Assembly: GCF_031202265.1 (NCBI RefSeq)
Contig: NZ_CP100604.1
Span: 6,988,501-7,052,500, forward strand
From: Bradyrhizobium sp. Ash2021
Lineage (GTDB): Bacteria > Pseudomonadota > Alphaproteobacteria > Rhizobiales > Xanthobacteraceae
Direction: 5' to 3'
DNA: 64,000 nt
Of the stretch, positions 1 to 64,000 are shown piece after piece (position 1 is the first letter of the stretch; the number at the start of each line of letters is the position of its first letter). The position numbers and the translations under genes were made by a program. The notes under the pieces are model-generated. The model made no database searches. It saw only the letters and a program-made list of their open reading frames with translations, and had not been told where the DNA came from.

Positions 1-196
1 CCAACCAACCGGACCAACAATTGGCACGCTATCACAGTCGCAGATGAAGAGGCACGCCTGCACTTCGCTACTCCGGTCCGGAACAAGTTTCTGCGTTTCA
101 ACCAGCGCCGAAATGCGACCAAATTGTAGCCGAAGACACCAGACGCGACATGATCTCTAAGATCATAACCGCCGCAGGCAATGCGACAGCAGCGCG

Positions 197-1102
197 TCAT
201 CTGCCGGAATTCCGCTGCTGGATCATGACCGCAAGCCGGTCCGCGATGGCGGTGTCCGTGACCTTGCGGCAAAACAACAATTCGCCGGAGCCGTAGATGC
301 CATCTATCTTCATGCGCGGATTGGCGCGAAACATCGCGATGTGGCGCTCGCCGATCTCCGCCGGGTTTGCCCCGCCCCCGCTCCAATCCGAATAGGTGAC
401 ACTGCGCCGCATGTTTGAACGAAACGGCGAGTTCGCAAGGATGGTCTGGAACACCATTTCATCCGGGATATGGGTGTTCTCATAAAATTTCATGATCCTC
501 GGATTGTCGGCTGCGAATTTCTGGATGTAGATACAAGCATCGCGCGTCAGCGCCCACCATTGGTTGCCGGCGTGAGGGACCAGTTCGCCGAAATACTTCT
601 TGTAGTCGCGCGCGTTTGGCATCAGGCCCAGTGCGCCAAGCAGCCGGCGGCTCTTACCGATGCACCAACCAAGCGGCCCAGGACGGCCCTTGTAGATCGT
701 CAGGCGAGACAGGGGTTTCGCGGCGGCCGTGGAGGGCATCGCCACCGAATCGATGAATTCACTTCCCTGGTTCTCACGGAAGAAATTTTCGATTTCAGTC
801 GCCGAACGCAGCGGATAGTCCGCGCCGCTGATCAAAACCAGATAATCGTAGCGGCGGGGCGCCGCCAACGCCTCCTCCATGAGCACAAACGCCGCCCTGA
901 TCAGCGAATAGTCGCCCCAACAGACCGGAATTCGTCTCGCCGTGAAATGGGCATCGGAACCGGTCGCCCGCAGGAACGGAGCAATGTCCGCCTGGGCATC
1001 GATATGCACGAACATGTCCGCAGCCGGAGACTGCAGCTGATGGATCAGCCGAGAAAGCAGCTCCGGATGCCTGTGGGCGAGAACGAGATAGGCAACAATC
1101 AT
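197..1102 (-). CDS. GT14-like (core-2/I-branching type) glycosyltransferase
   Basis: About 301 residues. The N-terminus (MIVAYLVLAHRHPELLSRL) and the segment VHIDAQADIAPF followed by PVCWGDYSLIRA and LVLISGADYPLRS match the core-2/I-branching beta-1,6-GlcNAc transferase family (GT14) seen in bacterial polysaccharide loci. It probably adds a sugar branch in the cytoplasm during exopolysaccharide or O-antigen assembly; donor and acceptor cannot be read from sequence. I start at the ATG at 1102 because homologues begin just before YLVLAH; an upstream GTG at 1135 would add 11 residues of no recognisable character. It is transcribed away from the next gene cluster and no partner gene is visible on its left. 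Confidence 0.75.
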   Translation of the reverse strand: MIVAYLVLAHRHPELLSRLIHQLQSPAADMFVHIDAQADIAPFLRATGSDAHFTARRIPVCWGDYSLIRAAFVLMEEALAAPRRYDYLVLISGADYPLRSATEIENFFRENQGSEFIDSVAMPSTAAAKPLSRLTIYKGRPGPLGWCIGKSRRLLGALGLMPNARDYKKYFGELVPHAGNQWWALTRDACIYIQKFAADNPRIMKFYENTHIPDEMVFQTILANSPFRSNMRRSVTYSDWSGGGANPAEIGERHIAMFRANPRMKIDGIYGSGELLFCRKVTDTAIADRLAVMIQQRNSGR

Positions 1103-1135
1103 CTTCTGGTCGTCCCGGTATAGCCACACTATCAC

Positions 1136-1445
1136 TGATGAGCGCTGGATTCAGTAACGAAGTCACAATGTTGGTGCCCGGAAATCGTTATGAGAGTTGC
1201 CGGTTCCGACAACTTGGTCACGCAATAGACAGCTAGCGGCTCAAAGACCACTCACGCTTTAGGACAGCGCACTGCTTAACGCCCCGAGGCCCAAGGGGAT
1301 CCCGCAGCCCCGCGGCCTGAGGGCCGCTTGATTGCAGAGCGCCGCTGCGCCACGCGCATGCATGACCTGGTCGGTCGGTTGAAAGGCGGGACGCAGACTC
1401 CGTGCAAGTTTGCTCAAGGAGTAGACATGAGCGCTCGCGTATTGA
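1136..1445. other. intergenic stretch, no gene seen
   Basis: About 310 bases between the GT14-like gene and the 3' end of the acyltransferase gene. Short open frames here lack a convincing start, ribosome site or recognisable product. It presumably holds the promoter of the GT14-like gene, but I cannot point to a specific box. Confidence 0.4.
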
Positions 1446-2576
1446 TCACTCGGCGGCGGGGCCCACGGCGACAGACGAACCGGTCTCCCTCAATCGCTGG
1501 CCTGCAACTCCGCGCTTGGCCGCGAAGGTCGCAAGGAATTGCGAGCGCAGCCAGCGCGTCATTGGACGCTCGATCTTGAAGTAGACGAAAAATCCAACCA
1601 GCAACGAGGCTGTTGCGGCGAGAATCGCGAACAACGCAAACTGCAGAGCGCCTTCCAATGGCAGCCGAAGAAAGACCCGGCGAAACACGAAAAGCGTCAA
1701 CGCGTGCGTCAGATAGATCGAATAGCTCGCATCCCCAAGCAACCGCAGCGAGCGAATTTCGGGAATCTTGAATGATCGCTCGGTGGCGACCGCGCCGATC
1801 ATGATCAACGCCGCGCACAATCCATTTTGCAGAAACAGGTTCGGAAAGCGCAGAACATGTGCCGCGAACAACGCCAAAACGCCTGCCGGCAAAAGCAGCC
1901 AGACGTTGGGAATATTCCCGTTCAGGAACAACCATCCCAACACGATGCCTGCGGCAAATTCCAGCATCAGGGGATGCGTATACATCAATAGCGGGTGCGT
2001 ATAGGTGTGAAAGATCGATTCATCGGTGGAGACAAGCTGTCCGAGCACAACGAGCAGGGGAATCAGACAAAGCGAGACTAGGAGCGGTTTGCGAAAGAAA
2101 AGGCCAATCGCAAAGATCAGGTAGAAGAACATTTCGAAATACAGGGTCCAGGCCGGGTTCAACACCGGCCAGATCGTGCCTGCAAAAATCGAGCTGTGGT
2201 GGGGAATGAACAGCGCGGAAAGTATCACGTCGTTCAGGAGCGTGATGCCGGGCTTGGCTGCACCGGACAGCAGAAGGAGGCTGGCCGCGCAGAGCGTCAG
2301 GATCCAGTACAGCGGCGCGACCCGAATGAGCCGCAATCCGACAAAAACTGCAGGCGCCTCGACCCGTGACGAAACATACATCACCACGCCACTGATGATG
2401 AAAAAGATATCGACCCCGGCCTCGCCCATGTCGAACGTTTGGAGCGGGTTGTACAGATTCGGCCAGGGATTTCTGATGTGGTGCAGGACCACCATCACGG
2501 ACGCGATGCCGCGCAGGTACTGGATGGTCAAGAGCTGCGTAGCTGTTTTTTGATCCGGCGCGGTTCCAGGAGTCAT
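1446..2576 (-). CDS. acyltransferase family 3 (OafA/YrhL-like) membrane protein
   Basis: 376 residues, the normal length for the family. The N-terminal LLTIQYLRGIASVMVVLHH motif contains the conserved R and H, followed by GVDIFFIISG and about ten hydrophobic segments, then the late signature ASYSIYLTHALTLFVFRR. These features define the integral-membrane acyltransferase-3 family, which moves acetyl or similar acyl groups from the cytoplasm to sugars at the inner membrane. Its neighbours are glycosyltransferases, so acetylation of the locus polysaccharide is the likely role. A paralogue with the same layout lies at 9032-10129. Substrate is unknown. Confidence 0.85.
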   Translation of the reverse strand: MTPGTAPDQKTATQLLTIQYLRGIASVMVVLHHIRNPWPNLYNPLQTFDMGEAGVDIFFIISGVVMYVSSRVEAPAVFVGLRLIRVAPLYWILTLCAASLLLLSGAAKPGITLLNDVILSALFIPHHSSIFAGTIWPVLNPAWTLYFEMFFYLIFAIGLFFRKPLLVSLCLIPLLVVLGQLVSTDESIFHTYTHPLLMYTHPLMLEFAAGIVLGWLFLNGNIPNVWLLLPAGVLALFAAHVLRFPNLFLQNGLCAALIMIGAVATERSFKIPEIRSLRLLGDASYSIYLTHALTLFVFRRVFLRLPLEGALQFALFAILAATASLLVGFFVYFKIERPMTRWLRSQFLATFAAKRGVAGQRLRETGSSVAVGPAAE

Positions 2577-2877
2577 CTGTTGTCACATTCAAGAAGAGAG
2601 AAAGCGCGCTGAACCCGTCAGCAAATAACCGGATAGGTCCGAAACAGGCCGGAGATCGTCACGGTTGCACAACGATCCGTCGCAAGGGCAAGTGGAACTC
2701 CGCTTCATAGCTTTGCCACAAACTTTTCGCTGAGAGTTCATGCCGCCACGATGAACAATCCGAGCGGCAGCCGTGACTTGGTGCTATGCATCTGGCGGGC
2801 CAATCGCGCATCTGTCTTGCGGGAGCCATCGCGCTATGCGCAGCATCAAAGCCCACGACGTCCATGCGAGGCAATTC
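2577..2877. promoter_or_regulatory. divergent intergenic region between acyltransferase and GT2-like gene
   Basis: About 300 bases separate the divergently oriented genes at 1446-2576 and 2878-3684, so promoters for both must lie here. No clear -35/-10 pair or operator was recognised, and the upstream extension of the right-hand reading frame has no homology that I recognise. Confidence 0.35.
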
Positions 2878-3684
2878 ATGTTGACCTTCATCATACCGGT
2901 TCGCCATCCGGCAAATTCCAAGAACTGGGACGCCCTCAAGGCGCGGCTTGCGCAAACCATAACATCGATCTCGGGTCAGAATAGTGACCGTTGGCAAGCC
3001 ATCATTGTGGCGAATAGCGGTGCGGACTTGCCCGCCCTGCCGAAAGGTTTTTCGGTTGAACGTGTCGATTTTGCGCCGAACCCGAAGCACGAACGCAATG
3101 CCGCAGACGACGTCGAGGATTTCCGGGACTTCTTCCGCATCGATAAGGGACGCCGCGTGCGCGCAGGAATGCTGGCGGCACGGAACACCAACTTTTTCAT
3201 GATCGTCGATGACGACGATTTTGTTAGTTCCAGGCTCGCCGACTACGTCGCCAGGCATCCCGACGAAAATGGATGGTACATCGACCGCGGCTACATGTGG
3301 AGTGAAGGCAACCTGCTGCTCGGTGCCATCTCAAAGTTCTTCATGCTTTGCGGCACGTCCCACATTATCAATGCCCGGCTTTACGATCTGGAGAGGCTCA
3401 GGAGAATCGATGCAGACGACTACATGAAGCGCATGCTTGGCAGCCATATAGCCGTCGCTCAGGAACTGGCCGCAGCGGGAGCTCCGCTGAAGGCCCTCCC
3501 ATTCTTCGGCGCGATCTACCGCGTCGGACATCCGGGGGCCCACAGCAACTCGACCGGGCTGATGGCAACTTTCTTCAAGAAAGCGACGCTCGCCAATCCG
3601 CTTCGTTTCATCAAGACCGCACTTTCGCTGAGACTCATTACGCCGAAGCTGCGACGTGAGTTTTTCGGAGCAGATCCCGCATAG
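2878..3684 (+). CDS. glycosyltransferase, GT2-like fold
   Basis: About 268 residues from the ATG at 2878, which directly precedes LTFIIPVRHP, the first beta strand of a GT-A fold. A run of acidic residues in FFMIVDDDDFVSSRLADYV serves as the DXD metal/nucleotide-sugar motif. The longer open frame back to 2773 adds residues that do not look like protein of this family, so it was trimmed. It probably transfers a sugar in the cytoplasm during polysaccharide repeat-unit assembly. It lies convergent to the GH16 gene, with 73 bases between them. Confidence 0.7.
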   Translation: MLTFIIPVRHPANSKNWDALKARLAQTITSISGQNSDRWQAIIVANSGADLPALPKGFSVERVDFAPNPKHERNAADDVEDFRDFFRIDKGRRVRAGMLAARNTNFFMIVDDDDFVSSRLADYVARHPDENGWYIDRGYMWSEGNLLLGAISKFFMLCGTSHIINARLYDLERLRRIDADDYMKRMLGSHIAVAQELAAAGAPLKALPFFGAIYRVGHPGAHSNSTGLMATFFKKATLANPLRFIKTALSLRLITPKLRREFFGADPA

Positions 3685-3757
3685 TGAACCTGCCATGCCA
3701 CCGAAATATCGGTTCGCCTGGATAAGAGCGCGATCAACCCCGCCGCGCCGGGCTGCC

Positions 3758-5116
3758 TCAATGCGACTGCGCCTGCACGTCCAGATAAAGTAGCTTGCAC
3801 ACCGTGGCTTTGGCCGGCTGAACGACATCCGTACTGCACGTCACCGGACTGGGCAGCACCTGCCTTGCTCCGCTGCCGTTGGGCACGTCAGCGGTCAGCC
3901 TGCCGAACAGAATGTAATTTCCCGGACGCTGCACGGCAGGCAGGGAGGCCACGGCGACGGTGGAGCCATCGGCTCGCTTCTTGCCGGCCTCGACCTGCAG
4001 CTTGGTATTGGCGGACCCCACAATGGCGCCCGTCGCCTTGTCGTAAACGGTCAGCTGAAGCGTCCGATCGGACGGATAGTCTTCCGGGATTTTGAGCGGA
4101 ATTTCGACGTCAAGCTTGTCGCTGGTGCTTAACGCGAGGACGCCTGCGTTGGGCCGCTTGCCCGCCACCACCTTGCTGACGCCCAGGAATGCCGGCTTCG
4201 CCATGTCGTTGAGCGGCGCGGAATAGCCAAATTGCTTTGGATCCGGCGTCAATTCGCTCGGGCCGCACTGCCGGCCGCCGCGTTCGGAGGTCGTGTACTG
4301 ACAAACGCGGAGATAGTCGATCTTGAAGGTCTGCGGAAACGCGGCTTCATCAATGCCATGGCGGCCTGCCCATTTGCTGCCGCCGACGGCGAAGTTGAGG
4401 TCGACATGCGCCGGCGGACCGAGCTTTCCGTCGCTGCGCAGCCACTGGTAATTGCGCGTGTACATCAGCTTGCCATCCCAGAACAGCGAAATCTTGTCGG
4501 GCGCCCACACGAAGCCAACAGTGTGCCAGCCCTGATTGAGGTCCTCGCTTCCATACATGTTCTGGAACTTGAGCTCGAAGGAGCGATCGACATAGGTGTA
4601 TTGCTGGGCACTCCAGGGGCCCACCACATTCGAATGCAGCGAGTTCGCCTTGTCCTCAACGCCGTTGATGACAAACTCGAAGATGTCGATCTCCGGCGGA
4701 TGCCAGGTCTTGCCGTCGATATCGTAGTCGGCCTCGAGCCAGAACGCCGGCCAGACTCCCTTTGCGTTGGGCAGGAACACGCGCGCTTCGTAATATCCGT
4801 AATAGAATGTTCGATGGCTGCGGATCATCGCGGATTCGTACAGACTGACCGATCCGGGCATCTTCTTTGCGATCAGGTTGAGCACGCCGTCCGCCACGAC
4901 GTGGCCGTCGCGGTAGCGCTGATTCTCGTCGTTGAAATGATCCATCGTTTCGTTCTGGTAGAGATAACGCGTCGCCCACTTGGTTCGATCGAGCTTGTCG
5001 CCGTTGAACTCGTCAGAAAACACCAGTTCCCATCCCGCCGACCGCGCGGACGTCGAAGCGGCCGTGAGAATCGTCAGTGTCAGGAGAACACGTTTGCAAA
5101 TCTTCGTGAGGATCAT
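3758..5116 (-). CDS. secreted glycoside hydrolase family 16 (beta-glucanase-like)
   Basis: 452 residues with a cleavable signal peptide (about residues 1-27, ending ARSA). The GH16 domain fills about residues 28-275. The catalytic signature EIDIFEF places the nucleophile, assisting Asp and acid/base at about E142, D144 and E147, all present; aromatic residues around VWPAFWLEAD line the usual cleft. About 175 C-terminal residues form a further, probably beta-rich, domain of unknown role containing two Cys near the end. GH16 enzymes cut beta-1,3 or beta-1,3-1,4 glucans and galactans; in rhizobial EPS loci such enzymes (ExoK/ExsH) trim the polymer, which is the likely role here. The exact bond cleaved is not known. 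Confidence 0.85.
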   Translation of the reverse strand: MILTKICKRVLLTLTILTAASTSARSAGWELVFSDEFNGDKLDRTKWATRYLYQNETMDHFNDENQRYRDGHVVADGVLNLIAKKMPGSVSLYESAMIRSHRTFYYGYYEARVFLPNAKGVWPAFWLEADYDIDGKTWHPPEIDIFEFVINGVEDKANSLHSNVVGPWSAQQYTYVDRSFELKFQNMYGSEDLNQGWHTVGFVWAPDKISLFWDGKLMYTRNYQWLRSDGKLGPPAHVDLNFAVGGSKWAGRHGIDEAAFPQTFKIDYLRVCQYTTSERGGRQCGPSELTPDPKQFGYSAPLNDMAKPAFLGVSKVVAGKRPNAGVLALSTSDKLDVEIPLKIPEDYPSDRTLQLTVYDKATGAIVGSANTKLQVEAGKKRADGSTVAVASLPAVQRPGNYILFGRLTADVPNGSGARQVLPSPVTCSTDVVQPAKATVCKLLYLDVQAQSH

Positions 5117-5418
5117 TCAGCGAGCCTTCTGAGCGTGTGTAGTTTGGATGACAGGGACTACTGACGTCACCAACAAGTCTCGGTCAAGTTGACAGCCTCG
5201 CATCGGTAGGACAGGTTGGCCCCGCACTCTAGGGATTTCCCGACGATCGGCCATTCACGTTGACGAAATGGACGAGGACGAGGAATTGGCGTCGGATAAA
5301 ACACATCAAGCTTGGCGATGATGTGGTCGGGCTGCCGAATTTGTGTCCGGAGAATGACGATATTTACGGCAGCGCCCCTCGCCATGTGCAAGCGGCAAAT
5401 CAAAATGTGAGAGAGTTC
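5117..5418. promoter_or_regulatory. divergent intergenic region upstream of GH16 and GT25 genes
   Basis: About 300 bases between the starts of the two divergent genes. An open frame from 5260 reads into the GT25 gene, but its first 53 residues have no family resemblance. Promoters for both sides are expected here; none was identified by sequence. Confidence 0.35.
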
Positions 5419-6216
5419 GTGGCAACCGACGCTACAATACCTGCCTTCGTCATCAATCTTGATCGAGACGTTGCGCGATGGCAGGACATTTCGAGTGCGC
5501 TGACGCGGCTCGGAGTCCCCTATGAAAGAATTCCCGCAATCGACGCCAAGAAACGGATGACGCTTATTCGTCGGGTGATCCGCCGCGAATTCCATTTCGC
5601 TCCCGCCAATCGCCCGATGAAGGCAGGGGAAATCGGCTGCTATCTGTCGCACATTGCCGCGCTGAAGCGCATCGTGCGGCAAAACCTGCCGATGGCGGTC
5701 ATCTTCGAGGACGACGCCGCGTTCGGCGAACGTTTTCAGAACTTCTACCGGCGCGATCTGCCGCACTTCCTGACGAATACCGATATCGTGAAATTCGAAG
5801 GCATTCACTATGCGCACACGTCCAGGTCGGGCATCTCGCTCGTCAAGGGCGAAACAGCCCAGCTCGTCGTTCCCCTGAAGCCTGCGCTGGGATCCGCTGC
5901 CTATGCCGTCACCCGAAAGGGCGCAATGGAACTCATAAGGGCGCTATCGGTCGCCGACCGGCCACTTGACCACAAGCTCGTCTATTACGATCGGCACGGG
6001 ATTGATTTCGCAGAGACCCAACCGTTTCTCGTTAGTCAGGCAGTCTATGAAAGCAGCATCGAGTTGCGCAACCTCGATGCCCCCCCGTTGCAGCCCGCGG
6101 AGCGGTTTCGTCAGGGGCTTGCCTCCATCGGTCGCGGCGCGAAGCGGATCGCCTACGTTGCAAAGCTCCTGGTCAAGCGACGTTTGCTTGGAACGAAATC
6201 TCCAACCGTCGCCTGA
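5419..6216 (+). CDS. glycosyltransferase family 25 (LPS-type)
   Basis: About 265 residues from a GTG at 5419, preceded by a GAGAG ribosome-binding site. The motif IPAFVINLDRDVARW at the N-terminus, followed by AGEIGCYLSH and VIFEDDA (the acidic DXD-like motif), is diagnostic of GT25, the family of LgtB/Lex2B-type beta-galactosyl- or glucosyltransferases. I chose the GTG over the ATG at 5260 because the extra 53 residues are not family-like. It is probably co-transcribed with the next glycosyltransferase, 69 bases downstream. Confidence 0.8.
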   Translation: MATDATIPAFVINLDRDVARWQDISSALTRLGVPYERIPAIDAKKRMTLIRRVIRREFHFAPANRPMKAGEIGCYLSHIAALKRIVRQNLPMAVIFEDDAAFGERFQNFYRRDLPHFLTNTDIVKFEGIHYAHTSRSGISLVKGETAQLVVPLKPALGSAAYAVTRKGAMELIRALSVADRPLDHKLVYYDRHGIDFAETQPFLVSQAVYESSIELRNLDAPPLQPAERFRQGLASIGRGAKRIAYVAKLLVKRRLLGTKSPTVA

Positions 6217-6285
6217 TCCCAGGTCGCCGATGCGCACTTTCGGCGTCGGCATTCTGTTCTGAGCTTTCTCTTTCGAGATCGAGCG

Positions 6286-7464
6286 ATGAAGAAGATTCTC
6301 TGGATCGCCGGCCGCGTCCCCTCGCCGCTCTTTAGCGGCGACGCGCTCTATTCCGCGGGAATGCTCACGGCGCTGTCAAGAACCGAACGGGCTACCGTAA
6401 CGGTCATCGGCACGCGACGCGAGAACCGGCCGATCGAGGACCGCCTGCTCCGCTTGCCGCGCACGGCCTTCACGGAGGCGCCATGGCCACGGCGGTTCGG
6501 ACTCCTGAGTCTGCTTACATCGTTGCCACGAGATGCCTACAGTCTTGCCTCGCCTTCGATCGGGACGGCCCTGGCCGAACTGCTGGATCAACACTGGGAC
6601 TGGATCGTGTTCGATCACGCGCGCTCCGCTGCGTTCCTGCCGACGGTATTGCAGCAACGGAAGCGGGCCTCGATCTGCTACGTGGCGCATAATGCCGAGG
6701 GAAAGATCAGGCCCGAAATCGCGAAAGACTTCGCCAACCCGTTGCGCCGGTCTATCATGCGCTGGGATGCCGAAAAGTACCGGCGACTGGAGCGACGCAT
6801 CGTCGACGCCGCAGACAGCATTCTCTGCATCACCGAGGCGGACGCGACCTACTTTGCGCCGTCCGGCAAGACCACCTTCGTGGTACCGCCGATCTATCTC
6901 GGAACGATCGCGCCGAGCGATCGCATCGAGCCGGCCCGGCCGAGGTCCATCCTGCTGCTCGGCTCGTTCGAATGGGTCGCAAAGCAGCGCAATCTCGAGC
7001 ACATCGTCGGCACGCTGCTTCCGGCTTTGAAGAGCAAGAACGTCACCCTCGACGTCGTCGGAAACGTTCCGGAGGACATCAAGGCCCGCTATGCCCATGA
7101 ACGACCGCATCTGGTGTTCCATGGCCCGGTTGCCGATCTCGCGGGCGTGCTTGCGAAGTCGCGCGGCGGACTGGTTGCGGAGACGCTCGGCGGGGGTTTC
7201 AAGCTGAAACTGTTGGATTACGCCTTCGCGAGGCTTCCCGTATTCGGACTTCGAATGGCGGTCGATGGCACCACGGCCGATGAGCAGTCGGCGATGTATC
7301 TCGCCGACACCATGGAAGGCCTTGCAAATGCCATCATCGACGGCATCGACGACCTCCCCGCCCTTAACCGCAACCAGACCAGGCTGTTTGAACTGATGTC
7401 AGACCGCTTCGGGCTCGAGCAGGGAACCGAGCGCCTTCGTGATATCCTGTTTCGGAAGGACTGA
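6286..7464 (+). CDS. glycosyltransferase, GT4/GT1-like (GT-B fold)
   Basis: 392 residues. The N-terminus MKKILWIAGRVPSPLFSG starts a Rossmann-like acceptor domain. The second half has ILLLGSFEWVAKQRNLEH and DVVGNVPEDIKARY, as in GT4 donor domains, and ends with the ETLGGGFKLKLLDYAFARLPV region that carries the usual nucleotide-sugar binding loop. This is a cytoplasmic sugar transferase for polysaccharide assembly; sugar specificity cannot be predicted. The following polymerase-like gene starts 85 bases downstream on the same strand. Confidence 0.8.
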   Translation: MKKILWIAGRVPSPLFSGDALYSAGMLTALSRTERATVTVIGTRRENRPIEDRLLRLPRTAFTEAPWPRRFGLLSLLTSLPRDAYSLASPSIGTALAELLDQHWDWIVFDHARSAAFLPTVLQQRKRASICYVAHNAEGKIRPEIAKDFANPLRRSIMRWDAEKYRRLERRIVDAADSILCITEADATYFAPSGKTTFVVPPIYLGTIAPSDRIEPARPRSILLLGSFEWVAKQRNLEHIVGTLLPALKSKNVTLDVVGNVPEDIKARYAHERPHLVFHGPVADLAGVLAKSRGGLVAETLGGGFKLKLLDYAFARLPVFGLRMAVDGTTADEQSAMYLADTMEGLANAIIDGIDDLPALNRNQTRLFELMSDRFGLEQGTERLRDILFRKD

Positions 7465-7548
7465 CATCTTGATTGGAACCGCACATCGATCGATTCCAGC
7501 TGATCAATTGTGCTAGCGTGATCGTGATCCACCTAGGTCAAGGCCGCA

Positions 7549-8823
7549 ATGACTCTTGAGTTTCAGGTTCCCCTGGCGGCGCCGGTAGGGACCGCGCACC
7601 CGCAATCACCGTCGTCGGAAACCGAACTCAGCAAGTCGGGGAGATTTGCCATATGGGCATCGATCATCTCCGTCCTGTTTCTGTCGCAGATTGCCTACAA
7701 CATCAACGCCTTCCCGGCATCGACCGATCTCATCTGCTATGCGGCCGTGACGGCGTTTCTGTTGGCCAGCGGTTTCGCTTCGATTGGGTTCCCGTCTCTG
7801 GCCCTGTTCATCGTCGCATTGGTGCTGGCCTGTTTCGGGACATTGACCGCGACATCGTCGACGTCGTGGACGTCGCTGCTGCTGCTATTCGTTCTCTATG
7901 CTCCGTTCGCCATTCGGCTGAAGGAAGAGCCCGAGGCGGTCCACCAATACATCCTGTCCGCCTATGTTTCGGCTGCAACCATCATCGCCGCCATTGCGGT
8001 CGTGCAGATCGTGCTGGTCAACGCCACCAAGTCGTCGCTTCTGACCAACATCTACTTCAACCTGCCCGAAGCCATTCGCGGAGCCGGGAACTACACCTTC
8101 GTTCGCGAGGGCGGCGGAATCATCAAGGCAAACGGTTTTTTCCTCCGCGAGTCGGCGGATCTTTCGATCATCGTCGCCCTGGCCCTCGTCATCGAGTTCG
8201 GGTCGCGGGCGCGGCTGCGCATCATGGGCATCCTCGCGGCCGGATTGATTTGCTCGCTTTCGGGCTCCGGCCTGCTCGCGATCACCGCCGGATTGTTGCT
8301 GCCGAGATCACTCGTTCGCATTCCGCTATTCTTCGTCTATCTCGTCGGCCTGATCCTGGCGCTCTACCTGCTTTACAGTCTGGATATTCCGGGCCTGGAC
8401 CTGTGGTTCGACCGCCTCTCCGAGTTTCAAACGCCGAATACCAGCGCTTATGCGCGCTTCGTCGCGCCGATGGAAATGATCGGACACAGCTTCGACGTCG
8501 GCCCCCTCACGACCTGGTTTGGCAACGGCGCAGGCAGCTATCTGAGGGACGTCAAGCTGTACCGCATGAACTATGAGGTCAACGACCCGACCTGGGCAAA
8601 GCTGATCTATGAGTACGGCCTGCTCGGATTTGGCCTGATCTTCGCCATTCTGCTGCAAAGATTGTATTCGAGCCGGCTGCGCGTGGAGATATGCAACTAT
8701 CTGCTGTTCAGCTGGATCAGCGTCGGAGTCGTGCTGAAACCAAGCTTCGCGCTCACCGTCTGGTTGCTGACACTGGTCGGAAAGCCGGCGCACCGGCGAA
8801 ATCAGCGCGCAAGGCCGCGATAA
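7549..8823 (+). CDS. O-antigen/EPS polymerase-like membrane protein (Wzy type)
   Basis: 424 residues with about ten hydrophobic segments, a long periplasmic-type loop in the second half (about residues 275-345, around the GNGAGSYLRDV motif) and a short basic C-terminus. This is the layout of Wzy/WaaL-family polymerases and ligases, which are poorly conserved in sequence. Position directly after a glycosyltransferase supports a role in polymerising lipid-linked repeat units on the periplasmic face. A second protein of the same class is at 24208-25512, so which one polymerises and which ligates or acts elsewhere is open. Confidence 0.65.
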   Translation: MTLEFQVPLAAPVGTAHPQSPSSETELSKSGRFAIWASIISVLFLSQIAYNINAFPASTDLICYAAVTAFLLASGFASIGFPSLALFIVALVLACFGTLTATSSTSWTSLLLLFVLYAPFAIRLKEEPEAVHQYILSAYVSAATIIAAIAVVQIVLVNATKSSLLTNIYFNLPEAIRGAGNYTFVREGGGIIKANGFFLRESADLSIIVALALVIEFGSRARLRIMGILAAGLICSLSGSGLLAITAGLLLPRSLVRIPLFFVYLVGLILALYLLYSLDIPGLDLWFDRLSEFQTPNTSAYARFVAPMEMIGHSFDVGPLTTWFGNGAGSYLRDVKLYRMNYEVNDPTWAKLIYEYGLLGFGLIFAILLQRLYSSRLRVEICNYLLFSWISVGVVLKPSFALTVWLLTLVGKPAHRRNQRARPR

Positions 8824-9031
8824 TCCATCTCCGCGCCGTGCGAAGTGGATCGAGCGCGCTCTTCGCACAACTTCCGCTCAATTGATATGTAGTTCCGGTT
8901 GACGACGGAACCCGCGGCGCAAAAAGAACGCATAGCGTCCACACGAACAACGAAGTCCGTTGGGAAGATGGGAGGCTCCGCGGAACGCCGTGAAGCTGGC
9001 GGCCGCGATTCGGGCCGAGTTCACCCATGCG

Positions 9032-10129
9032 ATGGACCCACCGCCGCGCATGCAAGGACGCGGCACGGACCATCGTGCGCCTTTCCGACAGTGGCTGTCG
9101 CAACGGCTACTGGAGACAGCGTTGGCAAGGCTTCTCTCCCTGCAGTATCTGAGAGCATTTTCGGCCTTCGGGGTCGTGGCATTTCACGCGCAGGGCTTCA
9201 CGTACGGACGGGCGCTCGTCATCGGCAGCGCCGGCGTGGACGTCTTTTTCGTCGTCAGCGGATTCGTCATGTGGACCGTGACTGCCTACCGCCCGCAGAC
9301 GCCGGCAGATTTCCTTCTGAACCGCATCGTCAGGATTGTTCCGATGTACTGGTTCGTGACGCTTTCCTTCATCTTCGCGGCGATCTTGTTTCCGACCCTG
9401 TTTCCGCGGCTGGTCCTAAGCGCCAGCCACACCCTCGCCTCGCTTTTTTTCATCCCGATGCGATCTCCGAGCAATCACGAGATCTGGCCGGTAGTGGTGC
9501 CGGGATGGACTTTGAACTACGAGACGTTCTTCTATGCCATATTTGCCCTGGCACTCTTTCTCGAGAACACAAAGCGGCTGCTGTTCGTGGCTGCGGCGTT
9601 TCTCGCCCTGACCCTGGTGGGCCGCTTTTACACCGGCAACAGCCCGCCGATGATTTTCTATACCGACCCGATTATGCTCGAGTTTCTGGCGGGGATTCTG
9701 CTCGGCAGAATGTTTGAGCAGGATCGCTTGCCGCAGCTCCGCTGGGGTTACATCTCGCTGGCGGCTGGTCTGCTGCTATTTCTCGTTTCAGGCCGGCTCG
9801 AGATCGAATCGCCCCGTGCGGCGGTCTGGGGAATACCCGCGCTCCTGCTCGTCGCCGGAGCCGTCATCATCGAAAAAAACCGGAACGTCCCGCTTGCTCC
9901 TGCACTTGCAGTGCTCGGCGATGCCTCTTATTCGATCTACTTGACGCATACGCTCACCATCTCCGCGATCGCGAAGTTCAAGGCGTATTTCACTCCTGCG
10001 TCGTTCTTCGTCGCGAGCCTGGTTCTTTCGGGCTTGATAGGCGTTTCGGCATGGCGATTGCTTGAGCGTCCGTTCGCTGAATTTCTGAAACCGCGTTCGA
10101 GCGTTCAACAGCCGCATTTGGCCGAGTGA
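9032..10129 (+). CDS. acyltransferase family 3 (OafA-like), second copy
   Basis: About 365 residues from the ATG at 9032; an upstream in-frame start at 8960 exists but adds an atypical segment. It has the family N-terminal motif LLSLQYLRAFSAFGVVAFHA, then GVDVFFVVSGF, roughly ten membrane segments and the late SYSIYLTHTLTISAIA motif, and so is paralogous to the gene at 1446-2576. It probably O-acylates the polysaccharide using a cytoplasmic acyl donor. It is followed by a convergent gene and a candidate terminator hairpin. Confidence 0.85.
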   Translation: MDPPPRMQGRGTDHRAPFRQWLSQRLLETALARLLSLQYLRAFSAFGVVAFHAQGFTYGRALVIGSAGVDVFFVVSGFVMWTVTAYRPQTPADFLLNRIVRIVPMYWFVTLSFIFAAILFPTLFPRLVLSASHTLASLFFIPMRSPSNHEIWPVVVPGWTLNYETFFYAIFALALFLENTKRLLFVAAAFLALTLVGRFYTGNSPPMIFYTDPIMLEFLAGILLGRMFEQDRLPQLRWGYISLAAGLLLFLVSGRLEIESPRAAVWGIPALLLVAGAVIIEKNRNVPLAPALAVLGDASYSIYLTHTLTISAIAKFKAYFTPASFFVASLVLSGLIGVSAWRLLERPFAEFLKPRSSVQQPHLAE

Positions 10130-10163
10130 CTGCCATTTATGTTCGCACCAGACAGCGGGCGAT

Positions 10164-10187
10164 GCGCGGCTATGCCGGCGCTTTTTT
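10164..10187 (+). terminator. candidate rho-independent terminator
   Basis: A GC-rich imperfect hairpin (10164-10181, GCGCGGC pairing with GCCGGCGC with one bulge) is followed directly by six T on the plus strand. It would end transcription of the acyltransferase gene at 9032-10129. It overlaps the last bases of the convergent glycosyltransferase gene. Confidence 0.5.
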
Positions 10188-11255
10188 CACCACCAGAAGC
10201 AGGTTAAGCACTCGCTTCATCCATTGCGGCCGCGCCGTCGGCACATAGCGCCAGCTCACCACGGAACGGCGAAAGCCGCGCGGCCCGAACAATGCAAAGA
10301 TCATCCACAAGAACAGCGACGCCCGCTGCGCCTTTGAAAAGCCTTGCGGAAACGCCAAGGCCTTGAAAGTGGCGGCCGCGATCTGCGTCGCGCTGTCGCC
10401 CGAGATCGGATGGATGTCCGGCCGCAGGGAGTATGACGCCGCACGCAGGCACAGGAACAGCAAATTCCGGTTGAGCGCACCCGTATCCACCCGCATCCCC
10501 GCGCTGCTTGCCACATCCGTGAAGAATTTGTGACGCCGGCGCGTCAGGTCAACTTCCCGCGCAAAGCGGCTGTCATCCAGATGCAGGTGCGCGCCATGAT
10601 TCAATCCGTGAACGCGATAATCCACCAGCGGCTTTGGAACCGTGATGACGTCGCCAAAGACGGGCGCCGCTGCGATCAGGTAGCTGTCGGGTGCACGGTC
10701 TACAAAATCAGATTCAAATCCGAAGATTCGCTCGACTACCGAGCGCGGATACGCGCTGCCCGACCCCGGAGGCGTCGGATAGACGCCGGTCGTCGTGACC
10801 CATGTGCGGATGTCATGAGGGGTGGGAAGTGAGAAATATTGCGGCAGGATGCCGCCCGTCGGATTTCCCTTGGCGTCGATAACCCGCATCTGGAACTGGA
10901 ACTTGCTCGCCGCATCGGACCAGACTGCCGCTATTTCAGTCATTATGTCCGGATGAAGGGCATCGTCCGAATCGAGGAATATCACCACGTCGCCGGTGGA
11001 GCGGCGGAAGCCGTTGACGCAAGACGGCATCTGGCCGGCATTGGGCTGGCTGATGATGTTGATCCTGTCGGCGTAGGCATTGATGACATCGAGCGAATTG
11101 TCCGTCGATCCATCATCGACGACGATCACCTCGACATTGGGCCAGCGAATGTCGAGTGCGCTCTTGACCGCAGCGCCTACATAATCGGCGTAATTGTGAT
11201 TGGGGATTACGACCGACAAAACCAGTTCATTCGTCACTTCGGGTTCCTCACCCAT
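10170..11255 (-). CDS. glycosyltransferase family 2
   Basis: About 361 residues from the ATG at 11255. The GT-A core is clear: VLSVVIPNHNYADYVGAAV at the start, VEVIVVDDGSTDNSL, and the DXD-type motif VVIFLDSDDALHPD. The ATG at 11291 would add 12 residues before the fold. A C-terminal extension of about 130 residues shows some hydrophobic character (FLWMIFALFG), which may associate it with the membrane. It is divergently oriented from the FkbH-like gene, with about 230 bases between them that should hold both promoters. Confidence 0.85.
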   Translation of the reverse strand: MGEEPEVTNELVLSVVIPNHNYADYVGAAVKSALDIRWPNVEVIVVDDGSTDNSLDVINAYADRINIISQPNAGQMPSCVNGFRRSTGDVVIFLDSDDALHPDIMTEIAAVWSDAASKFQFQMRVIDAKGNPTGGILPQYFSLPTPHDIRTWVTTTGVYPTPPGSGSAYPRSVVERIFGFESDFVDRAPDSYLIAAAPVFGDVITVPKPLVDYRVHGLNHGAHLHLDDSRFAREVDLTRRRHKFFTDVASSAGMRVDTGALNRNLLFLCLRAASYSLRPDIHPISGDSATQIAAATFKALAFPQGFSKAQRASLFLWMIFALFGPRGFRRSVVSWRYVPTARPQWMKRVLNLLLVVKKAPA

Positions 11256-11484
11256 GATCCATGACCAGTTTCTTATTTCGTATTCTCGCAATGTGGCAAC
11301 GAATTATCTCAGCAGGCACGCGCGTTTCATATCTGAATAGCGCCGAAACCGTGTCATTGAATGTGGCTGCGCTTTCAACCGCCATGAAACTGTCGAATTA
11401 TGGATAAAGATTGTGGCTAACAACAAAGAGGGGAATCGCAAGCAAGTCGGGCAATGACCGTGTTGCCATGAAAAGGAAACGGCT

Positions 11485-13407
11485 GTGTCCGCAGAGCTAT
11501 ATCGAGAACTCGCCTGGCTTCCGAAACCTCCCGCCGATTTCTCGACTCAGTGCAAAGAACTGGCAACCGGTTCCGGCGAGGCCCTCGGAAGGAAAATCAG
11601 AGCGCTGGCGACGCACGCGCTCGATGAGCGGCAGCTGTCGCGGCTGGGTCGGACCATTCGATCGCTGCAACTCAGCGGTGCATCTCTTGCACCGCTCGTG
11701 CCCTTTCGCCTCGGCCTGATTGGCAACGGCACGCTCGATCTGATCGTTCCCGTGCTGGTGGCAACAGCTGCCCGTCACGGTTTTGCGCTCGAATGCGTCA
11801 CGGGCGCCTATGATCAGTTCCTGCAGGATGCGCTGCAGCCGGATTCGCTCCTCAACAAGGCGCGGCCCGACGCGGTGCTGCTTGCGCTCGATCACCGCGG
11901 ACTGTCCCTGCAGCCGTGCCCCGGCAACGAGCAACTGGCCACCGAAGCCGTTGGCGCGGCAATCGGACTTCTTGATTCGATCCGTGCTGGCCTGTCGCGC
12001 AACAGCGGCGCACTGTGCATCCTGCAAACGCTCGCCGCGCCGCCCGAGGGGCTATTCGGATCCTTCGACCGCGCGCTGGCCGGCACGGCCCGCAATCTGG
12101 TCGATCGCATCAATCAGAAGATCTGCCAGGCGGCGCTGCAGTCGACCGACATGGTCCTTGACGTGGCCGGCATCGCCGAGACGGTCGGCCTTGCCGACTG
12201 GCACTCGCCCGCCCAGTGGAATCTGGCGAAACTGCCGTTCGCGGACGCCTTCGTGCCGCTCTACGCCGAGCATGTCACGCGCATCATCGGCGCGCTGCGC
12301 GGCAAGAGCCGCCGTGTTCTCGTGCTCGATCTCGACAACACCGTCTGGGGCGGTGTGATTGGCGACGACGGCATGGAGGGCATCCAGATGGCGCAGGGTG
12401 ATGCGACCGGCGAGGCCCATCTGTCGGTACAGCAGCTCGCGCTGGCATTGCGCGCGCGCGGCATCGTGCTCGCGGTGAGCTCAAAGAACACCGACAACGT
12501 CGCGCGCAGGCCGTTCAAGGAACATCCGGACATGCTGTTGAAGGAAGAGCATATCGCGGTGTTCCAGGCCAATTGGAACGACAAGGCGACCAACATTCGC
12601 GCCATCGCCAAAGAGCTCGCGCTGGGCCTCGATTCCTTCGTCTTCCTGGATGACAATCCGGTCGAACGCGGCCTGATCCGGCAGGAGATTCCGGAGGTCG
12701 CGGTGCCGGAGCTCGATACGGATCCGGCGAGCTATGCCCGCACGCTGGCCGCGGCCGGCTATTTCGAGGCGATCAATTTCTCCGAGGAAGATCGCGCGCG
12801 CGCCGAAATGTATCAGGCCAATGCGCGCCGGCTCAGCCTACAGGGCCAGGCGACCGATCTGAAGTCGTACCTGCAGTCGCTGGAGATGCGCATCGTCTTC
12901 GGCGCCTTCGAGCGGACGACGCGCGCCCGCGTCACCCAGCTCATCAACAAGAGCAATCAGTTCAACCTGACGACGCGCCGTTACACCGAATCCCAGGTCG
13001 AGCAGCTGGAAGGCGACCCCGGTGTCATGACGTTGCATGCGCGGCTGATCGACAAATTCGGCGACAACGGCATCATCTGCGTGATCATCTGCCGCGCGAC
13101 CCGTCGCGACACCTGGACGGTCGACAGCTGGCTGATGAGCTGCCGGGTGCTCGGACGATGCGTCGAACAGGCAGTGCTGGCCGAGATCGTATTGCAGGCG
13201 CGCGCCGCCGGTATCACGACGTTGGAGGGCATCTATCTTCCGACCGACAGAAACGAGATGGTTTGCGAACACTATGGCAAGCTGGGCTTCACCCGCCTCG
13301 AAGATGGCGCCGACGGAAGCAGCCGCTGGGAGCTCCGTACCGACGTTGAGCTGGAAGATCTGCCGATGGCGGTTCAACGTGAGCTGAAGCAGTTCGAGCC
13401 GGCCTGA
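11485..13407 (+). CDS. FkbH-like HAD-family protein (putative glyceryl-ACP-forming type)
   Basis: 640 residues from a GTG at 11485 with a good AAGGAAA ribosome site. The first 250 residues form the FkbH N-terminal domain; the HAD-IIIC domain begins at VLVLDLDNTVWGGVIGDDG, with the nucleophile motif D282-x-D284-x-T. The last 170 residues look like a GNAT fold (TTLEGIYLPTDRNEM, HYGKLGF). Characterised FkbH relatives take 1,3-bisphosphoglycerate, remove phosphate and load the glyceryl group on an acyl carrier protein. An ACP gene lies 2.7 kb downstream on the same strand with an MBOAT acyltransferase between them, so an ACP-bound hydroxyacyl group for polysaccharide decoration is inferred. The acyl group itself is not proven. 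Confidence 0.85.
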   Translation: MSAELYRELAWLPKPPADFSTQCKELATGSGEALGRKIRALATHALDERQLSRLGRTIRSLQLSGASLAPLVPFRLGLIGNGTLDLIVPVLVATAARHGFALECVTGAYDQFLQDALQPDSLLNKARPDAVLLALDHRGLSLQPCPGNEQLATEAVGAAIGLLDSIRAGLSRNSGALCILQTLAAPPEGLFGSFDRALAGTARNLVDRINQKICQAALQSTDMVLDVAGIAETVGLADWHSPAQWNLAKLPFADAFVPLYAEHVTRIIGALRGKSRRVLVLDLDNTVWGGVIGDDGMEGIQMAQGDATGEAHLSVQQLALALRARGIVLAVSSKNTDNVARRPFKEHPDMLLKEEHIAVFQANWNDKATNIRAIAKELALGLDSFVFLDDNPVERGLIRQEIPEVAVPELDTDPASYARTLAAAGYFEAINFSEEDRARAEMYQANARRLSLQGQATDLKSYLQSLEMRIVFGAFERTTRARVTQLINKSNQFNLTTRRYTESQVEQLEGDPGVMTLHARLIDKFGDNGIICVIICRATRRDTWTVDSWLMSCRVLGRCVEQAVLAEIVLQARAAGITTLEGIYLPTDRNEMVCEHYGKLGFTRLEDGADGSSRWELRTDVELEDLPMAVQRELKQFEPA

Positions 13408-13467
13408 TCTGACCAGATAGCCGACAAACTTGCACAAGAATTTCGGAAAGCCTCGAGCCTCACATCC

Positions 13468-14907
13468 ATGAGTCTGACATCGCCCCTGTTTTTTGCGTTT
13501 CTTGCCGCGGTGGTGGTCGCTTTCCACGTCAGCGAATCCGTCGCCTACCGACGGTTCGTGCTCGGGGCCGCGAATACCATCTTCATCGCAAGCTACTTGA
13601 CCGACGTCACGCAGGTGTTGCCGCTGATCGCCTTCTTGGCGCTCGGCTATGTCTGCGTATCCGCGCTTTACCTCCGCCAGTCGTCCCTTGTGCTGGCGTC
13701 GGGCGTCGTCGCGATACTTTGCTGCTATGTATTCCTGAAGCGCTTCTCGTTCTTCGAAGGGTTGGGCCAGCTTCCGTTCCCCTATCTCACCATCGGGCTT
13801 TCCTACATCCTGTTCCGGATCCTGCACATCATGGTCGATGTGCGGTCGGGCGATCTGGCCGAGCGAATTGGTCCGCTGGCGTTTTTTCGCTTCACTTGCA
13901 ACTTCCTGTGCTTCGTCTCAGGTCCGATCCAGCGCTACCAGGATTTCAGCGCGATGGATGGAAAGGCGGCAGTTCAGCTCGACTCGTCGGTGGTCTATTC
14001 GGCGTTTTCCCGAATCGCCACCGGCTATGTGAAATTTGTCATCATTGCCGCGACCGCCGACTACGCCTTTACGTTCCTCAGTCCACACCTGCTGCAGCCG
14101 GCCGGCCTGCCGCTTCTCAAGCTGTGCGCCGTCTATGCGGCCGTCGCATCGCTCTACACGATCTATCTGTATTTCAATTTTTCAGGATACATGGACATCG
14201 TAATCGGCATCGGAACCCTGCTCGGGCAAACATTGCCGGAGAATTTCGACAAGCCGTTCTCGGCGCGCAGCTTCCTCGAATTCTGGCAGCGCTGGCACAT
14301 GACGCTGTCGCAGTGGTTCAAGTTGTATCTCTTCAACCCGCTTCTGATGTTCCTGATGACCTGGCTGCCCTCGCCTGCGCTCACGTCCTATCTGGGTGTG
14401 CTCGCGTTCTTCATCACGTTCGGCGTGATGGGCGTCTGGCACGGTACGACGGCGGTCTTCGTCATTTACGGCCTCCTGATGGGCGCCGGCGCAAGCATCA
14501 ACAAACTCTGGCAAGTGGCCTGCACCGAACGCCTGGGCAAGAAGCGTTATCGCGCGCTTACCGGATCGACCGCCTATATCTACTTTGCGCGGGGCCTCAC
14601 GGTTGCCTATTTTGTGCTCGCACTGACCTGCCTGTGGGTCCCCGAACTGCCTCAATTCACCTATCTGTTGGCGCGGCTTGGCGTCGCCGGCGTCGTGGGC
14701 ACCTTCGTCCTGGTGGCGGCGGCGTTCGGGATGGCGGCGTTGAGCCTGGATCTTGTCCGGGCTCGGATCCGCATCCCGCTCACTCTGTCGATGACCCAGG
14801 GCGGCGAGATCACCAAAAATCTGCACCTGGCAGGCAAGATGATGGCGATCATCGCCGTCGCGACCCTGCTGCACAAGGCTCCGGACTTCGTCTACAAGGC
14901 GTTCTGA
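13468..14907 (+). CDS. MBOAT-family O-acyltransferase (AlgI/DltB-like)
   Basis: 479 residues with about eleven membrane segments. The MBOAT signatures are present: EFWQRWHMTLSQWF with H277, and the catalytic-type His in GVMGVWHGTTA at H325; the NFSGYMDIVIGIG segment is also typical. AlgI and DltB move acyl groups across the inner membrane to exported polymers, DltB from an acyl carrier protein. The flanking FkbH-like and ACP genes suggest that this enzyme takes an ACP-bound acyl group. The next gene starts two bases after its stop, so the two are translationally linked. Confidence 0.85.
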   Translation: MSLTSPLFFAFLAAVVVAFHVSESVAYRRFVLGAANTIFIASYLTDVTQVLPLIAFLALGYVCVSALYLRQSSLVLASGVVAILCCYVFLKRFSFFEGLGQLPFPYLTIGLSYILFRILHIMVDVRSGDLAERIGPLAFFRFTCNFLCFVSGPIQRYQDFSAMDGKAAVQLDSSVVYSAFSRIATGYVKFVIIAATADYAFTFLSPHLLQPAGLPLLKLCAVYAAVASLYTIYLYFNFSGYMDIVIGIGTLLGQTLPENFDKPFSARSFLEFWQRWHMTLSQWFKLYLFNPLLMFLMTWLPSPALTSYLGVLAFFITFGVMGVWHGTTAVFVIYGLLMGAGASINKLWQVACTERLGKKRYRALTGSTAYIYFARGLTVAYFVLALTCLWVPELPQFTYLLARLGVAGVVGTFVLVAAAFGMAALSLDLVRARIRIPLTLSMTQGGEITKNLHLAGKMMAIIAVATLLHKAPDFVYKAF

Positions 14908-14909
14908 AA

Positions 14910-16052
14910 TTGAAATACATCCTTCGGCAGTCGGCGTTGACCTTGTTGTCGTTCGCCTTTCTTTACGCGCTGCTCGCCGGCGCGTCATTCGTCGTCTTTC
15001 CGGATCCATCGAGCGCCGGTCCGCGGGATTTCCAGGCTGCGGAACAAACGCTTTACATGACGGTTCCCAAATATGTCTTCCTCGGCCGCAGCGTGCTGGC
15101 CAACCCGGACAGGAAGATCATCTTGGTGGGGGCATCGAACACCGGAGTCGGATTCCGGCAGAAGCTCGTGCAGTCGAACCTCGGCTGCGCCCAGGTCAGC
15201 AACCTCGCGATGGGGGGCGCCAACATTTCCGAGGTCAGGCAGGTGGTCAATCTGGTCCACGAGGTGCAGAGCGATCAGGAACGCCGGCTGAACACCTTCG
15301 TGATCGGCGTCTGGTTCGGCATGTTCATCGATTCGGATGTGAAGTATGCGGAAGGCGACCGACATCGCGGCGAGACCGATGTCGATATCGAACGCTACCG
15401 GTATGGCTTCTACCGTCGTACGCCGGACGGTCCGGTCGCGGTGTTGCCCGCGAAATGGCTGGACGCGGGCGTCATGACGATCCGACCTTTCCTGCTGCTC
15501 GAGAAGGTCGCGCGCGAGGCCAGGGCCGGCGTCAATCTCGTGCTCACCGGCCGCACCAGCGCCCAACGCACCGATGACGAGCGCGAAAGCGTCGTGATGT
15601 CGGACGCTGAAAAGCTAGAGGCGCTGGAATCCTGGAAGGAAACCATGGGGCGCACGAGCGATATTTCTCCTACCCAGGTCGAAGTCTTGAAACAGACCAT
15701 CCAAGCGCTGCTGGACTCGGGGGAGAAGGTCGTGCTCGTCGACCTTCCGATCCCCGCATGGCATCGCAAAGCAAGCCCCTATCAGCCGAGCTACCGGCGG
15801 GCGCTGACAGACCTGCTTCAGGAGTTTGGCGACCAGCCGAACTTCAGCTCACTGAACATGGACGACCTCGACAACGAGCTGGACTATTCGGACGAGGTGC
15901 ATGCCAAGCGGCATCTGGCCGATGTCTGGTCGACCAGGTTGGCGAGAAAGCTGGATTCGTTCGTCTGCCTGGAGAAACCTGACAAATCTTCACCAAAGGT
16001 CACCACCTTGCGCTCGTCGGCGCAGGTGACAACAGCCGCTCCGGGTAACTGA
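14910..16052 (+). CDS. SGNH-like protein, AlgJ/DltD-type partner of MBOAT
   Basis: About 380 residues. The start is inferred as the TTG at 14910, just after the MBOAT stop; the open frame extends far upstream but only as a shadow of the MBOAT gene. A single N-terminal membrane anchor (about residues 5-30) precedes a periplasmic domain. IILVGASNTGVGF gives the block-I Ser (S76), and SDEVHAKRH near residue 330 gives the Asp-x-x-His pair, so the SGNH catalytic triad looks complete. In alginate and teichoic-acid systems such proteins finish the transfer of the acyl group to the polymer in the periplasm. Family assignment rests on motifs and context. Confidence 0.65.
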   Translation: MKYILRQSALTLLSFAFLYALLAGASFVVFPDPSSAGPRDFQAAEQTLYMTVPKYVFLGRSVLANPDRKIILVGASNTGVGFRQKLVQSNLGCAQVSNLAMGGANISEVRQVVNLVHEVQSDQERRLNTFVIGVWFGMFIDSDVKYAEGDRHRGETDVDIERYRYGFYRRTPDGPVAVLPAKWLDAGVMTIRPFLLLEKVAREARAGVNLVLTGRTSAQRTDDERESVVMSDAEKLEALESWKETMGRTSDISPTQVEVLKQTIQALLDSGEKVVLVDLPIPAWHRKASPYQPSYRRALTDLLQEFGDQPNFSSLNMDDLDNELDYSDEVHAKRHLADVWSTRLARKLDSFVCLEKPDKSSPKVTTLRSSAQVTTAAPGN

Positions 16053-16107
16053 CCGGCCTGCGATCCACGCGCCGGCACCGCCAACACAGTCGACAAAGGA
16101 TGACGCA

Positions 16108-16347
16108 ATGGAAAAGGCCGAAGTCTACAGCAAGCTCACCGGTGTTTTTCGGGACGTATTCGACGAGGACGATCTGGCCCTCTCGCCGCAGACCACCACC
16201 GACGACGTCGACGGCTGGGACAGCCTGTCCCATATCCGTCTTGTGCTGGCTGTCTCCAAGGCCTTCGGCGTGAAATTTTCCGCGTCCGAGATCGGAAGTC
16301 TCAAAAATGTCGGCGAGTTCGCCGATCTGATCGAGAAGAAAGCGTAA
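16108..16347 (+). CDS. acyl carrier protein
   Basis: 79 residues, standard ACP size. The phosphopantetheine attachment site is in DGWDSLSHIRLV, with the Ser of DSL. It lies 55 bases after the SGNH-like gene and seven bases before the VOC gene, so all are probably in one transcript with the FkbH-like and MBOAT genes. It is likely a dedicated carrier for the acyl group made by the FkbH-like protein rather than the fatty-acid ACP, whose usual fab neighbours are absent here. Confidence 0.9.
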   Translation: MEKAEVYSKLTGVFRDVFDEDDLALSPQTTTDDVDGWDSLSHIRLVLAVSKAFGVKFSASEIGSLKNVGEFADLIEKKA

Positions 16348-16353
16348 GAGGAC

Positions 16354-16803
16354 GTGAACCGCGCAGCGAACGACATCGCGCCGGCATCGGCGGCATTGGC
16401 TTTCCATCACCTCGGGCTTGCGGTCGCATCCCCGGAGGAAGCCTTTCGTTACCTTGCGTCACTCGGCTACACCGCGGGAAACACCGTTTTCGACCCGATA
16501 CAGCAGGTTAACCTCGCCATGCGGCATCACCCCGTGATGCCGGACGTCGAAGTGATCTGGCCCGGCGACGGTCCTTCGCCGATCGACAAGCTGATCAAGC
16601 GAAACGGCACCATGATCTATCACCTGTGCTACGCATGCCCCGACGCCGAACAGGCGCTGGGTGCGCTGGCCGCATCCGGGATCGAGATCGTGCCGGTCAG
16701 CGCGCCGGCGCCGGCGGTCCTGTTCGGCGGCCAGAAAGTCTCGTTTCACCACGTTTCCGGTTTCGGCCTGATCGAGATTCTCGAGACCGGCAGCGAGCCC
16801 TAG
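16354..16803 (+). CDS. VOC-family protein (glyoxalase/methylmalonyl-CoA epimerase-like)
   Basis: 149 residues from a GTG at 16354. The two halves FHHLGLAVASPEEAFRYL and YHLCYACPDAEQAL show the paired beta-alpha-beta repeats of the vicinal oxygen chelate fold, and metal ligands are available (His in FHHLG, His in IYHLCY, Glu in IEILE). Position right after the ACP suggests action on an acyl-ACP or acyl-CoA intermediate, for example epimerisation. That step is inference; the motif set only supports the fold. Confidence 0.7.
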   Translation: MNRAANDIAPASAALAFHHLGLAVASPEEAFRYLASLGYTAGNTVFDPIQQVNLAMRHHPVMPDVEVIWPGDGPSPIDKLIKRNGTMIYHLCYACPDAEQALGALAASGIEIVPVSAPAPAVLFGGQKVSFHHVSGFGLIEILETGSEP

Positions 16804-16833
16804 AGGCCGATTCAGCTAGCCCTGGCAGATCGC

Positions 16834-17295
16834 ATGAACCACGATTACACGTCACGCCATTTCGGCCACGTCAGCCGCATGACTTGCAGCTTGGCGCTCG
16901 GCACCCTGGTTCTCGCATCGGGAGCGCAGGCTCAGGTCGTCGGCTACGGAAGATCATCGGCGCCAATGTACGGAGGAACCGGCGTGTCGCCGACGCCAGC
17001 GAATCCTTTCCCACCGATGAAGGGTACATATGCCCCCAGCCATAAGTCGGCGGACGGAACGGCCTGCATATCGGTCCATCCATCTACGCGTCCGCAAATC
17101 ATCAATCCGAAGATCATCGATCAGATCGTGACCGTGAACAACACTTGCGGCCAATCCATCAACGTTCAGGTCTGCTATGTCGGCAGCTCGGACTGCATCA
17201 CGGTTGCGCTGAGCGGCTATCAGAAGTTGCAAAGGATCCTCGGCATCTCTGCGGGTTCGACCTCATTCCGCTACGAGTACCGCGAGTTATATTGA
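16834..17295 (+). CDS. hypothetical secreted protein
   Basis: 153 residues. A signal peptide covers about residues 1-34 (hydrophobic MTCSLALGTLVLASG, ending AQA). The mature part is short, contains four Cys (CISVH, NNTCGQS, VQVCYVG, SDCITV) that could form two disulphides, and ends in a Tyr-rich tail. No family was recognised. It sits at the end of the acylation module, 30 bases after the VOC gene, so it may be an exported accessory protein of the same transcript. Confidence 0.55.
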   Translation: MNHDYTSRHFGHVSRMTCSLALGTLVLASGAQAQVVGYGRSSAPMYGGTGVSPTPANPFPPMKGTYAPSHKSADGTACISVHPSTRPQIINPKIIDQIVTVNNTCGQSINVQVCYVGSSDCITVALSGYQKLQRILGISAGSTSFRYEYRELY

Positions 17296-17395
17296 TGGCG
17301 CGTGCAACACCAACCGCAGTCCTTGCGAGGTCCCACGTGGTGGAAATCTACCGCACCGAATTCAGCACCTTCACTCGAATCGAGCCTTGAGCCGC

Positions 17396-18379
17396 ATGTC
17401 CAGCCCCACTCAGGCCTTCGTATTCGGAGGTGCCGGCTTCATCGGAACACATCTGATGAACCGGCTCCTCGCGTCCGGAAGCTACCATCGGATCGTCGCC
17501 CTCGATATCGGCAAGCCGAGGACCCAGGTTGCCGGCGTCGAATATGTCCATCACGATATCCGCGAGCCCGTCGACCCAAAGCACGCACGAGGAGCGCCCG
17601 CCGACATTTTCAATCTGGCGGCAATCCACACCACGCCGGGCCACCCGGAGGGCGATTATTACTACACCAACGTCCTCGGTGCGGTGAACGTGTGCCGCTT
17701 TGCCAAGGAAACCGGCAGCCGGAACATCACCTTCACCAGTTCGATATCGATCTACGGTCCGAGCGAAGCGCCGCTCGACGAGGATTCGCAGCCCGCGCCG
17801 GTCAGTGCCTACGGGCGTTCCAAGCTCTCGGCCGAAGCCATCCATCTGCTGTGGCAATCGGAGGACCCGGCGAGGCGGCTCACGATCGTTCGCCCCGCCG
17901 TTATCTACGGCCTTTACGAGCAGGGGAATTTCACGCGGCTGTCGAGACTGCTGGAAAGACGGGCTTTCGTCTATCCCGGCCGAAGCGACACGATCAAATC
18001 ATGCGGCTATGTGAAGGACCTGGTCTCGTCGATGCTTTTCATGGCGGCTCGCAACGACGGCGTATCGATCTACAATTTCTGCTACGAGCACCGCTACACG
18101 ATCAGCGAGATCTGCGCGGCCTTCTCTCAAGCAGCCGGCTACAGGAAGCCGACGCGGACCATACCGGTCTGGTTCATGAATCTCGCGGTCCTTCCGTTCG
18201 AGATGCTGCACAAGGTCGGCATCAAGACCGGGATCAATCGCGACCGCATCCGGAAATTATGGTTCTCCACGAACATCCTGCCGAAGCGCCTGGTCGCCAG
18301 CGGGTTTAGGTTCGAATACGACGTGGTAAGCTCGCTGGACGAGTGGAAGCACGAGTCCCGTGTGAAAGACTTTGATTGA
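17396..18379 (+). CDS. NAD-dependent epimerase/dehydratase (extended SDR)
   Basis: About 327 residues from the ATG at 17396 (an in-frame TTG at 17387 is an alternative). The Rossmann motif FVFGGAGFIGTHLM, the Ser of FTSSISIYGPSE and the YxxxK of VSAYGRSKLSAE are all present, so the enzyme should be active. It belongs to the nucleotide-sugar epimerase/dehydratase group and probably makes a sugar donor for the locus polysaccharide; the sugar is not predictable. About 620 bases without a gene follow. Confidence 0.8.
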   Translation: MSSPTQAFVFGGAGFIGTHLMNRLLASGSYHRIVALDIGKPRTQVAGVEYVHHDIREPVDPKHARGAPADIFNLAAIHTTPGHPEGDYYYTNVLGAVNVCRFAKETGSRNITFTSSISIYGPSEAPLDEDSQPAPVSAYGRSKLSAEAIHLLWQSEDPARRLTIVRPAVIYGLYEQGNFTRLSRLLERRAFVYPGRSDTIKSCGYVKDLVSSMLFMAARNDGVSIYNFCYEHRYTISEICAAFSQAAGYRKPTRTIPVWFMNLAVLPFEMLHKVGIKTGINRDRIRKLWFSTNILPKRLVASGFRFEYDVVSSLDEWKHESRVKDFD

Positions 18380-18999
18380 CGATCGGGGTCGGCTTCGGGC
18401 GGGTGTCTGAAGGAACATCCCTGGCTCGGCACCGATGCCGGCACCTTTCGCTGGATATTTCCAAACGACCCCGCTGAAAGTTCCCATTCCCGCCTTTGGA
18501 ACTTGGGAACGGGCGCACATTGGGTGTTCGAGGTTGTCGTCGAAATGGGCGCTCCCTTCGCAATCTTGGTGACTATGGGCAGGGTGCCTGCCATATCTGT
18601 CATCGGTCGAGGCAAAATGGCGCGAAAATGGGAACAAGCGTTGCCGATCGCGATCGCTCCGTATCGGTTTGCTGGCCGCCTTCCATTGTCTTGTCGATTT
18701 CTTGTTGCAGATGTCCAGCTTATCGCTCGCGATATCGCCGCTGACCGGCATGGGAATTGCTGTGGCAGGATCTAGACGGGACCGCACTTAACCAAGCGTT
18801 GTCGTCCTGAACCGGTACACGTTGCCAATTCCTCCTCGGGTTCGCGATCTCAGGCGGGTTCCGGAGATATATGATGCACCGCACTCTTCCTGACACATTT
18901 ATTTGGCACGTTCGGTTCGCTGATGCGCTCAGGGCTGATGCGTCTCAGCTTGCTCCGACACGGCACAATCCACGAACCCAGGTCAGGTAGACGAGCCGG
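18380..18999. promoter_or_regulatory. long non-coding region upstream of the Wzc-like gene
   Basis: About 620 bases with no convincing gene; short open frames at 18496-18787 lack homology and ribosome sites. The stretch is less GC-biased in places and lies upstream of the co-polymerase gene, so it probably carries that gene's promoter and control sites. No operator was recognised. Confidence 0.4.
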
Positions 19000-21414
19000 A
19001 TGCTCCAAACTCGAATCACACCCCCTCGCGAGATCGAATCTCCCGCACAAGAGTCGGCTTCTCTGGAGCAGACGATTTCTTCTGCGGTCGCGCTTATTGG
19101 CCGCCAGTACCCCGTGATGATCTTCGTGATGTGCCTGTGCATTGGCCTGGCCGGCGTCTATTTGTTGACGGCCCCGAAGCGATATACCGGCACCGCCGTA
19201 CTCCTGATCGACAGCCGCAAGATGCAGGGCCTGCAGACCCAGGCGCCGGCAGGCGGCGACAGTCCGATCGATTCGGCGATGGTCGACAGCCAGGTCGAAG
19301 TCCTCAAGTCGGAGACCATTGCGGCATCCGTCATCAAGGATCTGCATCTGCTTGATTCGCCTGAATTCACCGGCAATGAACGTGGACTGCTCTCCAGCGT
19401 CTCCGACCTGTTTTCCTGGATGTTTCCGGAATCGCATCCGTCCGAAGCCGCTTTGATGCGGATCGCGATCGGCAAGTTGACAAGCAATCTCTCGATCAAG
19501 CGCGTCGGCCTGAGCTATGTCATCGAGATCTCCTATCAGTCGCTTTCGCCTGACCAGGCTGCGCGGGTCGCCAATGCGGTGGCCGAAGGGTACATCGTCG
19601 ATTCGCTGGAATCGAAATATCAGGCGTCGCGGCGGGCCGCGGTCTGGCTGCAGGATCGATTGAAGGAACTGCGGGAGCAGGCTTCCACCGCCGAACGCGC
19701 GGTCGTCGACTTCAAGGCCAAGAACAACATCGTCGATGCCGGCGGGCGCCTCCTTACCGAGCAACAGCTGGCGGAGATCAACAGTTCGCTGACGCAGGCC
19801 CGCGCTCAGCGCGCCGAGGCGCAGGCCAAGCTTGAACGGATCACGTCCATTCTGAATGCGGACGACAACGACTCCAAGGTCATCCTGAACGACCTGGCGA
19901 CCGTGACCGACACCATGAACAATCCGGTGATCACCAAGTTGCGTCAGACCTATCTCGATTATGCGGCGCGCCAGGCCGACTGGTCGAATCGATACGGCCC
20001 GACCCACCTTGCGGTCGTCAATCTGCGCAACCAGATGCGCGAAATCAGGCATTCGATCACCGAGGAGTTGCGGCGCACGGCCGAGGTCTACAAGAGCGAC
20101 CTCGCGATTGCGAAAGCACGCGAGGAATCCGGTCAGAAGAGCCTGAACGATACGATCGCGTTATCCAACGGCACCAACCAGGCGCAGATCGCCTTGCGCG
20201 ATCTGGATAGCAATGCGCAGAGCGCCCGCGCGCTCTCCGACAACTTCCTACAGCTCTACATGGTCTCGGTTCAGCAGCAATCGTTTCCGATCACTGAAGC
20301 GCGTGTGATCACGCAGGCGTCCAACGCTCCCAACAAGACGTCGCCCAAGACGACGCTCGTTCTGCTGGCCACGCTGATCGGCGGCGCAATCCTTGCCGGG
20401 CTCGTCGCCGTCCTGCTCGACATGATGGACCGCGTGTTCCGAACGGTGTCCCAGGTGGAGCAGCTTCTTCACACCAGCTGTATCGCTTCGATTCCGGCAA
20501 TCGGCAGCGAGCAGAGCGTGGGAATAGCCGGGCACCCTCTGCTATCCAAAGCGGGAAGGTTGTTCAACAGGCGGCCGGAGAGACCCCAACCGGTGGCACC
20601 AAGGCCGATCGGCGCCACGGCTCCGGGTCTGCCGCTGCGAAACTCCGAACTCGGTGGCAATCACCCGCAGCCGCATCGCGACCGTCTGCTGACTGCCGCC
20701 AACAGCGTCGGCAGATACGCGATCAATTCGCCCTTCTCGCGTTTTGCCGAGGGCTTTCGCTCGATCAAGCTCGCATGCGACCTCAGCAATTACGGATCGT
20801 CCAACAAGGTCATCGGCATCACCTCTGGACTTCCCAATGAAGGGAAGTCCACAATCAGCGAGGCGCTGGCTCAAACCGTGGCCCAAGGCGGGTCCCGTAC
20901 CCTCCTGATCGACGGCGACATCCGCAATCCGAGCCTCACGGCGAGGCTGGCGCCCTCGGCGCAGGCCGGCTTGGTCGATGTCGTCCTTGGCAGGCTTGAT
21001 TGGATGGACGCGGTCTGGATTGATCCGCAGACTAATCTGCATTTCCTGCCCTGCGTCGTAACCTCGCGTTTTTCCAATTCCAGCGACGTGCTGGCCTCGC
21101 CCCAAATGGAACGATTGTTCCAGCATCTGCGCGAGCACTATGACCGCATCGTTCTCGACCTCAGCCCGCTCGCGCCGGTGATCGATGTTCGGGCCACCGG
21201 TGCGCTGGCGGACTCGTACGTTCTCGTCATCGAATGGGCCAAGGCCAAGGTCGATATCGTGGAACGCGTGCTCAACGAAACCCCGGTCGTCCGCGAACGC
21301 TTGCTTGGCGCCGTCCTCAACAAGGTGAACATGGCGGTGATGAGCCGCTACGATATCTACAGCGCGGGCTACTACCGCAATCGGTACTACAAGAGGTACG
21401 GATATATCGACTAA
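19000..21414 (+). CDS. Wzc/ExoP-like chain-length regulator with tyrosine autokinase domain
   Basis: 804 residues. A Wzz domain with a first membrane segment at about residues 38-55 and a second at about 445-470 flanks a periplasmic coiled-coil-rich region. The cytoplasmic BY-kinase domain has Walker A GLPNEGKST (K616), Walker A' LLIDGDIRNPS and Walker B IVLDLSPLAPV. The C-terminus ends in a Tyr-rich cluster (YDIYSAGYYRNRYYKRYGYID), the usual autophosphorylation tail. Such proteins control polymer length and couple Wzy polymerisation to export through the Wza-like channel encoded convergently at 21823-23019. All expected parts are present in one chain, as in Wzc and ExoP. Confidence 0.92.
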   Translation: MLQTRITPPREIESPAQESASLEQTISSAVALIGRQYPVMIFVMCLCIGLAGVYLLTAPKRYTGTAVLLIDSRKMQGLQTQAPAGGDSPIDSAMVDSQVEVLKSETIAASVIKDLHLLDSPEFTGNERGLLSSVSDLFSWMFPESHPSEAALMRIAIGKLTSNLSIKRVGLSYVIEISYQSLSPDQAARVANAVAEGYIVDSLESKYQASRRAAVWLQDRLKELREQASTAERAVVDFKAKNNIVDAGGRLLTEQQLAEINSSLTQARAQRAEAQAKLERITSILNADDNDSKVILNDLATVTDTMNNPVITKLRQTYLDYAARQADWSNRYGPTHLAVVNLRNQMREIRHSITEELRRTAEVYKSDLAIAKAREESGQKSLNDTIALSNGTNQAQIALRDLDSNAQSARALSDNFLQLYMVSVQQQSFPITEARVITQASNAPNKTSPKTTLVLLATLIGGAILAGLVAVLLDMMDRVFRTVSQVEQLLHTSCIASIPAIGSEQSVGIAGHPLLSKAGRLFNRRPERPQPVAPRPIGATAPGLPLRNSELGGNHPQPHRDRLLTAANSVGRYAINSPFSRFAEGFRSIKLACDLSNYGSSNKVIGITSGLPNEGKSTISEALAQTVAQGGSRTLLIDGDIRNPSLTARLAPSAQAGLVDVVLGRLDWMDAVWIDPQTNLHFLPCVVTSRFSNSSDVLASPQMERLFQHLREHYDRIVLDLSPLAPVIDVRATGALADSYVLVIEWAKAKVDIVERVLNETPVVRERLLGAVLNKVNMAVMSRYDIYSAGYYRNRYYKRYGYID

Positions 21415-21442
21415 GGCGTGATCCGGCGAAGGCGTGCCGGCC

Positions 21443-21484
21443 CCTCCTCCGCGCCAAACGCCGAACGCGTTTGGGCGGAGGGGA
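21443..21484. terminator. large hairpin between convergent Wzc-like and Wza-like genes
   Basis: CCAAACGC pairs with GCGTTTGG, extended by CCCCTCC/GGAGGGG arms with small bulges. It lies 28 bases after the Wzc-like stop, in the 408-base region between convergent genes. It has no T run, so it may be a processing or factor-dependent end rather than a classic terminator. The rest of 21485-21822 holds no gene that I can support. Confidence 0.4.
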
Positions 21485-21822
21485 TCAGCGTGTGAAGGCG
21501 TCACATGCCTCGATCGGCGCGGTGCTCGGCTGTGCACCGACCGACCGACCGATGCGGTTCGGCGCGTATTGGAGCGCCATCCGTCAGGGCGGCGCGATCA
21601 GCGACACTTCGAGAAGCCGCCAAAGTCCTGGGCGATCCTGGGATCGATCCGCGAGCAGTCCATGGCGGAACCCGCAATAGGCGGCCGGATTCCCGCCTTC
21701 AGCTTGATCGGGCATGGCGTACCCAGGACCCGATCGTATCGATCCCCGGCGTCGGCTCCCATGAATTCAGGCCAGGGCGCTGAGCCGAAGGTGCGTGCCA
21801 AGCGTCCTGGTCCTAGGATCCG

Positions 21823-23019
21823 TCACTGGCGCGTGCTGATCCTCAGGATCTGCGCGTTGTTCGCGGTGACGATCGTGTCGTTGGCGGTGCCGATCACCAG
21901 CCGGGCGAATTGCAGGAACTTTGCCGTGTCGACGATGGCGGCGTTCGCGGCAAACAGCACGTCCTTGTCCCGCATTTCAAACTTGCTTGCGAGGAAGAAG
22001 GCGGCCGGATCCCGGAAGTCGGCGTTATAGACCACGGGCACCAGCGGCCCGACGAATTTGGAGCAGTCGACGCCCAGTCGTTCCGCCAACTCGCGCGGCT
22101 CGCGCCGATAGACATAGACGCCCGCGGGTTCGGCCTGTGCATCAATCAGGCCGCCAGCCTTGGCCATTGCCTGCGCCATGGTGATCTTCCACATATCGAA
22201 CGGGAACTGAGCCTGTCCTCCAAAACTTCCTCCGATCGTGAACGCCCCAAAGGCGAGGAAGACTTGCGGTTCGCGGTAGACATAGATGGTGTCGCCGGGA
22301 TGGACCCAGATGTTGTTGGCCGGCTGATATACCAAGGCTCCGAATGGAACCGTGGCACGCTTGCCGGCGCGCTCCAGCGTCACCCAACTCTCCCAGCCCG
22401 GCCCGGTCAGGCCGCCGGCGCGCGCAATCAAGTCAAGGACCCGCTCGCCGGCCGCATTCGCCGTCAGACGGGCTGGCGATCTCACTTCGCCCAGCACGCT
22501 AACAAGCGAGGTGTTTTGCGTGATCAGGGACACCACCACCTGCGGCTCGATGGCGCGGTTTCCGATCGCCTTCACGATGTCCTTCTGGATCTCGACCGGG
22601 GTGCGACCGTTGGCCTTCACCTCGCCCGCGTAGGGAACCGTAATGAACCCGTTCAAGTCAACGTTTTGGTTTGGCAAGGCCACGAAGTTACCGGGCCGCA
22701 CGCCGGCCTCTGCCGGGATAAACAAGCCTCCCGCGGCGGCTTCGAAGATCGACACTGCCACCGTGTCCCCAATGCCAAACCTGATGCCTGCTGGCGGCCG
22801 GTGATCGGGAAATGACCCCGCGATTGCGCCGGGGCCATATTCCTTCAGGATATCGACCACCGTCGGCGTAAGCTTAACGAGACCATATTCAGGCCCCGAT
22901 CGCGTCACCTCACTCTTGATGACGTGATCTTCGGGACCGGACATGGGCACGATCGCGCACCCCGCTGAAGACAGCAGAATGCCGAGCAAGACTCCCCATA
23001 GTAAAACGCTGCGCCTCAA
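21823..23019 (-). CDS. Wza-like polysaccharide export outer-membrane lipoprotein
   Basis: 398 residues. The lipoprotein signal ends in the lipobox LSSAGC, placing the lipidated Cys at residue 21. The polysaccharide export (PES) domain follows at about residues 80-170 (RFGIGDTVAVSIFEAAAGG, GFITVPYAGEVKANG), then SLBB-type domains (SVLGEVRSPARLTANAAG, WVHPGDTIYVYR). It should form the outer-membrane channel through which the polysaccharide leaves, working with the Wzc-like protein encoded on the opposite strand. Confidence 0.9.
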   Translation of the reverse strand: MRRSVLLWGVLLGILLSSAGCAIVPMSGPEDHVIKSEVTRSGPEYGLVKLTPTVVDILKEYGPGAIAGSFPDHRPPAGIRFGIGDTVAVSIFEAAAGGLFIPAEAGVRPGNFVALPNQNVDLNGFITVPYAGEVKANGRTPVEIQKDIVKAIGNRAIEPQVVVSLITQNTSLVSVLGEVRSPARLTANAAGERVLDLIARAGGLTGPGWESWVTLERAGKRATVPFGALVYQPANNIWVHPGDTIYVYREPQVFLAFGAFTIGGSFGGQAQFPFDMWKITMAQAMAKAGGLIDAQAEPAGVYVYRREPRELAERLGVDCSKFVGPLVPVVYNADFRDPAAFFLASKFEMRDKDVLFAANAAIVDTAKFLQFARLVIGTANDTIVTANNAQILRISTRQ

Positions 23020-23418
23020 GACTAATTCCCCACTACATTCAAGTTCAGACCTGACCAGATCCGAAGTGGCGTCAACGAAGCCGCAGGAGATGGTCAGAAT
23101 AAGGAAATGTTGTCGCAGCCAGGAATAAGGGGATGTTGTTGCAGCGCAGTTACAGGCAGCCGCTCACGCGATCATGAATTAGCCAGAGGCGTGCCTAATT
23201 TGCATCGCGTCGACGCGTAAGTTCCAGGCAGTTCAGCAGTTGTTGATCGTTTGGAGACCCACTCTTTGCTTTATTTGTTCCATGCGCGAGCCATTCATCT
23301 GCGTCCATTCTTGGCGCGTGCAGCAAAGTTGCGCGGTGCAATGGATCATGTTTCTGATGCAGTTGTGGGTCAAGACGTCAAGAGTCTGGTTCCAGTGAGA
23401 GTTCCGTCAGCGTTTGTC
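23020..23418. promoter_or_regulatory. divergent intergenic region with a 25-base tandem repeat
   Basis: About 400 bases between the Wza-like gene and the next secreted-protein gene. At 23096-23146 two near-identical units of about 25 bases, each containing AATAAGG then ATGTTGT and GCAGC, follow one another. They could be a protein-binding site pair or the end of a lost insertion sequence. The open frame from 23251 leads into the next gene but its first part does not look like protein. Confidence 0.4.
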
Positions 23419-24021
23419 ATGATACGTGTAGCCTTGCTCTGCATTGCCCTATTGGTTGTAGCCGACGGCACCTGCCAAGCCGAGCCGCCGCGTCGGGGCA
23501 TGTTGAATTGTGCGTCCGGCGTCAGCCCCGAGCAGCGGCAACGATGCGACGAGGAGGCCTTCAGGCAGGTCGAGGCCGGCAGCCAATCGACACAGCTCGA
23601 GGGCGGCTGGCGATTGGTGAAGAGCAGAAATCCTGACGGCGGCGCCGACGCCATTTCAGCGATGCATGTTGCCAACAGCGCGAAATCGGATGCGCGCCTG
23701 GCGGGCTTGAGCCTGCAATGCGGGAGGGACGGTATTGAAATCGTGCTCATCGTTCTCGAACCCCTGTCGCGCTCGACGCGGCCGGCCGTGGTGCTGATGA
23801 CAGGAGGAAAGCGGGCGGAGTTCGAAGCATCCGTGATCCAGGGCGGGGCGGCGCTCCTGCTGCCCGCGGACGCGTCGAAGCTTGCGACCGGCGACTGGCA
23901 GGGCGCAACCGAGCTTTCGGTCGAAATTGCAACCAAGCCGACCGCGATCCGTGGAGCGGTGCCGATCGCCGGACTGCCTACGGCTCTCGGTTACCTGTCG
24001 CAAAACTGTCCCGCCCGATAA
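23419..24021 (+). CDS. hypothetical secreted protein in the polysaccharide locus
   Basis: About 200 residues from the ATG at 23419, chosen because a signal peptide (MIRVALLCIALLVVADGTCQA) begins there; in-frame starts at 23251 and 23341 exist upstream. The mature protein has four Cys (LNCASG, QRCDEE, LQCGRD, QNCPAR) and a beta-rich middle. I do not recognise the family; the pattern of a short Cys-containing N-terminus followed by a beta-rich domain is loosely like periplasmic IalB-type proteins, but that is weak. Confidence 0.5.
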   Translation: MIRVALLCIALLVVADGTCQAEPPRRGMLNCASGVSPEQRQRCDEEAFRQVEAGSQSTQLEGGWRLVKSRNPDGGADAISAMHVANSAKSDARLAGLSLQCGRDGIEIVLIVLEPLSRSTRPAVVLMTGGKRAEFEASVIQGGAALLLPADASKLATGDWQGATELSVEIATKPTAIRGAVPIAGLPTALGYLSQNCPAR

Positions 24022-24207
24022 TTCAGCCGCGACGGGAACTTTTTCCATTGGGTGCGAGCGTGCGAGCGGAAATAGACAGCCGCCACGATGTGATCGGCGG
24101 ACGGCGTTGGCGTCGCCTGTCCGCTTATGCGATAGTCGCAGCCGGCCACTCGTCGCGGTGAGATCCATCCCGGCCTCGATCCCAATCCTGCTTCGAAGTC
24201 TCCCATT

Positions 24208-25512
24208 TTGTCGATCGCTTCTTCTCTTCTGACCATATTGCTGGCCGCGACTCCGATCCTGGCAATCGCTAACGGCGCTTTCGCGCAGCATGCGGTCGCG
24301 ATCGTCGTCGCCATCATGCTGGCTACGGCGGCAAAGGGAGCGGAGACCGAACTCGCATCAACCGCGCAGTTGCTGAAACGATTTTCACTCGCGATCCTGC
24401 TTCCGCTCGTATGGATGGTGCTGCAGACCTTGCCGCTGCCTTTTCCATCGCTTGCAAACCCGGTTTGGTCGACGACTTCGATCGCACTGAACGATCCATC
24501 GCTGCCGGGCCGCATCAGCCTTGATCCCGGCGCCACGCTGCGCGGCCTCTTTCTTTATCTGGTCGACGTGTCGCTGGTGGTGTCGACCGTCATCATCACC
24601 AAGGATCGCCACAGGGCCGAAACGGTCTTGTTTGTGTTGTGCGCAGTAACGACCTTCATGTCGCTGCAAGTCCTGCTCGGTCGACTCGATTTGTTCGCGG
24701 GCATGATTGCCGATGCAGACGGGCCCACAAGCCCGTTTCCGGCAGCAACCGCGTTCGCCGTAGTGACAAACGGCGCGCTCATTGCCCGTGCAATCGAACG
24801 ACACCTGCACCAGCCGGACATCCGCAATCTGGCCTCGGTCCCGCTGTGGCTTGGGATTCTTTCCGGCCTGTCCGGAATTGCCGTAGCGTTCGCTGCAATG
24901 GCGACCTTCTCCCGCGGCGCGTTGTTGGTAGTCACTGGCCTGGGGTTGACCGTGATCGTTTTCATTGCCGCCGTCCGCCGCCTGGGATTTCGCTCCTGGC
25001 CGTCGGCGATGTTGTTTGCAGTTGTCGTGGCGATGGCCGGCGCCATCGCCCTGCCGCGCGTTCAGCCCGGCGGTTCGGGTCTGCTTGGATTTGTCAGCTT
25101 CGCCCCGGAAGCAGTCGCATTGGCGGAACGCGTATACGCTGATGCATCGTGGTTGGGAAATGGCGTCGGAACATTCGGGCTGACGTCGAGAGCCTATCAG
25201 GAGCTTGGCGCCACGACTTTGGCAGCCCCCCCTTCCACCGCGGTCTTGATCGCGATCGAGTCGGGACGATTGGCGCTTGTGATCCTGGCAGGCTTCGCCG
25301 TCCAGCTTTTCTTCGCTACCTTTCGCGGCGCCGTACAGCGGGGACGAGACTCCTTTTTCGCATCGGCTGCGGCCGCCGGCATTCTGGTTTTACTCTGCGA
25401 GAGCTTTCTCGATTCAAGCCTCTCGAGCCCCTCGGTGCAGATCATCGTGGCTGTGATGGTCGGACTTGGACTTGCACAATCTGCAGGCCGGACCGGCGGC
25501 GTGAAACGCTAG
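24208..25512 (+). CDS. O-antigen ligase/polymerase-like membrane protein
   Basis: 434 residues from a TTG start at 24208. About ten to eleven membrane segments and a periplasmic loop carrying LGNGVGTFGLTSRAY, which resembles the conserved loop of WaaL/Wzy-type proteins. It is the second protein of this class in the locus. Its location beside Wza-like and Wzc-like genes suggests it may be the main EPS polymerase, with the gene at 7549-8823 serving another polymer or acting as ligase; that split is inference. Confidence 0.65.
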   Translation: MSIASSLLTILLAATPILAIANGAFAQHAVAIVVAIMLATAAKGAETELASTAQLLKRFSLAILLPLVWMVLQTLPLPFPSLANPVWSTTSIALNDPSLPGRISLDPGATLRGLFLYLVDVSLVVSTVIITKDRHRAETVLFVLCAVTTFMSLQVLLGRLDLFAGMIADADGPTSPFPAATAFAVVTNGALIARAIERHLHQPDIRNLASVPLWLGILSGLSGIAVAFAAMATFSRGALLVVTGLGLTVIVFIAAVRRLGFRSWPSAMLFAVVVAMAGAIALPRVQPGGSGLLGFVSFAPEAVALAERVYADASWLGNGVGTFGLTSRAYQELGATTLAAPPSTAVLIAIESGRLALVILAGFAVQLFFATFRGAVQRGRDSFFASAAAAGILVLLCESFLDSSLSSPSVQIIVAVMVGLGLAQSAGRTGGVKR

Positions 25513-25580
25513 GCGACGGCATGCTCGCCATACGACGGCCTTATGTTAGGTGGCCTTTGCATTGAACTAATCCATCGGGA

Positions 25581-26252
25581 ATGACTTCTGTGAGCAGATT
25601 TCGCATCCTTCTGACGGCATTGGCGCTGACCATCGGATTTTATGCGACTGCCTCTGCCATAGCGGAGATGACGGCGCTGCAGCGCACCGCATTTCCGGCC
25701 GATGCAGCCAAGATCCGCTCGCCCTGGGCTGGAGACGTGCCCTCCTTGCTGGCAACGCTCTCTCCCTTCAGATCGGAGCTGGAAAGCAATCATGCCTTGA
25801 TCACCGCGCTACAGGCGATCGAGTCAGGCCGGCAAAAGTCGGCAACCGTACGATCCGCAGAGCATGCCGACGCCCTCGGCAGGGTCAGGCAGACGCTGTC
25901 GATCTCGCCTTACAATCCCGAACTGTGGCTGGCGCTAGCGCTGCTTCAGGCCCAGCGCGACCCGCATGATCCCGTTGTGGTCGAGGCGCTGAAGATGACG
26001 TATTTTACCGCGCCGAACGACGCGCGATTGATGCCGGTGCGGCTCGACATCGCGGGCCGCTTCGATGCGCTCGCTATTCCGGACGTCAGGGACCTCGTAC
26101 GCAACGACGTTCAGCTGATCATGACCCGCCGGCCCGAGTTGAAACCCGCGATCGTGTCGGCTTATCGGCGGGCGTCAGACATCGGCAAGTCTTTTTTCCT
26201 AGATGCGGTTCAATCGATCGATCCGTCATTCGCTCCGACACTGCGCGGCTAA
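25581..26252 (+). CDS. hypothetical exported or membrane-anchored protein
   Basis: 223 residues. One N-terminal hydrophobic segment (about residues 8-28) precedes a mostly helical soluble part with TPR-like character (PYNPELWLALALLQAQRD). It starts 68 bases after the polymerase-like gene on the same strand and is probably co-transcribed. Small anchored helical proteins often assist polymerases in EPS loci; no specific family was recognised. Confidence 0.55.
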   Translation: MTSVSRFRILLTALALTIGFYATASAIAEMTALQRTAFPADAAKIRSPWAGDVPSLLATLSPFRSELESNHALITALQAIESGRQKSATVRSAEHADALGRVRQTLSISPYNPELWLALALLQAQRDPHDPVVVEALKMTYFTAPNDARLMPVRLDIAGRFDALAIPDVRDLVRNDVQLIMTRRPELKPAIVSAYRRASDIGKSFFLDAVQSIDPSFAPTLRG

Positions 26253-26419
26253 AATTCGGGCACGAAACGGCCACGAATTCAGCACAAGCACAAGGCGCAG
26301 ACGGACTTACTGATCCATCTCCGCCACACTTCATTCAACTTTCCGACGGCAAGATCCGGCCGGTTGCTCGTCCAGGCGCGAGCGTCTAAGGTTGCTCGCA
26401 ATCAGGGGAACAAAAAGCA

Positions 26420-26752
26420 ATGTCACGATCCTATGTCGGCCTTCTTGCGCTCGCCTCGACTGCGATCATTTCGGTCATGCCGGCGCACGCCGCCGACTAT
26501 GCCGCCCATCCGCGAAAAGCCCGCCCCGCAGCAAGCGTGCTGCAGATCGATCGTGGGCCGAATCCTTATTGCGGTCCGCGATGCGGTTGCCCGGACGCAG
26601 TTTATGTTCGGCATCGCTCACTCGAGGCGGCCTATTCCTACACCATTGATCCGCGCACCAGGAGCGACGAACCGCATTATTCCTATGGTCCGAACCGGAC
26701 TTACGTCAGGTATTTGAACCCCCGTAATCCCGACCTGGTGTTTCAATACTGA
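26420..26752 (+). CDS. small secreted hypothetical protein
   Basis: 110 residues with a signal peptide ending AHA at about residue 24. The mature part has a short Cys-rich patch (PYCGPRCGCPDAVYVRH) and many Tyr and Arg residues. A ribosome site is hard to see but AGGGGAAC lies about ten bases upstream. This type of small periplasmic protein is common in Bradyrhizobium; function unknown. Confidence 0.5.
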   Translation: MSRSYVGLLALASTAIISVMPAHAADYAAHPRKARPAASVLQIDRGPNPYCGPRCGCPDAVYVRHRSLEAAYSYTIDPRTRSDEPHYSYGPNRTYVRYLNPRNPDLVFQY

Positions 26753-27029
26753 GCCAGCCCCGATTGTATGAACCGGCCACCGAGGCCGGCGCGATCAGAG
26801 CTGTCGGCGGACGTCTTTCATTGCGATAGTCCGCACGGCTGCGCGAGTTGCGTCGCGCCGATGCGCTGTTGGCGCGGTACGTCCTGCGTCCTGATCAACT
26901 ACTGCCTGATTAAACGGGACAACGAGTGGTGAGGGCCTGCGGGCGCGATCGGCCACCGTGCCCACGCCTCGCGCCACATCACGTGTCTGACGGTTCACGG
27001 AAACTGAAGCCAGACGGCCCGGGGGTCCC

Positions 27030-27128
27030 GAATTGCTGAAAAACCGTGCCAATATCGACACCGGTGCCTATGCGCCCGGCAACCTCACTTTGATGACGAT
27101 CCAAGGCACCAGCATGCTCGCCGTCTGA
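27030..27128 (+). pseudogene. 3' remnant of a metallophosphoesterase gene
   Basis: Translating 27030-27128 gives about 32 residues ending at a TGA, with NRANIDTGAY then GNLTL and IQG before a final AV. The intact phosphatase at 31529-32269 ends the same way (NRANIDTGAYATGNLTL, IQG, LLAV). Nothing upstream of 27030 resembles the rest of the enzyme. This is therefore a stranded C-terminal piece, diverged enough from the intact copy to be old. The remainder of 26753-27173 holds no gene I can support. Confidence 0.75.
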
Positions 27129-27140
27129 AGCCATCTGACC

Positions 27141-27163
27141 GCGCCGCCCTCGCGGGGCGGCGC
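27141..27163. terminator. perfect 9-bp GC hairpin after convergent ends
   Basis: GCGCCGCCC and GGGCGGCGC form a perfect nine-base stem with a five-base loop, 11 bases before the stop codon end of the minus-strand sugar transferase gene. No T run follows on either strand, so it may be a 3'-end stabiliser or a weak terminator. Confidence 0.4.
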
Positions 27164-27173
27164 GCGATTGGCC

Positions 27174-28607
27174 TCAATAGGCTTCCTGATACATCAGCGC
27201 GACCGCGGTCCGGAAAATGATCCGGATGTCGAGCCAGATGCTCCAGTTGCTCACATACCAGACGTCGCACTCGACGCGCTTCTCCATCAGGTCGATGGTC
27301 GGCGTCTCGCCACGGAAGCCGTTGGCTTGGGCCCAGCCGGTCAGGCCGGGCTTCATGTGGTGGCGGTAGACGTATTTGCTGATCACCTGGTCGTAGTAAT
27401 TGTCATGGGCGAGCGCGTGCGGGCGCGGCCCGACCAGCGACATCTCACCGCGCAGCACGTTCCAGAGCTGCGGCAACTCGTCGATACTGGTCTGGCGCAG
27501 GAAGCGACCGACCCGGGTCACCCGCTTGTCCTGCTTCGTGGCCTGCGTGAGTGTGGTGCCGTTCTCGGTCACGGTCATGCTGCGGAACTTCCAGATCTGG
27601 AACGGCTTGCCGTTGAAGCCCCGACGCGACTGCCGGAAGATGATCGGGCCTGGCGTATCGAGCTTGACCAGGATCGCCGCCGTGATCATCAGCGGCGCCA
27701 GCATCAGCAACGCAAAGGACGCAAGTCCGATGTCGAGGCAACGCTTCTGAACCCGTTCGAACACCGTCAGCGGCGGCCGCTGGATCTCGATCGCGACGGT
27801 CCCGCTGACCGGCAGGAACGGCCGCGACACCAGATCGGCGATCGGGAAATCGGGCAACAGACGGATCGGCTGCGGAACCATCCGCAGATGCTGACTCAGC
27901 TTCTGCAGCATTGGCAGTTCGTTCCAGTCGATCGCCAGCAGGAACTCCTCGGCATTCGTGGTCCGTGACTGCCGGATGACATTCATGATCTCGAGATCGA
28001 GCGCTACCTCATCCTGTGCCGCGTTCAAGACAACGTGGCGTACGACGTGGAAGCCGTGCTTGCGCAAATCCTTAAAGCGATTCGAGGTGAAATCGAGCGA
28101 TTTCAGGCTGAGCAGCACAACCCTGCGGTCGATGAAATGCCCCTTGGCGAAGGACGACGCCAAGCCGATGCGCCAGGTCGCACGGTGTGCGCCCAGACCT
28201 GCGAGACCTGTGGCCGCAAACAAGATCGTCGTGCCGCGCGACAGATTGGCCGTCGACTTCAAGAGAAAGGCGGCGACAGCCAGAATTGTCAGCGCCAGCA
28301 TCCAGGCGAAGACAACCTTGCGTGCCTGCCAGATTCCATTGAGCAAACGATGGCCGTCGTAGACACCCTGGAAGAACGCGATCGTGACGAAAGCCACGCC
28401 GACAATCAGGCCCGCACCGATTGGAACCTCCTGGTCAGCAGGAGATCCCAGGAATTTGCGATACAGAATGCCTGCCGCCAGATAGCTCAGGAGGATCAGC
28501 AGGAAATCGCCGCTGATGAAGAAGATCTGGAAGGGTCTTTGTAGGGAAGTTCCGCGGCTGGCAATCGTCGCATTGACGTCCTCGGTACCATATGTGGCTG
28601 CAGACAT
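27174..28607 (-). CDS. undecaprenyl-phosphate hexose-1-phosphate transferase (WcaJ/ExoY-like)
   Basis: About 477 residues from the ATG at 28607; the open frame runs 52 codons further up but that part is not family-like. Four N-terminal membrane segments and a CoA-binding-like middle precede a fifth hydrophobic segment (about residues 270-300) and the catalytic bacterial sugar transferase domain with IIFRQSRRGFNGKPF, WKFRSM and RTSIDELPQ-type QTSIDELPQLWNVL, ending with MSLVGPRPH. It loads the first sugar-1-phosphate, usually glucose or galactose, on undecaprenyl phosphate and so starts repeat-unit synthesis at the inner membrane. The full-length form matches polyisoprenyl-phosphate glucosyl-1-P transferases. 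Confidence 0.92.
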   Translation of the reverse strand: MSAATYGTEDVNATIASRGTSLQRPFQIFFISGDFLLILLSYLAAGILYRKFLGSPADQEVPIGAGLIVGVAFVTIAFFQGVYDGHRLLNGIWQARKVVFAWMLALTILAVAAFLLKSTANLSRGTTILFAATGLAGLGAHRATWRIGLASSFAKGHFIDRRVVLLSLKSLDFTSNRFKDLRKHGFHVVRHVVLNAAQDEVALDLEIMNVIRQSRTTNAEEFLLAIDWNELPMLQKLSQHLRMVPQPIRLLPDFPIADLVSRPFLPVSGTVAIEIQRPPLTVFERVQKRCLDIGLASFALLMLAPLMITAAILVKLDTPGPIIFRQSRRGFNGKPFQIWKFRSMTVTENGTTLTQATKQDKRVTRVGRFLRQTSIDELPQLWNVLRGEMSLVGPRPHALAHDNYYDQVISKYVYRHHMKPGLTGWAQANGFRGETPTIDLMEKRVECDVWYVSNWSIWLDIRIIFRTAVALMYQEAY

Positions 28608-29005
28608 CTCAGGCCTCTTCACTTCATCGCTGCAACTGCCGACAACACTTGCTATCACTATTCGAGCGAACGTCATTCGCGCGAACGGCGTCATTCGAAA
28701 CGAACGTCGTCGAACAAACTTTGCCGAAAACTCCCGGCTAGGTTTCGAGACCCTGCTAACCAATCCAAGCGAGAGTGTGGCACCGCACCAAAAAAATCAA
28801 ATCCAATTTTGCATTGCAGTATTGTGATGTGGAAACGATCACCGCGTGCTGCAGAACCGTTCAACGCGATTGCGACATGCGCAATCGATTTCCAAAAAAA
28901 GGCAGCTTCGTGAACTGCGTCACAAATTTGATAATTTTCCGAGCACGAGCGACAGCACGAATCTTTGCGACGCCGCAATTGTGTGGGGAGGTTGGTTGTT
29001 CGGTG
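28608..29005. promoter_or_regulatory. non-coding region upstream of the sugar transferase gene
   Basis: About 400 bases, noticeably more AT-rich than the genes around it, between the start of the sugar transferase gene and the stop of galE. Three tandem CGAACG-type stretches around 28664-28715 are visible. It most likely contains the promoter and control sites for the priming transferase. No known operator was identified. Confidence 0.4.
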
Positions 29006-29998
29006 TCAACTTTTCGGATGGGCAAATTGATGCCACATCCAGGAAGATCTCACGATTGTCGAGAGATCGGAGCACGTTGGGAGAAAGCCGAGATCCGCTT
29101 GCGCTGCCGATGGATCGGCAACCAAGATGGGGGGATCACCGGCGCGGCGCGCCTTCGTGACGAAGGGAACTTTAAGGCCTGTTTCACGTTCAATGGCCGC
29201 CAGCACTTCGAGCACCGAGAACCCGGAACCCGTGCCAAGATTGTAGTGACCGCCCCGGGAACCGTCCAACAAGGCGTTGAGCGCCCGAACATGCGCAGCG
29301 GCCAGATCGACGACGTGAATGTAATCGCGGATGGCCGTCCCATCGGGGGTCTCGTAGTCATCTCCGAAAATCGCGAAGTCATCGACGTGCCCCTGCAGCG
29401 CCATCATCGCGCGTGGGATGAGGTGGGTCTCCGGATTTCGAAATTCACCGATCGATCCCGATGGTTCAGCGCCGCAGGCGTTGAAGTAACGCAGGCAAAA
29501 CGAATTCATCCCGTAGGCTCTGCGATAATCCGCAAGGATCTGCTCGATCATCCATTTCGAAGCGCCATAGGGATTGACGACGGCGCCGGCCGCGCCCTCG
29601 CTGATCGGATCGCGCCCGGCGTTCCCGTAGACCGCCCCGGTGCTCGAGAACACCAGGCGATTGCATCCCCGTTCGAGCATCGCCTTCAACAGCGACAAGG
29701 TCCCGCACACATTGTTCAGATAATATTTCTGGGGATCGCCGACCGACTCGCCGACCTGACTGAAGGCCGCGAAATGCATCACCGCCACGACCTGATGGGC
29801 CGCAATCGCATCAGTCAATCGCTGGGTATCGCCAACGTCGCCCTCGACGAAGGGGCCCCACTTCACGAAATCGCGGTGGCCGGTTGAAAGATTGTCGAAG
29901 CAGACGGGGACAAAGCCTGCTTCCGACAGCGCCTTGCAACAGTGAGCTCCGATGTAACCGGCTCCCCCGGTTACCAAAATCGCAGGGCTTTTGGACAT
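29006..29998 (-). CDS. galE: UDP-glucose 4-epimerase
   Basis: 330 residues, the usual GalE length. The NAD-binding motif ILVTGGAGYIGAHCCKAL, the Ser region VFSSTGAVYG and the catalytic YxxxK in NPYGASKWMIEQ are intact, as is the substrate region LRYFNACGAEPSG. It interconverts UDP-glucose and UDP-galactose (also called ExoB in rhizobial EPS work) to supply galactose for the polysaccharide. The next gene downstream on the same strand is none; the broken UDP-glucose dehydrogenase gene lies just upstream. Confidence 0.93.
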   Translation of the reverse strand: MSKSPAILVTGGAGYIGAHCCKALSEAGFVPVCFDNLSTGHRDFVKWGPFVEGDVGDTQRLTDAIAAHQVVAVMHFAAFSQVGESVGDPQKYYLNNVCGTLSLLKAMLERGCNRLVFSSTGAVYGNAGRDPISEGAAGAVVNPYGASKWMIEQILADYRRAYGMNSFCLRYFNACGAEPSGSIGEFRNPETHLIPRAMMALQGHVDDFAIFGDDYETPDGTAIRDYIHVVDLAAAHVRALNALLDGSRGGHYNLGTGSGFSVLEVLAAIERETGLKVPFVTKARRAGDPPILVADPSAAQADLGFLPTCSDLSTIVRSSWMWHQFAHPKS

Positions 29999-30070
29999 GT
30001 ATTTCCTGTCACGATGAAGATGAAAGAGCCTTTGGAGCCCGGCCGACGCCGGGAGCGCAGCAAATGCGAG

Positions 30071-30622
30071 CTACGCTGCAGACTTTGCGGCACGCCCGAT
30101 GCTTTGATACAGGAATCCGCGCTTGGTCAGCTCATTGGGATCATAGATATTGCGGAGATCCACCACCACCGGGCACGCCATCTCGCGCTTCAGCCGATCG
30201 AGATCCAGCGCTCGAAACTGCTCCCATTCGGTGACGATGACCAAGGTGTCCGCGCCGGCGGCGCATTCGTACGGATCCTCCGAGTAGTGAATATCCGGCA
30301 TTTCGAGGCGTGCGAGCTCCATACCCACGGGATCAAACGCCCGCACCGTTGCGCCCATATCTTGCAGTGCGGTGATCAGCAGGATCGAAGGCGCCTCGCG
30401 TATGTCGTCGGTGTTCGGCTTGAATGTCAAGCCAAGCACCGCAATGGTTTTACCGCGAAGATTCCCGCCGAACGGCGCGGCAACCTTTCGCGCCATCGCG
30501 CGCTTGCGGGCATCGTTGACCGAATTCACCGCCTCCACGCGGGTAACGTGACGTCCGAAGTCGGCGAAACAGGCACCCGAAACCAGCCCCACATATCCTG
30601 TTCCAACGACAACTATCCGCAT
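30071..30622 (-). pseudogene. ugd: UDP-glucose 6-dehydrogenase with large internal in-frame deletion
   Basis: The frame starts with MRIVVVGTGYVGLVSGACF, the normal N-terminus, but after about 28 residues jumps directly to VNDARKRAMARKV and GKTIAVLGLTFKPNTDD, which normally lie near residue 270-310. The full enzyme is about 435 residues; this one is 183. The lost part includes the rest of the NAD domain, the dimer helix and the GFGGSCFPKD catalytic Cys, so the product cannot oxidise UDP-glucose. The frame stays open across the join, so a short protein may still be made. If no other copy exists, the cell cannot make UDP-glucuronate through this locus. Confidence 0.85.
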
Positions 30623-31020
30623 GAGTTCGTTATCCACACCGATGCCGTATCTAGATTAATGTCGCAGTTGGGTCAAAAACTAGAGCATCGTATTTCTGCA
30701 GGACAGGCAGACCACGATTCTCGTCATCACATCCCGCTCACGTCATTTTACCGACAACAATTCCGGGGAGCGCGGAATCAAAATCGCACGAACAAAGTGC
30801 GTGCTGGAATGAGCTGCAACAGGAGAATTATTTTGCTGCAATTTTGGCCGGTTTCCTGCCTGGTCCGGCGTTTGCTGAGCAATCGTTAGGCGATCGGGTG
30901 GCGTCCAATTCCCCTCAAGGCGACATTCCCAGCAGGACCCATGCCAGACATTTCCCTGAATTCGACCGGCCAAATTAAGCCATTTTTTAGGCGGCGCCCG
31001 TTACGGTTTCCAATTCATAT
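30623..31020. other. non-coding region beside the broken dehydrogenase gene
   Basis: About 400 bases between divergent genes, relatively AT-rich. No gene, RNA or clear repeat seen. It should hold the promoters of the truncated dehydrogenase frame and of the small membrane protein at 31021. Confidence 0.35.
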
Positions 31021-31314
31021 GTGGAGTACGGTTGCGTGATTACGCTAGCGATTTGCAGCGCGTTGATTGGATCGATACTCGGAATTCGATTCAGATTTTT
31101 CGTTCTGCCCCCGGTCATTGTTCTCGGCGCGGTCTGCTTTGCAGCACTTTCCAATGCGCAGGGCGCCACATTGTCGCAGACAATAGTGCCGATCGTAATA
31201 TTTGCGACCCTGCTGCAGCTTGGATATCTCTGCACCGCGCTGCTCAAGCACGCCGTGACGCCGGCTCATGCCGGCGGGCGACGTCTCTCGCTGGGAACCC
31301 CGAAGCTTCGATAA
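31021..31314 (+). CDS. small membrane protein
   Basis: 97 residues from a GTG. Three hydrophobic segments (about residues 5-22, 26-45 and 54-75) with a basic C-terminal tail. Proteins of this size and pattern recur in rhizobial genomes near polysaccharide genes, but I cannot assign a function. The overlapping ATG two bases earlier is in another frame and stops at once. Confidence 0.5.
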   Translation: MEYGCVITLAICSALIGSILGIRFRFFVLPPVIVLGAVCFAALSNAQGATLSQTIVPIVIFATLLQLGYLCTALLKHAVTPAHAGGRRLSLGTPKLR

Positions 31315-31528
31315 AGTACACGCTGAGGTCCGATCTGCCCAAATCGGACCATTTCGCGTTGCGTCCACAAAACCGGCAGATAATCAACACATTTGCAAGG
31401 GACTCTGGCTCGTGATTGGCTGGCTTCATGGCTAACATGTGCCCGTCCCCCGGTTCGCCGTCTCGGGACGCGAGTAAGCGTGCCTGTCATTTCAACCCCA
31501 AAACCGTTTCAGGAATATCCGACACCAG

Positions 31529-32269
31529 ATGTTGTCAGCGCTGCGATCTACCAAGGCGACGGCCAAGCCAAGGTTGCCGGATGGGGTTCGAATCTACGCG
31601 ATCAGCGATATTCACGGCTGCGCGCATCTGCTCGAACAGATGTTGGGGGTCATCGACGCCGACGTTGCACACAGCAGGCCACGTCATGCGATCGAAGTGT
31701 ATCTCGGCGACTATATCGATCGCGGACCGGACTCGCGCGGGACGCTCGACCTGCTGATCAAACGCAGCCGGCGCGGAAATATGGTGTTCCTGAAAGGCAA
31801 CCACGAAGCGTTCCTTGGCGCCGTTTTTCGCGATCCCTCGCGCATTGCCGATTGGTTCCAGTTTGGCGGGATACAAACCCTGATGTCCTACGGCCTCTCG
31901 CCGTCGTCGGATGCGGATGAGGAGGAACAACGCGAATTGGTGCGGGAGCTAGCCGCCGCAATGCCCCCACAGCATCGCGAATTTCTGCAACGCTTGCGCC
32001 TGACGTTCACCTGCGGAGACTTCTTCTTCGTTCATGCCGGCGTCCGGCCGGGCATCCCCCTGCCGGAGCAGCAGGAAGCCGATCTGTTGTGGATCCGCGA
32101 GGAATTTCTCCGCAGCCAGAAAAATTTCGGAAAGTACGTCGTGCATGGCCATACGCCGGTTCGCAGTGCCGAAGTCCTGCCGAATCGAGCCAACATCGAC
32201 ACCGGAGCCTACGCAACCGGCAATCTTACCTTGCTGTCGATCCAGGGCAGCCGCTTGTTGGCCGTATAA
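31529..32269 (+). CDS. metallophosphoesterase, Ser/Thr protein phosphatase-like
   Basis: 246 residues. All core PPP-family motifs are present: AISDIHGCAHLL, VYLGDYIDRGPDSRG and FLKGNHEAFLG, then FFVHAGVRPG and YVVHGHTPV with the late metal ligands. This gives a two-metal phosphatase of the bacterial PrpA/ApaH-like group, cytoplasmic, acting on phosphoproteins or dinucleoside polyphosphates. Its location at the edge of a locus with a tyrosine autokinase invites the idea of a signalling link, but PPP enzymes mainly act on Ser/Thr, so this is speculative. A stranded copy of its 3' end is at 27030-27128. Confidence 0.88.
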   Translation: MLSALRSTKATAKPRLPDGVRIYAISDIHGCAHLLEQMLGVIDADVAHSRPRHAIEVYLGDYIDRGPDSRGTLDLLIKRSRRGNMVFLKGNHEAFLGAVFRDPSRIADWFQFGGIQTLMSYGLSPSSDADEEEQRELVRELAAAMPPQHREFLQRLRLTFTCGDFFFVHAGVRPGIPLPEQQEADLLWIREEFLRSQKNFGKYVVHGHTPVRSAEVLPNRANIDTGAYATGNLTLLSIQGSRLLAV

Positions 32270-32283
32270 TTCCGCGCGAGGCG

Positions 32284-32475
32284 GAGTGCCGACGCGCAGG
32301 GCCGGCCCCTGCTTGCGCAGATAGGCAATGACCGAAAGCGCGGTGATGCGGCCGGTCTTCGGGTTCTCGGACGAGATGTTCTCGATCGACATTGAGAGGC
32401 GGGCGGAATCGATGCACGTTGCGGGTCAGCGCCGGATCGGCCCTGATTTGCAGCGTGGTGCGCGGCCCGAGCTCC
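32284..32475 (-). pseudogene. 3' remnant of an aspartate dehydrogenase gene
   Basis: On the minus strand this stretch encodes MSIENISSENPKTGRITALS then VIAYLRKQ and LRVGT, almost the same as the end of the intact enzyme at 34920-35741. The nucleotide match to 34923-35130 is close but carries small deletions (for example the bases coding for the segment before FSMSIEN are missing), and the normal stop after RVGT is lost. It begins 15 bases after the phosphatase stop. It is a broken second copy of the 3' end of the downstream gene, bounding the small-gene island. Confidence 0.85.
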
Positions 32476-32557
32476 TGCGATACCCATATTGCAGCACCCG
32501 AGTGAACCGAGCGTCAGTGGGCTGGCTTAGCCGGCGTAATGCTGCTATGCACAAACC

Positions 32558-32797
32558 ATGGCCAGAGCACTGACGCTACTATTGTTGGGTTTCGCCGTTT
32601 GCTCGGCCCCCGCGTCGGCAGCATCCGACCCTTGCAAGGATTGCAGCCCGGCCCCCGAGCTTACGATCAGAGAGCAAATCAAAGCAGATCGAGCGCGCGA
32701 GGTAGATCGTGTGGCTAAAGAGTCCATCGCTAGACCTTGGGACGGCAAGGATCTTGGGGGACTAAAACGAACTATCACACCCGGAGTCGTTCGCTAA
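32558..32797 (+). CDS. small secreted hypothetical protein
   Basis: 79 residues. Signal peptide of about 21 residues (LTLLLLGFAVCSAPASA), then a short mature region with two Cys (DPCKDCSPAPE, a CxxC) and a basic helical part. The start ATG at 32558 gives a complete signal peptide. Function unknown. It lies alone on the plus strand in an island of minus-strand small genes. Confidence 0.5.
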   Translation: MARALTLLLLGFAVCSAPASAASDPCKDCSPAPELTIREQIKADRAREVDRVAKESIARPWDGKDLGGLKRTITPGVVR

Positions 32798-32856
32798 ACC
32801 GGCAGTTGTGGATCAATGAAGCAGCCTTGAGGCAGCAAGGGTTTGGAGCCGCCTGA

Positions 32857-33285
32857 TCAATCTTCAGACGCTCTGCCTGGTTCCGGCGTCTTGTAGTATG
32901 GGAACCTGCTCAGCACGGCGGCCTTCATAGATCTGAAATGGGAAATCTCCGTAGCCAGTTCCTTGAGCCTACGCTGCCCATTTAAAATCTCGGCGCCAAA
33001 TAGATCCTGGTGATAGTTATCCAGCGCATCGCGCTCCAGATATTCGTCGGTTCCATTTCCGAAAGTCACCGCAGCGCGTGCCAGGACATCGTCCACCCGG
33101 CGGCTCAAGCCTGATTGTTCGCTCTCTGCTGCATGCAGTGCGGTTTCGATCGCGGTCACAATCGAGCCGACACGGGCCAAATCCGTCTCAGCATCCCGTT
33201 CGGCCGAACGTGCCCTAAACCCGTCGTCACCCAGGCGGCCCCTGATAAAGTTGTGTACTCGATCCCGCAAAAGCAGCTGAAACAT
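32857..33285 (-). CDS. hypothetical protein, helical
   Basis: 142 residues, soluble, predicted by eye to be largely alpha-helical with heptad-like spacing (VGSIVTAIETALHAAESEQ). No signal peptide or membrane segment. No family was recognised. It is the last gene of a minus-strand set of small proteins that lies between the broken and intact copies of the aspartate dehydrogenase 3' end. Confidence 0.45.
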   Translation of the reverse strand: MFQLLLRDRVHNFIRGRLGDDGFRARSAERDAETDLARVGSIVTAIETALHAAESEQSGLSRRVDDVLARAAVTFGNGTDEYLERDALDNYHQDLFGAEILNGQRRLKELATEISHFRSMKAAVLSRFPYYKTPEPGRASED

Positions 33286-33337
33286 TGTCGTATTCCGGGT
33301 TCAGACTAAGAGGACAGGGAACAAGACATAAGGTCGC

Positions 33338-33631
33338 TCAATTATATTTAACAAATCCTGAAGCTTCACGGCGATCCGCCTGAGCTCGCGTCTTCCACTC
33401 CATCCAGGCGATATCGTGCTTGCAATAGAGTTCGCGCCAGCGCTTCTCACGGGTCGTGGTTGGGGCTCCGTTTTCATCCCGGGCAACATGCCCGCCTGTC
33501 TCATCCAGAGCCGGAAGATTGTCTAGTGTTTCAAATTCAAGCGTTTCTTCGATCGTCAAACCGATAAGCACGCGGCGCCCGCTGCCATCGACAAAGTATC
33601 GCCGCGGTGAATGACCCAGAGAGTTAGTCAT
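33338..33631 (-). CDS. small hypothetical protein with IGLT-ETLEFE-LD motif (copy 1)
   Basis: About 97 residues from the ATG at 33631, which overlaps the stop of the preceding gene as ATGA, so the two are translationally coupled. The motif PRRYF followed by VLIGLTIEETLEFETLD is shared with the protein at 34450-34767 (PRRYF, LIGLTADETLEFERLD). A second shared block near W-R (KRWRELYCKHD versus GWRLWLAAEGD) supports paralogy. No known domain. An ATG at 33682 would extend it through the upstream gene and is rejected. Confidence 0.55.
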   Translation of the reverse strand: MTNSLGHSPRRYFVDGSGRRVLIGLTIEETLEFETLDNLPALDETGGHVARDENGAPTTTREKRWRELYCKHDIAWMEWKTRAQADRREASGFVKYN

Positions 33632-33843
33632 TTCGCGACATCTCGTTTGGGAACCATCGACCCGTAGACAATTCCGGCCCATGCCGCACGCCCGCCACTG
33701 GTCAATAAATCATCCAAAGTACGCATACCCGTGGCTATTCTCTCGTTCTCATCAAGATAATAGCTGTGGAGTCTGCCTAGAATCACGACTATCGCGCCCA
33801 CCAGAATCGCAGTCAGAAAGCTATTCAAGATTAGTCCCCACAA
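33628..33843 (-). CDS. small one-TM membrane protein
   Basis: 71 residues with a strong membrane segment at about residues 5-23 (ILNSFLTAILVGAIVVILG) followed by a soluble tail. Its stop overlaps the start of the next gene by four bases. The coupling suggests the two products act together, perhaps with the paralogue anchored at the membrane by this protein; this is inference. Confidence 0.5.
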   Translation of the reverse strand: MWGLILNSFLTAILVGAIVVILGRLHSYYLDENERIATGMRTLDDLLTSGGRAAWAGIVYGSMVPKRDVAK

Positions 33844-33897
33844 TCATTTATCAACGAGCCTCGCCAGACAGCATATCGAGTCAGGCTCTTCGCATAT

Positions 33898-34044
33898 CTA
33901 GAATGCCCGGCGCGCTGGCCCCAGCATGCGAGACTGCGATTTCGATTGGTAGGGCGCGTGGTGCGTGCGCCGTTTGTGCGACCGCCAGGAATGCACCGCA
34001 TATCCAGCAAAGAATATCGACGACAAGATCAGGATAGGAAGCAT
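33898..34044 (-). CDS. possible small membrane peptide
   Basis: 48 residues from the ATG at 34044: a single hydrophobic segment (LPILILSSIFFAGYAV) followed by a strongly basic tail rich in His, Arg and Lys. The longer frame to 34128 adds residues of no clear character. No clear ribosome site, so only modest confidence that it is translated. Confidence 0.3.
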   Translation of the reverse strand: MLPILILSSIFFAGYAVHSWRSHKRRTHHAPYQSKSQSRMLGPARRAF

Positions 34045-34159
34045 GGTGGTAGTCCCGTTTCGCCCACGCTTATCTTCATTCCGAAGTTGTGACGACATCA
34101 TGATTCCCGACGTCGAAAGATTGTTCACCTGCTGAAATTTTTGTGCAACCCACCGCCCC

Positions 34160-34354
34160 TTAAATCATCAACCTGATTTCGTCGTGAAATATTCCTTGCT
34201 CAGGAAAAACACCAAACACACATTTCAGAAAAATCGAACCAACTAGATAAACCCATCCCGCCATTGCCACCAGTACGAGCCCAACAAATGCGCCGGACAA
34301 ACCTCGCTCCTTCATTCTCGCCAGCAGAGACAGTTTTTCCGGTAGGTAAAGCAT
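34160..34354 (-). CDS. possible small membrane protein
   Basis: About 64 residues (an ATG at 34372 would add six). A basic N-terminus precedes a long hydrophobic stretch at about residues 21-48 (GAFVGLVLVAMAGWVYLVGS). It lies in the same orientation between the two paralogous small genes. No family recognised. Confidence 0.4.
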   Translation of the reverse strand: MLYLPEKLSLLARMKERGLSGAFVGLVLVAMAGWVYLVGSIFLKCVFGVFPEQGIFHDEIRLMI

Positions 34355-34449
34355 TTTTGAACGTTCGACCAACGATTGAGGGGAACCAATATCTATCGGG
34401 CAAATTCGCGCGACGCCTTGGAAGCAAGCAGCTACCCGATCGCAGGCCT

Positions 34450-34767
34450 TTATGCCGCAGATGCCTCGTTAACCCGTCCCCAACGCCTCAAACCGGTTTC
34501 AGTTAAGAAGCGCCGGTCGGGAACGGCAACCGCCCAATCGCCCTCCGCCGCAAGCCAAAGGCGCCAGCCAGTTTCATGTTTTCGATATTTTGGATCGCGC
34601 TCGAAGTCCCATGTGTAATTCCCGAGATGGTCGACGGGAGACAGACGATCGAGCCGTTCGAACTCCAGCGTCTCGTCGGCGGTCAATCCGATGAGCGTGG
34701 GTGGCTGACGGAAGTTTTCGAAGTATCGCCGCGGAAATATTCTTCGCTCGCTGTCCATGCGCAACAT
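34450..34767 (-). CDS. small hypothetical protein with IGLT-ETLEFE-LD motif (copy 2)
   Basis: 105 residues (102 if the second ATG at 34758 is used). It shares PRRYF and IGLTADETLEFERLD with the gene at 33338-33631 and has the same order of blocks, so the two are paralogues. The C-terminal half is aromatic and charged (GWRLWLAAEGDWAVAVPDRR). The pairing with nearby small membrane proteins repeats around each copy. Function unknown. Confidence 0.55.
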   Translation of the reverse strand: MLRMDSERRIFPRRYFENFRQPPTLIGLTADETLEFERLDRLSPVDHLGNYTWDFERDPKYRKHETGWRLWLAAEGDWAVAVPDRRFLTETGLRRWGRVNEASAA

Positions 34768-34919
34768 TCCCTACAAGCAGCCCCACCAAAATGTTAGCGC
34801 GCCCACGCTCTGGTTGCCCGGTGAAATCCGCGACCAGAAGATTTAGGCAACGTACTGCCCAGCAAATATTCAAGCTGGCACATGCGCCGGATGGGCGGGG
34901 CCTCGCGGGGCTCAAATAC

Positions 34920-35741
34920 TCAGGTGCCGACGCGCAACGCGGAGCGCTGCTTGCGCAGATAGGCAATGACCGAAAGCGCGGTGATGCGCCCCGTCTTCGG
35001 ATTCTCGGACGGGATGTTCTCGATCGACATCGAGAAACGGGCGGAATCGGATTCCACCTCGATCCGATGCACGTTTCGGGTCAGCGTCGGATCCGCCCAG
35101 ATTTCCAGCGTGGTGCGGTCAGGCCCGAGGCCGGCCAGCGACAGCGCCACGGCTACGTTGAGATTGGCGGGAAAGCCTTTGGCCGCCTCGCGCGCCGTGC
35201 CCTGAAAAATCCTGAGCGGCTCCTTGATGCGTTCGATATCGATGTTGTTCTCGACCAGATAAGGCGCGCCGGCCAGGCCCGTCACCGGCTTTCGGGTCAC
35301 CATTTTGACCGACAGAATCTTTCCCTCTGCCGCCGCGGTGACCGCGTCGAGGCCAATGAGCGCCCCCGTCGGCACCACGATCTGGCCGCCGTTCTGTTTC
35401 GCAAGGTCGATCAAATCTTCGTTCTCGAGCAGCGCGCCGGCGCTGAGCACGATCGCGGTTTTCCCACGGCTTACAAAGGGCGCGACGATCGACCGCACCA
35501 GCTTGCTGGGCGCGCACTCGATGACAATGTCGGCGACATCCGAGAGTCCGTCGATCGGCAGGACGGCGGGCGGTTTCTTCAAGCGGGAAAGGAATTCCTG
35601 GTGCTTGGCCGGATTTTGCGCCGACACCGCTGCGAGGACCAATCCGTCGATGCCCTGATCCAGCGCTTCAACGATCTTGATTCCGATCGCGCCGAGCCCG
35701 GCCACCGCGACGCGCTGCGGGCTCTTTGATACCTTGGTCAT
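34920..35741 (-). CDS. nadX: aspartate dehydrogenase (NadX family)
   Basis: 273 residues, the usual length. The NAD-binding motif VAVAGLGAIGIKIVEAL, the central VIECAPSKL and IVVPTGALIGLDAV segments, and the C-terminal ENPKTGRITALS block match the aspartate dehydrogenase/L-aspartate DH-like family (COG1712). It oxidises aspartate to iminoaspartate or runs in reverse, and some members act on other amino acids. Its ATG follows the stop of the upstream gene directly, so it ends a run of genes for an aryl-CoA ligase, RidA-like protein and amidohydrolase. An ammonia- or imine-handling job in that pathway is possible but not shown. Confidence 0.8.
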   Translation of the reverse strand: MTKVSKSPQRVAVAGLGAIGIKIVEALDQGIDGLVLAAVSAQNPAKHQEFLSRLKKPPAVLPIDGLSDVADIVIECAPSKLVRSIVAPFVSRGKTAIVLSAGALLENEDLIDLAKQNGGQIVVPTGALIGLDAVTAAAEGKILSVKMVTRKPVTGLAGAPYLVENNIDIERIKEPLRIFQGTAREAAKGFPANLNVAVALSLAGLGPDRTTLEIWADPTLTRNVHRIEVESDSARFSMSIENIPSENPKTGRITALSVIAYLRKQRSALRVGT

Positions 35742-36767
35742 CTAACGGGCTCCCTGAAATCCACCGAGGACGGCGGTGAGATTATCGCCGAGCACATCGG
35801 ACAGATAGCCACCCTCCTGAACGAATACCGTCGGCAGTCCCATCCGCGCGATAGCGGCGCCAATCCGGCTGAAACCGTCCGTGGTAATGGAAAGGCCCTT
35901 GAGCGGATCGTGCTCGGAGGCGTCGAGCCCAAGCGCCACGACCAACGCGCCGGGCGCAAAGGCCTCGATCGTCTTTCGCGCCGAGTCCAGCGCCAGCAGA
36001 TACGCGTCGTCGCCGGTTCCGATCGGCAGCGGGATATTGAAGTTGGCGCCGAGACCGGCGCCCTCGCCCCGTTCATGCGCATAGCCCCACACGAACGGAT
36101 AGTAATATTTGGGGTCGGCATGGATGGAGACGGTCAGCACATCGGCGCGTGAATAGAAAATGCCCTGCGTGCCATTGCCGTGGTGCACGTCGACATCGAG
36201 AATGGCGACGCGTTCGTGCCTGAGCCGCAGATGCGCGGCAGCGATCGCCGAGTTGTTGAGGAAGCAGAAACCGCCGGCCATGTCATGATAGGCATGATGG
36301 CCGGGCGGACGGCAGAGCGCGTAGCTCGCATCCTCGCCGTCCATGACCAACTGCGCCGCCGTCACCGCGACGTCGGTTGCGGCGCAGGCCCCGGCCCAGG
36401 TGCCCGGACCGATCGGACAGCCGGTATCGGCGGTGTGCCAGCCGAGCCTGCCGACGATGCTGGTTGGATAGGTCGCGGCCTGGCGCACCGGATGGATGTT
36501 GGCGATCATCTCAGGCCCGGCATCGCCGAGCGCCGACCATTCCTCCCAGCCCTCCGCAAGAAAGCGCAGATATTCGGGACTATGAATTCTAGCGCGCGGC
36601 CCCTGACCAAACACGGTCGGTTCGACCAGATCGTGGGACCCGGCGGCAAGGCCCTTGAGCAGCCGGTCTGCGCGCTCGGGCTGCTCGGTGGTGCGCCGGA
36701 CGACGCCGCGCACCAGAAAGAACTGCGGATCGTGGCTGCGATGCCGTTCGGTGTAGACCGCTTTCAA
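35742..36767 (-). CDS. histone deacetylase-family amidohydrolase (acetylpolyamine amidohydrolase-like)
   Basis: 341 residues, the bacterial length. The conserved catalytic His pair is in RPPGHHAYHDM (H157, H158), the GFCFLNNSAIAA segment follows, and the zinc ligands lie in ILDVDVHHGNGTQGIF (D193, H195). It should remove acyl groups from an amine substrate such as an acetylpolyamine; bacterial relatives vary. Its stop codon abuts the nadX start, so the two are coupled. Within an aromatic acid gene set it might deacylate an N-acyl amine substrate; this is inference. Confidence 0.85.
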   Translation of the reverse strand: MKAVYTERHRSHDPQFFLVRGVVRRTTEQPERADRLLKGLAAGSHDLVEPTVFGQGPRARIHSPEYLRFLAEGWEEWSALGDAGPEMIANIHPVRQAATYPTSIVGRLGWHTADTGCPIGPGTWAGACAATDVAVTAAQLVMDGEDASYALCRPPGHHAYHDMAGGFCFLNNSAIAAAHLRLRHERVAILDVDVHHGNGTQGIFYSRADVLTVSIHADPKYYYPFVWGYAHERGEGAGLGANFNIPLPIGTGDDAYLLALDSARKTIEAFAPGALVVALGLDASEHDPLKGLSITTDGFSRIGAAIARMGLPTVFVQEGGYLSDVLGDNLTAVLGGFQGAR

Positions 36768-36891
36768 TTGAATATCCTTCGAGGATCAGCGCGGGAACAC
36801 CGGAATAGATCAATATCTTGACGAGCACGCAATCCGAACTCGCCTGTCATCCACGTGAAGAAGCCGAACCGTCGCACGCTGCGTAACCTTT

Positions 36892-37338
36892 TCAGCGCGG
36901 CACCACCGCCGTGGCCTCGATCTCGACGCGCGCGGCCTTTTCGACCAGACGCACCACCTGAACCAGCGCCATCGCCGGATAATGCGCGCCGAAGATTTCG
37001 CGATAGACCCGGCCGAGGGATTTGAGGTTCGCCAGATATTCCTCGATGTCGACGACATACCAGGTCAGGCGCACGAGATGCTTAGGGCTTGCGCCGCCTT
37101 CGGCAAGAATCACCGAAATATTGCTTAGCGTCTGACGAACCTGGGCGACAAAATCGTCCGGCAGATGGCCCTGCGCATCCCAGCCGATCACGCCGCCGGT
37201 CACGACGAGGCGGCCATCGGCCGCCATGCCGTTGGCATAGCCCTTCGGTGTCGGCCAGCCGTTCGGCTGCAGCACCTGAAGGCCGGAGGTCTTGGGGATC
37301 GGCACCACGGTCAATGCGGGGCCTTTTGGCGATGTCAC
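36892..37338 (-). CDS. RidA/YjgF-family protein
   Basis: About 148 residues from a GTG at 37338 with a GGAG site eight bases upstream; the longer open frame overlaps the ligase gene and is rejected. The family pattern is clear: GLQVLQPNGWPTPKGYANGM near the start, GRLVVTGGVIGWDAQG, VRQTLSNISVILAEGGAS, VVDIEEYLANL and the closing VEIEATAVV. RidA proteins hydrolyse reactive enamines and imines. That suits a pathway producing aminated ring-opened or reduced intermediates, as in 2-aminobenzoyl-CoA breakdown. It lies 34 bases after the ligase stop. Confidence 0.85.
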   Translation of the reverse strand: MTSPKGPALTVVPIPKTSGLQVLQPNGWPTPKGYANGMAADGRLVVTGGVIGWDAQGHLPDDFVAQVRQTLSNISVILAEGGASPKHLVRLTWYVVDIEEYLANLKSLGRVYREIFGAHYPAMALVQVVRLVEKAARVEIEATAVVPR

Positions 37339-37372
37339 CGGCTCGTCTCCTTCGCAATCCAATTTGGAACAT

Positions 37373-39058
37373 TCACTCGGCGGCGTCGCGCGCCGAGCCC
37401 GGCGCAGTCCCGGCCGCGGCCATCTGCCGGAGCGCAAATCGCTGCAACTTGCCGGTTTGGGTCTTGGGCAGTTGCGCGACGAATTCGATCGCGCGCGGAT
37501 ATTTATAGGGCGCGATCACGCGCTTGACGTGGTCCTGCAGATCCGTCGCCAGCGCCGCATTGCCTTCGGTGCCAGACGTCAGCACCACATAGGCTTTGAC
37601 GATCATGCCGCGCGCCTCGTCGGGCGCACCGACCACGCCGCATTCGGCGACCGCCGGGTGCGCCAGCAATGCGGCCTCAACGTCGGGCCCGGCGATATTG
37701 TAGCCGGAGGAGATGATCATATCGTCGGAGCGGGCCACGAACGACAGCCGGCCGTTGGCATCGCTGACGAACGCATCGCCCGTCAGATTCCAGCCATTGC
37801 GCACATAGTTCGACTGCCGTGCGTCGGCCAGATAACGGCATCCGGTCGGCCCGCGGACCGCAAGCTTGCCGACGGTGCCCGCCGGCACCTCGTTCATGTC
37901 ATCGTCAACGACCTTCGCCTCGTAGCCGGAAACCGGACGCCCCGTCGTTCCCGCCACGGCGTCGCCGACCCGGTTGGTAATGAAGATATGCAGCAATTCC
38001 GTGCTGCCGATGCCGTCGAGAATCGTCTTGCCGGTCTTGCGGGTCCAGGCTTCAAACACCGGCGCCGGCAAGGTCTCGCCGGCCGAAACCGCAAGGCGCA
38101 GCGACGAGAGATCGGCGCCGTTGTCCATCGCCGCCATCATCGCTCGATAGGCGGTCGGCGAGGTGAAGCAAATCGTGGCCTTGTAGGTTTCGATGATCTT
38201 GACCATTTCGGGCGGCGATGCGTTTTCCAGCAGCGTCGCCGTGGCGCCGAACCGCAGCGGAAAGATCGCGAGCCCGCCGAGCCCGAACGTAAAGGCGAGT
38301 GGCGGCGAGCCTACGAAGACGTCATCCTGGGTGACGTTGAGCACTTCCCTGGCATAACCATCCGCGACGATCAGGAGATCGCGATGGAAATGCATCGTCG
38401 CCTTCGGCTCGCCTGTGGTGCCCGAGGTAAACCCTAGAAGCGCGACGTCATCGCGGCCGGTCTTGACGGCATCGAACCGCACCGGCTTGTTCAGCGCCAC
38501 CCGGTCGAGCTCGGCATCGTGGTTCGACGTGCCGTCGAAATTCACCACCTGCTTGAGAAACCGGCTGGTTTTCGCGCACGCCACCAGTTCATCGGCGATC
38601 CGGCTGTCGGTCAGCGCCAGCGCGATCTCCGCCTTGTCGACGATCTTGGTCAATTCACCGGCACGCAGCATCGGCATGGTATTGACGACGACGGCGCCCG
38701 CTTTCGTTGCCGCAAGCCAGGCCGCAACCAGCGCCGGATTGTTACCGGAGCGTATCAGCACCCGGTTGCCGGGCTTGACGCCGTAATTCTCCACCAGCGC
38801 ATGCGCGAGGCGGTTCGACCAGTCGGCCAGTTCCTTGTAGGTGCGCTGGCGGCCATTGCCGATGAGCGCGATGTTATCGCCAAGCCCCTTCTCGACGATC
38901 CGATCGGTCAGCTCGACCGCGGCGTTGAGATATTCGGGATACCTGAACTCCGGCCGGTCGAGCCGCAAATCCGGCCATTGCTGCTGCGGCGGCAGATTTC
39001 GCCGGGTAAAATCATCGACGTGACCCGACGGACCAAGGTTGGGAATTTCACCTGACAT
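37373..39058 (-). CDS. aryl-CoA ligase (2-aminobenzoate/benzoate-CoA ligase type)
   Basis: About 561 residues from the ATG at 39058, which has AGGAG eight bases upstream (in-frame ATGs at 39064 and 39094 are less well spaced). The AMP-binding P-loop LLGFTSGTTGEPKATMHFH, the GIGSTELLHIF motif, the SDDMIISSGYNIAGPDVE hinge and the catalytic Lys in PKTQTGKLQRF are all present. Its sequence resembles the 2-aminobenzoate-CoA/benzoate-CoA ligase group more than fatty acyl ligases. It activates the aromatic acid to its CoA thioester in the cytoplasm, the first step for the two-domain monooxygenase/reductase at 44688-47039. Confidence 0.85.
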   Translation of the reverse strand: MSGEIPNLGPSGHVDDFTRRNLPPQQQWPDLRLDRPEFRYPEYLNAAVELTDRIVEKGLGDNIALIGNGRQRTYKELADWSNRLAHALVENYGVKPGNRVLIRSGNNPALVAAWLAATKAGAVVVNTMPMLRAGELTKIVDKAEIALALTDSRIADELVACAKTSRFLKQVVNFDGTSNHDAELDRVALNKPVRFDAVKTGRDDVALLGFTSGTTGEPKATMHFHRDLLIVADGYAREVLNVTQDDVFVGSPPLAFTFGLGGLAIFPLRFGATATLLENASPPEMVKIIETYKATICFTSPTAYRAMMAAMDNGADLSSLRLAVSAGETLPAPVFEAWTRKTGKTILDGIGSTELLHIFITNRVGDAVAGTTGRPVSGYEAKVVDDDMNEVPAGTVGKLAVRGPTGCRYLADARQSNYVRNGWNLTGDAFVSDANGRLSFVARSDDMIISSGYNIAGPDVEAALLAHPAVAECGVVGAPDEARGMIVKAYVVLTSGTEGNAALATDLQDHVKRVIAPYKYPRAIEFVAQLPKTQTGKLQRFALRQMAAAGTAPGSARDAAE

Positions 39059-39180
39059 TTCCATCGCTCCTCGTTTTCGGGAGGAAAGGCTCATTTCCGA
39101 AGTATTTTATACTTAAAGTAATTTCGCGCAATAGCCCAAACCGGGATGATCCTGTGCTTTTTATCGGAGGCCGCCGGGCC

Positions 39181-40005
39181 TCAACGCCCGGCCAGTTCCC
39201 TTAACCGCGCCACGACAGGCGAGCCCGGATCGGCCAGCGGCGCGATCGCGGTAAAATGGTTGGCGTCGGGAACGGTACCGAACCGGGTCGCGACGCCGGC
39301 GGCGCCCCAGGCATCGACGATGGTCCGGCTCTGCCGGAAATATTCCACGCTTTCGTTGCCGCCGACCACGGCGTCCAGCGAGCCGCGCGCCGGCGGCTTC
39401 CAGAACAACGGGCTCGCGGCTTCCGCCGCGGTATCGTCGAGTTTCAGCGCGTTGTTGATGGATGTCCTGACCAGCGGACCGAGCTCGAACAGGCCCGAGA
39501 TGGCGTAGGCCGCGGTCACGAGCCCTTCCGGCAGCGACGCATCGACGGCGCGCCAGTCCGTTGCCAGCATGCAGGCGGCGAGATGGCCGCCAGCGGAGTG
39601 ACCGCTGATCACCAGAGGCCGCCCCAACTTCGCCAGCTCGCGTGACGCCATCTGCATCTGCCGGATGATTTCGCCGACGGAAACGTTGGGGCAAAGATCG
39701 TAGCTGGGAATCGCGACGTCGATGCCGTGGGCGTTCAAGCCACCGGCGAGATGGCTGAAGAACGAGCCGTCGAGTGCCTGCCAGTAGCCGCCATGGATGA
39801 AAACGACGATCGGCCCCGCGCCGTCGCCGGGAAAGAAATCGATCCCGTTGCGCGCGCCGCTGCCATACGGGATCACGCGCCAGCGGCCTTGCCGCGCCTC
39901 GCGATAGGCAGCCGCGTCGCGCGCCCAGCCGGCCATGATCGAAGGGTTTTCGGGAACCCGGGCCCGGTTGTTGTATTCGACCTCGTAGTCGACATCCGCT
40001 TGCAA
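39181..40005 (-). CDS. alpha/beta hydrolase, kynurenine formamidase-like
   Basis: 274 residues. The oxyanion motif VVFIHGGYWQALDGSFF contains HGGYW, typical of arylformamidases; the nucleophile elbow is VISGHSAGGHLAA, and late Asp and His are available in TVPDANHFTAIAP. Arylformamidase turns N-formylkynurenine into kynurenine, a precursor of anthranilate, which matches the aryl-CoA genes next door. Related family members hydrolyse other esters or carbamates, so the substrate is not certain. It is 29 bases after the MarR regulator stop and 122 bases before the ligase start. Confidence 0.75.
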   Translation of the reverse strand: MQADVDYEVEYNNRARVPENPSIMAGWARDAAAYREARQGRWRVIPYGSGARNGIDFFPGDGAGPIVVFIHGGYWQALDGSFFSHLAGGLNAHGIDVAIPSYDLCPNVSVGEIIRQMQMASRELAKLGRPLVISGHSAGGHLAACMLATDWRAVDASLPEGLVTAAYAISGLFELGPLVRTSINNALKLDDTAAEAASPLFWKPPARGSLDAVVGGNESVEYFRQSRTIVDAWGAAGVATRFGTVPDANHFTAIAPLADPGSPVVARLRELAGR

Positions 40006-40034
40006 CGGATCAGCCTTTCAGTCACAGCGCTTCG

Positions 40035-40529
40035 TCAGATCGCCCGCTGCTTGGCGGATTTCTGCGCGGAAGCCTTGGTCTTGGCCAACAGCCGCATCAA
40101 TTCGCGGACGTCCTTCGGGGTCAGTTCCCCGAAGATGTCGGCGATCCACAATTCGTGCTCCGCGGCCATTTTGCGAAACTCGGCGCGGCCGGCTTTCGTC
40201 AGCCGGATCACCTGGACGCGGCGGTCGGAATCCGAGGTGCGCCGGTCGAGGTGACCGGACTCGACCAGACGCTCGACCAGCCCGGTGACATTGCCGTTCG
40301 AGACCATCATCCGCTTCGAGACGTCCGACAGCGTCATGCCTTCCGGCGCCTTGTCGAGCTGGGCCATCAGATCGAAGCGCGGCAGCGTGACGTCGAAGCG
40401 CTCGCGCAGCCGGCTGCGCACCTCGCCCTCGATCAACGTCGTGCAGGTCAGCAGGCGCAGCCACAACCTGATCTCGTCGCCGTGATCTTCCGGCAGCTCA
40501 ACGGCCTTGGTCTCTGAATCCAGAATCAT
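40035..40529 (-). CDS. MarR-family transcriptional regulator
   Basis: About 164 residues from the ATG at 40529 (the open frame extends to 40607). The winged-helix core is MTLSDVSKRMMVSNGNVTGL, followed by LVESGHLDRRTSDSDRRVQV with the wing Arg residues, and it ends in a basic helix. MarR proteins often sense aromatic acids or their CoA thioesters. It heads the minus-strand set of hydrolase, ligase, RidA and downstream genes, and is divergent from the binding-protein gene at 40819, so the 290 bases between are the likely operator region. Confidence 0.88.
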   Translation of the reverse strand: MILDSETKAVELPEDHGDEIRLWLRLLTCTTLIEGEVRSRLRERFDVTLPRFDLMAQLDKAPEGMTLSDVSKRMMVSNGNVTGLVERLVESGHLDRRTSDSDRRVQVIRLTKAGRAEFRKMAAEHELWIADIFGELTPKDVRELMRLLAKTKASAQKSAKQRAI

Positions 40530-40818
40530 GATGCAATCTTGGCTTCTTCTGATCTTGCCGGCTCGACCCGACATTTTGACCTTCAAATAATTCGGGACCC
40601 GCCGCAAGTCAAAACGCCGCGGCGAGCCGCTTTGCGCTCTTATCCAACTCCTTTAGGATTAAAGCATTTGGCCCGCGCCTTGCATACCAAAAAATGCTGC
40701 GCTTGCGCTCGTTCGCTTGCTGCTTGCAGCGGCAGCCGTCATGCGAATAAGCTGGATTTCGAAGTGTTGGTTGGCGTGGGGTTCGGCTGCGCGAAGCAAC
40801 CGACCGGAGGGGGAAGTC

Positions 40819-41994
40819 ATGAAGCAGCAGTTGAAATTGGCCGGGCTGGCAGTCCTGCTGGGTGTCGCAGCCGGCCCGGCCGCAGCCCAGGAGAAAGTCA
40901 AGATCGGCGTGATCGTGACCCTGTCCGGCCCGGCCGCCGCGCTCGGCGCCCAGGTCCGCGACGGCTTCGCCCTCGCCGTCAAGGATCTCGGCGGCAAGAT
41001 GGGCGGCAAGGACGTCGAAGTCGTCGTCGCCGATGACGAACTCAAGCCGGACGGCGCCGTGACCAAGGCGAAGGGCCTGCTCGAACGCGACAAGGTCGAT
41101 TTCGTGGTCGGGCCGATTTTCTCCAACATCCTGCAGGCGATTCACAAACCGGTCACCGATTCCAGGACCTTCCTGATCAGTCCGAATGCAGGGCCGTCGA
41201 GCTATGCCGGGAAGGAGTGCAGCCCGTTCTTCTATGTGACCTCCTACCAGAACGACCAGGTCCACGAGATCCTCGGCAAGGTCGCCCAGGATCGCGGCTA
41301 CAAGCGCGTCTATGTACTGGTTCCGCACTATCAGGCCGGCAAGGATTCCGCGGCCGGGTTCAAGCTCGACTACAAGGGTGAGATCGTCGAGGAAAGCTAC
41401 ATGCCGCTGGGCACGCTCGATTTCCAGGTCGAACTCACCAAGATCGCGTCCGCAAAGCCCGACGCCGTGTTTACCTTCATGCCGGGCGGCATGGGCGTCG
41501 GCCTGGTGAAGCAATACAAGCAGGCCGGCCTCGCCGACAAGATTCCGGTGCTGTCGGCCTTCACGGTCGATGAATCGACGCTGCCGGCGCAGCAGGATGC
41601 CGCGGTCGGCATGTTCGGCGGCGCCAACTGGGCGCCCAACCTGGACAATCCGCAAAGCAAGAAATTCGTAACTAGCTACGAAGGCGCCTACAACAACGTG
41701 CCCGGCACCTATGCCATGCAGGGCTACGACGCGGCGATGCTGATCGACAGCGCCGTCAAGGCGGTGAAGGGCGATCTCGGCAACAAGGACGCGGTGGCGG
41801 CGGCGCTGAAAAAGGCCGACTTCACCTCGCTGCGCGGCGATTTCAAATTCAACACCAACGGCTATCCGATCCAGAACTTTTATCTGACCAAAGTCGCAAA
41901 ACGCCCGGATGGAAAATTCCAGACCGAGATCGTCGAAAAAGTGTTCGAAAATTACGGCGACCGCTATGCCAGGGATTGCACGCCCGGCAAATAA
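40819..41994 (+). CDS. ABC transporter periplasmic binding protein (branched-chain amino acid/aromatic acid type)
   Basis: 391 residues from the ATG at 40819, preceded by GGAGGGGGAAG; upstream in-frame start at 40717 is rejected because the signal peptide (LKLAGLAVLLGVAAGPAAAQ) starts here. The mature protein opens with KIGVIVTLSGPAAALGAQ, typical of type-I periplasmic binding proteins of the HAAT/LivK family. Relatives next to aromatic catabolic genes bind benzoate-type acids. No permease or ATPase genes are in the window, so its ABC partners must be elsewhere. Confidence 0.88.
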   Translation: MKQQLKLAGLAVLLGVAAGPAAAQEKVKIGVIVTLSGPAAALGAQVRDGFALAVKDLGGKMGGKDVEVVVADDELKPDGAVTKAKGLLERDKVDFVVGPIFSNILQAIHKPVTDSRTFLISPNAGPSSYAGKECSPFFYVTSYQNDQVHEILGKVAQDRGYKRVYVLVPHYQAGKDSAAGFKLDYKGEIVEESYMPLGTLDFQVELTKIASAKPDAVFTFMPGGMGVGLVKQYKQAGLADKIPVLSAFTVDESTLPAQQDAAVGMFGGANWAPNLDNPQSKKFVTSYEGAYNNVPGTYAMQGYDAAMLIDSAVKAVKGDLGNKDAVAAALKKADFTSLRGDFKFNTNGYPIQNFYLTKVAKRPDGKFQTEIVEKVFENYGDRYARDCTPGK

Positions 41995-42012
41995 GAATGG
42001 GAAGGAAACATC

Positions 42013-42468
42013 ATGAAAACCGAACTCGCCGGCGTCACCCGGGCCAACGAGGGCCTGCAGGGTATCTCCTGGAACATTCTCGGCCAGACCTATGTGCCGA
42101 AGAACGTCACCGAGCACTCGTTCTCCTGGCACGCCACCTTCCCGCCCGGCACTTTCGTGCCGCCGCATATCCATCCCGACCAGGACGAGTATCTCTACAT
42201 CCTGGAGGGCAAGCTCGACTTCATGCTTGACGGCGCCGACACCCAGGCCACGCCGGGCGATCTGGTCCGGCTGGCGATGGGCATACCGCACGGCATCTTC
42301 AACAAATCCGGTCAAACCGCAAAAGTCCTGTTCTGGGTTTCGCCGAGCCGCCGGCTCTACGATCTGTTCTGGGCGATTCACAATCTGAAAGAGCAGACCC
42401 CGGATGCGGTGGTGGCGCTGGCCGCCGAACACAACGTGCACTTCCTGCCGCCGCCTCCGGGGGCGTGA
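42013..42468 (+). CDS. cupin-domain protein (copy 1)
   Basis: 151 residues, 18 bases after the binding-protein gene and probably in the same transcript. Cupin motif 1 is VPPHIHPDQDEYLYILEGKLDF with His, His and Glu metal ligands, and motif 2 is GIPHGIFNKS with the last His. It closely resembles the protein at 49083-49532 (shared WNILGQ, IPHG-FNKS, LFWVSP, NFLPP-like ends). Single-domain cupins of this kind include dioxygenases and isomerases; the reaction is not known. Location suggests a step in aromatic acid breakdown. Confidence 0.8.
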   Translation: MKTELAGVTRANEGLQGISWNILGQTYVPKNVTEHSFSWHATFPPGTFVPPHIHPDQDEYLYILEGKLDFMLDGADTQATPGDLVRLAMGIPHGIFNKSGQTAKVLFWVSPSRRLYDLFWAIHNLKEQTPDAVVALAAEHNVHFLPPPPGA

Positions 42469-42500
42469 GGTTGCGCGGCCCGAGGTGCGATGTCCGCGGC

Positions 42501-42586
42501 CGTCATTGCGAGCGAAGCGAAGCAATCCATCTAACCGCGTAAAGAAAGTATGGATTGCTTCGTCGCTTCGCTCCTCGCAATGACGG
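42501..42586. repeat. inverted repeat, REP-like palindrome
   Basis: CGTCATTGCGAGCGAAGCGA and the reverse arm CTTCGCTCCTCGCAATGACG face each other around a short spacer, with AAGCAATCCAT/ATGGATTGCTT in the inner arms. Such elements are scattered widely in Bradyrhizobium genomes. The resulting long hairpin follows the cupin stop and may also stop transcription. Confidence 0.8.
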
Positions 42587-42654
42587 TGTTCTAATCTCAG
42601 ACATGACTTTTTCGTCCCGCGGCGCGATGCGCCCGAGTCCTGCATGAATCTTTC

Positions 42655-43090
42655 GCCCTTTGAAAACAGAGGGCGCAGGGAAGACCGGGTGCGCGCTGCA
42701 CCCGCGGTCTCGCGTGCAATTTGTGCATAAGAACACGCACACGAGCATACAGGTTCAGCGGAGAACATCCGGCCTTCCCTGCGCAATGGTTTTACGGCTT
42801 ATAGCGCGCTCTCCCCGGCGACCGGCTTTCTTGCCGCCGTTGCGCCGCGAATAAATCCGCGACACGTGACGCCAGCGTCGGGGCGTCAGGACCACACGAC
42901 TTCGCCGTCCGCATCAGCCACGCTCGTCAGTCGTAGCTTCCGCGTCCACCGCATCCCACCGCACGTTCGTGACGATCGCGAGCCGCCCCTCTTGTCGGGT
43001 GAGACGTGCGGAGAAAGGCCACTGATTTGCCCGACGGCACAAGCGGAGAATTTTTTTCAAGGGGGCTGGACAGGTTTTGAGTGATTTGCC
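42655..43090. repeat. Bradyrhizobium-type long intergenic repeat
   Basis: The stretch contains the translated strings GAGKTGCALHPRSRV and TPASGRQDHTTSPSASA that I recognise from many Bradyrhizobium intergenic ORFs, so this is a dispersed repeat rather than a gene. Near its right end, two copies of GATTTGCCCG with GACGG or GTCGGGCAA lie about 60 bases apart. No product is supported. Together with the neighbouring palindromes it fills 42469-43245, which holds no gene. Confidence 0.6.
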
Positions 43091-43150
43091 CGTCGGGCAA
43101 AGTTTTTGCGTCGGTTCGTAGGTTGATCGGAGCGAAGCCCGTCGGCTTGG

Positions 43151-43204
43151 GCGAGCCTCGAAGGATGAGAGGGGTGCGCTCGCGGCCCATCCTTCGAGGC
43201 TCGC
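43151..43204. repeat. perfect 17-bp inverted repeat
   Basis: GCGAGCCTCGAAGGATG (43151-43167) is the exact reverse complement of CATCCTTCGAGGCTCGC (43188-43204), with a 20-base spacer. A relative with the CTCGAAGGATGGGCCGCGGG core occurs at about 47158-47178. It lies downstream of the FAD monooxygenase gene and is a common rhizobial palindromic unit. Confidence 0.8.
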
Positions 43205-43245
43205 AAGAGCTCGCACCTCAGGATGACGTCCGACTTGCGGCTAGC

Positions 43246-44499
43246 CTACGCCCGCACCGCCGTCAATCCCGGCGGCGGCGCCGCAAAACCGGCCTTGGTG
43301 GCGTAGCCGCGCACGATGGCTTCGCGCTGCGCGTGGCTCAGCACCTTGTCGATATCGGTAAAGCCGTCGGGCGCCAGTTGCTCGACCGCGTCGATCACGC
43401 CTTCGGGGCCACCGCGCCGGTTCGAGCGCACGATCTCCGCCGTCATCGACAGCCGCTTCTGCTCATAGGCCATAAGCGCCTGACGCGGATGCTCGGAGCG
43501 CACCAGCGCATCCGCCAGCGCGCGGGCATCGAGGATCGCCTGCGAGGCGCCGTTCGATCCGACCGGATACATCGGATGCGCGGCGTCGCCGAGCAGCGTG
43601 ACGCGGCCCGACGACCAGTATGGCAACGGATCGCGATCGCAGCAGGGGTATTCATAAAATTCCGGCGTCGCCGAAATCAGCGAACGCACGTCGACATAGG
43701 GCACCGAGAACCGTGCCACATGCGGCATCAACTCGTCGCGCTTGCCTGGCCGCGACCAGTCCTCGCGGCGCGACGGCGGCGAAGCGCCGTCGCCGACCTT
43801 CACCAGCACCGCCCAGTTGGTCAGGCGGCTCGCCGGGCTCGATCCTTCCGCGATCGGATAGACCACGACCTTGGCATGAAGCCCTCCGGCCACGATCATC
43901 GAACGTCCGGTCAGGAACGCCGGCCAGTCACGCGCGCCGCGCCACAGCATCAGGCCGTTCCAGCACGGCGGTCCCTCGTCCGGAAACAGCGTCTCGCGCA
44001 CACGGGAATGGATGCCGTCGGCGCCGATCAGAATGTCGCCGCGCGTGGTTTTGATGTGCGCGCCGCCGCGATCGAAAAAATGCGCGGTGACTCCGCCCTC
44101 GTCCTGGGTGAAAGCGCCGAGCCGGCAACCGGTATGGATCGCGTCCTTGCCGAGCCGCTCCTCGACCGCGGCATGGATCACGCCCTGCAGGCGGCCGCGA
44201 TGGATCGAGAATTGCGGCACGCCATGGCCGGCGCCAAGGCCGCGCGGCTCACGCCAGACTTCCTGGCCGTGACGATTGAGATAATACAATTCATCGGTGC
44301 GGATCGCGACCGCATCGAGCCGGTCCAGCAGCCCGAGGCCGGCGAGTTCGCGCATCGCATGCGGCAGGGTGTTGATGCCGACGCCGAGTTCGCGGATCGT
44401 GTCCGACTGCTCGTACAGCTCGCAATCGAGGCCGCGCGCGCGCAGCATCAGCGCAGTGGTGAGGCCGCCAATGCCGCCTCCGACGATGATCGCTTTCAT
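43246..44499 (-). CDS. FAD-dependent aromatic monooxygenase (group A)
   Basis: 417 residues. It has the dinucleotide motif IIVGGGIGGLTTALML, the middle DG motif DILIGADGIHSRVRE and the GD motif RVTLLGDAAHPMYPVGSNGA, which together define single-component flavoprotein hydroxylases. Closest by eye are PhzS-like and salicylate-hydroxylase-like proteins. It probably hydroxylates an aromatic ring using NAD(P)H and oxygen. The gene follows the two-domain monooxygenase/reductase gene on the same strand with about 190 bases between, which hold palindromic repeats. Confidence 0.88.
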   Translation of the reverse strand: MKAIIVGGGIGGLTTALMLRARGLDCELYEQSDTIRELGVGINTLPHAMRELAGLGLLDRLDAVAIRTDELYYLNRHGQEVWREPRGLGAGHGVPQFSIHRGRLQGVIHAAVEERLGKDAIHTGCRLGAFTQDEGGVTAHFFDRGGAHIKTTRGDILIGADGIHSRVRETLFPDEGPPCWNGLMLWRGARDWPAFLTGRSMIVAGGLHAKVVVYPIAEGSSPASRLTNWAVLVKVGDGASPPSRREDWSRPGKRDELMPHVARFSVPYVDVRSLISATPEFYEYPCCDRDPLPYWSSGRVTLLGDAAHPMYPVGSNGASQAILDARALADALVRSEHPRQALMAYEQKRLSMTAEIVRSNRRGGPEGVIDAVEQLAPDGFTDIDKVLSHAQREAIVRGYATKAGFAAPPPGLTAVRA

Positions 44500-44532
44500 C
44501 AGCGCAACTCCACTCCACCCGTCGCTCTTTCA

Positions 44533-44663
44533 CCTCTCCCCGCCTGCGGGGAGAGGTCGGATCGCCCTTGCGATCCGGGTGAGGGGGTACCGCACTCACG
44601 GCGACTTCACTCGCGGAGAGAACCCCTCACCCCAACCCTCTCCCCGCAAAAGCGGGGCGAGGG
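44533..44663. repeat. cluster of GC palindromes between two catabolic genes
   Basis: CCTCTCCCCGC pairs perfectly with GCGGGGAGAGG (44533-44556); a GGATCGC/GCGATCC hairpin follows; and CCCTCTCCCCGC pairs with GCGGGGCGAGGG around an AAAA loop near 44637-44663. The outer units can also pair with each other. This is a known type of dispersed rhizobial element and may affect mRNA ends between the genes. Confidence 0.75.
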
Positions 44664-44687
44664 AGCGATAGAGCGTCGCACAGGCCG

Positions 44688-47039
44688 TTATTCGGCCGCA
44701 AGCGGCTTTGTTGCCTCCGCCTTCAGCTCGGCCCGCGTCTTGGGCTTACCCTTAATTTTGAGGTCGTCGAAATCCTGCCGGTCGCGGACGCTGTTGCGGA
44801 AAATCTGCTCCTTGCCGGGCAGATATTGCAGCGGACAGGCAATCTCCGAGGCGCCATACCAGGCTGCCGCCCGCATTGTGAAAAACGGGTCGACCAGATG
44901 CGGCCGGCCGAGCGCCACCAGATCGGCGCGGCCGGCGGCGAGGATGGTGTTGGCCTGATCTGACGTGGTGATGTTGCCGACGCACATGGTCGCAACCCTG
45001 GCCTCGTTGCGGACCTGCTCGGAAAACGGCGTCTGGAACATCCTTCCGTACACCGGCTGGGCATCGCGCACGGTCTGCCCGGTGGAGACGTCGACCAGAT
45101 CGACGCCGGCCTCGCCGAACGCCCGCGCAATCGCCACCGCGTCGTCGCCGGTGATGCCGCCTTCGGCCCAGTCGGTGGCGGAGATGCGCACCGACATCGG
45201 CTTGTGCGCCGGCCACGCCGCGCGCATCGCCTCGAATATCTCGAGCGGATAGCGCAGCCGGTTGGCCAGCGTGCCGCCGTACTCGTCGCTGCGCTGGTTG
45301 GTCAGCGGCGAGATGAAACTCGCCAGGAGATAACCGTGGGCGCAATGCATCTCCAGCATGTCAAAGCCGCAGCGTTCGCCGCGCTCGGCGGCCGCGACGA
45401 ATTCGGCCTTGACGCGATCCATGGCGGCGCGATCCATCTCGCGCGGCACCTGGCTGTCGGGGAAATAAGGAATCGGCGAAGCCGACACGACATCCCAACC
45501 GCCCTGCTCCAGCGGCCGGTCCATGCCGTCCCACATCAATTTGGTCGCGCCCTTGCGGCCGGCATGGCCAAGCTGCAGGCAGATTTTTGCCGCCGAATTA
45601 GCGTGCACGAAATCGACAATCCGCGTCCACGCCGCCTGCTGCTCGTCGTTCCAGAGGCCGGTGCAGCCGGGCGTGATGCGGGCGTCGCGGCCGACGCAGG
45701 TCATCTCGGTGAAGATCAGCCCGGCGCCGCCGATGGCGCGCGAGCCGTAATGCACCAGATGGAAATCGCCGGGCACGCCTTCCTTTGCCGAATACATGCA
45801 CATCGGCGACACGACGGCGCGGTTGGCCACTTCCATCTCGCGCAGCTTCAGCGGCTGGAACATCGGCGCCAGCGGCTTGTCGATATCGACGTCAAAGCCT
45901 TTGGAGCGGACCTGGCGGGCAAACGCCTTGTCGACTTGCATGACAAAATCCGGCGCGCGGAGCGTGAGATTGTCGTAGGTAATCGCCTTGGCGCGGGTCA
46001 TGACCCCGAACGCGAATTGCACGGGATCGAAATCCCAGAACCGGTCGACATGCTCGAACCACACCAGCGAGACGTCGGCGGCGTGCTGGGTCTTCTCGAC
46101 TTCCTCGCGCCGGCCGTGCTCGTATTTCTGCAAGGCGGCGTCGACCGTCGGTGAACCCGCCATCGCCTCGGCCAGCGCAATGGCGTCTTCCATCGCGAGC
46201 TTGGTGCCGGAGCCGATCGAGAAATGCGCCGTCGCCTTGGCGTCGCCGAGCAGCACCATGTTGTCCTTGACCCAGCGCTCGCTGCGGATCATCGGGAAAT
46301 TGCGCCACATCGAGCGGTTGGTCAGCAGCGGATGGCCTTCGAGGAACCAGCCAAAAATCTCCGCCATGCGATCGGCGGATTGCCGTTCGCTCAGGCCCTC
46401 GAGCCCGGCACGCTGGAACGTCTCGGCATCGGTCTCGAAGATCCAGGTCGAGCGGCCGGCCTCGTATTGATAGGCGTGGGCGATGAACGGGCCCCACTCG
46501 GTCTCCTGGAAGATGAAGGTGAAGGCATCGAGCGGCCGGGTCGAGCCCATCCATGCGAATTTGTTGGAGCGCAGGTCGACCTCGGGGTTGAAATGATCGG
46601 TGTATTTGTCGCGGAAGCGGCTGTTGATGCCGTCGGCCAGCACGATCAAATCGGCATCGGCGAACCGGCGCTCGTCGTCGACGTCGGTTTCGAACAACAG
46701 CGTGACGCCGAGTTCGCGCGCCCGTTCCTGCAGGATCAACAGCAACATGCGGCGCGAGCAGCCGCAAAAGCCGTTGCCGCCGACGCGGTGCACCGTGCCG
46801 CGGAAATGCACGGCGATGTCGTCCCAATAGGCGAACTCCTCGGTGATGCGGCGGTAGCTCGGGGAATCGTATTTCTCGAAATTGTCCAGCGTCGCATCGG
46901 AGAACACCACGCCGAAGCCAAAGGTGTCGTCGGCGCGGTTGCGCTCGTAGACCGTGATCTCGGCCTGCGGCCGCTGTTTTTTCAGCAGGATCGCGGCATA
47001 GAGACCGGCCGGTCCGCCACCGATGATCGCGATCTTCAT
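44688..47039 (-). CDS. two-domain salicylyl-CoA 5-hydroxylase / 2-aminobenzoyl-CoA monooxygenase-reductase
   Basis: 783 residues, a natural fusion. Residues 1-390 form a FAD hydroxylase ([17 protein letters not shown], then [18 protein letters not shown]); residues from about 400 form an Old Yellow Enzyme domain ([65 protein letters not shown]). This pairing is that of 2-aminobenzoyl-CoA monooxygenase/reductase of Azoarcus evansii and of salicylyl-CoA 5-hydroxylases: hydroxylation of the CoA-bound ring, then, in the first case, reduction to a non-aromatic product. It is the key enzyme of the catabolic region. Which aromatic acid is used cannot be settled from sequence. Confidence 0.88.
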
Positions 47040-47257
47040 GCGCCGCTCCGAAGCAGGTTATGGGCCATCCGGATATTGTTTTAACCCTAAAACAATTTTC
47101 CGGCAAGCCCCTTCACCGCCTCCGTCCTCATCCTGAGGAGCGGCCATTTTGGCCGCGTCTCGAAGGATGGGCCGCGGGCACATGGTTCGCCCGGCGATGC
47201 GAAGCATCGTCCGGAGACGGCGCAAGAGCGCCTCCTCACCATGAGGGAGGGATCGGC

Positions 47258-48094
47258 TCAATTGCCCTGGAACGCCGGCGTCAGCTTGCGCGAAAATGCC
47301 TCGAACGCCCGGGCGAAATCCTCGGTGGTCATGCACAGGGCTTGCGCCACGGCTTCGGCCTCGATCGCCTCTTCGACCGACATCGCCCATTCCATCGCCA
47401 GCATCCGCTTGGTCATGGTGTTGGCGAAGGTCGGGCCTTCGGATACCTGCCTGGCCAGCAATTGGGCCTGCGCCAGCACGTGATCGGGGGCGACGATGCG
47501 GCTGAAGAAGCCCCAGCGCTCGCCCTCCTCCGCGGTCATGAAGCGGCCGGTGTACAGCAGTTCCGAGGCGCGCGACTGTCCGATGATGCGCGGCAGGATC
47601 GCGCACGCGCCCATATCGCAGCCGGAAAGGCCGACCTTGTTGAACAGGAACGCGACCTTGGCGCCGACCGCGGCCAGCCGCATATCCGAGGCCATCGCGA
47701 TGATCGCGCCGGCGCCGGCGCAGATGCCATCGACGGCCGCGATAATCGGCTGCGGGCAGGCCCGCATCGCCTTGACCAGATCGCCGGTCATGCGGGTGAA
47801 GGCGGTGAGGCCCTTGGTGTCCATCTGCACCAACGGCCCGATGATCTCGAACACGTCGCCGCCCGAGGAGAAGTTTCCGCCGGCCCCTGACACGACGATG
47901 GTCTTGACCTGGTCGTCCATCGCGCAGGCGCGGAAGAAATCCGTCAGCTCGCGGTAGCTGTCGAAGGTCAGCGGATTTTTTCGCTCGGGACGGTTCAGCG
48001 TCACGGTGGCGACGCTGTCGACCACCGCCAGCAGGAAGTGCTTTGGCGTATAGTCCGCCAGCGGCAGCGTCACGGGATTGGCCGGCTTGCTCAT
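47258..48094 (-). CDS. enoyl-CoA hydratase/isomerase family protein
   Basis: 278 residues. Crotonase-fold motifs are present: [20 protein letters not shown] for the first oxyanion loop and [20 protein letters not shown] for the second, then [19 protein letters not shown]. The usual paired Glu residues are not obvious, so hydratase, isomerase or ring-opening hydrolase activity are all possible. It lies upstream of the two-domain monooxygenase/reductase gene (218 bases, with a repeat) and should act on the CoA-bound ring product. Confidence 0.88.
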
Positions 48095-48153
48095 GGAATC
48101 TCCTTGCGACTACATCTTTGCTGGATGGCTGGACGGCGCGTCATTTCGCCCGG

Positions 48154-48915
48154 TCATATTTCTCCGCCGGCGACGGCGATGGCCTGGCCGGTCACTGAGC
48201 CTGCGCCCTCGCCGCACAGCCAGAGCACGGCGTCGGCGACTTCCGACGGCGCCACCAGGCGGCCCTGCGGATTGTGCTTTGCCAGTTCCGCCGTGGCCTG
48301 CTCACGGCTGCGGCCGGTCTTGCGCATGATGTTGTCGATGCTGCCTTCGAGCAGATCGGTTTCGGTAAAGCCCGGACAGACCGCGTTGACGGTGACGCCG
48401 CTTTTGGCCGTCTCCAGCGCCAGCGAGCGCACCAGGCCGATCACCGCATGTTTGGCCGCAGCGTAGGCGCTGACATAGGCATAGCCCTTGAGGCCGGCGG
48501 TGGAGGCGACCGCGACAATGCGTCCGCGGCGGCGCTCGACCATGCCAGGCAATACCGCCTGCGCGGCATGCACCACGCCCATGAAATTGATATCCATCAT
48601 GCGGGCAAACAGCGCCGCATCGGATTTGCCGAACGGTGCGGATTCGGCCGCGCCCGCGTTGGCGATCAGGATGTCGATGGGCTGCCGCACGGCGGCTTGC
48701 GCGATCGCCGCGCCGACGGAGGCCTGATCCGCGACATCGGCGACGGCGGCGAAATGCGCGGCGCCCAGGGCTACGGCGTTATCCAGCGTTTCGCGGTTGC
48801 GGCCAAGCACGGTGACGGTCGCGCCCGCCTGCACCAGCGCCGATGCGATCGCGCGGCCGATGCCCCGTCCACCGCCCGTGACGAGCGCATGCGAGAAACG
48901 CGGCAGTCCGGACAT
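48154..48915 (-). CDS. short-chain dehydrogenase/reductase (SDR)
   Basis: 253 residues, standard SDR size. TGGGRGIGRAIASAL gives the cofactor motif, LIANAGAAES the structural Asn-Ala-Gly, and VASTAGLKGYAYVSAYAAAK the catalytic Ser, Tyr and Lys. It probably oxidises a 3-hydroxyacyl-CoA or cyclic alcohol intermediate made by the hydratase and monooxygenase encoded downstream. It starts the minus-strand run, and the region between it and the divergent cupin gene (48916-49082) is the likely promoter region for both. Confidence 0.88.
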   Translation of the reverse strand: MSGLPRFSHALVTGGGRGIGRAIASALVQAGATVTVLGRNRETLDNAVALGAAHFAAVADVADQASVGAAIAQAAVRQPIDILIANAGAAESAPFGKSDAALFARMMDINFMGVVHAAQAVLPGMVERRRGRIVAVASTAGLKGYAYVSAYAAAKHAVIGLVRSLALETAKSGVTVNAVCPGFTETDLLEGSIDNIMRKTGRSREQATAELAKHNPQGRLVAPSEVADAVLWLCGEGAGSVTGQAIAVAGGEI

Positions 48916-49082
48916 GCATTGGCCTCCCCGAATGAATTCGTCAAAGTGCGGCCTGAAGCCGGTAACGCATATATTTTAAACTTCAAGCTTTGGCAAGAAA
49001 GGGACCGGCGAAGCGATCGGGCATGCTTGACAGCGGGACCGCCGCAGGTAGCGTCGCCCCAACCAGCACAGGGATGAGGTCG

Positions 49083-49532
49083 ATGGCAGCGCTCGAAAAA
49101 GGCATTACGCGGAACGGAACGGGCTATTCCGGCAAGACCTGGAACATCCTTGGCCAGGTCTATTTCCCGAAGGCGGTGACGGATTCGACCTTCGCGTTCG
49201 AGACCAACAGCGATCCCGGCCAGTTCGTGCCCGTGCACATTCACCCGACCCAGGACGAATTCATCCTGGTGCAGGACGGCATGCTCGATCTGAAGCTCGA
49301 CGGCGTCTGGGTGCAGGCCAAGGCCGGCGATCTGGTGCGGCTGCCGCGCGGCATCCCGCACGGTTATTTCAACAAATCCGACAAGCCGGCACGCGCCTTG
49401 TTCTGGGTCTCGCCAACGCAGAAGCTGGAGGCGCTGTTCAACCAGCTGCACAATCTGACCGACGTCGGCGAGATCGTCCGCATCTCCGCCGAGCATGAAG
49501 TGAATTTTCTGCCGCCCGAAGCCAACGAGTGA
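49083..49532 (+). CDS. cupin-domain protein (copy 2)
   Basis: 149 residues from the ATG at 49083; in-frame starts at 48990 and 49074 are possible. Cupin motif 1 is VPVHIHPTQDEFILVQDGML and motif 2 is GIPHGYFNKS. It is a clear paralogue of the cupin at 42013-42468, and both lie next to the aryl-CoA genes. Divergent from the SDR gene. A role in processing a ring intermediate is likely, reaction unknown. Confidence 0.8.
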   Translation: MAALEKGITRNGTGYSGKTWNILGQVYFPKAVTDSTFAFETNSDPGQFVPVHIHPTQDEFILVQDGMLDLKLDGVWVQAKAGDLVRLPRGIPHGYFNKSDKPARALFWVSPTQKLEALFNQLHNLTDVGEIVRISAEHEVNFLPPEANE

Positions 49533-49541
49533 GCGCAGAGC

Positions 49542-50636
49542 TCAGGCGGAAACGCCGCCAGCTTGCGCCTTGACGTCGTCGACCGGAGCCATGCCGGCCC
49601 AGGCCCGCGCGATCAACTCACGGATCGCATCGCGCTCGATCGGCCGCGGATTCCAGTATGGATTCTTCACCGCCAGATCGGCGGCCTGGTCGATATCCTG
49701 CATCCGCATGCCAATTTCGCCGAGCGATCTCTGGATACCGAGCTTGCCGGCGAGTTCGAACAGCCCGCCGGCCGCATCGTCCGCACCCAGCGCCTGCGCG
49801 ATCTCGGCCATCGCCTGCGGCTCGGCCGAGGCGTTATAGGCGACCGCATGCGGCAGGATCACCGCGTGGGTCTCGGCATGCGGCAGGTTGAAGGTTCCGC
49901 CGAGCGTGTGGCAGAGCTTGTGGTGAAGCGCCATCCCGACCGCGCCGAGGCAGCTTCCGCACAGCCAGGCGCCATAAAGCGCCTCAGAGCGGGCTTCGAT
50001 ATCGCGCGCGTCGCTTTTGATTTTTGGCAGTGCCCGGGCGAGATTCCTGATGCCTTCCTGCGCCATCAACGAGATGATCGGGTTGCGGTCACGCGCGTAA
50101 AGCGCTTCCACCGCATGCGCGACGGCATTGAGCCCGGAGGTCGCCGCCAGCTGCGGCGGCATCGTCATGGTCAGATCGACATCGTAGATCACCGTCTCGG
50201 GGAGGATCTTTGGGCTCGACTGCGTCGTCTTCAGGCCCTCTCGGGTCTCGCCGAGGATCGGCGTCATCTCGGAGCCGGCATAGCTCGTCGGCACTACGAT
50301 CTGCGGCAGATCGGTTCGCAGCGCAATCGCCTTGCCGAGCCCGGTCGTCGAGCCGCCGCCGATGGCAACGATGCCATCGACCTTCAGCTCGCGGACGTGC
50401 GCCATGGCGCGATCGGTTACGTCCAACGGCGTATGCATCGCCGCCTCGGCGAAAATTCCGGCGGCGCGATCGCCGAGCATCGCGGCAATATGCGAGGCCT
50501 GCGCTGCCTGATTGGGCGTGGCCAGCACCAGCGCCCGCGAAATGCCGAGACGCGCCAGTTCGCCCGGCAGCTGGCTGAGCGTGCCGGCTCCGAATATGAC
50601 CCGCATCGGAGCCGTCTGGTAGGTGAAGCCCTGCAT
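49542..50636 (-). CDS. maleylacetate reductase (iron-containing alcohol dehydrogenase family)
   Basis: 364 residues. The N-terminus MRVIFGAGTLSQLPGELARLG, the glycine-rich VAIGGGSTTGLGKAIAL and PTSYAGSEMTPILGET match maleylacetate reductases; the usual metal-binding His residues appear in ALHHKLCHTLGGTFNLPHAE. It reduces maleylacetate to 3-oxoadipate, the last step of hydroxyquinol or related ring-cleavage routes. The ring-cleaving enzyme that would feed it is not in the window. It is convergent with the cupin gene, nine bases apart. Confidence 0.88.
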   Translation of the reverse strand: MQGFTYQTAPMRVIFGAGTLSQLPGELARLGISRALVLATPNQAAQASHIAAMLGDRAAGIFAEAAMHTPLDVTDRAMAHVRELKVDGIVAIGGGSTTGLGKAIALRTDLPQIVVPTSYAGSEMTPILGETREGLKTTQSSPKILPETVIYDVDLTMTMPPQLAATSGLNAVAHAVEALYARDRNPIISLMAQEGIRNLARALPKIKSDARDIEARSEALYGAWLCGSCLGAVGMALHHKLCHTLGGTFNLPHAETHAVILPHAVAYNASAEPQAMAEIAQALGADDAAGGLFELAGKLGIQRSLGEIGMRMQDIDQAADLAVKNPYWNPRPIERDAIRELIARAWAGMAPVDDVKAQAGGVSA

Positions 50637-50639
50637 CGG

Positions 50640-50900
50640 CTAGGCCGCGCTCGGTTCGGCCAGACGCTCGGCGGCTACGGCCACCCGCGTGCGGCCTGCG
50701 AGCAGGATGATCCCGCCCGCCGCCAGCGCCGCAACGCCAATCGAGATGAACATCGGTAGCGAACTCTGATAGTTCTGTTGCAGCGCGCCCGCCACGAACG
50801 GCCCGAGGATAGCACCGACGCGCCCGACACTCAATTCCATCCCGACCGCCGTTGCCCGCACATTGGTCTCGTAGGATCGTGCTTCGGGAAATCTACGAAA
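50640..50900 (-). pseudogene. C-terminal remnant of an MFS transporter gene
   Basis: About 85 residues in the minus frame, ending three bases before the maleylacetate reductase ATG. The piece NVRATAVGMELSVGRVGAIL, then GPFVAGAL and one or two membrane segments, matches the last two helices of aromatic acid:H+ symporters of the major facilitator family. Upstream of about 50900 the frame loses resemblance. The transporter is truncated and surely inactive; the short gene at 50640-50861 starting from a GTG could still be translated. Confidence 0.7.
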
Positions 50901-51020
50901 GCCTGGGATCGATCGAGCCCGAAATAGAGGCGACGAAAGCCTCGGCCAAGCCGACGCGAAAATCGTCTTTGGACCGGTCGCGACCGAAATTACGCACGAG
51001 AGAATGATCGCTTGATCCGA

Positions 51021-51725
51021 TCACCACTTTTCATTGAACGGACGGAGCTCGGTCAGGAACGACCAGGCTGAGCGGTCCTGGCCGTGGAGATGAAACAGTT
51101 CGTCGGCGATCGCTGCAGGCTTGATGAAAAAATCGTCGGGCTTGCCGCTCATCCGTTTGCGCATCCCCGGCGTGTCGATCACCGCATCGATCAGGATATA
51201 GGCGACGTGCACGCCGGCCGGCCCGAGTTCGCGGGCGATCGATTCGGCGAGAATGCGCTGCGCGGCTTTGGTTGGCGCAAAGCCGGCGAAATCGGCCTTG
51301 CCGCGGATCGACGATGTGTTGCCGGTCACCAGGATGGTGCCCTTGCCGCGCTTGACCATATCCGCCGCCACTTCCCGCGCCAGATACAGCAACCCCATCA
51401 CATTGACCTCGAAATTGCTTCGCAGCATCTGCGGATCGATCTCCTGAAAGTTTCCCCAGCCACCGCCGACCGCATTGTGGACGAGGACATCGGGCGGACC
51501 GAAGCGTTGTCGCACCTCGGCGACAGCGGCCCGCACCGCGCTCTCGCCCGACACGTCGCATGCGATGGCGTGAACGTCGGGAAGCGCCTCCGCAAGCGCA
51601 TTGATCCGTTCCACTGAACGGGCCAACGCCACGACGCGAAATCCGCCGGCTGAAAACCGCCTGACGATGGCCGACCCGGTCGCCGGTCCCACCCCGGTTA
51701 CGATCGCAACAGGTTTTTCGGTCAT
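51021..51725 (-). CDS. atypical SDR lacking the catalytic Tyr
   Basis: 234 residues. The cofactor motif is modified (IVTGVGPATGSAIVRRF) and the active-site block reads SIRGKADFAGFAPTKAAQRI, with Phe where SDR enzymes have Tyr, although the Lys is kept. The Asn-Ala motif is HNAVGGG. A small SDR subgroup in rhizobia shows this Phe, so the change may be ancestral rather than a fresh mutation. Its enzymatic activity is doubtful or altered. The stretch from 50901 to 51020 upstream of it on the map holds no gene I can name. Confidence 0.75.
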   Translation of the reverse strand: MTEKPVAIVTGVGPATGSAIVRRFSAGGFRVVALARSVERINALAEALPDVHAIACDVSGESAVRAAVAEVRQRFGPPDVLVHNAVGGGWGNFQEIDPQMLRSNFEVNVMGLLYLAREVAADMVKRGKGTILVTGNTSSIRGKADFAGFAPTKAAQRILAESIARELGPAGVHVAYILIDAVIDTPGMRKRMSGKPDDFFIKPAAIADELFHLHGQDRSAWSFLTELRPFNEKW

Positions 51726-52297
51726 GTGTCCTCCCCTCGACCCCGCATCGGAATATCCCGCGGGGCCATTATATTATATGTATAATTCAAAAGCCGCAAA
51801 GCCGCCAGGACGCAAAAAGCGTCTCAGCCGGGGCGGCGGCTGAGACGCTTTGGAGATTCCGCCGGATGATCTGATCCGGCGATCGTGGCCACGTTGCCTC
51901 CGATGACAAGACCAACGCCTGGTTACCGGTATTCCCCAATCTTCGCATCCTCTCGATCTCTTCAAGGAATGTTGCGACCGTCGATCGCCGCGATGACGGC
52001 GTCGTGAAGCGAGCAACCAAAATGGCATGAGGCGGCGGGGGGGCACCATTGCCCATTGAATCCGGATCGGATGCAGATTCCCGCCCAATCGATTGATCCG
52101 TCATCGCTACCGCCGGTGCCTGACGCTTCCCACCCTCAACGCGCCGATCGTGCCATTGCACGCCGCATGCGCGCTAGCGCTGCATCTCACGCCGGGTTGA
52201 ACAGCCCTCAATGCCGGCGATCGGAATATCCGGACACGCGCATGAGTCTGGTTGGTGAAAGCGCTGATGCACGGCGCGAACGATACGGAGATGCAAG
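51726..52297. other. non-coding region with a strong hairpin
   Basis: About 570 bases without a supported gene, containing the hairpin at 51817-51850. Open frames at 51787-52161 and 52056-52301 have no recognisable product. It should contain the promoters of the SDR gene on the left and of the small secreted protein on the right. Confidence 0.4.
51817..51850. terminator. perfect 13-bp hairpin
   Basis: AAGCGTCTCAGCC (51817-51829) and GGCTGAGACGCTT (51838-51850) are exact reverse complements around an eight-base GC loop, with AAAA before and TT after. It is a plausible bidirectional terminator although no gene ends next to it; it may also be a relic of a lost gene's end. Confidence 0.5.
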
Positions 52298-52528
52298 ATG
52301 ACCAGATTCACGCTTGTTGGCGTCGCCGCAATTCTGTCAGCCGCGATCGCAACGCCGGTACTCGCCGCTGGACGCGAGACGACCACCAAACCGTGGTTAG
52401 CGCCCGTGGGGCACCGCCAGCCGCGCGTCGCCGATATTCCCGCATCATCTTCGCCATCTCAGCAGAGCCTCGATCAGGAAGACGCGTATGTCGACCGCAA
52501 GATCAGCAACGTTTGCCGAGGCTGCTGA
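52298..52528 (+). CDS. small secreted hypothetical protein
   Basis: 76 residues with a signal peptide of about 23 residues (LVGVAAILSAAIATPVLA). The mature part is polar and ends in VCRGC, a CxxC. A GGAGATGCAAG ribosome site lies just upstream. Followed 45 bases later by a similar small secreted gene. Function unknown. Confidence 0.5.
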   Translation: MTRFTLVGVAAILSAAIATPVLAAGRETTTKPWLAPVGHRQPRVADIPASSSPSQQSLDQEDAYVDRKISNVCRGC

Positions 52529-52573
52529 TCGCCGTGGATTGACGTTGCTATCCACCAGCAAAGGAGCCTGACA

Positions 52574-52819
52574 ATGAAGATCCCGCAAATTTTGACCGCG
52601 CTGTTGCTCGTGGCGTCGCTCGCGGCGCCGGCGACGGCCCAGGAGCGAGTCCACAAGCATAGCCTGCGAGCCCAGACACAGGCAATCGAGGGCCGCGAGG
52701 TCGCGGCACCGCCATGGAGCGCCGCCTGCATGACCGACCACGGCCCAAGCGAGTGCGGCGAGCCAATGTGGATCTACGGCACCCCTGAGGCAATTGCCGC
52801 ATACCGAAATGCGTTCTGA
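52574..52819 (+). CDS. small secreted hypothetical protein
   Basis: 81 residues. Signal peptide about residues 1-22 (LTALLLVASLAAPATA), then a mature region with two Cys (SAACMTDHGPSECGEP) and a C-terminal YGTPEAIAAYRNAF. AAAGGAG precedes the ATG. Such short periplasmic proteins occur repeatedly in Bradyrhizobium. Function unknown. Confidence 0.55.
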   Translation: MKIPQILTALLLVASLAAPATAQERVHKHSLRAQTQAIEGREVAAPPWSAACMTDHGPSECGEPMWIYGTPEAIAAYRNAF

Positions 52820-52860
52820 CAACCCGGTGTCCGGCACCGCAGCACTTGAGAGGAACGCTA

Positions 52861-53191
52861 TGCGCCGAGATCGGATTCATTCACGGACCGTCAACTCGTT
52901 TCGCCGGTCCGCCGGCGGATTTCGAATCGCACGCCTTGTTCGATATGCAGCGGCGGGGCTGGCGATCGTTATTGCCGCCTCGTCTTCGCCTCGGACGGCT
53001 CATGCCCAGGAACATCCGTGGTGCCTGGCGCGGGAAGGCTATCTCTATTGTTTCTACAGGACTCAGCAGCAATCGCCTCCGGCATCGGCGGCTGCGCCCT
53101 CAATCCGCGTTTGCTTTTTTCGATCAAACCGCGCGATTCATGTCCGGGCGCCAGTCGTGTCCTGAACTGGGCATATCCGAGAATACCGTGA
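52861..53191 (+). pseudogene. frameshifted DUF3551-type secreted protein gene
   Basis: Frame 1 from the ATG at 52861 encodes a signal-type segment and then AQEHPWCLAREGYLYCFYRT, the N-terminal half of a DUF3551 protein. From about 53072 the match continues only in the next frame, ASGIGGCALNPRLLF up to a TGA at 53189-53191, which is the family's usual SGIGG-C-NPR ending. One or a few bases were therefore gained or lost near 53065-53075. The gene is probably inactive, or the base call should be checked. Confidence 0.7.
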
Positions 53192-53570
53192 AACCGCCGG
53201 TCTCGGTTTAGCGATGTGGCCGAGGCTTCACTGGCACGCTCTCCAGCGCCCCGAGGGGGCTTGGACAGCGACATCACCTCCAGATCCGGAGGCGCCTGCT
53301 ATAGCGCCACGCCCAAGGCGATCCAGACCGCAAGAGCAATGCACCAGACGATAGCTGTGTATGGGAGAGCGACGCGCATTTGCCCCCCTGTTCGAACGAG
53401 CGAAGCCGACGCGGATGACAATATCGGAACAACGTTCGTTCGCATCTACCCGATTCGGGCCCGCGCGCGAATACCCCAAAAGAGGTACTCCGGGTGCGCT
53501 GCATCCTGCCGAATAGGATGATGTGCTAGGCTAGCTTTTGATTGAATTGATTGCAGCCTGGACTGGCCCG
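53192..53570. other. mostly non-coding stretch with one possible micro-ORF
   Basis: About 380 bases between the DUF3551 relic and the next small gene. The only candidate is the 26-codon minus-strand frame at 53299-53379; otherwise no product is supported. Confidence 0.4.
53299..53379 (-). CDS. possible 26-residue membrane peptide
   Basis: MRVALPYTAIVWCIAL followed by AVWIALGVAL and a stop. The ATG at 53379 is preceded by AGGGGGGC, a strong ribosome site at suitable distance. The peptide is one continuous hydrophobic segment. Short proteins of this kind are often missed. It stands alone, so the evidence is only composition and the ribosome site. Confidence 0.35.
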   Translation of the reverse strand: MRVALPYTAIVWCIALAVWIALGVAL

Positions 53571-53804
53571 ATGAAGTCCAATCTTGCGGTTGGCGTTCGC
53601 GTTCGAATGAGCGCACTCGGTGCGTCGCGCTGTGCGCGCCTCGCCAACAAGACGGGCACGATTGTCGGAGGAAGCGTGTACGCCAACAGCGTCAGCGTCC
53701 TGTTCGATGGAAATCGAACACGGACCACAATTCATCGTGAATACGTCGAAGTGTTGCTGCCGGGCCTGGACACAACGCGAGACAGCACGGCGGCGCCGCG
53801 CTGA
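53571..53804 (+). CDS. small hypothetical protein, SH3-like beta pattern
   Basis: About 77 residues from the ATG at 53571 (another in-frame start at 53538). VGVRVRMSALGASRCARLAN, then GTIVGGSVYANSVSVLFDGN and HREYVEVL give alternating strands like a small beta barrel of the SH3/KOW type. I have seen similar short proteins in Bradyrhizobium but can name no function. It lies convergent with the glmS relic. Confidence 0.5.
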   Translation: MKSNLAVGVRVRMSALGASRCARLANKTGTIVGGSVYANSVSVLFDGNRTRTTIHREYVEVLLPGLDTTRDSTAAPR

Positions 53805-53849
53805 GCCCGGCATAAAGCGAGGTGCCACAGGCCGTGATCGACACGCGAT

Positions 53850-54240
53850 TGATATCGCGAAAGTCCAATTACGATTCCCTGCCGCGTGCTCAGTGCGACG
53901 TCACCATCTTCCAGGTAATTGATCATGTCGGTAAGCCGCAAGAGCGGTCGCGTCCGACCCGAGATACATCTCGCCTCGGCTATACCCAACCGCAAGCGAC
54001 GACCCTTTGCGCGCCCCGATGATCAGGTCGTCGTAACCTTCAAACAGGAACGCGAGTGCAAACGCTCCTTCCAGAGGCGGCAACGCAGCCCGCACCGCGT
54101 CGACTGGCTTGCATCCTTTCTTCAGCTGTCGGTTTGTGAGATGAGCGATCACTTGCTTCCGCATCCAGGTCGGCCAATGCCCGGCGCTTGCGACGGCAGC
54201 CGCTGTTTCCGCGTCGAACAGGCGGCGGCATTCCATGGAG
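53850..54240 (-). pseudogene. glmS: decayed fragment of glmS (glutaminase domain part)
   Basis: Pieces of glucosamine-fructose-6-phosphate aminotransferase are readable in three frames: ALADLDAE, then VIAHLT, VDAVRAALPPLEGAFALAFL and GARKGSSLAVGY with GEMYLGSDATALA, then INYLEDGDVALSTRQG. These follow the order of residues about 125-240 of GlmS, but frames change at least twice and both ends of the enzyme (N-terminal Cys and isomerase domain) are absent. It is a non-functional relic. The full-length gene must be elsewhere, since GlmS is essential for wall synthesis. Confidence 0.85.
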
Positions 54241-54260
54241 CCCGCCCGCCCCTTTTGCAC

Positions 54261-54941
54261 TCAGTCCGACCAGGACGGCAGAGGCGGCCTGTCCTCAGGA
54301 GGACCCGCGCGATCGCTGCGTGAAATCGCGAACGTCGCGAGCTCTGTCCGGTTGCTGATTTCGAGCTTCTGAAAGATGTGGTGCAGATGCACCTTGATGG
54401 TGCCGTCGGTAATATTCAGCCGTCGCCCAATTTCCTTGTTCGACAACCCTTCGGACACCAAACGCATGATCTGGCGCTCGCGCTCCGTCAGCGTTGTGAG
54501 CGCCTTCTCCCTGATCGCATTTTGCTCCGGAGACACAGCCTGCACGGATGAAGGCAGCGGCAACAGCAGCTGGCCTTCGACAACCTGGTGCAAGGACTGC
54601 ACCAGAACCTCGGCCGTGACGTCCTTCGGAATGATGCTGTAGCCGTCGGCCGCCGCTGCCAGGACCAGTTCGCTCTCTTCATCAGATGCGGTGAAAAAGA
54701 CCAGGCGCGTGGAAAGACCTTCGGAATTGACGATGGCGAGAATTTCCAGCCAGCTCACGCCGGACATTGAGGCGTCGAGAATGGCGATGTCAGGTGTTAA
54801 ATTCCGAAGCGCTTCGATGCAGCTCGCACCATCGCCGCAACACGCAACAACATTGAAGCCCCGGTGCGCGTCGAGCAGGTGGCTCAAACCGTGCAGAACC
54901 ACGGGATGGCGGTCTGCGATCACGACGCTGGTACAACGCAT
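54261..54941 (-). CDS. NarL/FixJ-type response regulator
   Basis: About 226 residues from the ATG at 54941. The receiver domain has VVIADRHPVVLHGL at its start, the phospho-acceptor Asp in IAILDASMSG and the Lys in SIIPKDVTAE, so it should be phosphorylatable. The C-terminal LuxR helix-turn-helix is TLTERERQIMRLVSEGLSNK and IGRRLNITDGTIKVHLHHI. No histidine kinase gene is nearby. The 660 bases upstream to the next regulator contain no gene and probably its promoter. Confidence 0.88.
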   Translation of the reverse strand: MRCTSVVIADRHPVVLHGLSHLLDAHRGFNVVACCGDGASCIEALRNLTPDIAILDASMSGVSWLEILAIVNSEGLSTRLVFFTASDEESELVLAAAADGYSIIPKDVTAEVLVQSLHQVVEGQLLLPLPSSVQAVSPEQNAIREKALTTLTERERQIMRLVSEGLSNKEIGRRLNITDGTIKVHLHHIFQKLEISNRTELATFAISRSDRAGPPEDRPPLPSWSD

Positions 54942-55602
54942 TGCGCGGTCCTCAGCCTGTCGCCCCAATAACCTAAACCCTTCACGCCCTACTTGTTTCC
55001 ACTTTAGCCTAAACGAGATCATAACAAATTTTCAAGAATCCGACACGTGTGGAATTCCGCAGCGCAAAAACGAGGTTAACGGGAATTTGGGTCTGTCCGC
55101 TTGCCTGCGCTCGTCCAGAGAAAAGCTACCGGCAAAACTCCCAACGGATATCCGTAGAACTGCGGATTGGTTTAGGCGCGACGGAGTGCCGCTGCCTGTG
55201 CAGATCTGTTCTAGGCGCTTCCCAATTTGGGTGCCTCAGCAGAACATTTTCACAACGTTTGATAAACGTCGCACTCCTCACTCGCGCAGAGAATGTCGTT
55301 GACCTGAACAAATGTCACCTACCGGACTAGGATTCCGCGGTACGTTGTTGCCTCTCGGACGTCGACAGCCGTTTGTTATTATGAACGACATTCATCCGGA
55401 CACACGCGAGCACCTATAACGAATGGTATATAGGGATATCGTGAATTCGAATCTAACATTCATAAAGGGTTAACGATACGGAGCCCTCGAAATCTGCCAA
55501 CGAAAAATCCTGTGAACGAAAAATATCCTGTGAACGAAGGAGCGCCGACCGAAGAAACCAAATGGTCAAAACCAAATGTAGCGTAAGGGCTGGGAGAGTA
55601 AA
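54942..55602. promoter_or_regulatory. long AT-richer region between two divergent regulator genes
   Basis: About 660 bases between the starts of the divergent LuxR-type genes, clearly more AT-rich than surroundings towards 55300-55600. A short direct repeat AAAAATCCTGTGAACGAA / AAATATCCTGTGAACGAA (about 55502-55539) lies 65-100 bases before the right-hand gene and could bind a regulator. No coding frame is supported. Confidence 0.45.
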
Positions 55603-56484
55603 ATGTACAGACAACATTCATTTGCAACGATACTCATTGGAAGAAGCGTCTTAATCAGAGAAGGAATTGCGAAAATTCTCCGGGCGGCAAATCTTCGCAT
55701 CGCCGCCTCGGTATCATGCGGTGACGATCTGGCGCCGAATAAACTCCAACCGCACCAACTGCTGTTTCTCATTGTCCATACCGGCGATGATTTCGGCGTC
55801 GTCCTTGAACAAATCGAACTCTTGCGGGACAGCCATCCGAAAGGACGCATTGCGATCGTGGCCGATCACCATCGGCTGGACGACCTGGTTTCCGCATTTC
55901 GAGCAGGCGCGAACGGCTATTTCGTCGACGTCATGACGTGCGATTTGTTCATCAAGTCCGTTGAACTGGTGGCAATGGGCGAGACGATCTTTCCGCCGGC
56001 ATTTTTGTCATTCGCTCTCGATCCCGAAAACGATCGCGTCGGCAAGGCGGTGCTGCGCGACGAAAACGCACAGGCGATGCTGTTCAGGACAAAGGACAGG
56101 ATCGCGCCGCAGCTTTCCCCGCGGGAGCAATCAATTCTGCAATGCCTGATCGAAGGCGACTCCAACAAATGCATAGCCCGAAAGATCGATATCGCCGAGG
56201 CGACGGTGAAGGTTCACGTCAAGGCGATCCTGCGCAAGATCCGGGTCCAGAACCGGACCCAGGCGGCGATCTGGGGGATGAACAATGCGACCCTGGCAAA
56301 ATCGCAAAACGGCTGCGCGCTGCCCTCAACCGTCGATATGAGCCCACGGCTTCCAAAGCCCATCGAGGTGATCTCCGAGATCAAGCAAATCGCGGCTCCG
56401 GATTCACTAAAGGTGGTTAATCACGTTGGGGTGCCTCGCATTGACGGCCTGACCCGCAAGGGCATCAACCGAAGAGCCCTCTGA
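55603..56484 (+). CDS. LuxR-type regulator with degenerate receiver domain
   Basis: 293 residues. The C-terminal HTH is intact (LSPREQSILQCLIEGDSNKC, ATVKVHVKAILRKIRVQNRT). The N-terminal receiver-like domain lacks the usual signals: the acidic pair is replaced (ILIGRSVLIREG), the phospho-acceptor strand reads LLFLIVHTGDD with no Asp at the usual site, and the late Lys region is GYFVDVMT. It probably works without phosphorylation. A further 70 residues after the HTH are polar and of unknown role. Divergent from the other regulator. Confidence 0.82.
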   Translation: MYRQHSFATILIGRSVLIREGIAKILRAANLRIAASVSCGDDLAPNKLQPHQLLFLIVHTGDDFGVVLEQIELLRDSHPKGRIAIVADHHRLDDLVSAFRAGANGYFVDVMTCDLFIKSVELVAMGETIFPPAFLSFALDPENDRVGKAVLRDENAQAMLFRTKDRIAPQLSPREQSILQCLIEGDSNKCIARKIDIAEATVKVHVKAILRKIRVQNRTQAAIWGMNNATLAKSQNGCALPSTVDMSPRLPKPIEVISEIKQIAAPDSLKVVNHVGVPRIDGLTRKGINRRAL

Positions 56485-56891
56485 ACAGCACGGCTCGACA
56501 GGCAGGCGACTTCGACGCGCCGGCGGCGGCGATTTGAAGGCGACCACGCCGCTGCTGTTAACGATAGCCGGATTGCTGTGGGCTCTACCCGCGCTCTTGC
56601 CGGGCACACCGGCAACGCAAGGCTATGGGGCGTCGGCAACGCCGGGCGCCGCCGCGACTTAAATCCGCTACTTCAGCCGATGACTGACACAGCATTAGGG
56701 ATGTCATTCACGCGACCGACGGGCCCAGGCCGTCAGATGCAACAGGGATTGATGCAACCTGGCTGATTGCGCACACCGTCATTTGACGGTCATCGCCATC
56801 CTGGCCGCGTTCACGCGCGGTCCACGCGACGCAAGTTAGATCCGACAGATTGGAACGAGACGGCGCGGATCGCAGAAGTGCGCCGACCGGA
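56485..56891. other. non-coding region
   Basis: About 400 bases between convergent genes. Open frames at 56578-56766 and 56836-57030 lack ribosome sites and family resemblance. Nothing else was recognised. Confidence 0.4.
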
Positions 56892-57407
56892 TCACGGTCG
56901 CAGGTAACTCCAGCCTCGCTCCTGCAGCTCCATGAGCCGGACCACTCCGGATTTGGTGACCTTTGCCTGCGAGATGAGCGGGATCTCCTTGTCCTCGGCT
57001 CTTGTCATGTTCTCGCGGGTGTTCCCGCATGCCGAGAAGCTGAGCTCGGGCATGGTTTCGCTCATGGACCTGATGCGCGCTTTGACGGGAGAGGTGTCTT
57101 CGCGCAGCATATGCAGTCCGGGGCCAAAGGCGACCACTTCGATTTCAACCTTCTGGCCGATCTCGTTGTAGTGCTGCACGGTATTGCTCACATTATTGAG
57201 AGCGAGATTCATGGTCGCGGGGTCATTGACGTCAACCTGTATGGCGAGCCGATGCGGCTGCGCTCGGTGAGCGCCGGCGGTCATCCTGGCGTTTGCATTG
57301 ATTTTGCCGAGAGTACCGGTTTGCGCAGAACCGCTGGTTTGAGTGCTCAGCATCAAGGTGAGCCCAACAGCGGCCACGCCGGTGAATACGGCGAATGATC
57401 TGTTCAT
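56892..57407 (-). CDS. exported DsrE-like protein
   Basis: About 171 residues from the ATG at 57407 (frame open to 57443). A signal peptide covers about residues 1-28 (FAVFTGVAAVGLTLMLST, then GSAQ). The rest shows the DsrE/DsrF-like pattern: HRLAIQVDVNDPATMNLALN, NVSNTVQHYNEIGQKVEIEV, VAFGPGLHMLREDTSPV and a Cys in LSFSACGNTRENM. DsrE-fold proteins relay sulfur or serve unknown roles; the exported kind is uncharacterised. Likely monocistronic. Confidence 0.7.
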   Translation of the reverse strand: MNRSFAVFTGVAAVGLTLMLSTQTSGSAQTGTLGKINANARMTAGAHRAQPHRLAIQVDVNDPATMNLALNNVSNTVQHYNEIGQKVEIEVVAFGPGLHMLREDTSPVKARIRSMSETMPELSFSACGNTRENMTRAEDKEIPLISQAKVTKSGVVRLMELQERGWSYLRP

Positions 57408-57712
57408 GTTGTTTCCTTGAGTGTGCAGGGAATTCCGACTCAAGTCTGCGCCACAAGGTAGTCACGCGCGAATATGCGGGTCAAGAATCGTTCAACAAAT
57501 GCGGGCGCGATCTACTTAATTGCCGGTATTCGTGCGGCTACCTCATTGGGACTACCTCTACTGCGACCGACATAGGAGTAGCGGTTCCAATTCTCCGGCA
57601 TCCAGGCGCCAAGCACGATGCTCTCCTGCCGCTCTTGCATGAGTCGTACAAGATCGCGGCGCTCTCGCGTTGACGACGTGAAGCGCGCGGGTTTGCCGGA
57701 TGAACGCCGGCT
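57408..57712. other. intergenic region with one weak short ORF
   Basis: About 300 bases upstream of the DsrE-like gene and downstream of the HlyD-type gene. The frame at 57512-57640 on the minus strand is the only candidate product. Confidence 0.35.
57512..57640 (-). CDS. possible 42-residue peptide
   Basis: MQERQESIVLGAWMPENWNR followed by YSYVGRSRGSPNEV and a stop. Its amino acid composition looks protein-like (Trp-Met-Pro-Glu-Asn-Trp), and the frame continues upstream without a start, so it may be a remnant of a longer gene. No ribosome site was found. Confidence 0.2.
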   Translation of the reverse strand: MQERQESIVLGAWMPENWNRYSYVGRSRGSPNEVAARIPAIK

Positions 57713-59140
57713 TCATCGCTCTCGCAGCGACTCCTGCTTGTATCTCGCCAGCGGCGAGAGAAGGTAGCTGATGATCCTGCGCGTGCCGGTCTTGATCTCG
57801 ACCGTCACCGCCATGCCGGGACCGAGGTTGACGCGCTTGTCCTCCACCTGCATGTGCGTGCGGTCGAGTGAAATGCGCGCCGCATATTCCAGCTCCTGAC
57901 CTTTCGGCTCACTGCTGCTCTGCGCTGCGCCCGGCGTCCGGTCATTCGACCCGCCCTGTGGCCGATCGCGCGTAATGGCGTCCGTCGACACGCTGAGCAC
58001 GTCTCCATGAAGGAGCCCGTAGCGCGTGAAGTTGAACGTGTCGACCTTGATCTCCGTCGTCTGTCCCGGATGGACGAATCCGATATCGCGGTTGGAGAGC
58101 ATGGCCTCGATCTCGAGATGGCTGTCGCTCGGAACCACCACGGCGAGCGCCTGAGCAGGCGTCACCACGCCTCCCACCGTATGAACGGCGAGCTGTTGCA
58201 CGACGCCATCGACCGGCGCGGTCAAATGCTGGAGCTTCGTGCGGCGCTCCGCCTTGATCACGTCCTGTGCAGCACTCGCAACCTTCTGCTCGGCTTTCGC
58301 GAGTGCGTCAAAGGTCGTGCGCCGATACTCCGCGGCGGTCCTTTCCCTCGTTTCCTTTAGCAAAGCGATGGCCGCATCGGCTTCGCGCAGCCGGCTCTGC
58401 TGCACGACGAGATCCTGCTGAAGGCCGACCAGATCCTGATACTCGGTGAGATAGGTGACCTTCGAAACCAGTGCCTTTTCGAGGAGACTCTTGCGAATGT
58501 CGACCCGCTCCTGCAGCACCGGTATCGTCGCCTGCAGCTTCGCGACGCTCGCCGACGTGGTCGCCCGTTCCGCCTCCTTCTGGCCTTGCTGGCGCTCGAT
58601 CTCGGAGAGCTTGGCGTTCTGCTCGGCCCGCTGGCTGATAAGGAACTGACGATGCATCTCGATTTCGGCAGCGCTCGCGCTCTGCGGCGGCCGGAAGGCG
58701 GCAAGCGGATCCTCAGCGAGCGCCGCGCGCAGCCGCGCGACGTCGAGTTCGGCCGCAACCATATCGCTCCTCTGGCGCTCCTGGTCGGCATCCGTCATCG
58801 TCGGGTCGAGCTCGATCAGGACGTCGCCGGCCTTGACGCTCTGTCCGTCGCGTACGTGGATGGCGCGGACAACGCCTGTCTCGAATGGCTGGATCAGCTT
58901 GGTGCGTCCGCCCGGCACGATCTTGCCCGTCGCGGTAGCGACGATGTCGACGCTGCCGAATGACGCCCACAGCAGCGCAACGCAGAAGACCGCGATGATG
59001 CTCGCCCCGATCGCGCGCCCGATCGGCGACGGCGGCGATTCAGTGATTTCGAGCGCCGCCGGCAGGAACGCAATTTCCTGCTCGCGACGGCGAACTTCGG
59101 CTCTCGGAAATGGAACGATGTTTCGGCTAGCGGACGTCAT
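57713..59140 (-). CDS. type I secretion HlyD-family membrane fusion protein
   Basis: 475 residues. One N-terminal membrane segment at about residues 40-62 is followed by the lipoyl half-motif ATGKIVPGGRTKLIQPFETG, a long coiled coil (about residues 120-300, rich in Glu, Arg and Ala), the second lipoyl half and a beta-barrel domain; the C-terminal MAVTVEIKTGTRRIISYLLS block is diagnostic of the HlyD/PrtE subgroup. It bridges the inner-membrane ABC exporter to an outer-membrane TolC-type channel. Its ATG overlaps the end of the exporter gene by 14 bases, so the two are coupled. No TolC gene is in the window. Confidence 0.92.
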   Translation of the reverse strand: MTSASRNIVPFPRAEVRRREQEIAFLPAALEITESPPSPIGRAIGASIIAVFCVALLWASFGSVDIVATATGKIVPGGRTKLIQPFETGVVRAIHVRDGQSVKAGDVLIELDPTMTDADQERQRSDMVAAELDVARLRAALAEDPLAAFRPPQSASAAEIEMHRQFLISQRAEQNAKLSEIERQQGQKEAERATTSASVAKLQATIPVLQERVDIRKSLLEKALVSKVTYLTEYQDLVGLQQDLVVQQSRLREADAAIALLKETRERTAAEYRRTTFDALAKAEQKVASAAQDVIKAERRTKLQHLTAPVDGVVQQLAVHTVGGVVTPAQALAVVVPSDSHLEIEAMLSNRDIGFVHPGQTTEIKVDTFNFTRYGLLHGDVLSVSTDAITRDRPQGGSNDRTPGAAQSSSEPKGQELEYAARISLDRTHMQVEDKRVNLGPGMAVTVEIKTGTRRIISYLLSPLARYKQESLRER

Positions 59141-61838
59141 GGATGCCAGCCTGCAGATAGTGAAGGTTTGCGTAACGCCCGTTCGAGCGGATCAGCTCAT
59201 CGTGGGTACCGTCCTCGACGATGCGGCCATGCTCGATCGTGATGATCCGGTTCGCGTGGCGCACGGTCGAGAGCCGGTGTGCGATGACGAAGACGGTCCG
59301 GCCGGCGGAAATTCGTTTCATGTTTTGCTGGATGGCGCGCTCGCTTTCGTAGTCCAGTGCGCTGGTCGCCTCGTCGAGGATGAGGATGCGCGGATCGGTA
59401 ATGAGCGCGCGGGCGATCGCGACTCGCTGGCGCTGCCCGCCGGAAAGACTGCTGCCGCGTTCGCCCACGATCGTGTCATAGGCCTCAGGCAGCTCCAGGA
59501 TGAAATCGTGAGCACCGGCGAGCGATGCCGCCGCGATGACACGCTCCATGGGCATCGCCGGATCGGCGAGCGCGATGTTCTCACGAATGGAGCGGTTGAA
59601 GAGCACGTTTTCCTGCAAGACGACGCCGATCTGGCGCCGAAGCCAGGCGAGGTCGACCATCGCCAGGTCGACGCCGTCGACCAGCACGCGTCCGCTCTCC
59701 GGCACGTAGAGACGCTGTATCAATTTGGCGATGGTACTCTTGCCCGAACCCGAGGAGCCCACGATGCCGATGATCTGACCCGACTCGACGCTGAACGATA
59801 CGTCGTGCAGCACCTCCGGACCATCGATGCGGTAGCGGAAAGTCGCATGCTCGAATGTGACCTGCCCGCGGATCGGCGGCAGCGCGGCGCGGCCGGGATT
59901 GAAGCTTGGTTCGGGAATGGTGTTGAGGATGTCGCCAAGACGATCGATCGACAGACGGGCCTGATGGAAATCCTGCCACATCTGCGCGAGCCGCAGCACC
60001 GGCATGCTCACGCGCGCGGCCAGCATGTTGAACGCGACGAGCTCGCCGACGCTCAGTTCGCCGCCGATCACGAGCCTGGCGCCGAAGTAAAGGGTCGCGG
60101 CGACGACCAGCTTGTTGATCATCTGGACCGCTTGGCTCGCCGTATTGTTCAGGCTGAGCACACGGAAACTTGCCGCCACATAGCCCGCGAGCTGCTCCTC
60201 CCAGCGGATCTGCATTTGCGGCTCGACCGCCATGGCCTTCAGTGTCTCGACGCCGGTGACGCTCTCAACCAGGAAGGCCTGATTCTCGGAGCCGCGATTG
60301 AACTTCTCGTCGAGGCGCCGGCGAAACAGCGGCGCAGCTCCCGCAGAGATGCCGATATAGAATGGGAATGACGCCAGAACGATCAACGTCAACGTCGTCG
60401 AATAATAGAACATCACCACAAGGAATACGACGGTGAACAGGAGATCGATCACGAGCGTAAGCGCCGAGCTCGTCAGAAACTGGCGGATATTTTCCAGCTC
60501 GCGGACACGTGCGACCGAATCGCCGACGCGACGGGTCTGGAAATATGCGATCGGCAATGCCATCAGGTGACGAAACAGCCGGGCACCGAGCTCAACGTCG
60601 ATGCGGTTCGTCGTGTGCGCGAACAGATAGACCCGCAGCGTGCCGAGAATGGCCTCGAAGACGGTCAGCGCGACAAGGCCCGTGACCAGAACGTCGAGCG
60701 TGCTCATGCTTCGATGCACGAGCACCTTGTCGATGACCACCTGGAAGAACAGCGGCGAGATGACGGCAAAGACCTGAAGGAAGAACGACGCCAGCAGCAC
60801 CTCGCCCAGAAGACCGCGGTATTTGCGGACTGCGCCAAGGAACCAGCCGATGTCGAACCGCCGTGAGAGATCCGTCAGCGCCGCGCGCCGGGTCATCAGG
60901 ATGATGTCGCCGTCCCAGATGGCCTCGAGTTCGGCCTGCGTCATTGCTTCGGGTCGGGGAGACAATGGGCGCTGGACAAGGAGATTGTCGTCGATGACCT
61001 TGCCGAGGATCAGAAATCCGCCGTCCCGCAGCACGGCGATCCCCGGCAGCGGAGTGACCGAAAGCCGGTTCCAGCTCGTCCTCTGTACCCGAGCCTTGAG
61101 CGCGAAATCCTTGGCACAGCGCAGGATTTCGGTAACGCCTACTCGCGCCGCACCCACCCGGTGCCTGATCTGGTCCGGGTCCGCCGCGATGCCGTGGCAA
61201 CGCAGCAAGATCGCCAGGGCCAGAAGCCCGGATTCATCGCCGCTGCCAGATTCGGGGCTCGCCTCGGATTCGATGCTCGCCGCCGGGGCGGCACTATCGC
61301 GGTGATCGGCAAAACGCGCACGCACGGTATCCCTGGCACGCATCAAGACATCGCAGCCGCGCCGCACCAGGCCATGTCCGCTGATGCCGGAAAGTGCCTG
61401 AAGCACCCGTCCGCTCATGCCGACAAGTGCCTGAAGCGCCGGCCGTACGGGGCTCCGTGATCCGGCCAGGATCAAACGGCCATCCCAGACCGCATCGAAT
61501 TCCGCGCGCGTCATCAGCTTCGGATGCGACGAGGTGGGATAAAGCACAAGCGCCGCCTGATCGTCGACCTTTCCGAGAAGCAGAAATCCGCCATCACGCA
61601 GCGATGCGATTCCGGGTAGCTGGATGCTCGCCAGTCGCTTCCAATGTGTTGTACGCGAACGGACCTTGAGCCCGAGTTCGCGGGCACAGCGAAGCATCGC
61701 GCGGATGCCGATCGTTTCGCCCCCGCAGCGATCGCGGAGCTGGTCGGGCTCGGCGATCACGCCATGAAGGCGCAGGAACAGAGCCAGGGCTCGAAGCCCG
61801 AGATCTGCGGCGTGGGCATTTCCATTCTGGATCGCCAT
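59127..61838 (-). CDS. type I secretion ABC exporter with two tandem C39-like domains
   Basis: 903 residues, about 180 longer than usual. Two similar C39-like domains lie in tandem: residues about 10-140 (LALFLRLHGVIAEPDQLRDR, IQLPGIASLRDGGFLLLGKV, FDAVWDGRLIL) and about 205-325 (LAILLRCHGIAADPDQIRHR, PLPGIAVLRDGGFLILGKV, LEAIWDGDIIL). Neither has the catalytic Cys at the expected place, so they bind rather than cut the substrate, as in HlyB. Six membrane helices follow, then the ATPase: Walker A GSSGSGKST, Q-loop VVLQENVLFNRS, signature SLSGGQRQRVAIARAL, Walker B ILILDEATSALD. It powers export of the repeat protein encoded upstream. Confidence 0.92.
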   Translation of the reverse strand: MAIQNGNAHAADLGLRALALFLRLHGVIAEPDQLRDRCGGETIGIRAMLRCARELGLKVRSRTTHWKRLASIQLPGIASLRDGGFLLLGKVDDQAALVLYPTSSHPKLMTRAEFDAVWDGRLILAGSRSPVRPALQALVGMSGRVLQALSGISGHGLVRRGCDVLMRARDTVRARFADHRDSAAPAASIESEASPESGSGDESGLLALAILLRCHGIAADPDQIRHRVGAARVGVTEILRCAKDFALKARVQRTSWNRLSVTPLPGIAVLRDGGFLILGKVIDDNLLVQRPLSPRPEAMTQAELEAIWDGDIILMTRRAALTDLSRRFDIGWFLGAVRKYRGLLGEVLLASFFLQVFAVISPLFFQVVIDKVLVHRSMSTLDVLVTGLVALTVFEAILGTLRVYLFAHTTNRIDVELGARLFRHLMALPIAYFQTRRVGDSVARVRELENIRQFLTSSALTLVIDLLFTVVFLVVMFYYSTTLTLIVLASFPFYIGISAGAAPLFRRRLDEKFNRGSENQAFLVESVTGVETLKAMAVEPQMQIRWEEQLAGYVAASFRVLSLNNTASQAVQMINKLVVAATLYFGARLVIGGELSVGELVAFNMLAARVSMPVLRLAQMWQDFHQARLSIDRLGDILNTIPEPSFNPGRAALPPIRGQVTFEHATFRYRIDGPEVLHDVSFSVESGQIIGIVGSSGSGKSTIAKLIQRLYVPESGRVLVDGVDLAMVDLAWLRRQIGVVLQENVLFNRSIRENIALADPAMPMERVIAAASLAGAHDFILELPEAYDTIVGERGSSLSGGQRQRVAIARALITDPRILILDEATSALDYESERAIQQNMKRISAGRTVFVIAHRLSTVRHANRIITIEHGRIVEDGTHDELIRSNGRYANLHYLQAGIHDVR

Positions 61839-61988
61839 TTTTTAGCTCATCAACCCTTCGCGGCTACCGGCCGCGTTCGAAGTTCCTTCTCATGCATTCC
61901 CAACGTGATGGTGTCGCACCCTTGCCGAAGCCGCCGAACGCTCCATGCCGTCGATCGACGGCATGGAGCACCTGGGTGCGGAGGCGTA

Positions 61989-64000
61989 TCAATGTTGCGG
62001 TCTGGTCAGGATCGAGTCCTGCCCCCAGCCGGCTCCTTGCGACACCGCCGCCACGATCTGACCGGGATCCACCCGGCCGGTGTTACCGGCCATATACTGG
62101 TTCAGCAGCGCAAAGCTTTGGCTTGCCAGGGACGCCATGGCCTTGCCGGTCGCAGGCGCAGAATCCGTCACGAAGCTCGTCTGCGGCACGGAGATAGGCG
62201 CGGCGCCGGTGACCCCGTCCAGCTGCTGCTGCAGCAGCGCAAAGCCGTGGTTTGCCAGGGACCCCATCGTCGCAGCGATCGCCTGCGGCTCGGTGGTCGC
62301 CACGCTGCTGACAGCCTGGTCCTGGTTCAGCCACGCAAAGCCCTTGCCTCCCGGGAACGCCATGGTCGTGTCGGTCTCTGGCGCAGGATTCGTCACGGTA
62401 GTCGCCACGGTGCTGGCAGCCTGATCCTGGCTCAGCCACCCAAAGCCCTTGCCTGCCGGGAACGCCGTGGTCGTGTCGGTCGCTGGCGCAGGATCCGTCA
62501 GGCTGATCGTCTGCGGCGACGCCGTGGTCGTGTCGGTCGCCGGCGCAGGATTCGTCACGGTGGTCGTGTGCGGCGACGTTGTGGTCGTGCCGGTCGCAGG
62601 CGCAGGATCCGTCACGGTGGTCGTGTGCGGCGACGTTGTGGTCGTGGCGGTCGCAGGCCGAGGATCCGTCACGGTGATGGTCTGCGACGCGGACGTCGTA
62701 ACGGCGCCGGTGCTCGGATCCTTCCCGGCTGCCGTCAGCGTTAGGGTCGCTACAGGATGAGCCCCGCCCCGGTAGTTCGATTGCAGCACCAGTCCGCTGT
62801 CGACCTCCGCTGCCGTCAAGGTAACGTTATTTCCCCCGAACGTCTTACCATCGAGTTTGTCGGTGATTGTCTCGTACTTCGGCAACCCCGTGATGTTCAC
62901 GGTCACGGCGTCGTTGGGATCTGTCGTTGTCACATTGACCCCCAAACCGACCGTACCGCCGCGCCCGGTCACCGAGAGCGTCGAATCCGCGACGGTGAGG
63001 ACCGGCGCGATCGATGACGGGGTGGACGGAGCCGATGGCGAGGTCGGTGACGAGGTCGACGTCGCGACCTGGAGACCGGAGAACGTCTTCACCGCGCCCG
63101 CGAGGTTCGCCGCAGCGCCCGATGCATCATGGATGCTCGCACCGTTCGCAAGATTGACCCCGGTGATGGCGAGCGCCGAGGTATTGGTGTCGGTCGACGC
63201 GACCGTGGTGCGGAAGGTGAGCGTGCCCGTGCCCGAGCCACTGACGTAGCTCGCCGTTCCACCATCATTGAGCGACAGTGTCGGCGTGCCCGTCACGGTC
63301 ACGGCCTCATTGAAGCCGAGCGCCAGCGTGATCGTGTTTCCTACGACCTCGGTGCCGGTTCCCGGAGAGGCCGTGGCCTGCGTCACCGCCGGCAGGACCG
63401 GAGGCACGACCGGAGGATCGATCTGAAGACCAGAGAAGGTCTTCACCGCGCCCGCGAGGTTCGCCGCAACGCCCGATGCATCATGGATGCTCGCACCGTT
63501 CGCAAGATTGACCCCGGTAATGGCGAGCGCCGAGGTACTGGTGTCGGTCGACGCGACCGTGGTGCGGAAGGTGAGCGCGCTCGTGCCGGAGCCGCCCACA
63601 TAGGTGGCGGTATCGCCATCGTTGAGCGACAGCGTCGGCGTGCCGGTCACGGTCACGGCCTCGTTGAAGCCGAGCGTCAGCGCGATCGTATTTCCTGGGA
63701 GCTCGATGCCGGTTCCCGGAGAGGCTGTGGCCTGCGTCACCGCCGGCAGGACCGGATCGATCTGGAGACCGGAGAACGTCTTCACCGCGCCCGCGAGGTT
63801 CGCCGCAACACCGGATGCATCCCTGATGCTTGCGCCGGTCGGAAGATTGACCGCGGTGATGGCAAGGGCCGAGGTGTTCGTGTCCGTCGACGCGACCGTG
63901 GTGTGGAAGGTGAGCGAGCTCGTACCCGAGCCACTGACATAAGTGGCCGTTCCGCCGTCATTGAGCTTCAGTGTAGGCGTGCCAGTGACGTTCACGGCCT
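61989..64000 (-). CDS. C-terminal part of a large repeat protein, probable type I secretion substrate (runs off window)
   Basis: At least 670 residues; the frame is open to the window edge and its start lies beyond. Three or more repeats of about 112-118 residues (ITASP-type SPGTG, FNEAVTVTGTPTLSLNDG, TTVASTDTNTSALAITGVNL, ASGVAANLAGAVKTFSGLQ) resemble adhesin beta-sandwich repeats common in rhizobial surface proteins. A cadherin-like/VCBS-like segment and then short Thr/Pro repeats (TDPAPATxTTTTSP) follow. The last 150 residues hold four units with FAWLNQ or FALLNQ cores. No RTX nonapeptides are seen. The exporter genes are directly downstream, so secretion through them is likely. Confidence 0.8.
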   Translation of the reverse strand, partial: AVNVTGTPTLKLNDGGTATYVSGSGTSSLTFHTTVASTDTNTSALAITAVNLPTGASIRDASGVAANLAGAVKTFSGLQIDPVLPAVTQATASPGTGIELPGNTIALTLGFNEAVTVTGTPTLSLNDGDTATYVGGSGTSALTFRTTVASTDTSTSALAITGVNLANGASIHDASGVAANLAGAVKTFSGLQIDPPVVPPVLPAVTQATASPGTGTEVVGNTITLALGFNEAVTVTGTPTLSLNDGGTASYVSGSGTGTLTFRTTVASTDTNTSALAITGVNLANGASIHDASGAAANLAGAVKTFSGLQVATSTSSPTSPSAPSTPSSIAPVLTVADSTLSVTGRGGTVGLGVNVTTTDPNDAVTVNITGLPKYETITDKLDGKTFGGNNVTLTAAEVDSGLVLQSNYRGGAHPVATLTLTAAGKDPSTGAVTTSASQTITVTDPRPATATTTTSPHTTTVTDPAPATGTTTTSPHTTTVTNPAPATDTTTASPQTISLTDPAPATDTTTAFPAGKGFGWLSQDQAASTVATTVTNPAPETDTTMAFPGGKGFAWLNQDQAVSSVATTEPQAIAATMGSLANHGFALLQQQLDGVTGAAPISVPQTSFVTDSAPATGKAMASLASQSFALLNQYMAGNTGRVDPGQIVAAVSQGAGWGQDSILTRPQH
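63060..64000. repeat. direct DNA repeats of about 350 bases
   Basis: Three units, with starts near 63060, 63415 and 63765 on the plus strand, are nearly identical over long stretches (for example the GAGAACGTCTTCACCGCGCC and CGCCGGCAGGACCGGA blocks recur). The spacing between the recurring CGTCACCGCC words at 63381 and 63735 is 354 bases. They encode the adhesin-type repeats of the protein on the minus strand and may continue beyond the window. Confidence 0.85.

What the first reader, a model, noticed from the sequence alone, without database searches (positions are those of the whole stretch)
11485..16803. FkbH-MBOAT-SGNH-ACP-VOC module inside a polysaccharide locus: possible ACP-dependent hydroxyacyl (glyceryl) decoration
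Five consecutive plus-strand genes with tight spacing encode an FkbH-like HAD protein, an MBOAT acyltransferase, an SGNH-like membrane-anchored protein with a complete triad, a dedicated ACP and a VOC protein. Characterised FkbH proteins load glyceryl groups from 1,3-bisphosphoglycerate on ACP, and DltB-type MBOATs take acyl groups from a carrier protein and pass them across the membrane. Combined, they suggest a route by which a three-carbon hydroxyacyl group is put on an exported polysaccharide, with the VOC protein perhaps altering the acyl group first. I know of no described system with exactly this set. The motifs are seen directly; the chemistry is inferred.
Basis: partly seen in the sequence, partly recalled or inferred. 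Interest (0 to 1): 0.75.

Follow-up and report, generated by a model that had tools for sequence, protein, structure and literature searches.

The report
Carrier-fed glyceryl decoration of bacterial slime
Five neighbouring genes in a soil bacterium look like a machine that loads a small three-carbon acid onto a carrier protein, may reshape it there, and passes it across the membrane onto the exported sugar coat; related sets occur in other bacteria with one part swapped.

Summary
In detail: FkbH, MBOAT, SGNH-like, ACP and VOC genes lie in a row (gaps 60, 2, 55, 6 bp) inside a Bradyrhizobium exopolysaccharide locus. Beside the window I found 25 related loci: FkbH+MBOAT+SGNH+ACP is kept in 24; the other is cut by its contig end. 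The fifth position is exchangeable: 16 loci have VOC, 9 have a MaoC hydratase (with an SDR in 8), none has both. FkbH-ACP-MBOAT neighbourhoods recur across Pseudomonadota, and Sinorhizobium meliloti pSymB has the same five kinds of gene (SGNH judged by eye) near capsule genes. The MBOAT ends in FVY[KR]AF, an 'acyl shuttle' motif, in all 22 loci plus the window; the SGNH model's best Foldseek matches by E-value are DltD. Best reading: a Dlt-like relay with FkbH in place of DltA, carrying glyceryl (VOC type, perhaps epimerised) or possibly lactyl (MaoC-SDR type) to exported glycan. A 2025 paper says non-Dlt MBOAT/SGNH pathways lack a carrier protein; these loci look like exceptions. Acyl group, acceptor and VOC reaction are inferred, not shown.

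The parts
11485..13407 (+). FkbH-type HAD protein with N-terminal extension: proposed loader of the ACP (glyceryl from 1,3-bisphosphoglycerate). HAD motif DLDNT from residue 282; conserved Cys553 in SCR
   Evidence: TIGR01686 292.8 bits over cut-off, TIGR01681 65 bits; PF21211 FkbH_N 20.5 bits, below its cut-off 27; nearest solved structure 3slr, E 4.7e-55; motifs
13468..14907 (+). MBOAT membrane acyltransferase: proposed acyl transfer from ACP to its own C-terminal Tyr476 (FVYKAF); His277 and His325 conserved
   Evidence: PF03062 47.5 bits; FVY[KR]AF at the C-terminus in own gene and 22 of 22 loci; model pLDDT 78.3, Foldseek best three DltB, E 3.6e-14 to 9.9e-14; invariant H277, H325, Y476 in 20 sequences
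14910..16052 (+). membrane-anchored SGNH-like protein, DltD-like fold: proposed final transferase (Ser76-Asp328-His331)
16108..16347 (+). acyl carrier protein, phosphopantetheine Ser39 in WDSL
   Evidence: PF00550 31.3 bits over cut-off; WDSL in own gene and 22 of 22 loci
16354..16803 (+). VOC (glyoxalase fold) protein: proposed tailoring enzyme on the ACP-bound group, perhaps a C2 epimerase; metal-type residues His19 (or 18), Glu66, His90, Glu141
   Evidence: PF13669 55 bits; TIGR03081 34.7 bits, far below cut-off 114.95; residues invariant in 21 sequences; nearest solved structures 2qh0/3hdp
16834..17295 (+). small exported-looking Cys-containing protein (153 aa), neighbour of the VOC-type module in Bradyrhizobium; role unknown, possibly accessory
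   Evidence: phmmer homologue in 13 of 13 Bradyrhizobium loci, upstream of FkbH in L011; none found in the other 9 loci; no Pfam/NCBIfam family

Best explanation
The module is a Dlt-like transmembrane acyl relay for an exported polysaccharide, with FkbH in the place of the D-alanine ligase DltA. Step 1 (inferred from the family): FkbH takes 1,3-bisphospho-D-glycerate, removes the phosphate and loads D-glyceryl on the phosphopantetheine arm of the dedicated ACP. Step 2 (inferred, least sure): VOC acts on glyceryl-ACP, most likely by taking the C2 proton with its metal site and re-protonating it (D- to L-glyceryl); in the sister modules the same slot holds MaoC hydratase plus SDR, which could dehydrate glyceryl-ACP to pyruvyl-ACP and reduce it to lactyl-ACP. 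Step 3 (inferred from motif and precedent): the MBOAT moves the acyl group from the ACP to Tyr476 of its own periplasmic C-terminal FVYKAF. Step 4 (inferred from motif, fold and precedent): the DltD-like SGNH protein takes it on Ser76 and puts it as an ester on the exopolysaccharide made by the surrounding genes. Shown here: gene set, conserved residues, conserved linkage, slot exchange, predicted folds. Not shown: any chemistry.
For: Conserved unit: 24 of 25 related loci have FkbH+MBOAT+SGNH+ACP, the other is cut by its contig. Slot exchange: VOC in 16, MaoC in 9, never both and never neither, including one Bradyrhizobium (L064) with a fused MaoC-SDR and no VOC. Acyl-shuttle hexapeptide on the MBOAT in own and 22 of 22 loci; motif and relay as in PMC12148441. 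SGNH: Ser/Asp/His invariant in 28 sequences, DltD best by Foldseek E-value. FkbH over its curated cut-off; FkbH domains load glyceryl from 1,3-bisphosphoglycerate on carrier domains (PMC8949500 passage). VOC tied to FkbH: 5 of 398 genomes have this VOC and all 5 have FkbH (62 of 398 do); 3 of the 5 within 5 kb (at most 9 VOC candidates scored per genome). VOC lies near FkbH also without an MBOAT in view, in L028 and L071 and, with a VOC of another subfamily, L074, so its substrate is more likely the carrier-bound group than the polysaccharide. FkbH-MBOAT linkage: 21 of 94 FkbH places within 10 kb, about 1.06 expected by uniform placement; ACP profile hit in 20 of these 21 loci, five of them weak at 23-30 bits. 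L-glyceryl is a known polysaccharide substituent (gellan, PMC9737242 passage). Polysaccharide genes around it in the window, L018, L023, L025 and S. meliloti.
Against: No chemistry was tested and I know no structure of this polysaccharide. The MBOAT's likeness to DltB is generic: the genome's other MBOAT scores alike, and DltB is the only bacterial MBOAT in the structure matches shown to me. VIA-align ranks esterases such as TesA above DltD by Z (15-17 over about 165-171 residues against 14.3 over 257), and Foldseek TM-scores to DltD are about 0.4. The VOC residues are glyoxalase-like (position 66 is Glu where methylmalonyl-CoA epimerase has Gln, and its Glu48 aligns near Asn53, roles recalled), so epimerisation is a guess. 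Uniform placement understates chance, as both gene types favour biosynthetic loci. In 2 of the 5 VOC genomes (G061, G114) VOC is beside ntrC-type regulators, not FkbH. The VOCs of S. meliloti, SC52 and Paroceanicella are not of the window's subfamily (25 bits, no hit, no hit at E <= 10). An extended SDR gene (PF01370, 17387-18379) follows the module in all 13 Bradyrhizobium loci, so a reductase acting on the acyl group cannot be excluded there either. The module is accessory: 16 of 242 Bradyrhizobium genomes incl. own, own alone of 60 relatives. Two copies look damaged (L062; L068).
Confidence: 0.55

Rival explanations
1. Same relay, other cargo: VOC (or MaoC-SDR in the sister loci) converts glyceryl-ACP so that lactyl, pyruvyl or another three-carbon group, not glyceryl, is what reaches the polysaccharide in the window too.
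For: VOC and MaoC occupy one slot and exclude each other in 25 of 25 loci, as expected if they reach a like end by different means; the VOC metal-type residues suit enediolate chemistry; an extended SDR gene lies just downstream in all 13 Bradyrhizobium loci and could be the reductant. A DH domain beside FkbH occurs in a polyketide module (OocJ, DH-MT-FkbH-ACP, PMC4552970 passage), but its authors judge that module not functional; lactate made this way in bryostatin is recalled only.
Against: VOC alone brings no reductant; the downstream SDR matches sugar-epimerase families best (PF01370). Slot exchange is equally what different end products would give. VOCs in L028, L071 and L074 sit beside a methyltransferase, which suits a glyceryl group kept with its hydroxyls.
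Confidence: 0.2
2. MBOAT and SGNH are an ordinary acetyl-CoA-fed O-acetylation pair (AlgI/AlgJ or PatA/PatB kind), and FkbH-ACP-VOC make an unrelated small acyl product in the same locus.
For: The shuttle motif is shared with acyl-CoA-fed MBOATs such as PatA; the genome's second MBOAT ends FIYFRF too. FkbH and MBOAT can share a cluster without sharing a task: in suomilide synthesis an FkbH domain loads glycerate for the peptide while an MBOAT is proposed to acylate a sugar (PMC13122637 passages; PMC10143770 passages). FkbH-ACP sets with no MBOAT within 10 kb exist (9 such loci fetched, ACP in 9 of 9, some near contig ends).
Against: FkbH, ACP, MBOAT and SGNH stay together in 24 of 25 loci (one cut) over alphaproteobacteria and, by record titles, beta- and gammaproteobacteria, with changed gene order; FkbH and MBOAT pair in 21 of 94 places in a wider sample.
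Confidence: 0.12
3. The relay modifies a lipid, a lipopolysaccharide or a surface protein rather than the exopolysaccharide of this locus.
For: SGNH acyltransferases act on several envelope polymers (PMC12148441). L028 pairs FkbH-ACP-VOC with a protein that weakly resembles VexE (31.2 bits, cut-off 1200), and L074 with one that looks alike by eye.
Against: In all 13 Bradyrhizobium loci the module lies between Wzy-like and GT2 genes on one side and the tyrosine-kinase-like gene on the other; in S. meliloti it lies some 5 kb from capsule genes; in L023 beside flippase-type, priming and pyruvyl transferase genes.
Confidence: 0.1

Closest known systems
Dlt pathway (DltA, DltC, DltB, DltX, DltD; D-alanylation of teichoic acids)
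   Same: dedicated carrier protein, MBOAT, membrane-anchored SGNH protein of DltD-like fold, shuttle hexapeptide FxYxxF
   Different: loader is FkbH, no adenylating ligase among the 20 window proteins scanned by Pfam; the hexapeptide is on the MBOAT itself instead of a DltX microprotein; Gram-negative exopolysaccharide locus; extra VOC or MaoC-SDR
MBOAT/SGNH O-acetylation pairs (PatA/PatB, AlgI/AlgJ/AlgX, WssH/I)
   Same: MBOAT with its own C-terminal FxYxxF plus separate SGNH protein
   Different: those use acyl-CoA and lack a carrier protein according to PMC12148441; here a dedicated ACP and its loader are linked to the pair
FkbH-ACP glyceryl loading in polyketide and peptide synthesis (vioprolide, cystomanamides, suomilide; passages)
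   Same: FkbH subfamily domain over its cut-off next to a carrier protein
   Different: no PKS/NRPS among the module's genes; product apparently goes to a membrane acyl relay
Gellan, an exopolysaccharide with L-glyceryl and acetyl groups (PMC9737242 passages)
   Same: a glyceryl ester on an exported polysaccharide, of the L hand that an epimerase would give
   Different: the passage names only 'glyceryltransferase activities', no gene; whether Sphingomonas has this gene set was not tested
Campylobacter jejuni cj1302 (fkbH-domain gene, PMC7099621 passage)
   Same: FkbH gene compared among strains in a study of flagellar glycans
   Different: its neighbours were not tested here; methylated glyceroyl groups on its sugars are recalled, not seen in a call
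S. meliloti pSymB set VOC-MBOAT-SGNH-like-ACP-FkbH near capsule genes
   Same: the same five kinds of gene, MBOAT ending FLYQGF
   Different: other gene order; SGNH by eye only, not matched by the window family's profile; VOC of another subfamily (25 bits); ABC-type capsule genes nearby

Membership tests
Dlt D-alanylation pathway | DltA-type adenylating ligase loads the carrier | tested here: not met
   no AMP-binding family among 20 window proteins scanned, the module included; FkbH stands in its place. Rest of the window not scanned
Dlt D-alanylation pathway | MBOAT is DltB (TIGR04091 over cut-off) | tested here: not met
   175.4 bits against cut-off 375; the genome's other MBOAT scores 172.3
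Dlt D-alanylation pathway | SGNH protein with DltD fold | tested here: inconclusive
Dlt D-alanylation pathway | D-alanine carried to teichoic acid | not testable with these tools
   needs biochemistry; Gram-negative host
MBOAT/SGNH polymer acyltransferases | MBOAT with C-terminal FxYxxF shuttle motif | tested here: met
   FVY[KR]AF in own and 22 of 22 loci; definition from PMC12148441
MBOAT/SGNH polymer acyltransferases | separate SGNH protein with Ser/Asp/His | tested here: met
   S76, D328, H331 invariant in 28 sequences, gene 2 bp downstream; active-site geometry not measured
MBOAT/SGNH polymer acyltransferases | no carrier protein in the pathway (acyl-CoA donor), as stated for non-Dlt members | tested here: not met
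   ACP linked in 25 of 25 loci; statement in PMC12148441 Discussion. The donor itself cannot be tested here
FkbH glyceryl loaders | TIGR01686 FkbH domain over cut-off | tested here: met
   292.8 bits against 146.65
FkbH glyceryl loaders | HAD DxDxT motif and conserved Cys | tested here: met
   DLDNT from 282 and Cys553; by pattern anywhere in the ORF, D.D[NGA][TV] in 63 and SC[RK] in 66 of 67 relatives' ORFs, 12 of these being second copies of the same contigs. That this Cys is the catalytic one is recalled
FkbH glyceryl loaders | uses 1,3-bisphosphoglycerate and loads glyceryl | not testable with these tools
   family function from PMC8949500 passage
Methylmalonyl-CoA epimerase | TIGR03081 over cut-off | tested here: not met
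   34.7 bits against 114.95
Methylmalonyl-CoA epimerase | His/Gln/His/Glu metal site plus Glu48 base (recalled) | tested here: not met
   Gln replaced by Glu66; Glu48 aligns near Asn53, in a gapped stretch

The most novel reading that the evidence does not exclude
Gram-negative bacteria have a whole class of carrier-protein-fed MBOAT/SGNH pathways, built on FkbH instead of an adenylating ligase, that draw acyl groups straight from a glycolytic intermediate and carry an exchangeable tailoring slot (VOC, or MaoC with SDR, or none) which sets whether glyceryl, epimerised glyceryl, lactyl or another small hydroxyacyl group decorates the exported glycan. This would break the stated rule that only Dlt uses a carrier protein.
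Probability: 0.5. Interest if true: 0.82.

Novelty: new variant of a known kind. Interest (0 to 1): 0.68.

Why it matters
Small acyl groups such as glyceryl set the texture of bacterial slimes: L-glyceryl weakens the gel of gellan (PMC9104527 passage). How a glyceryl group is activated and moved outside the cell for a polysaccharide I did not find described (searches; passages name no gene). If true, the source would be glycolysis itself (1,3-bisphosphoglycerate), the carrier rule for MBOAT/SGNH pathways would need amending, and the tailoring slot would let one predict the substituent from the genes. A like set lies near capsule genes in S. meliloti, a genetically easy legume symbiont, so it can be tested soon.

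Tried and rejected
Tried and rejected or without result. (1) DltB likeness of the MBOAT as evidence for a carrier donor: rejected after the control, since the genome's other MBOAT scores the same. (2) VOC as a methylmalonyl-CoA epimerase: rejected on score and residues. (3) VOC as a glyoxalase making lactoyl-ACP from methylglyoxal: thought of, not tested; disfavoured because FkbH would be idle. (4) Phage carriage: one scan of viral contigs with the SGNH profile found no relative. (5) Gellan/sphingan glyceryl genes as a named precedent: one search listed one peptide-synthesis review, nine unrelated papers, two reviews; passages of the latter two confirm L-glyceryl and 'glyceryltransferase activities' but give no gene. 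No Sphingomonas genome was looked up by name. (6) The Dlt shuttle paper (10.1038/s41564-023-01411-0) is not held, so its content is recalled or second-hand through PMC12148441. (7) Paper search was badly framed: none of its 40 listed papers has FkbH. (8) Solved-structure search with the SGNH profile: no match at E <= 1. (9) Search for Bradyrhizobium exopolysaccharide with lactate or glycerate substituents: seven papers listed, none read.

Counts and what was left out. Of the 62 genomes with an FkbH match I passed 57 to the MBOAT search, leaving out own (searched) and four under the curated cut-off (G057, G060, G119, G338). The 94 FkbH places leave out own, two partial and four weak places; one MBOAT fragment (G081 C223) was left out. 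The FkbH tree drops L026, L030, L032 and L035, whose sequences did not match my motif pattern, and L021, which has no FkbH on its contig; rows L040 and L045 sit on a branch of length 4.67 and may be cut at a wrong motif. In the 21 FkbH-MBOAT loci (L026, L036-L055) the strict FxYxxF end is present in 15, in 18 if a conservative first or last residue is allowed; L037, L053 and L055 lack it in the frame seen. MaoC profile hits are in 9 of these 21 (35-105 bits) and in 5 of the 9 FkbH loci without near MBOAT; Pfam was run on six of these 14 (L030, L034, L040, L041, L046, L053) and confirmed MaoC in all six; in L036 it is on the other strand, three genes off. SGNH partners in the wider set were judged by eye in five loci (L041, L042, L044, L050, L053) and by profile in two (L036, L046); the rest were not checked. 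Of 78 plasmid records with an FkbH match I opened four by annotation (H1, H2, H4, H6): VOC in three, MBOAT in two, MaoC-SDR in one; then three S. meliloti strains.

Full report
What is there. The window is from a Bradyrhizobium-like genome of 9.7 Mb (names of relatives; the nearest named locus is B. erythrophlei GAS478, 98% over the SGNH protein). Five plus-strand genes, 11485-16803, encode FkbH (640 aa), MBOAT (479 aa), an SGNH-like protein (380 aa), an ACP (79 aa) and a VOC protein (149 aa), with gaps of 60, 2, 55 and 6 bp. Families: TIGR01686 292.8 bits, PF03062 47.5, none for SGNH, PF00550 31.3, PF13669 55. Around them lie glycosyltransferase genes (PF01755, PF13692, PF00535), an Acyl_transf_3 gene, an extended SDR of sugar-epimerase type (PF01370) and a Poly_export gene, plus, by my reading alone, a Wzy-like and a tyrosine-kinase-like gene: an exopolysaccharide locus.

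Conserved unit. A profile of the SGNH protein (A1) found 22 loci in the named genome collection: 13 Bradyrhizobium and 9 others, by record titles Rhodocyclales, Rhizobacter, Rhodoferax, Burkholderiaceae and other Betaproteobacteria, one 'Pseudomonadota' (L021) and one 'Gammaproteobacteria' (L025). FkbH, MBOAT, SGNH and ACP are together in 21 of 22; in L021 the contig ends first. A genus search found the SGNH protein in 16 of 242 Bradyrhizobium genomes, own included; 15 loci were fetched, of which 12 have the contig lengths of loci already seen and three are new (L062, L064, L068), all with the core. A first relatives search found it only in own among 60. So the module is an accessory trait. 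Two of the new copies look damaged (L062: one stop in the SGNH frame; L068: MBOAT in two ORFs).

An exchangeable slot. In 15 Bradyrhizobium loci and the window the order is FkbH-MBOAT-SGNH-ACP-VOC. In L017-L024 it is MBOAT-SGNH-ACP-MaoC-SDR-FkbH, without VOC (an extra ORF before FkbH in L017; L021 ends after MaoC). L025 is MBOAT-SGNH-VOC-ACP-FkbH. L064, a Bradyrhizobium, has no VOC but a 512-aa MaoC+SDR fusion after the ACP. Of 25 loci beside the window: VOC 16, MaoC 9, both 0, neither 0. On the FkbH tree the window, 13 Bradyrhizobium, L017-L020, L022-L024 and L025 form one 22-row group (SH-aLRT 99), and L025 falls with the MaoC-type rows (88, moderate), so the slot seems to change on one backbone. 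Of 23 MaoC ORFs in all loci, 21 keep a GDx[NS]P[LI]H motif by my pattern; L041 and L053 do not (meaning of the motif recalled).

Wider survey. In 398 genomes of the phylum, own included, 62 have FkbH (58 over the cut-off). MBOAT occurs in 40 of the 57 I searched. Of 94 FkbH places, 21 lie within 10 kb of an MBOAT, 18 on the same strand; uniform placement would give about 1.06, which understates chance because both gene types favour biosynthetic loci. In these 21 loci an ACP is found in 20 (five weak) and MaoC in 9. Five of them checked by eye also have an SGNH-looking neighbour (GSS, GAS or GPS near the N-terminus, a D/N..H towards the C-terminus). The window's VOC subfamily occurs in 5 of 398 genomes; all five have FkbH, against 62 of 398 overall (hypergeometric 0.0005 for the four other than own; two of these are of one genus, so not independent). 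In three it lies within 5 kb of FkbH; in G061 and G114 it lies by ntrC-type regulators instead.

Named relatives. tblastn of FkbH against plasmid records gave 78 with a match; I opened four. S. meliloti pSymB has VOC, MBOAT, an SGNH-looking protein (annotated 'TonB-dependent receptor'; GGS and DPGH by eye), ACP and FkbH, some 5 kb from capsule genes that include RkpR. The 6.1 kb stretch is held to 80% or more in 39 of 41 matching records, strains 1021, 2011 and Rm41 among them. In the 1021 record the FkbH frame is in two pieces; 2011 and Rm41 have it whole. A Rhodobacteraceae plasmid has ACP-FkbH-MBOAT-SGNH-looking-VOC. Paroceanicella has ACP-FkbH-methyltransferase-VOC without an MBOAT in view, and Niveispirillum FkbH-ACP-WcbI-MaoC/SDR. 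The two MBOATs end FLYQGF and FIYFNF. The VOCs here are of other subfamilies: 25 bits to the window's VOC profile in S. meliloti, no hit at E <= 10 in the other two. So VOC-fold proteins meet FkbH more than once.

Known or new. The parts are known; the assembly is a new variant of the MBOAT/SGNH kind. My ten paper searches (open-licence PMC papers only, poorly framed) listed no description of it. The two papers holding both FkbH and MBOAT concern suomilide-type peptides, where the two act on different parts of the molecule (passages). A related hint is the fkbH-domain gene cj1302 of C. jejuni in a study of flagellar glycans (PMC7099621 passage).

Confidence. Gene set and conservation: near certain. 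Carrier-fed relay to an exported glycan: about 0.75. Glyceryl (either hand) as cargo in the window: about 0.55. VOC as epimerase: about 0.35.

Noticed in passing
window 16834-17295 (+): A 153-aa protein with a signal-like N-terminus and five Cys, no Pfam/NCBIfam family, follows VOC; homologues in 13 of 13 Bradyrhizobium loci (before FkbH in L011), none found in the other 9 loci.
   Followed up: partly
L078 (S. meliloti 1021 pSymB, about 16187-18069): The FkbH frame is in two pieces in the 1021 record but whole in 2011 and Rm41: a strain difference or a sequencing error in the reference.
   Followed up: partly
L075:7412-8641: The SGNH-looking protein of the S. meliloti set is annotated 'TonB-dependent receptor', probably a wrong name (no Pfam or NCBIfam family).
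   Followed up: partly
L062 and L068: Two Bradyrhizobium copies look damaged: one stop in the SGNH frame and MBOAT in two ORFs.
   Followed up: no
L040:12965-16054 (-): A 1030-aa ORF holds a MaoC domain and an FkbH-like region in one frame, perhaps a natural fusion of hydratase and loader.
   Followed up: no
L028 and L071: VOC beside a SAM methyltransferase and near FkbH, with no MBOAT in view, suggesting O-methylated glyceryl products by another transferase.
   Followed up: partly
L072 and L073: VOC relatives beside ntrC-type regulators, away from FkbH though the genomes have FkbH elsewhere.
   Followed up: partly
window 3758-5116 (-): A glycosyl hydrolase family 16 protein (PF00722) at the edge of the exopolysaccharide locus, perhaps a polysaccharide-trimming enzyme.
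   Followed up: no
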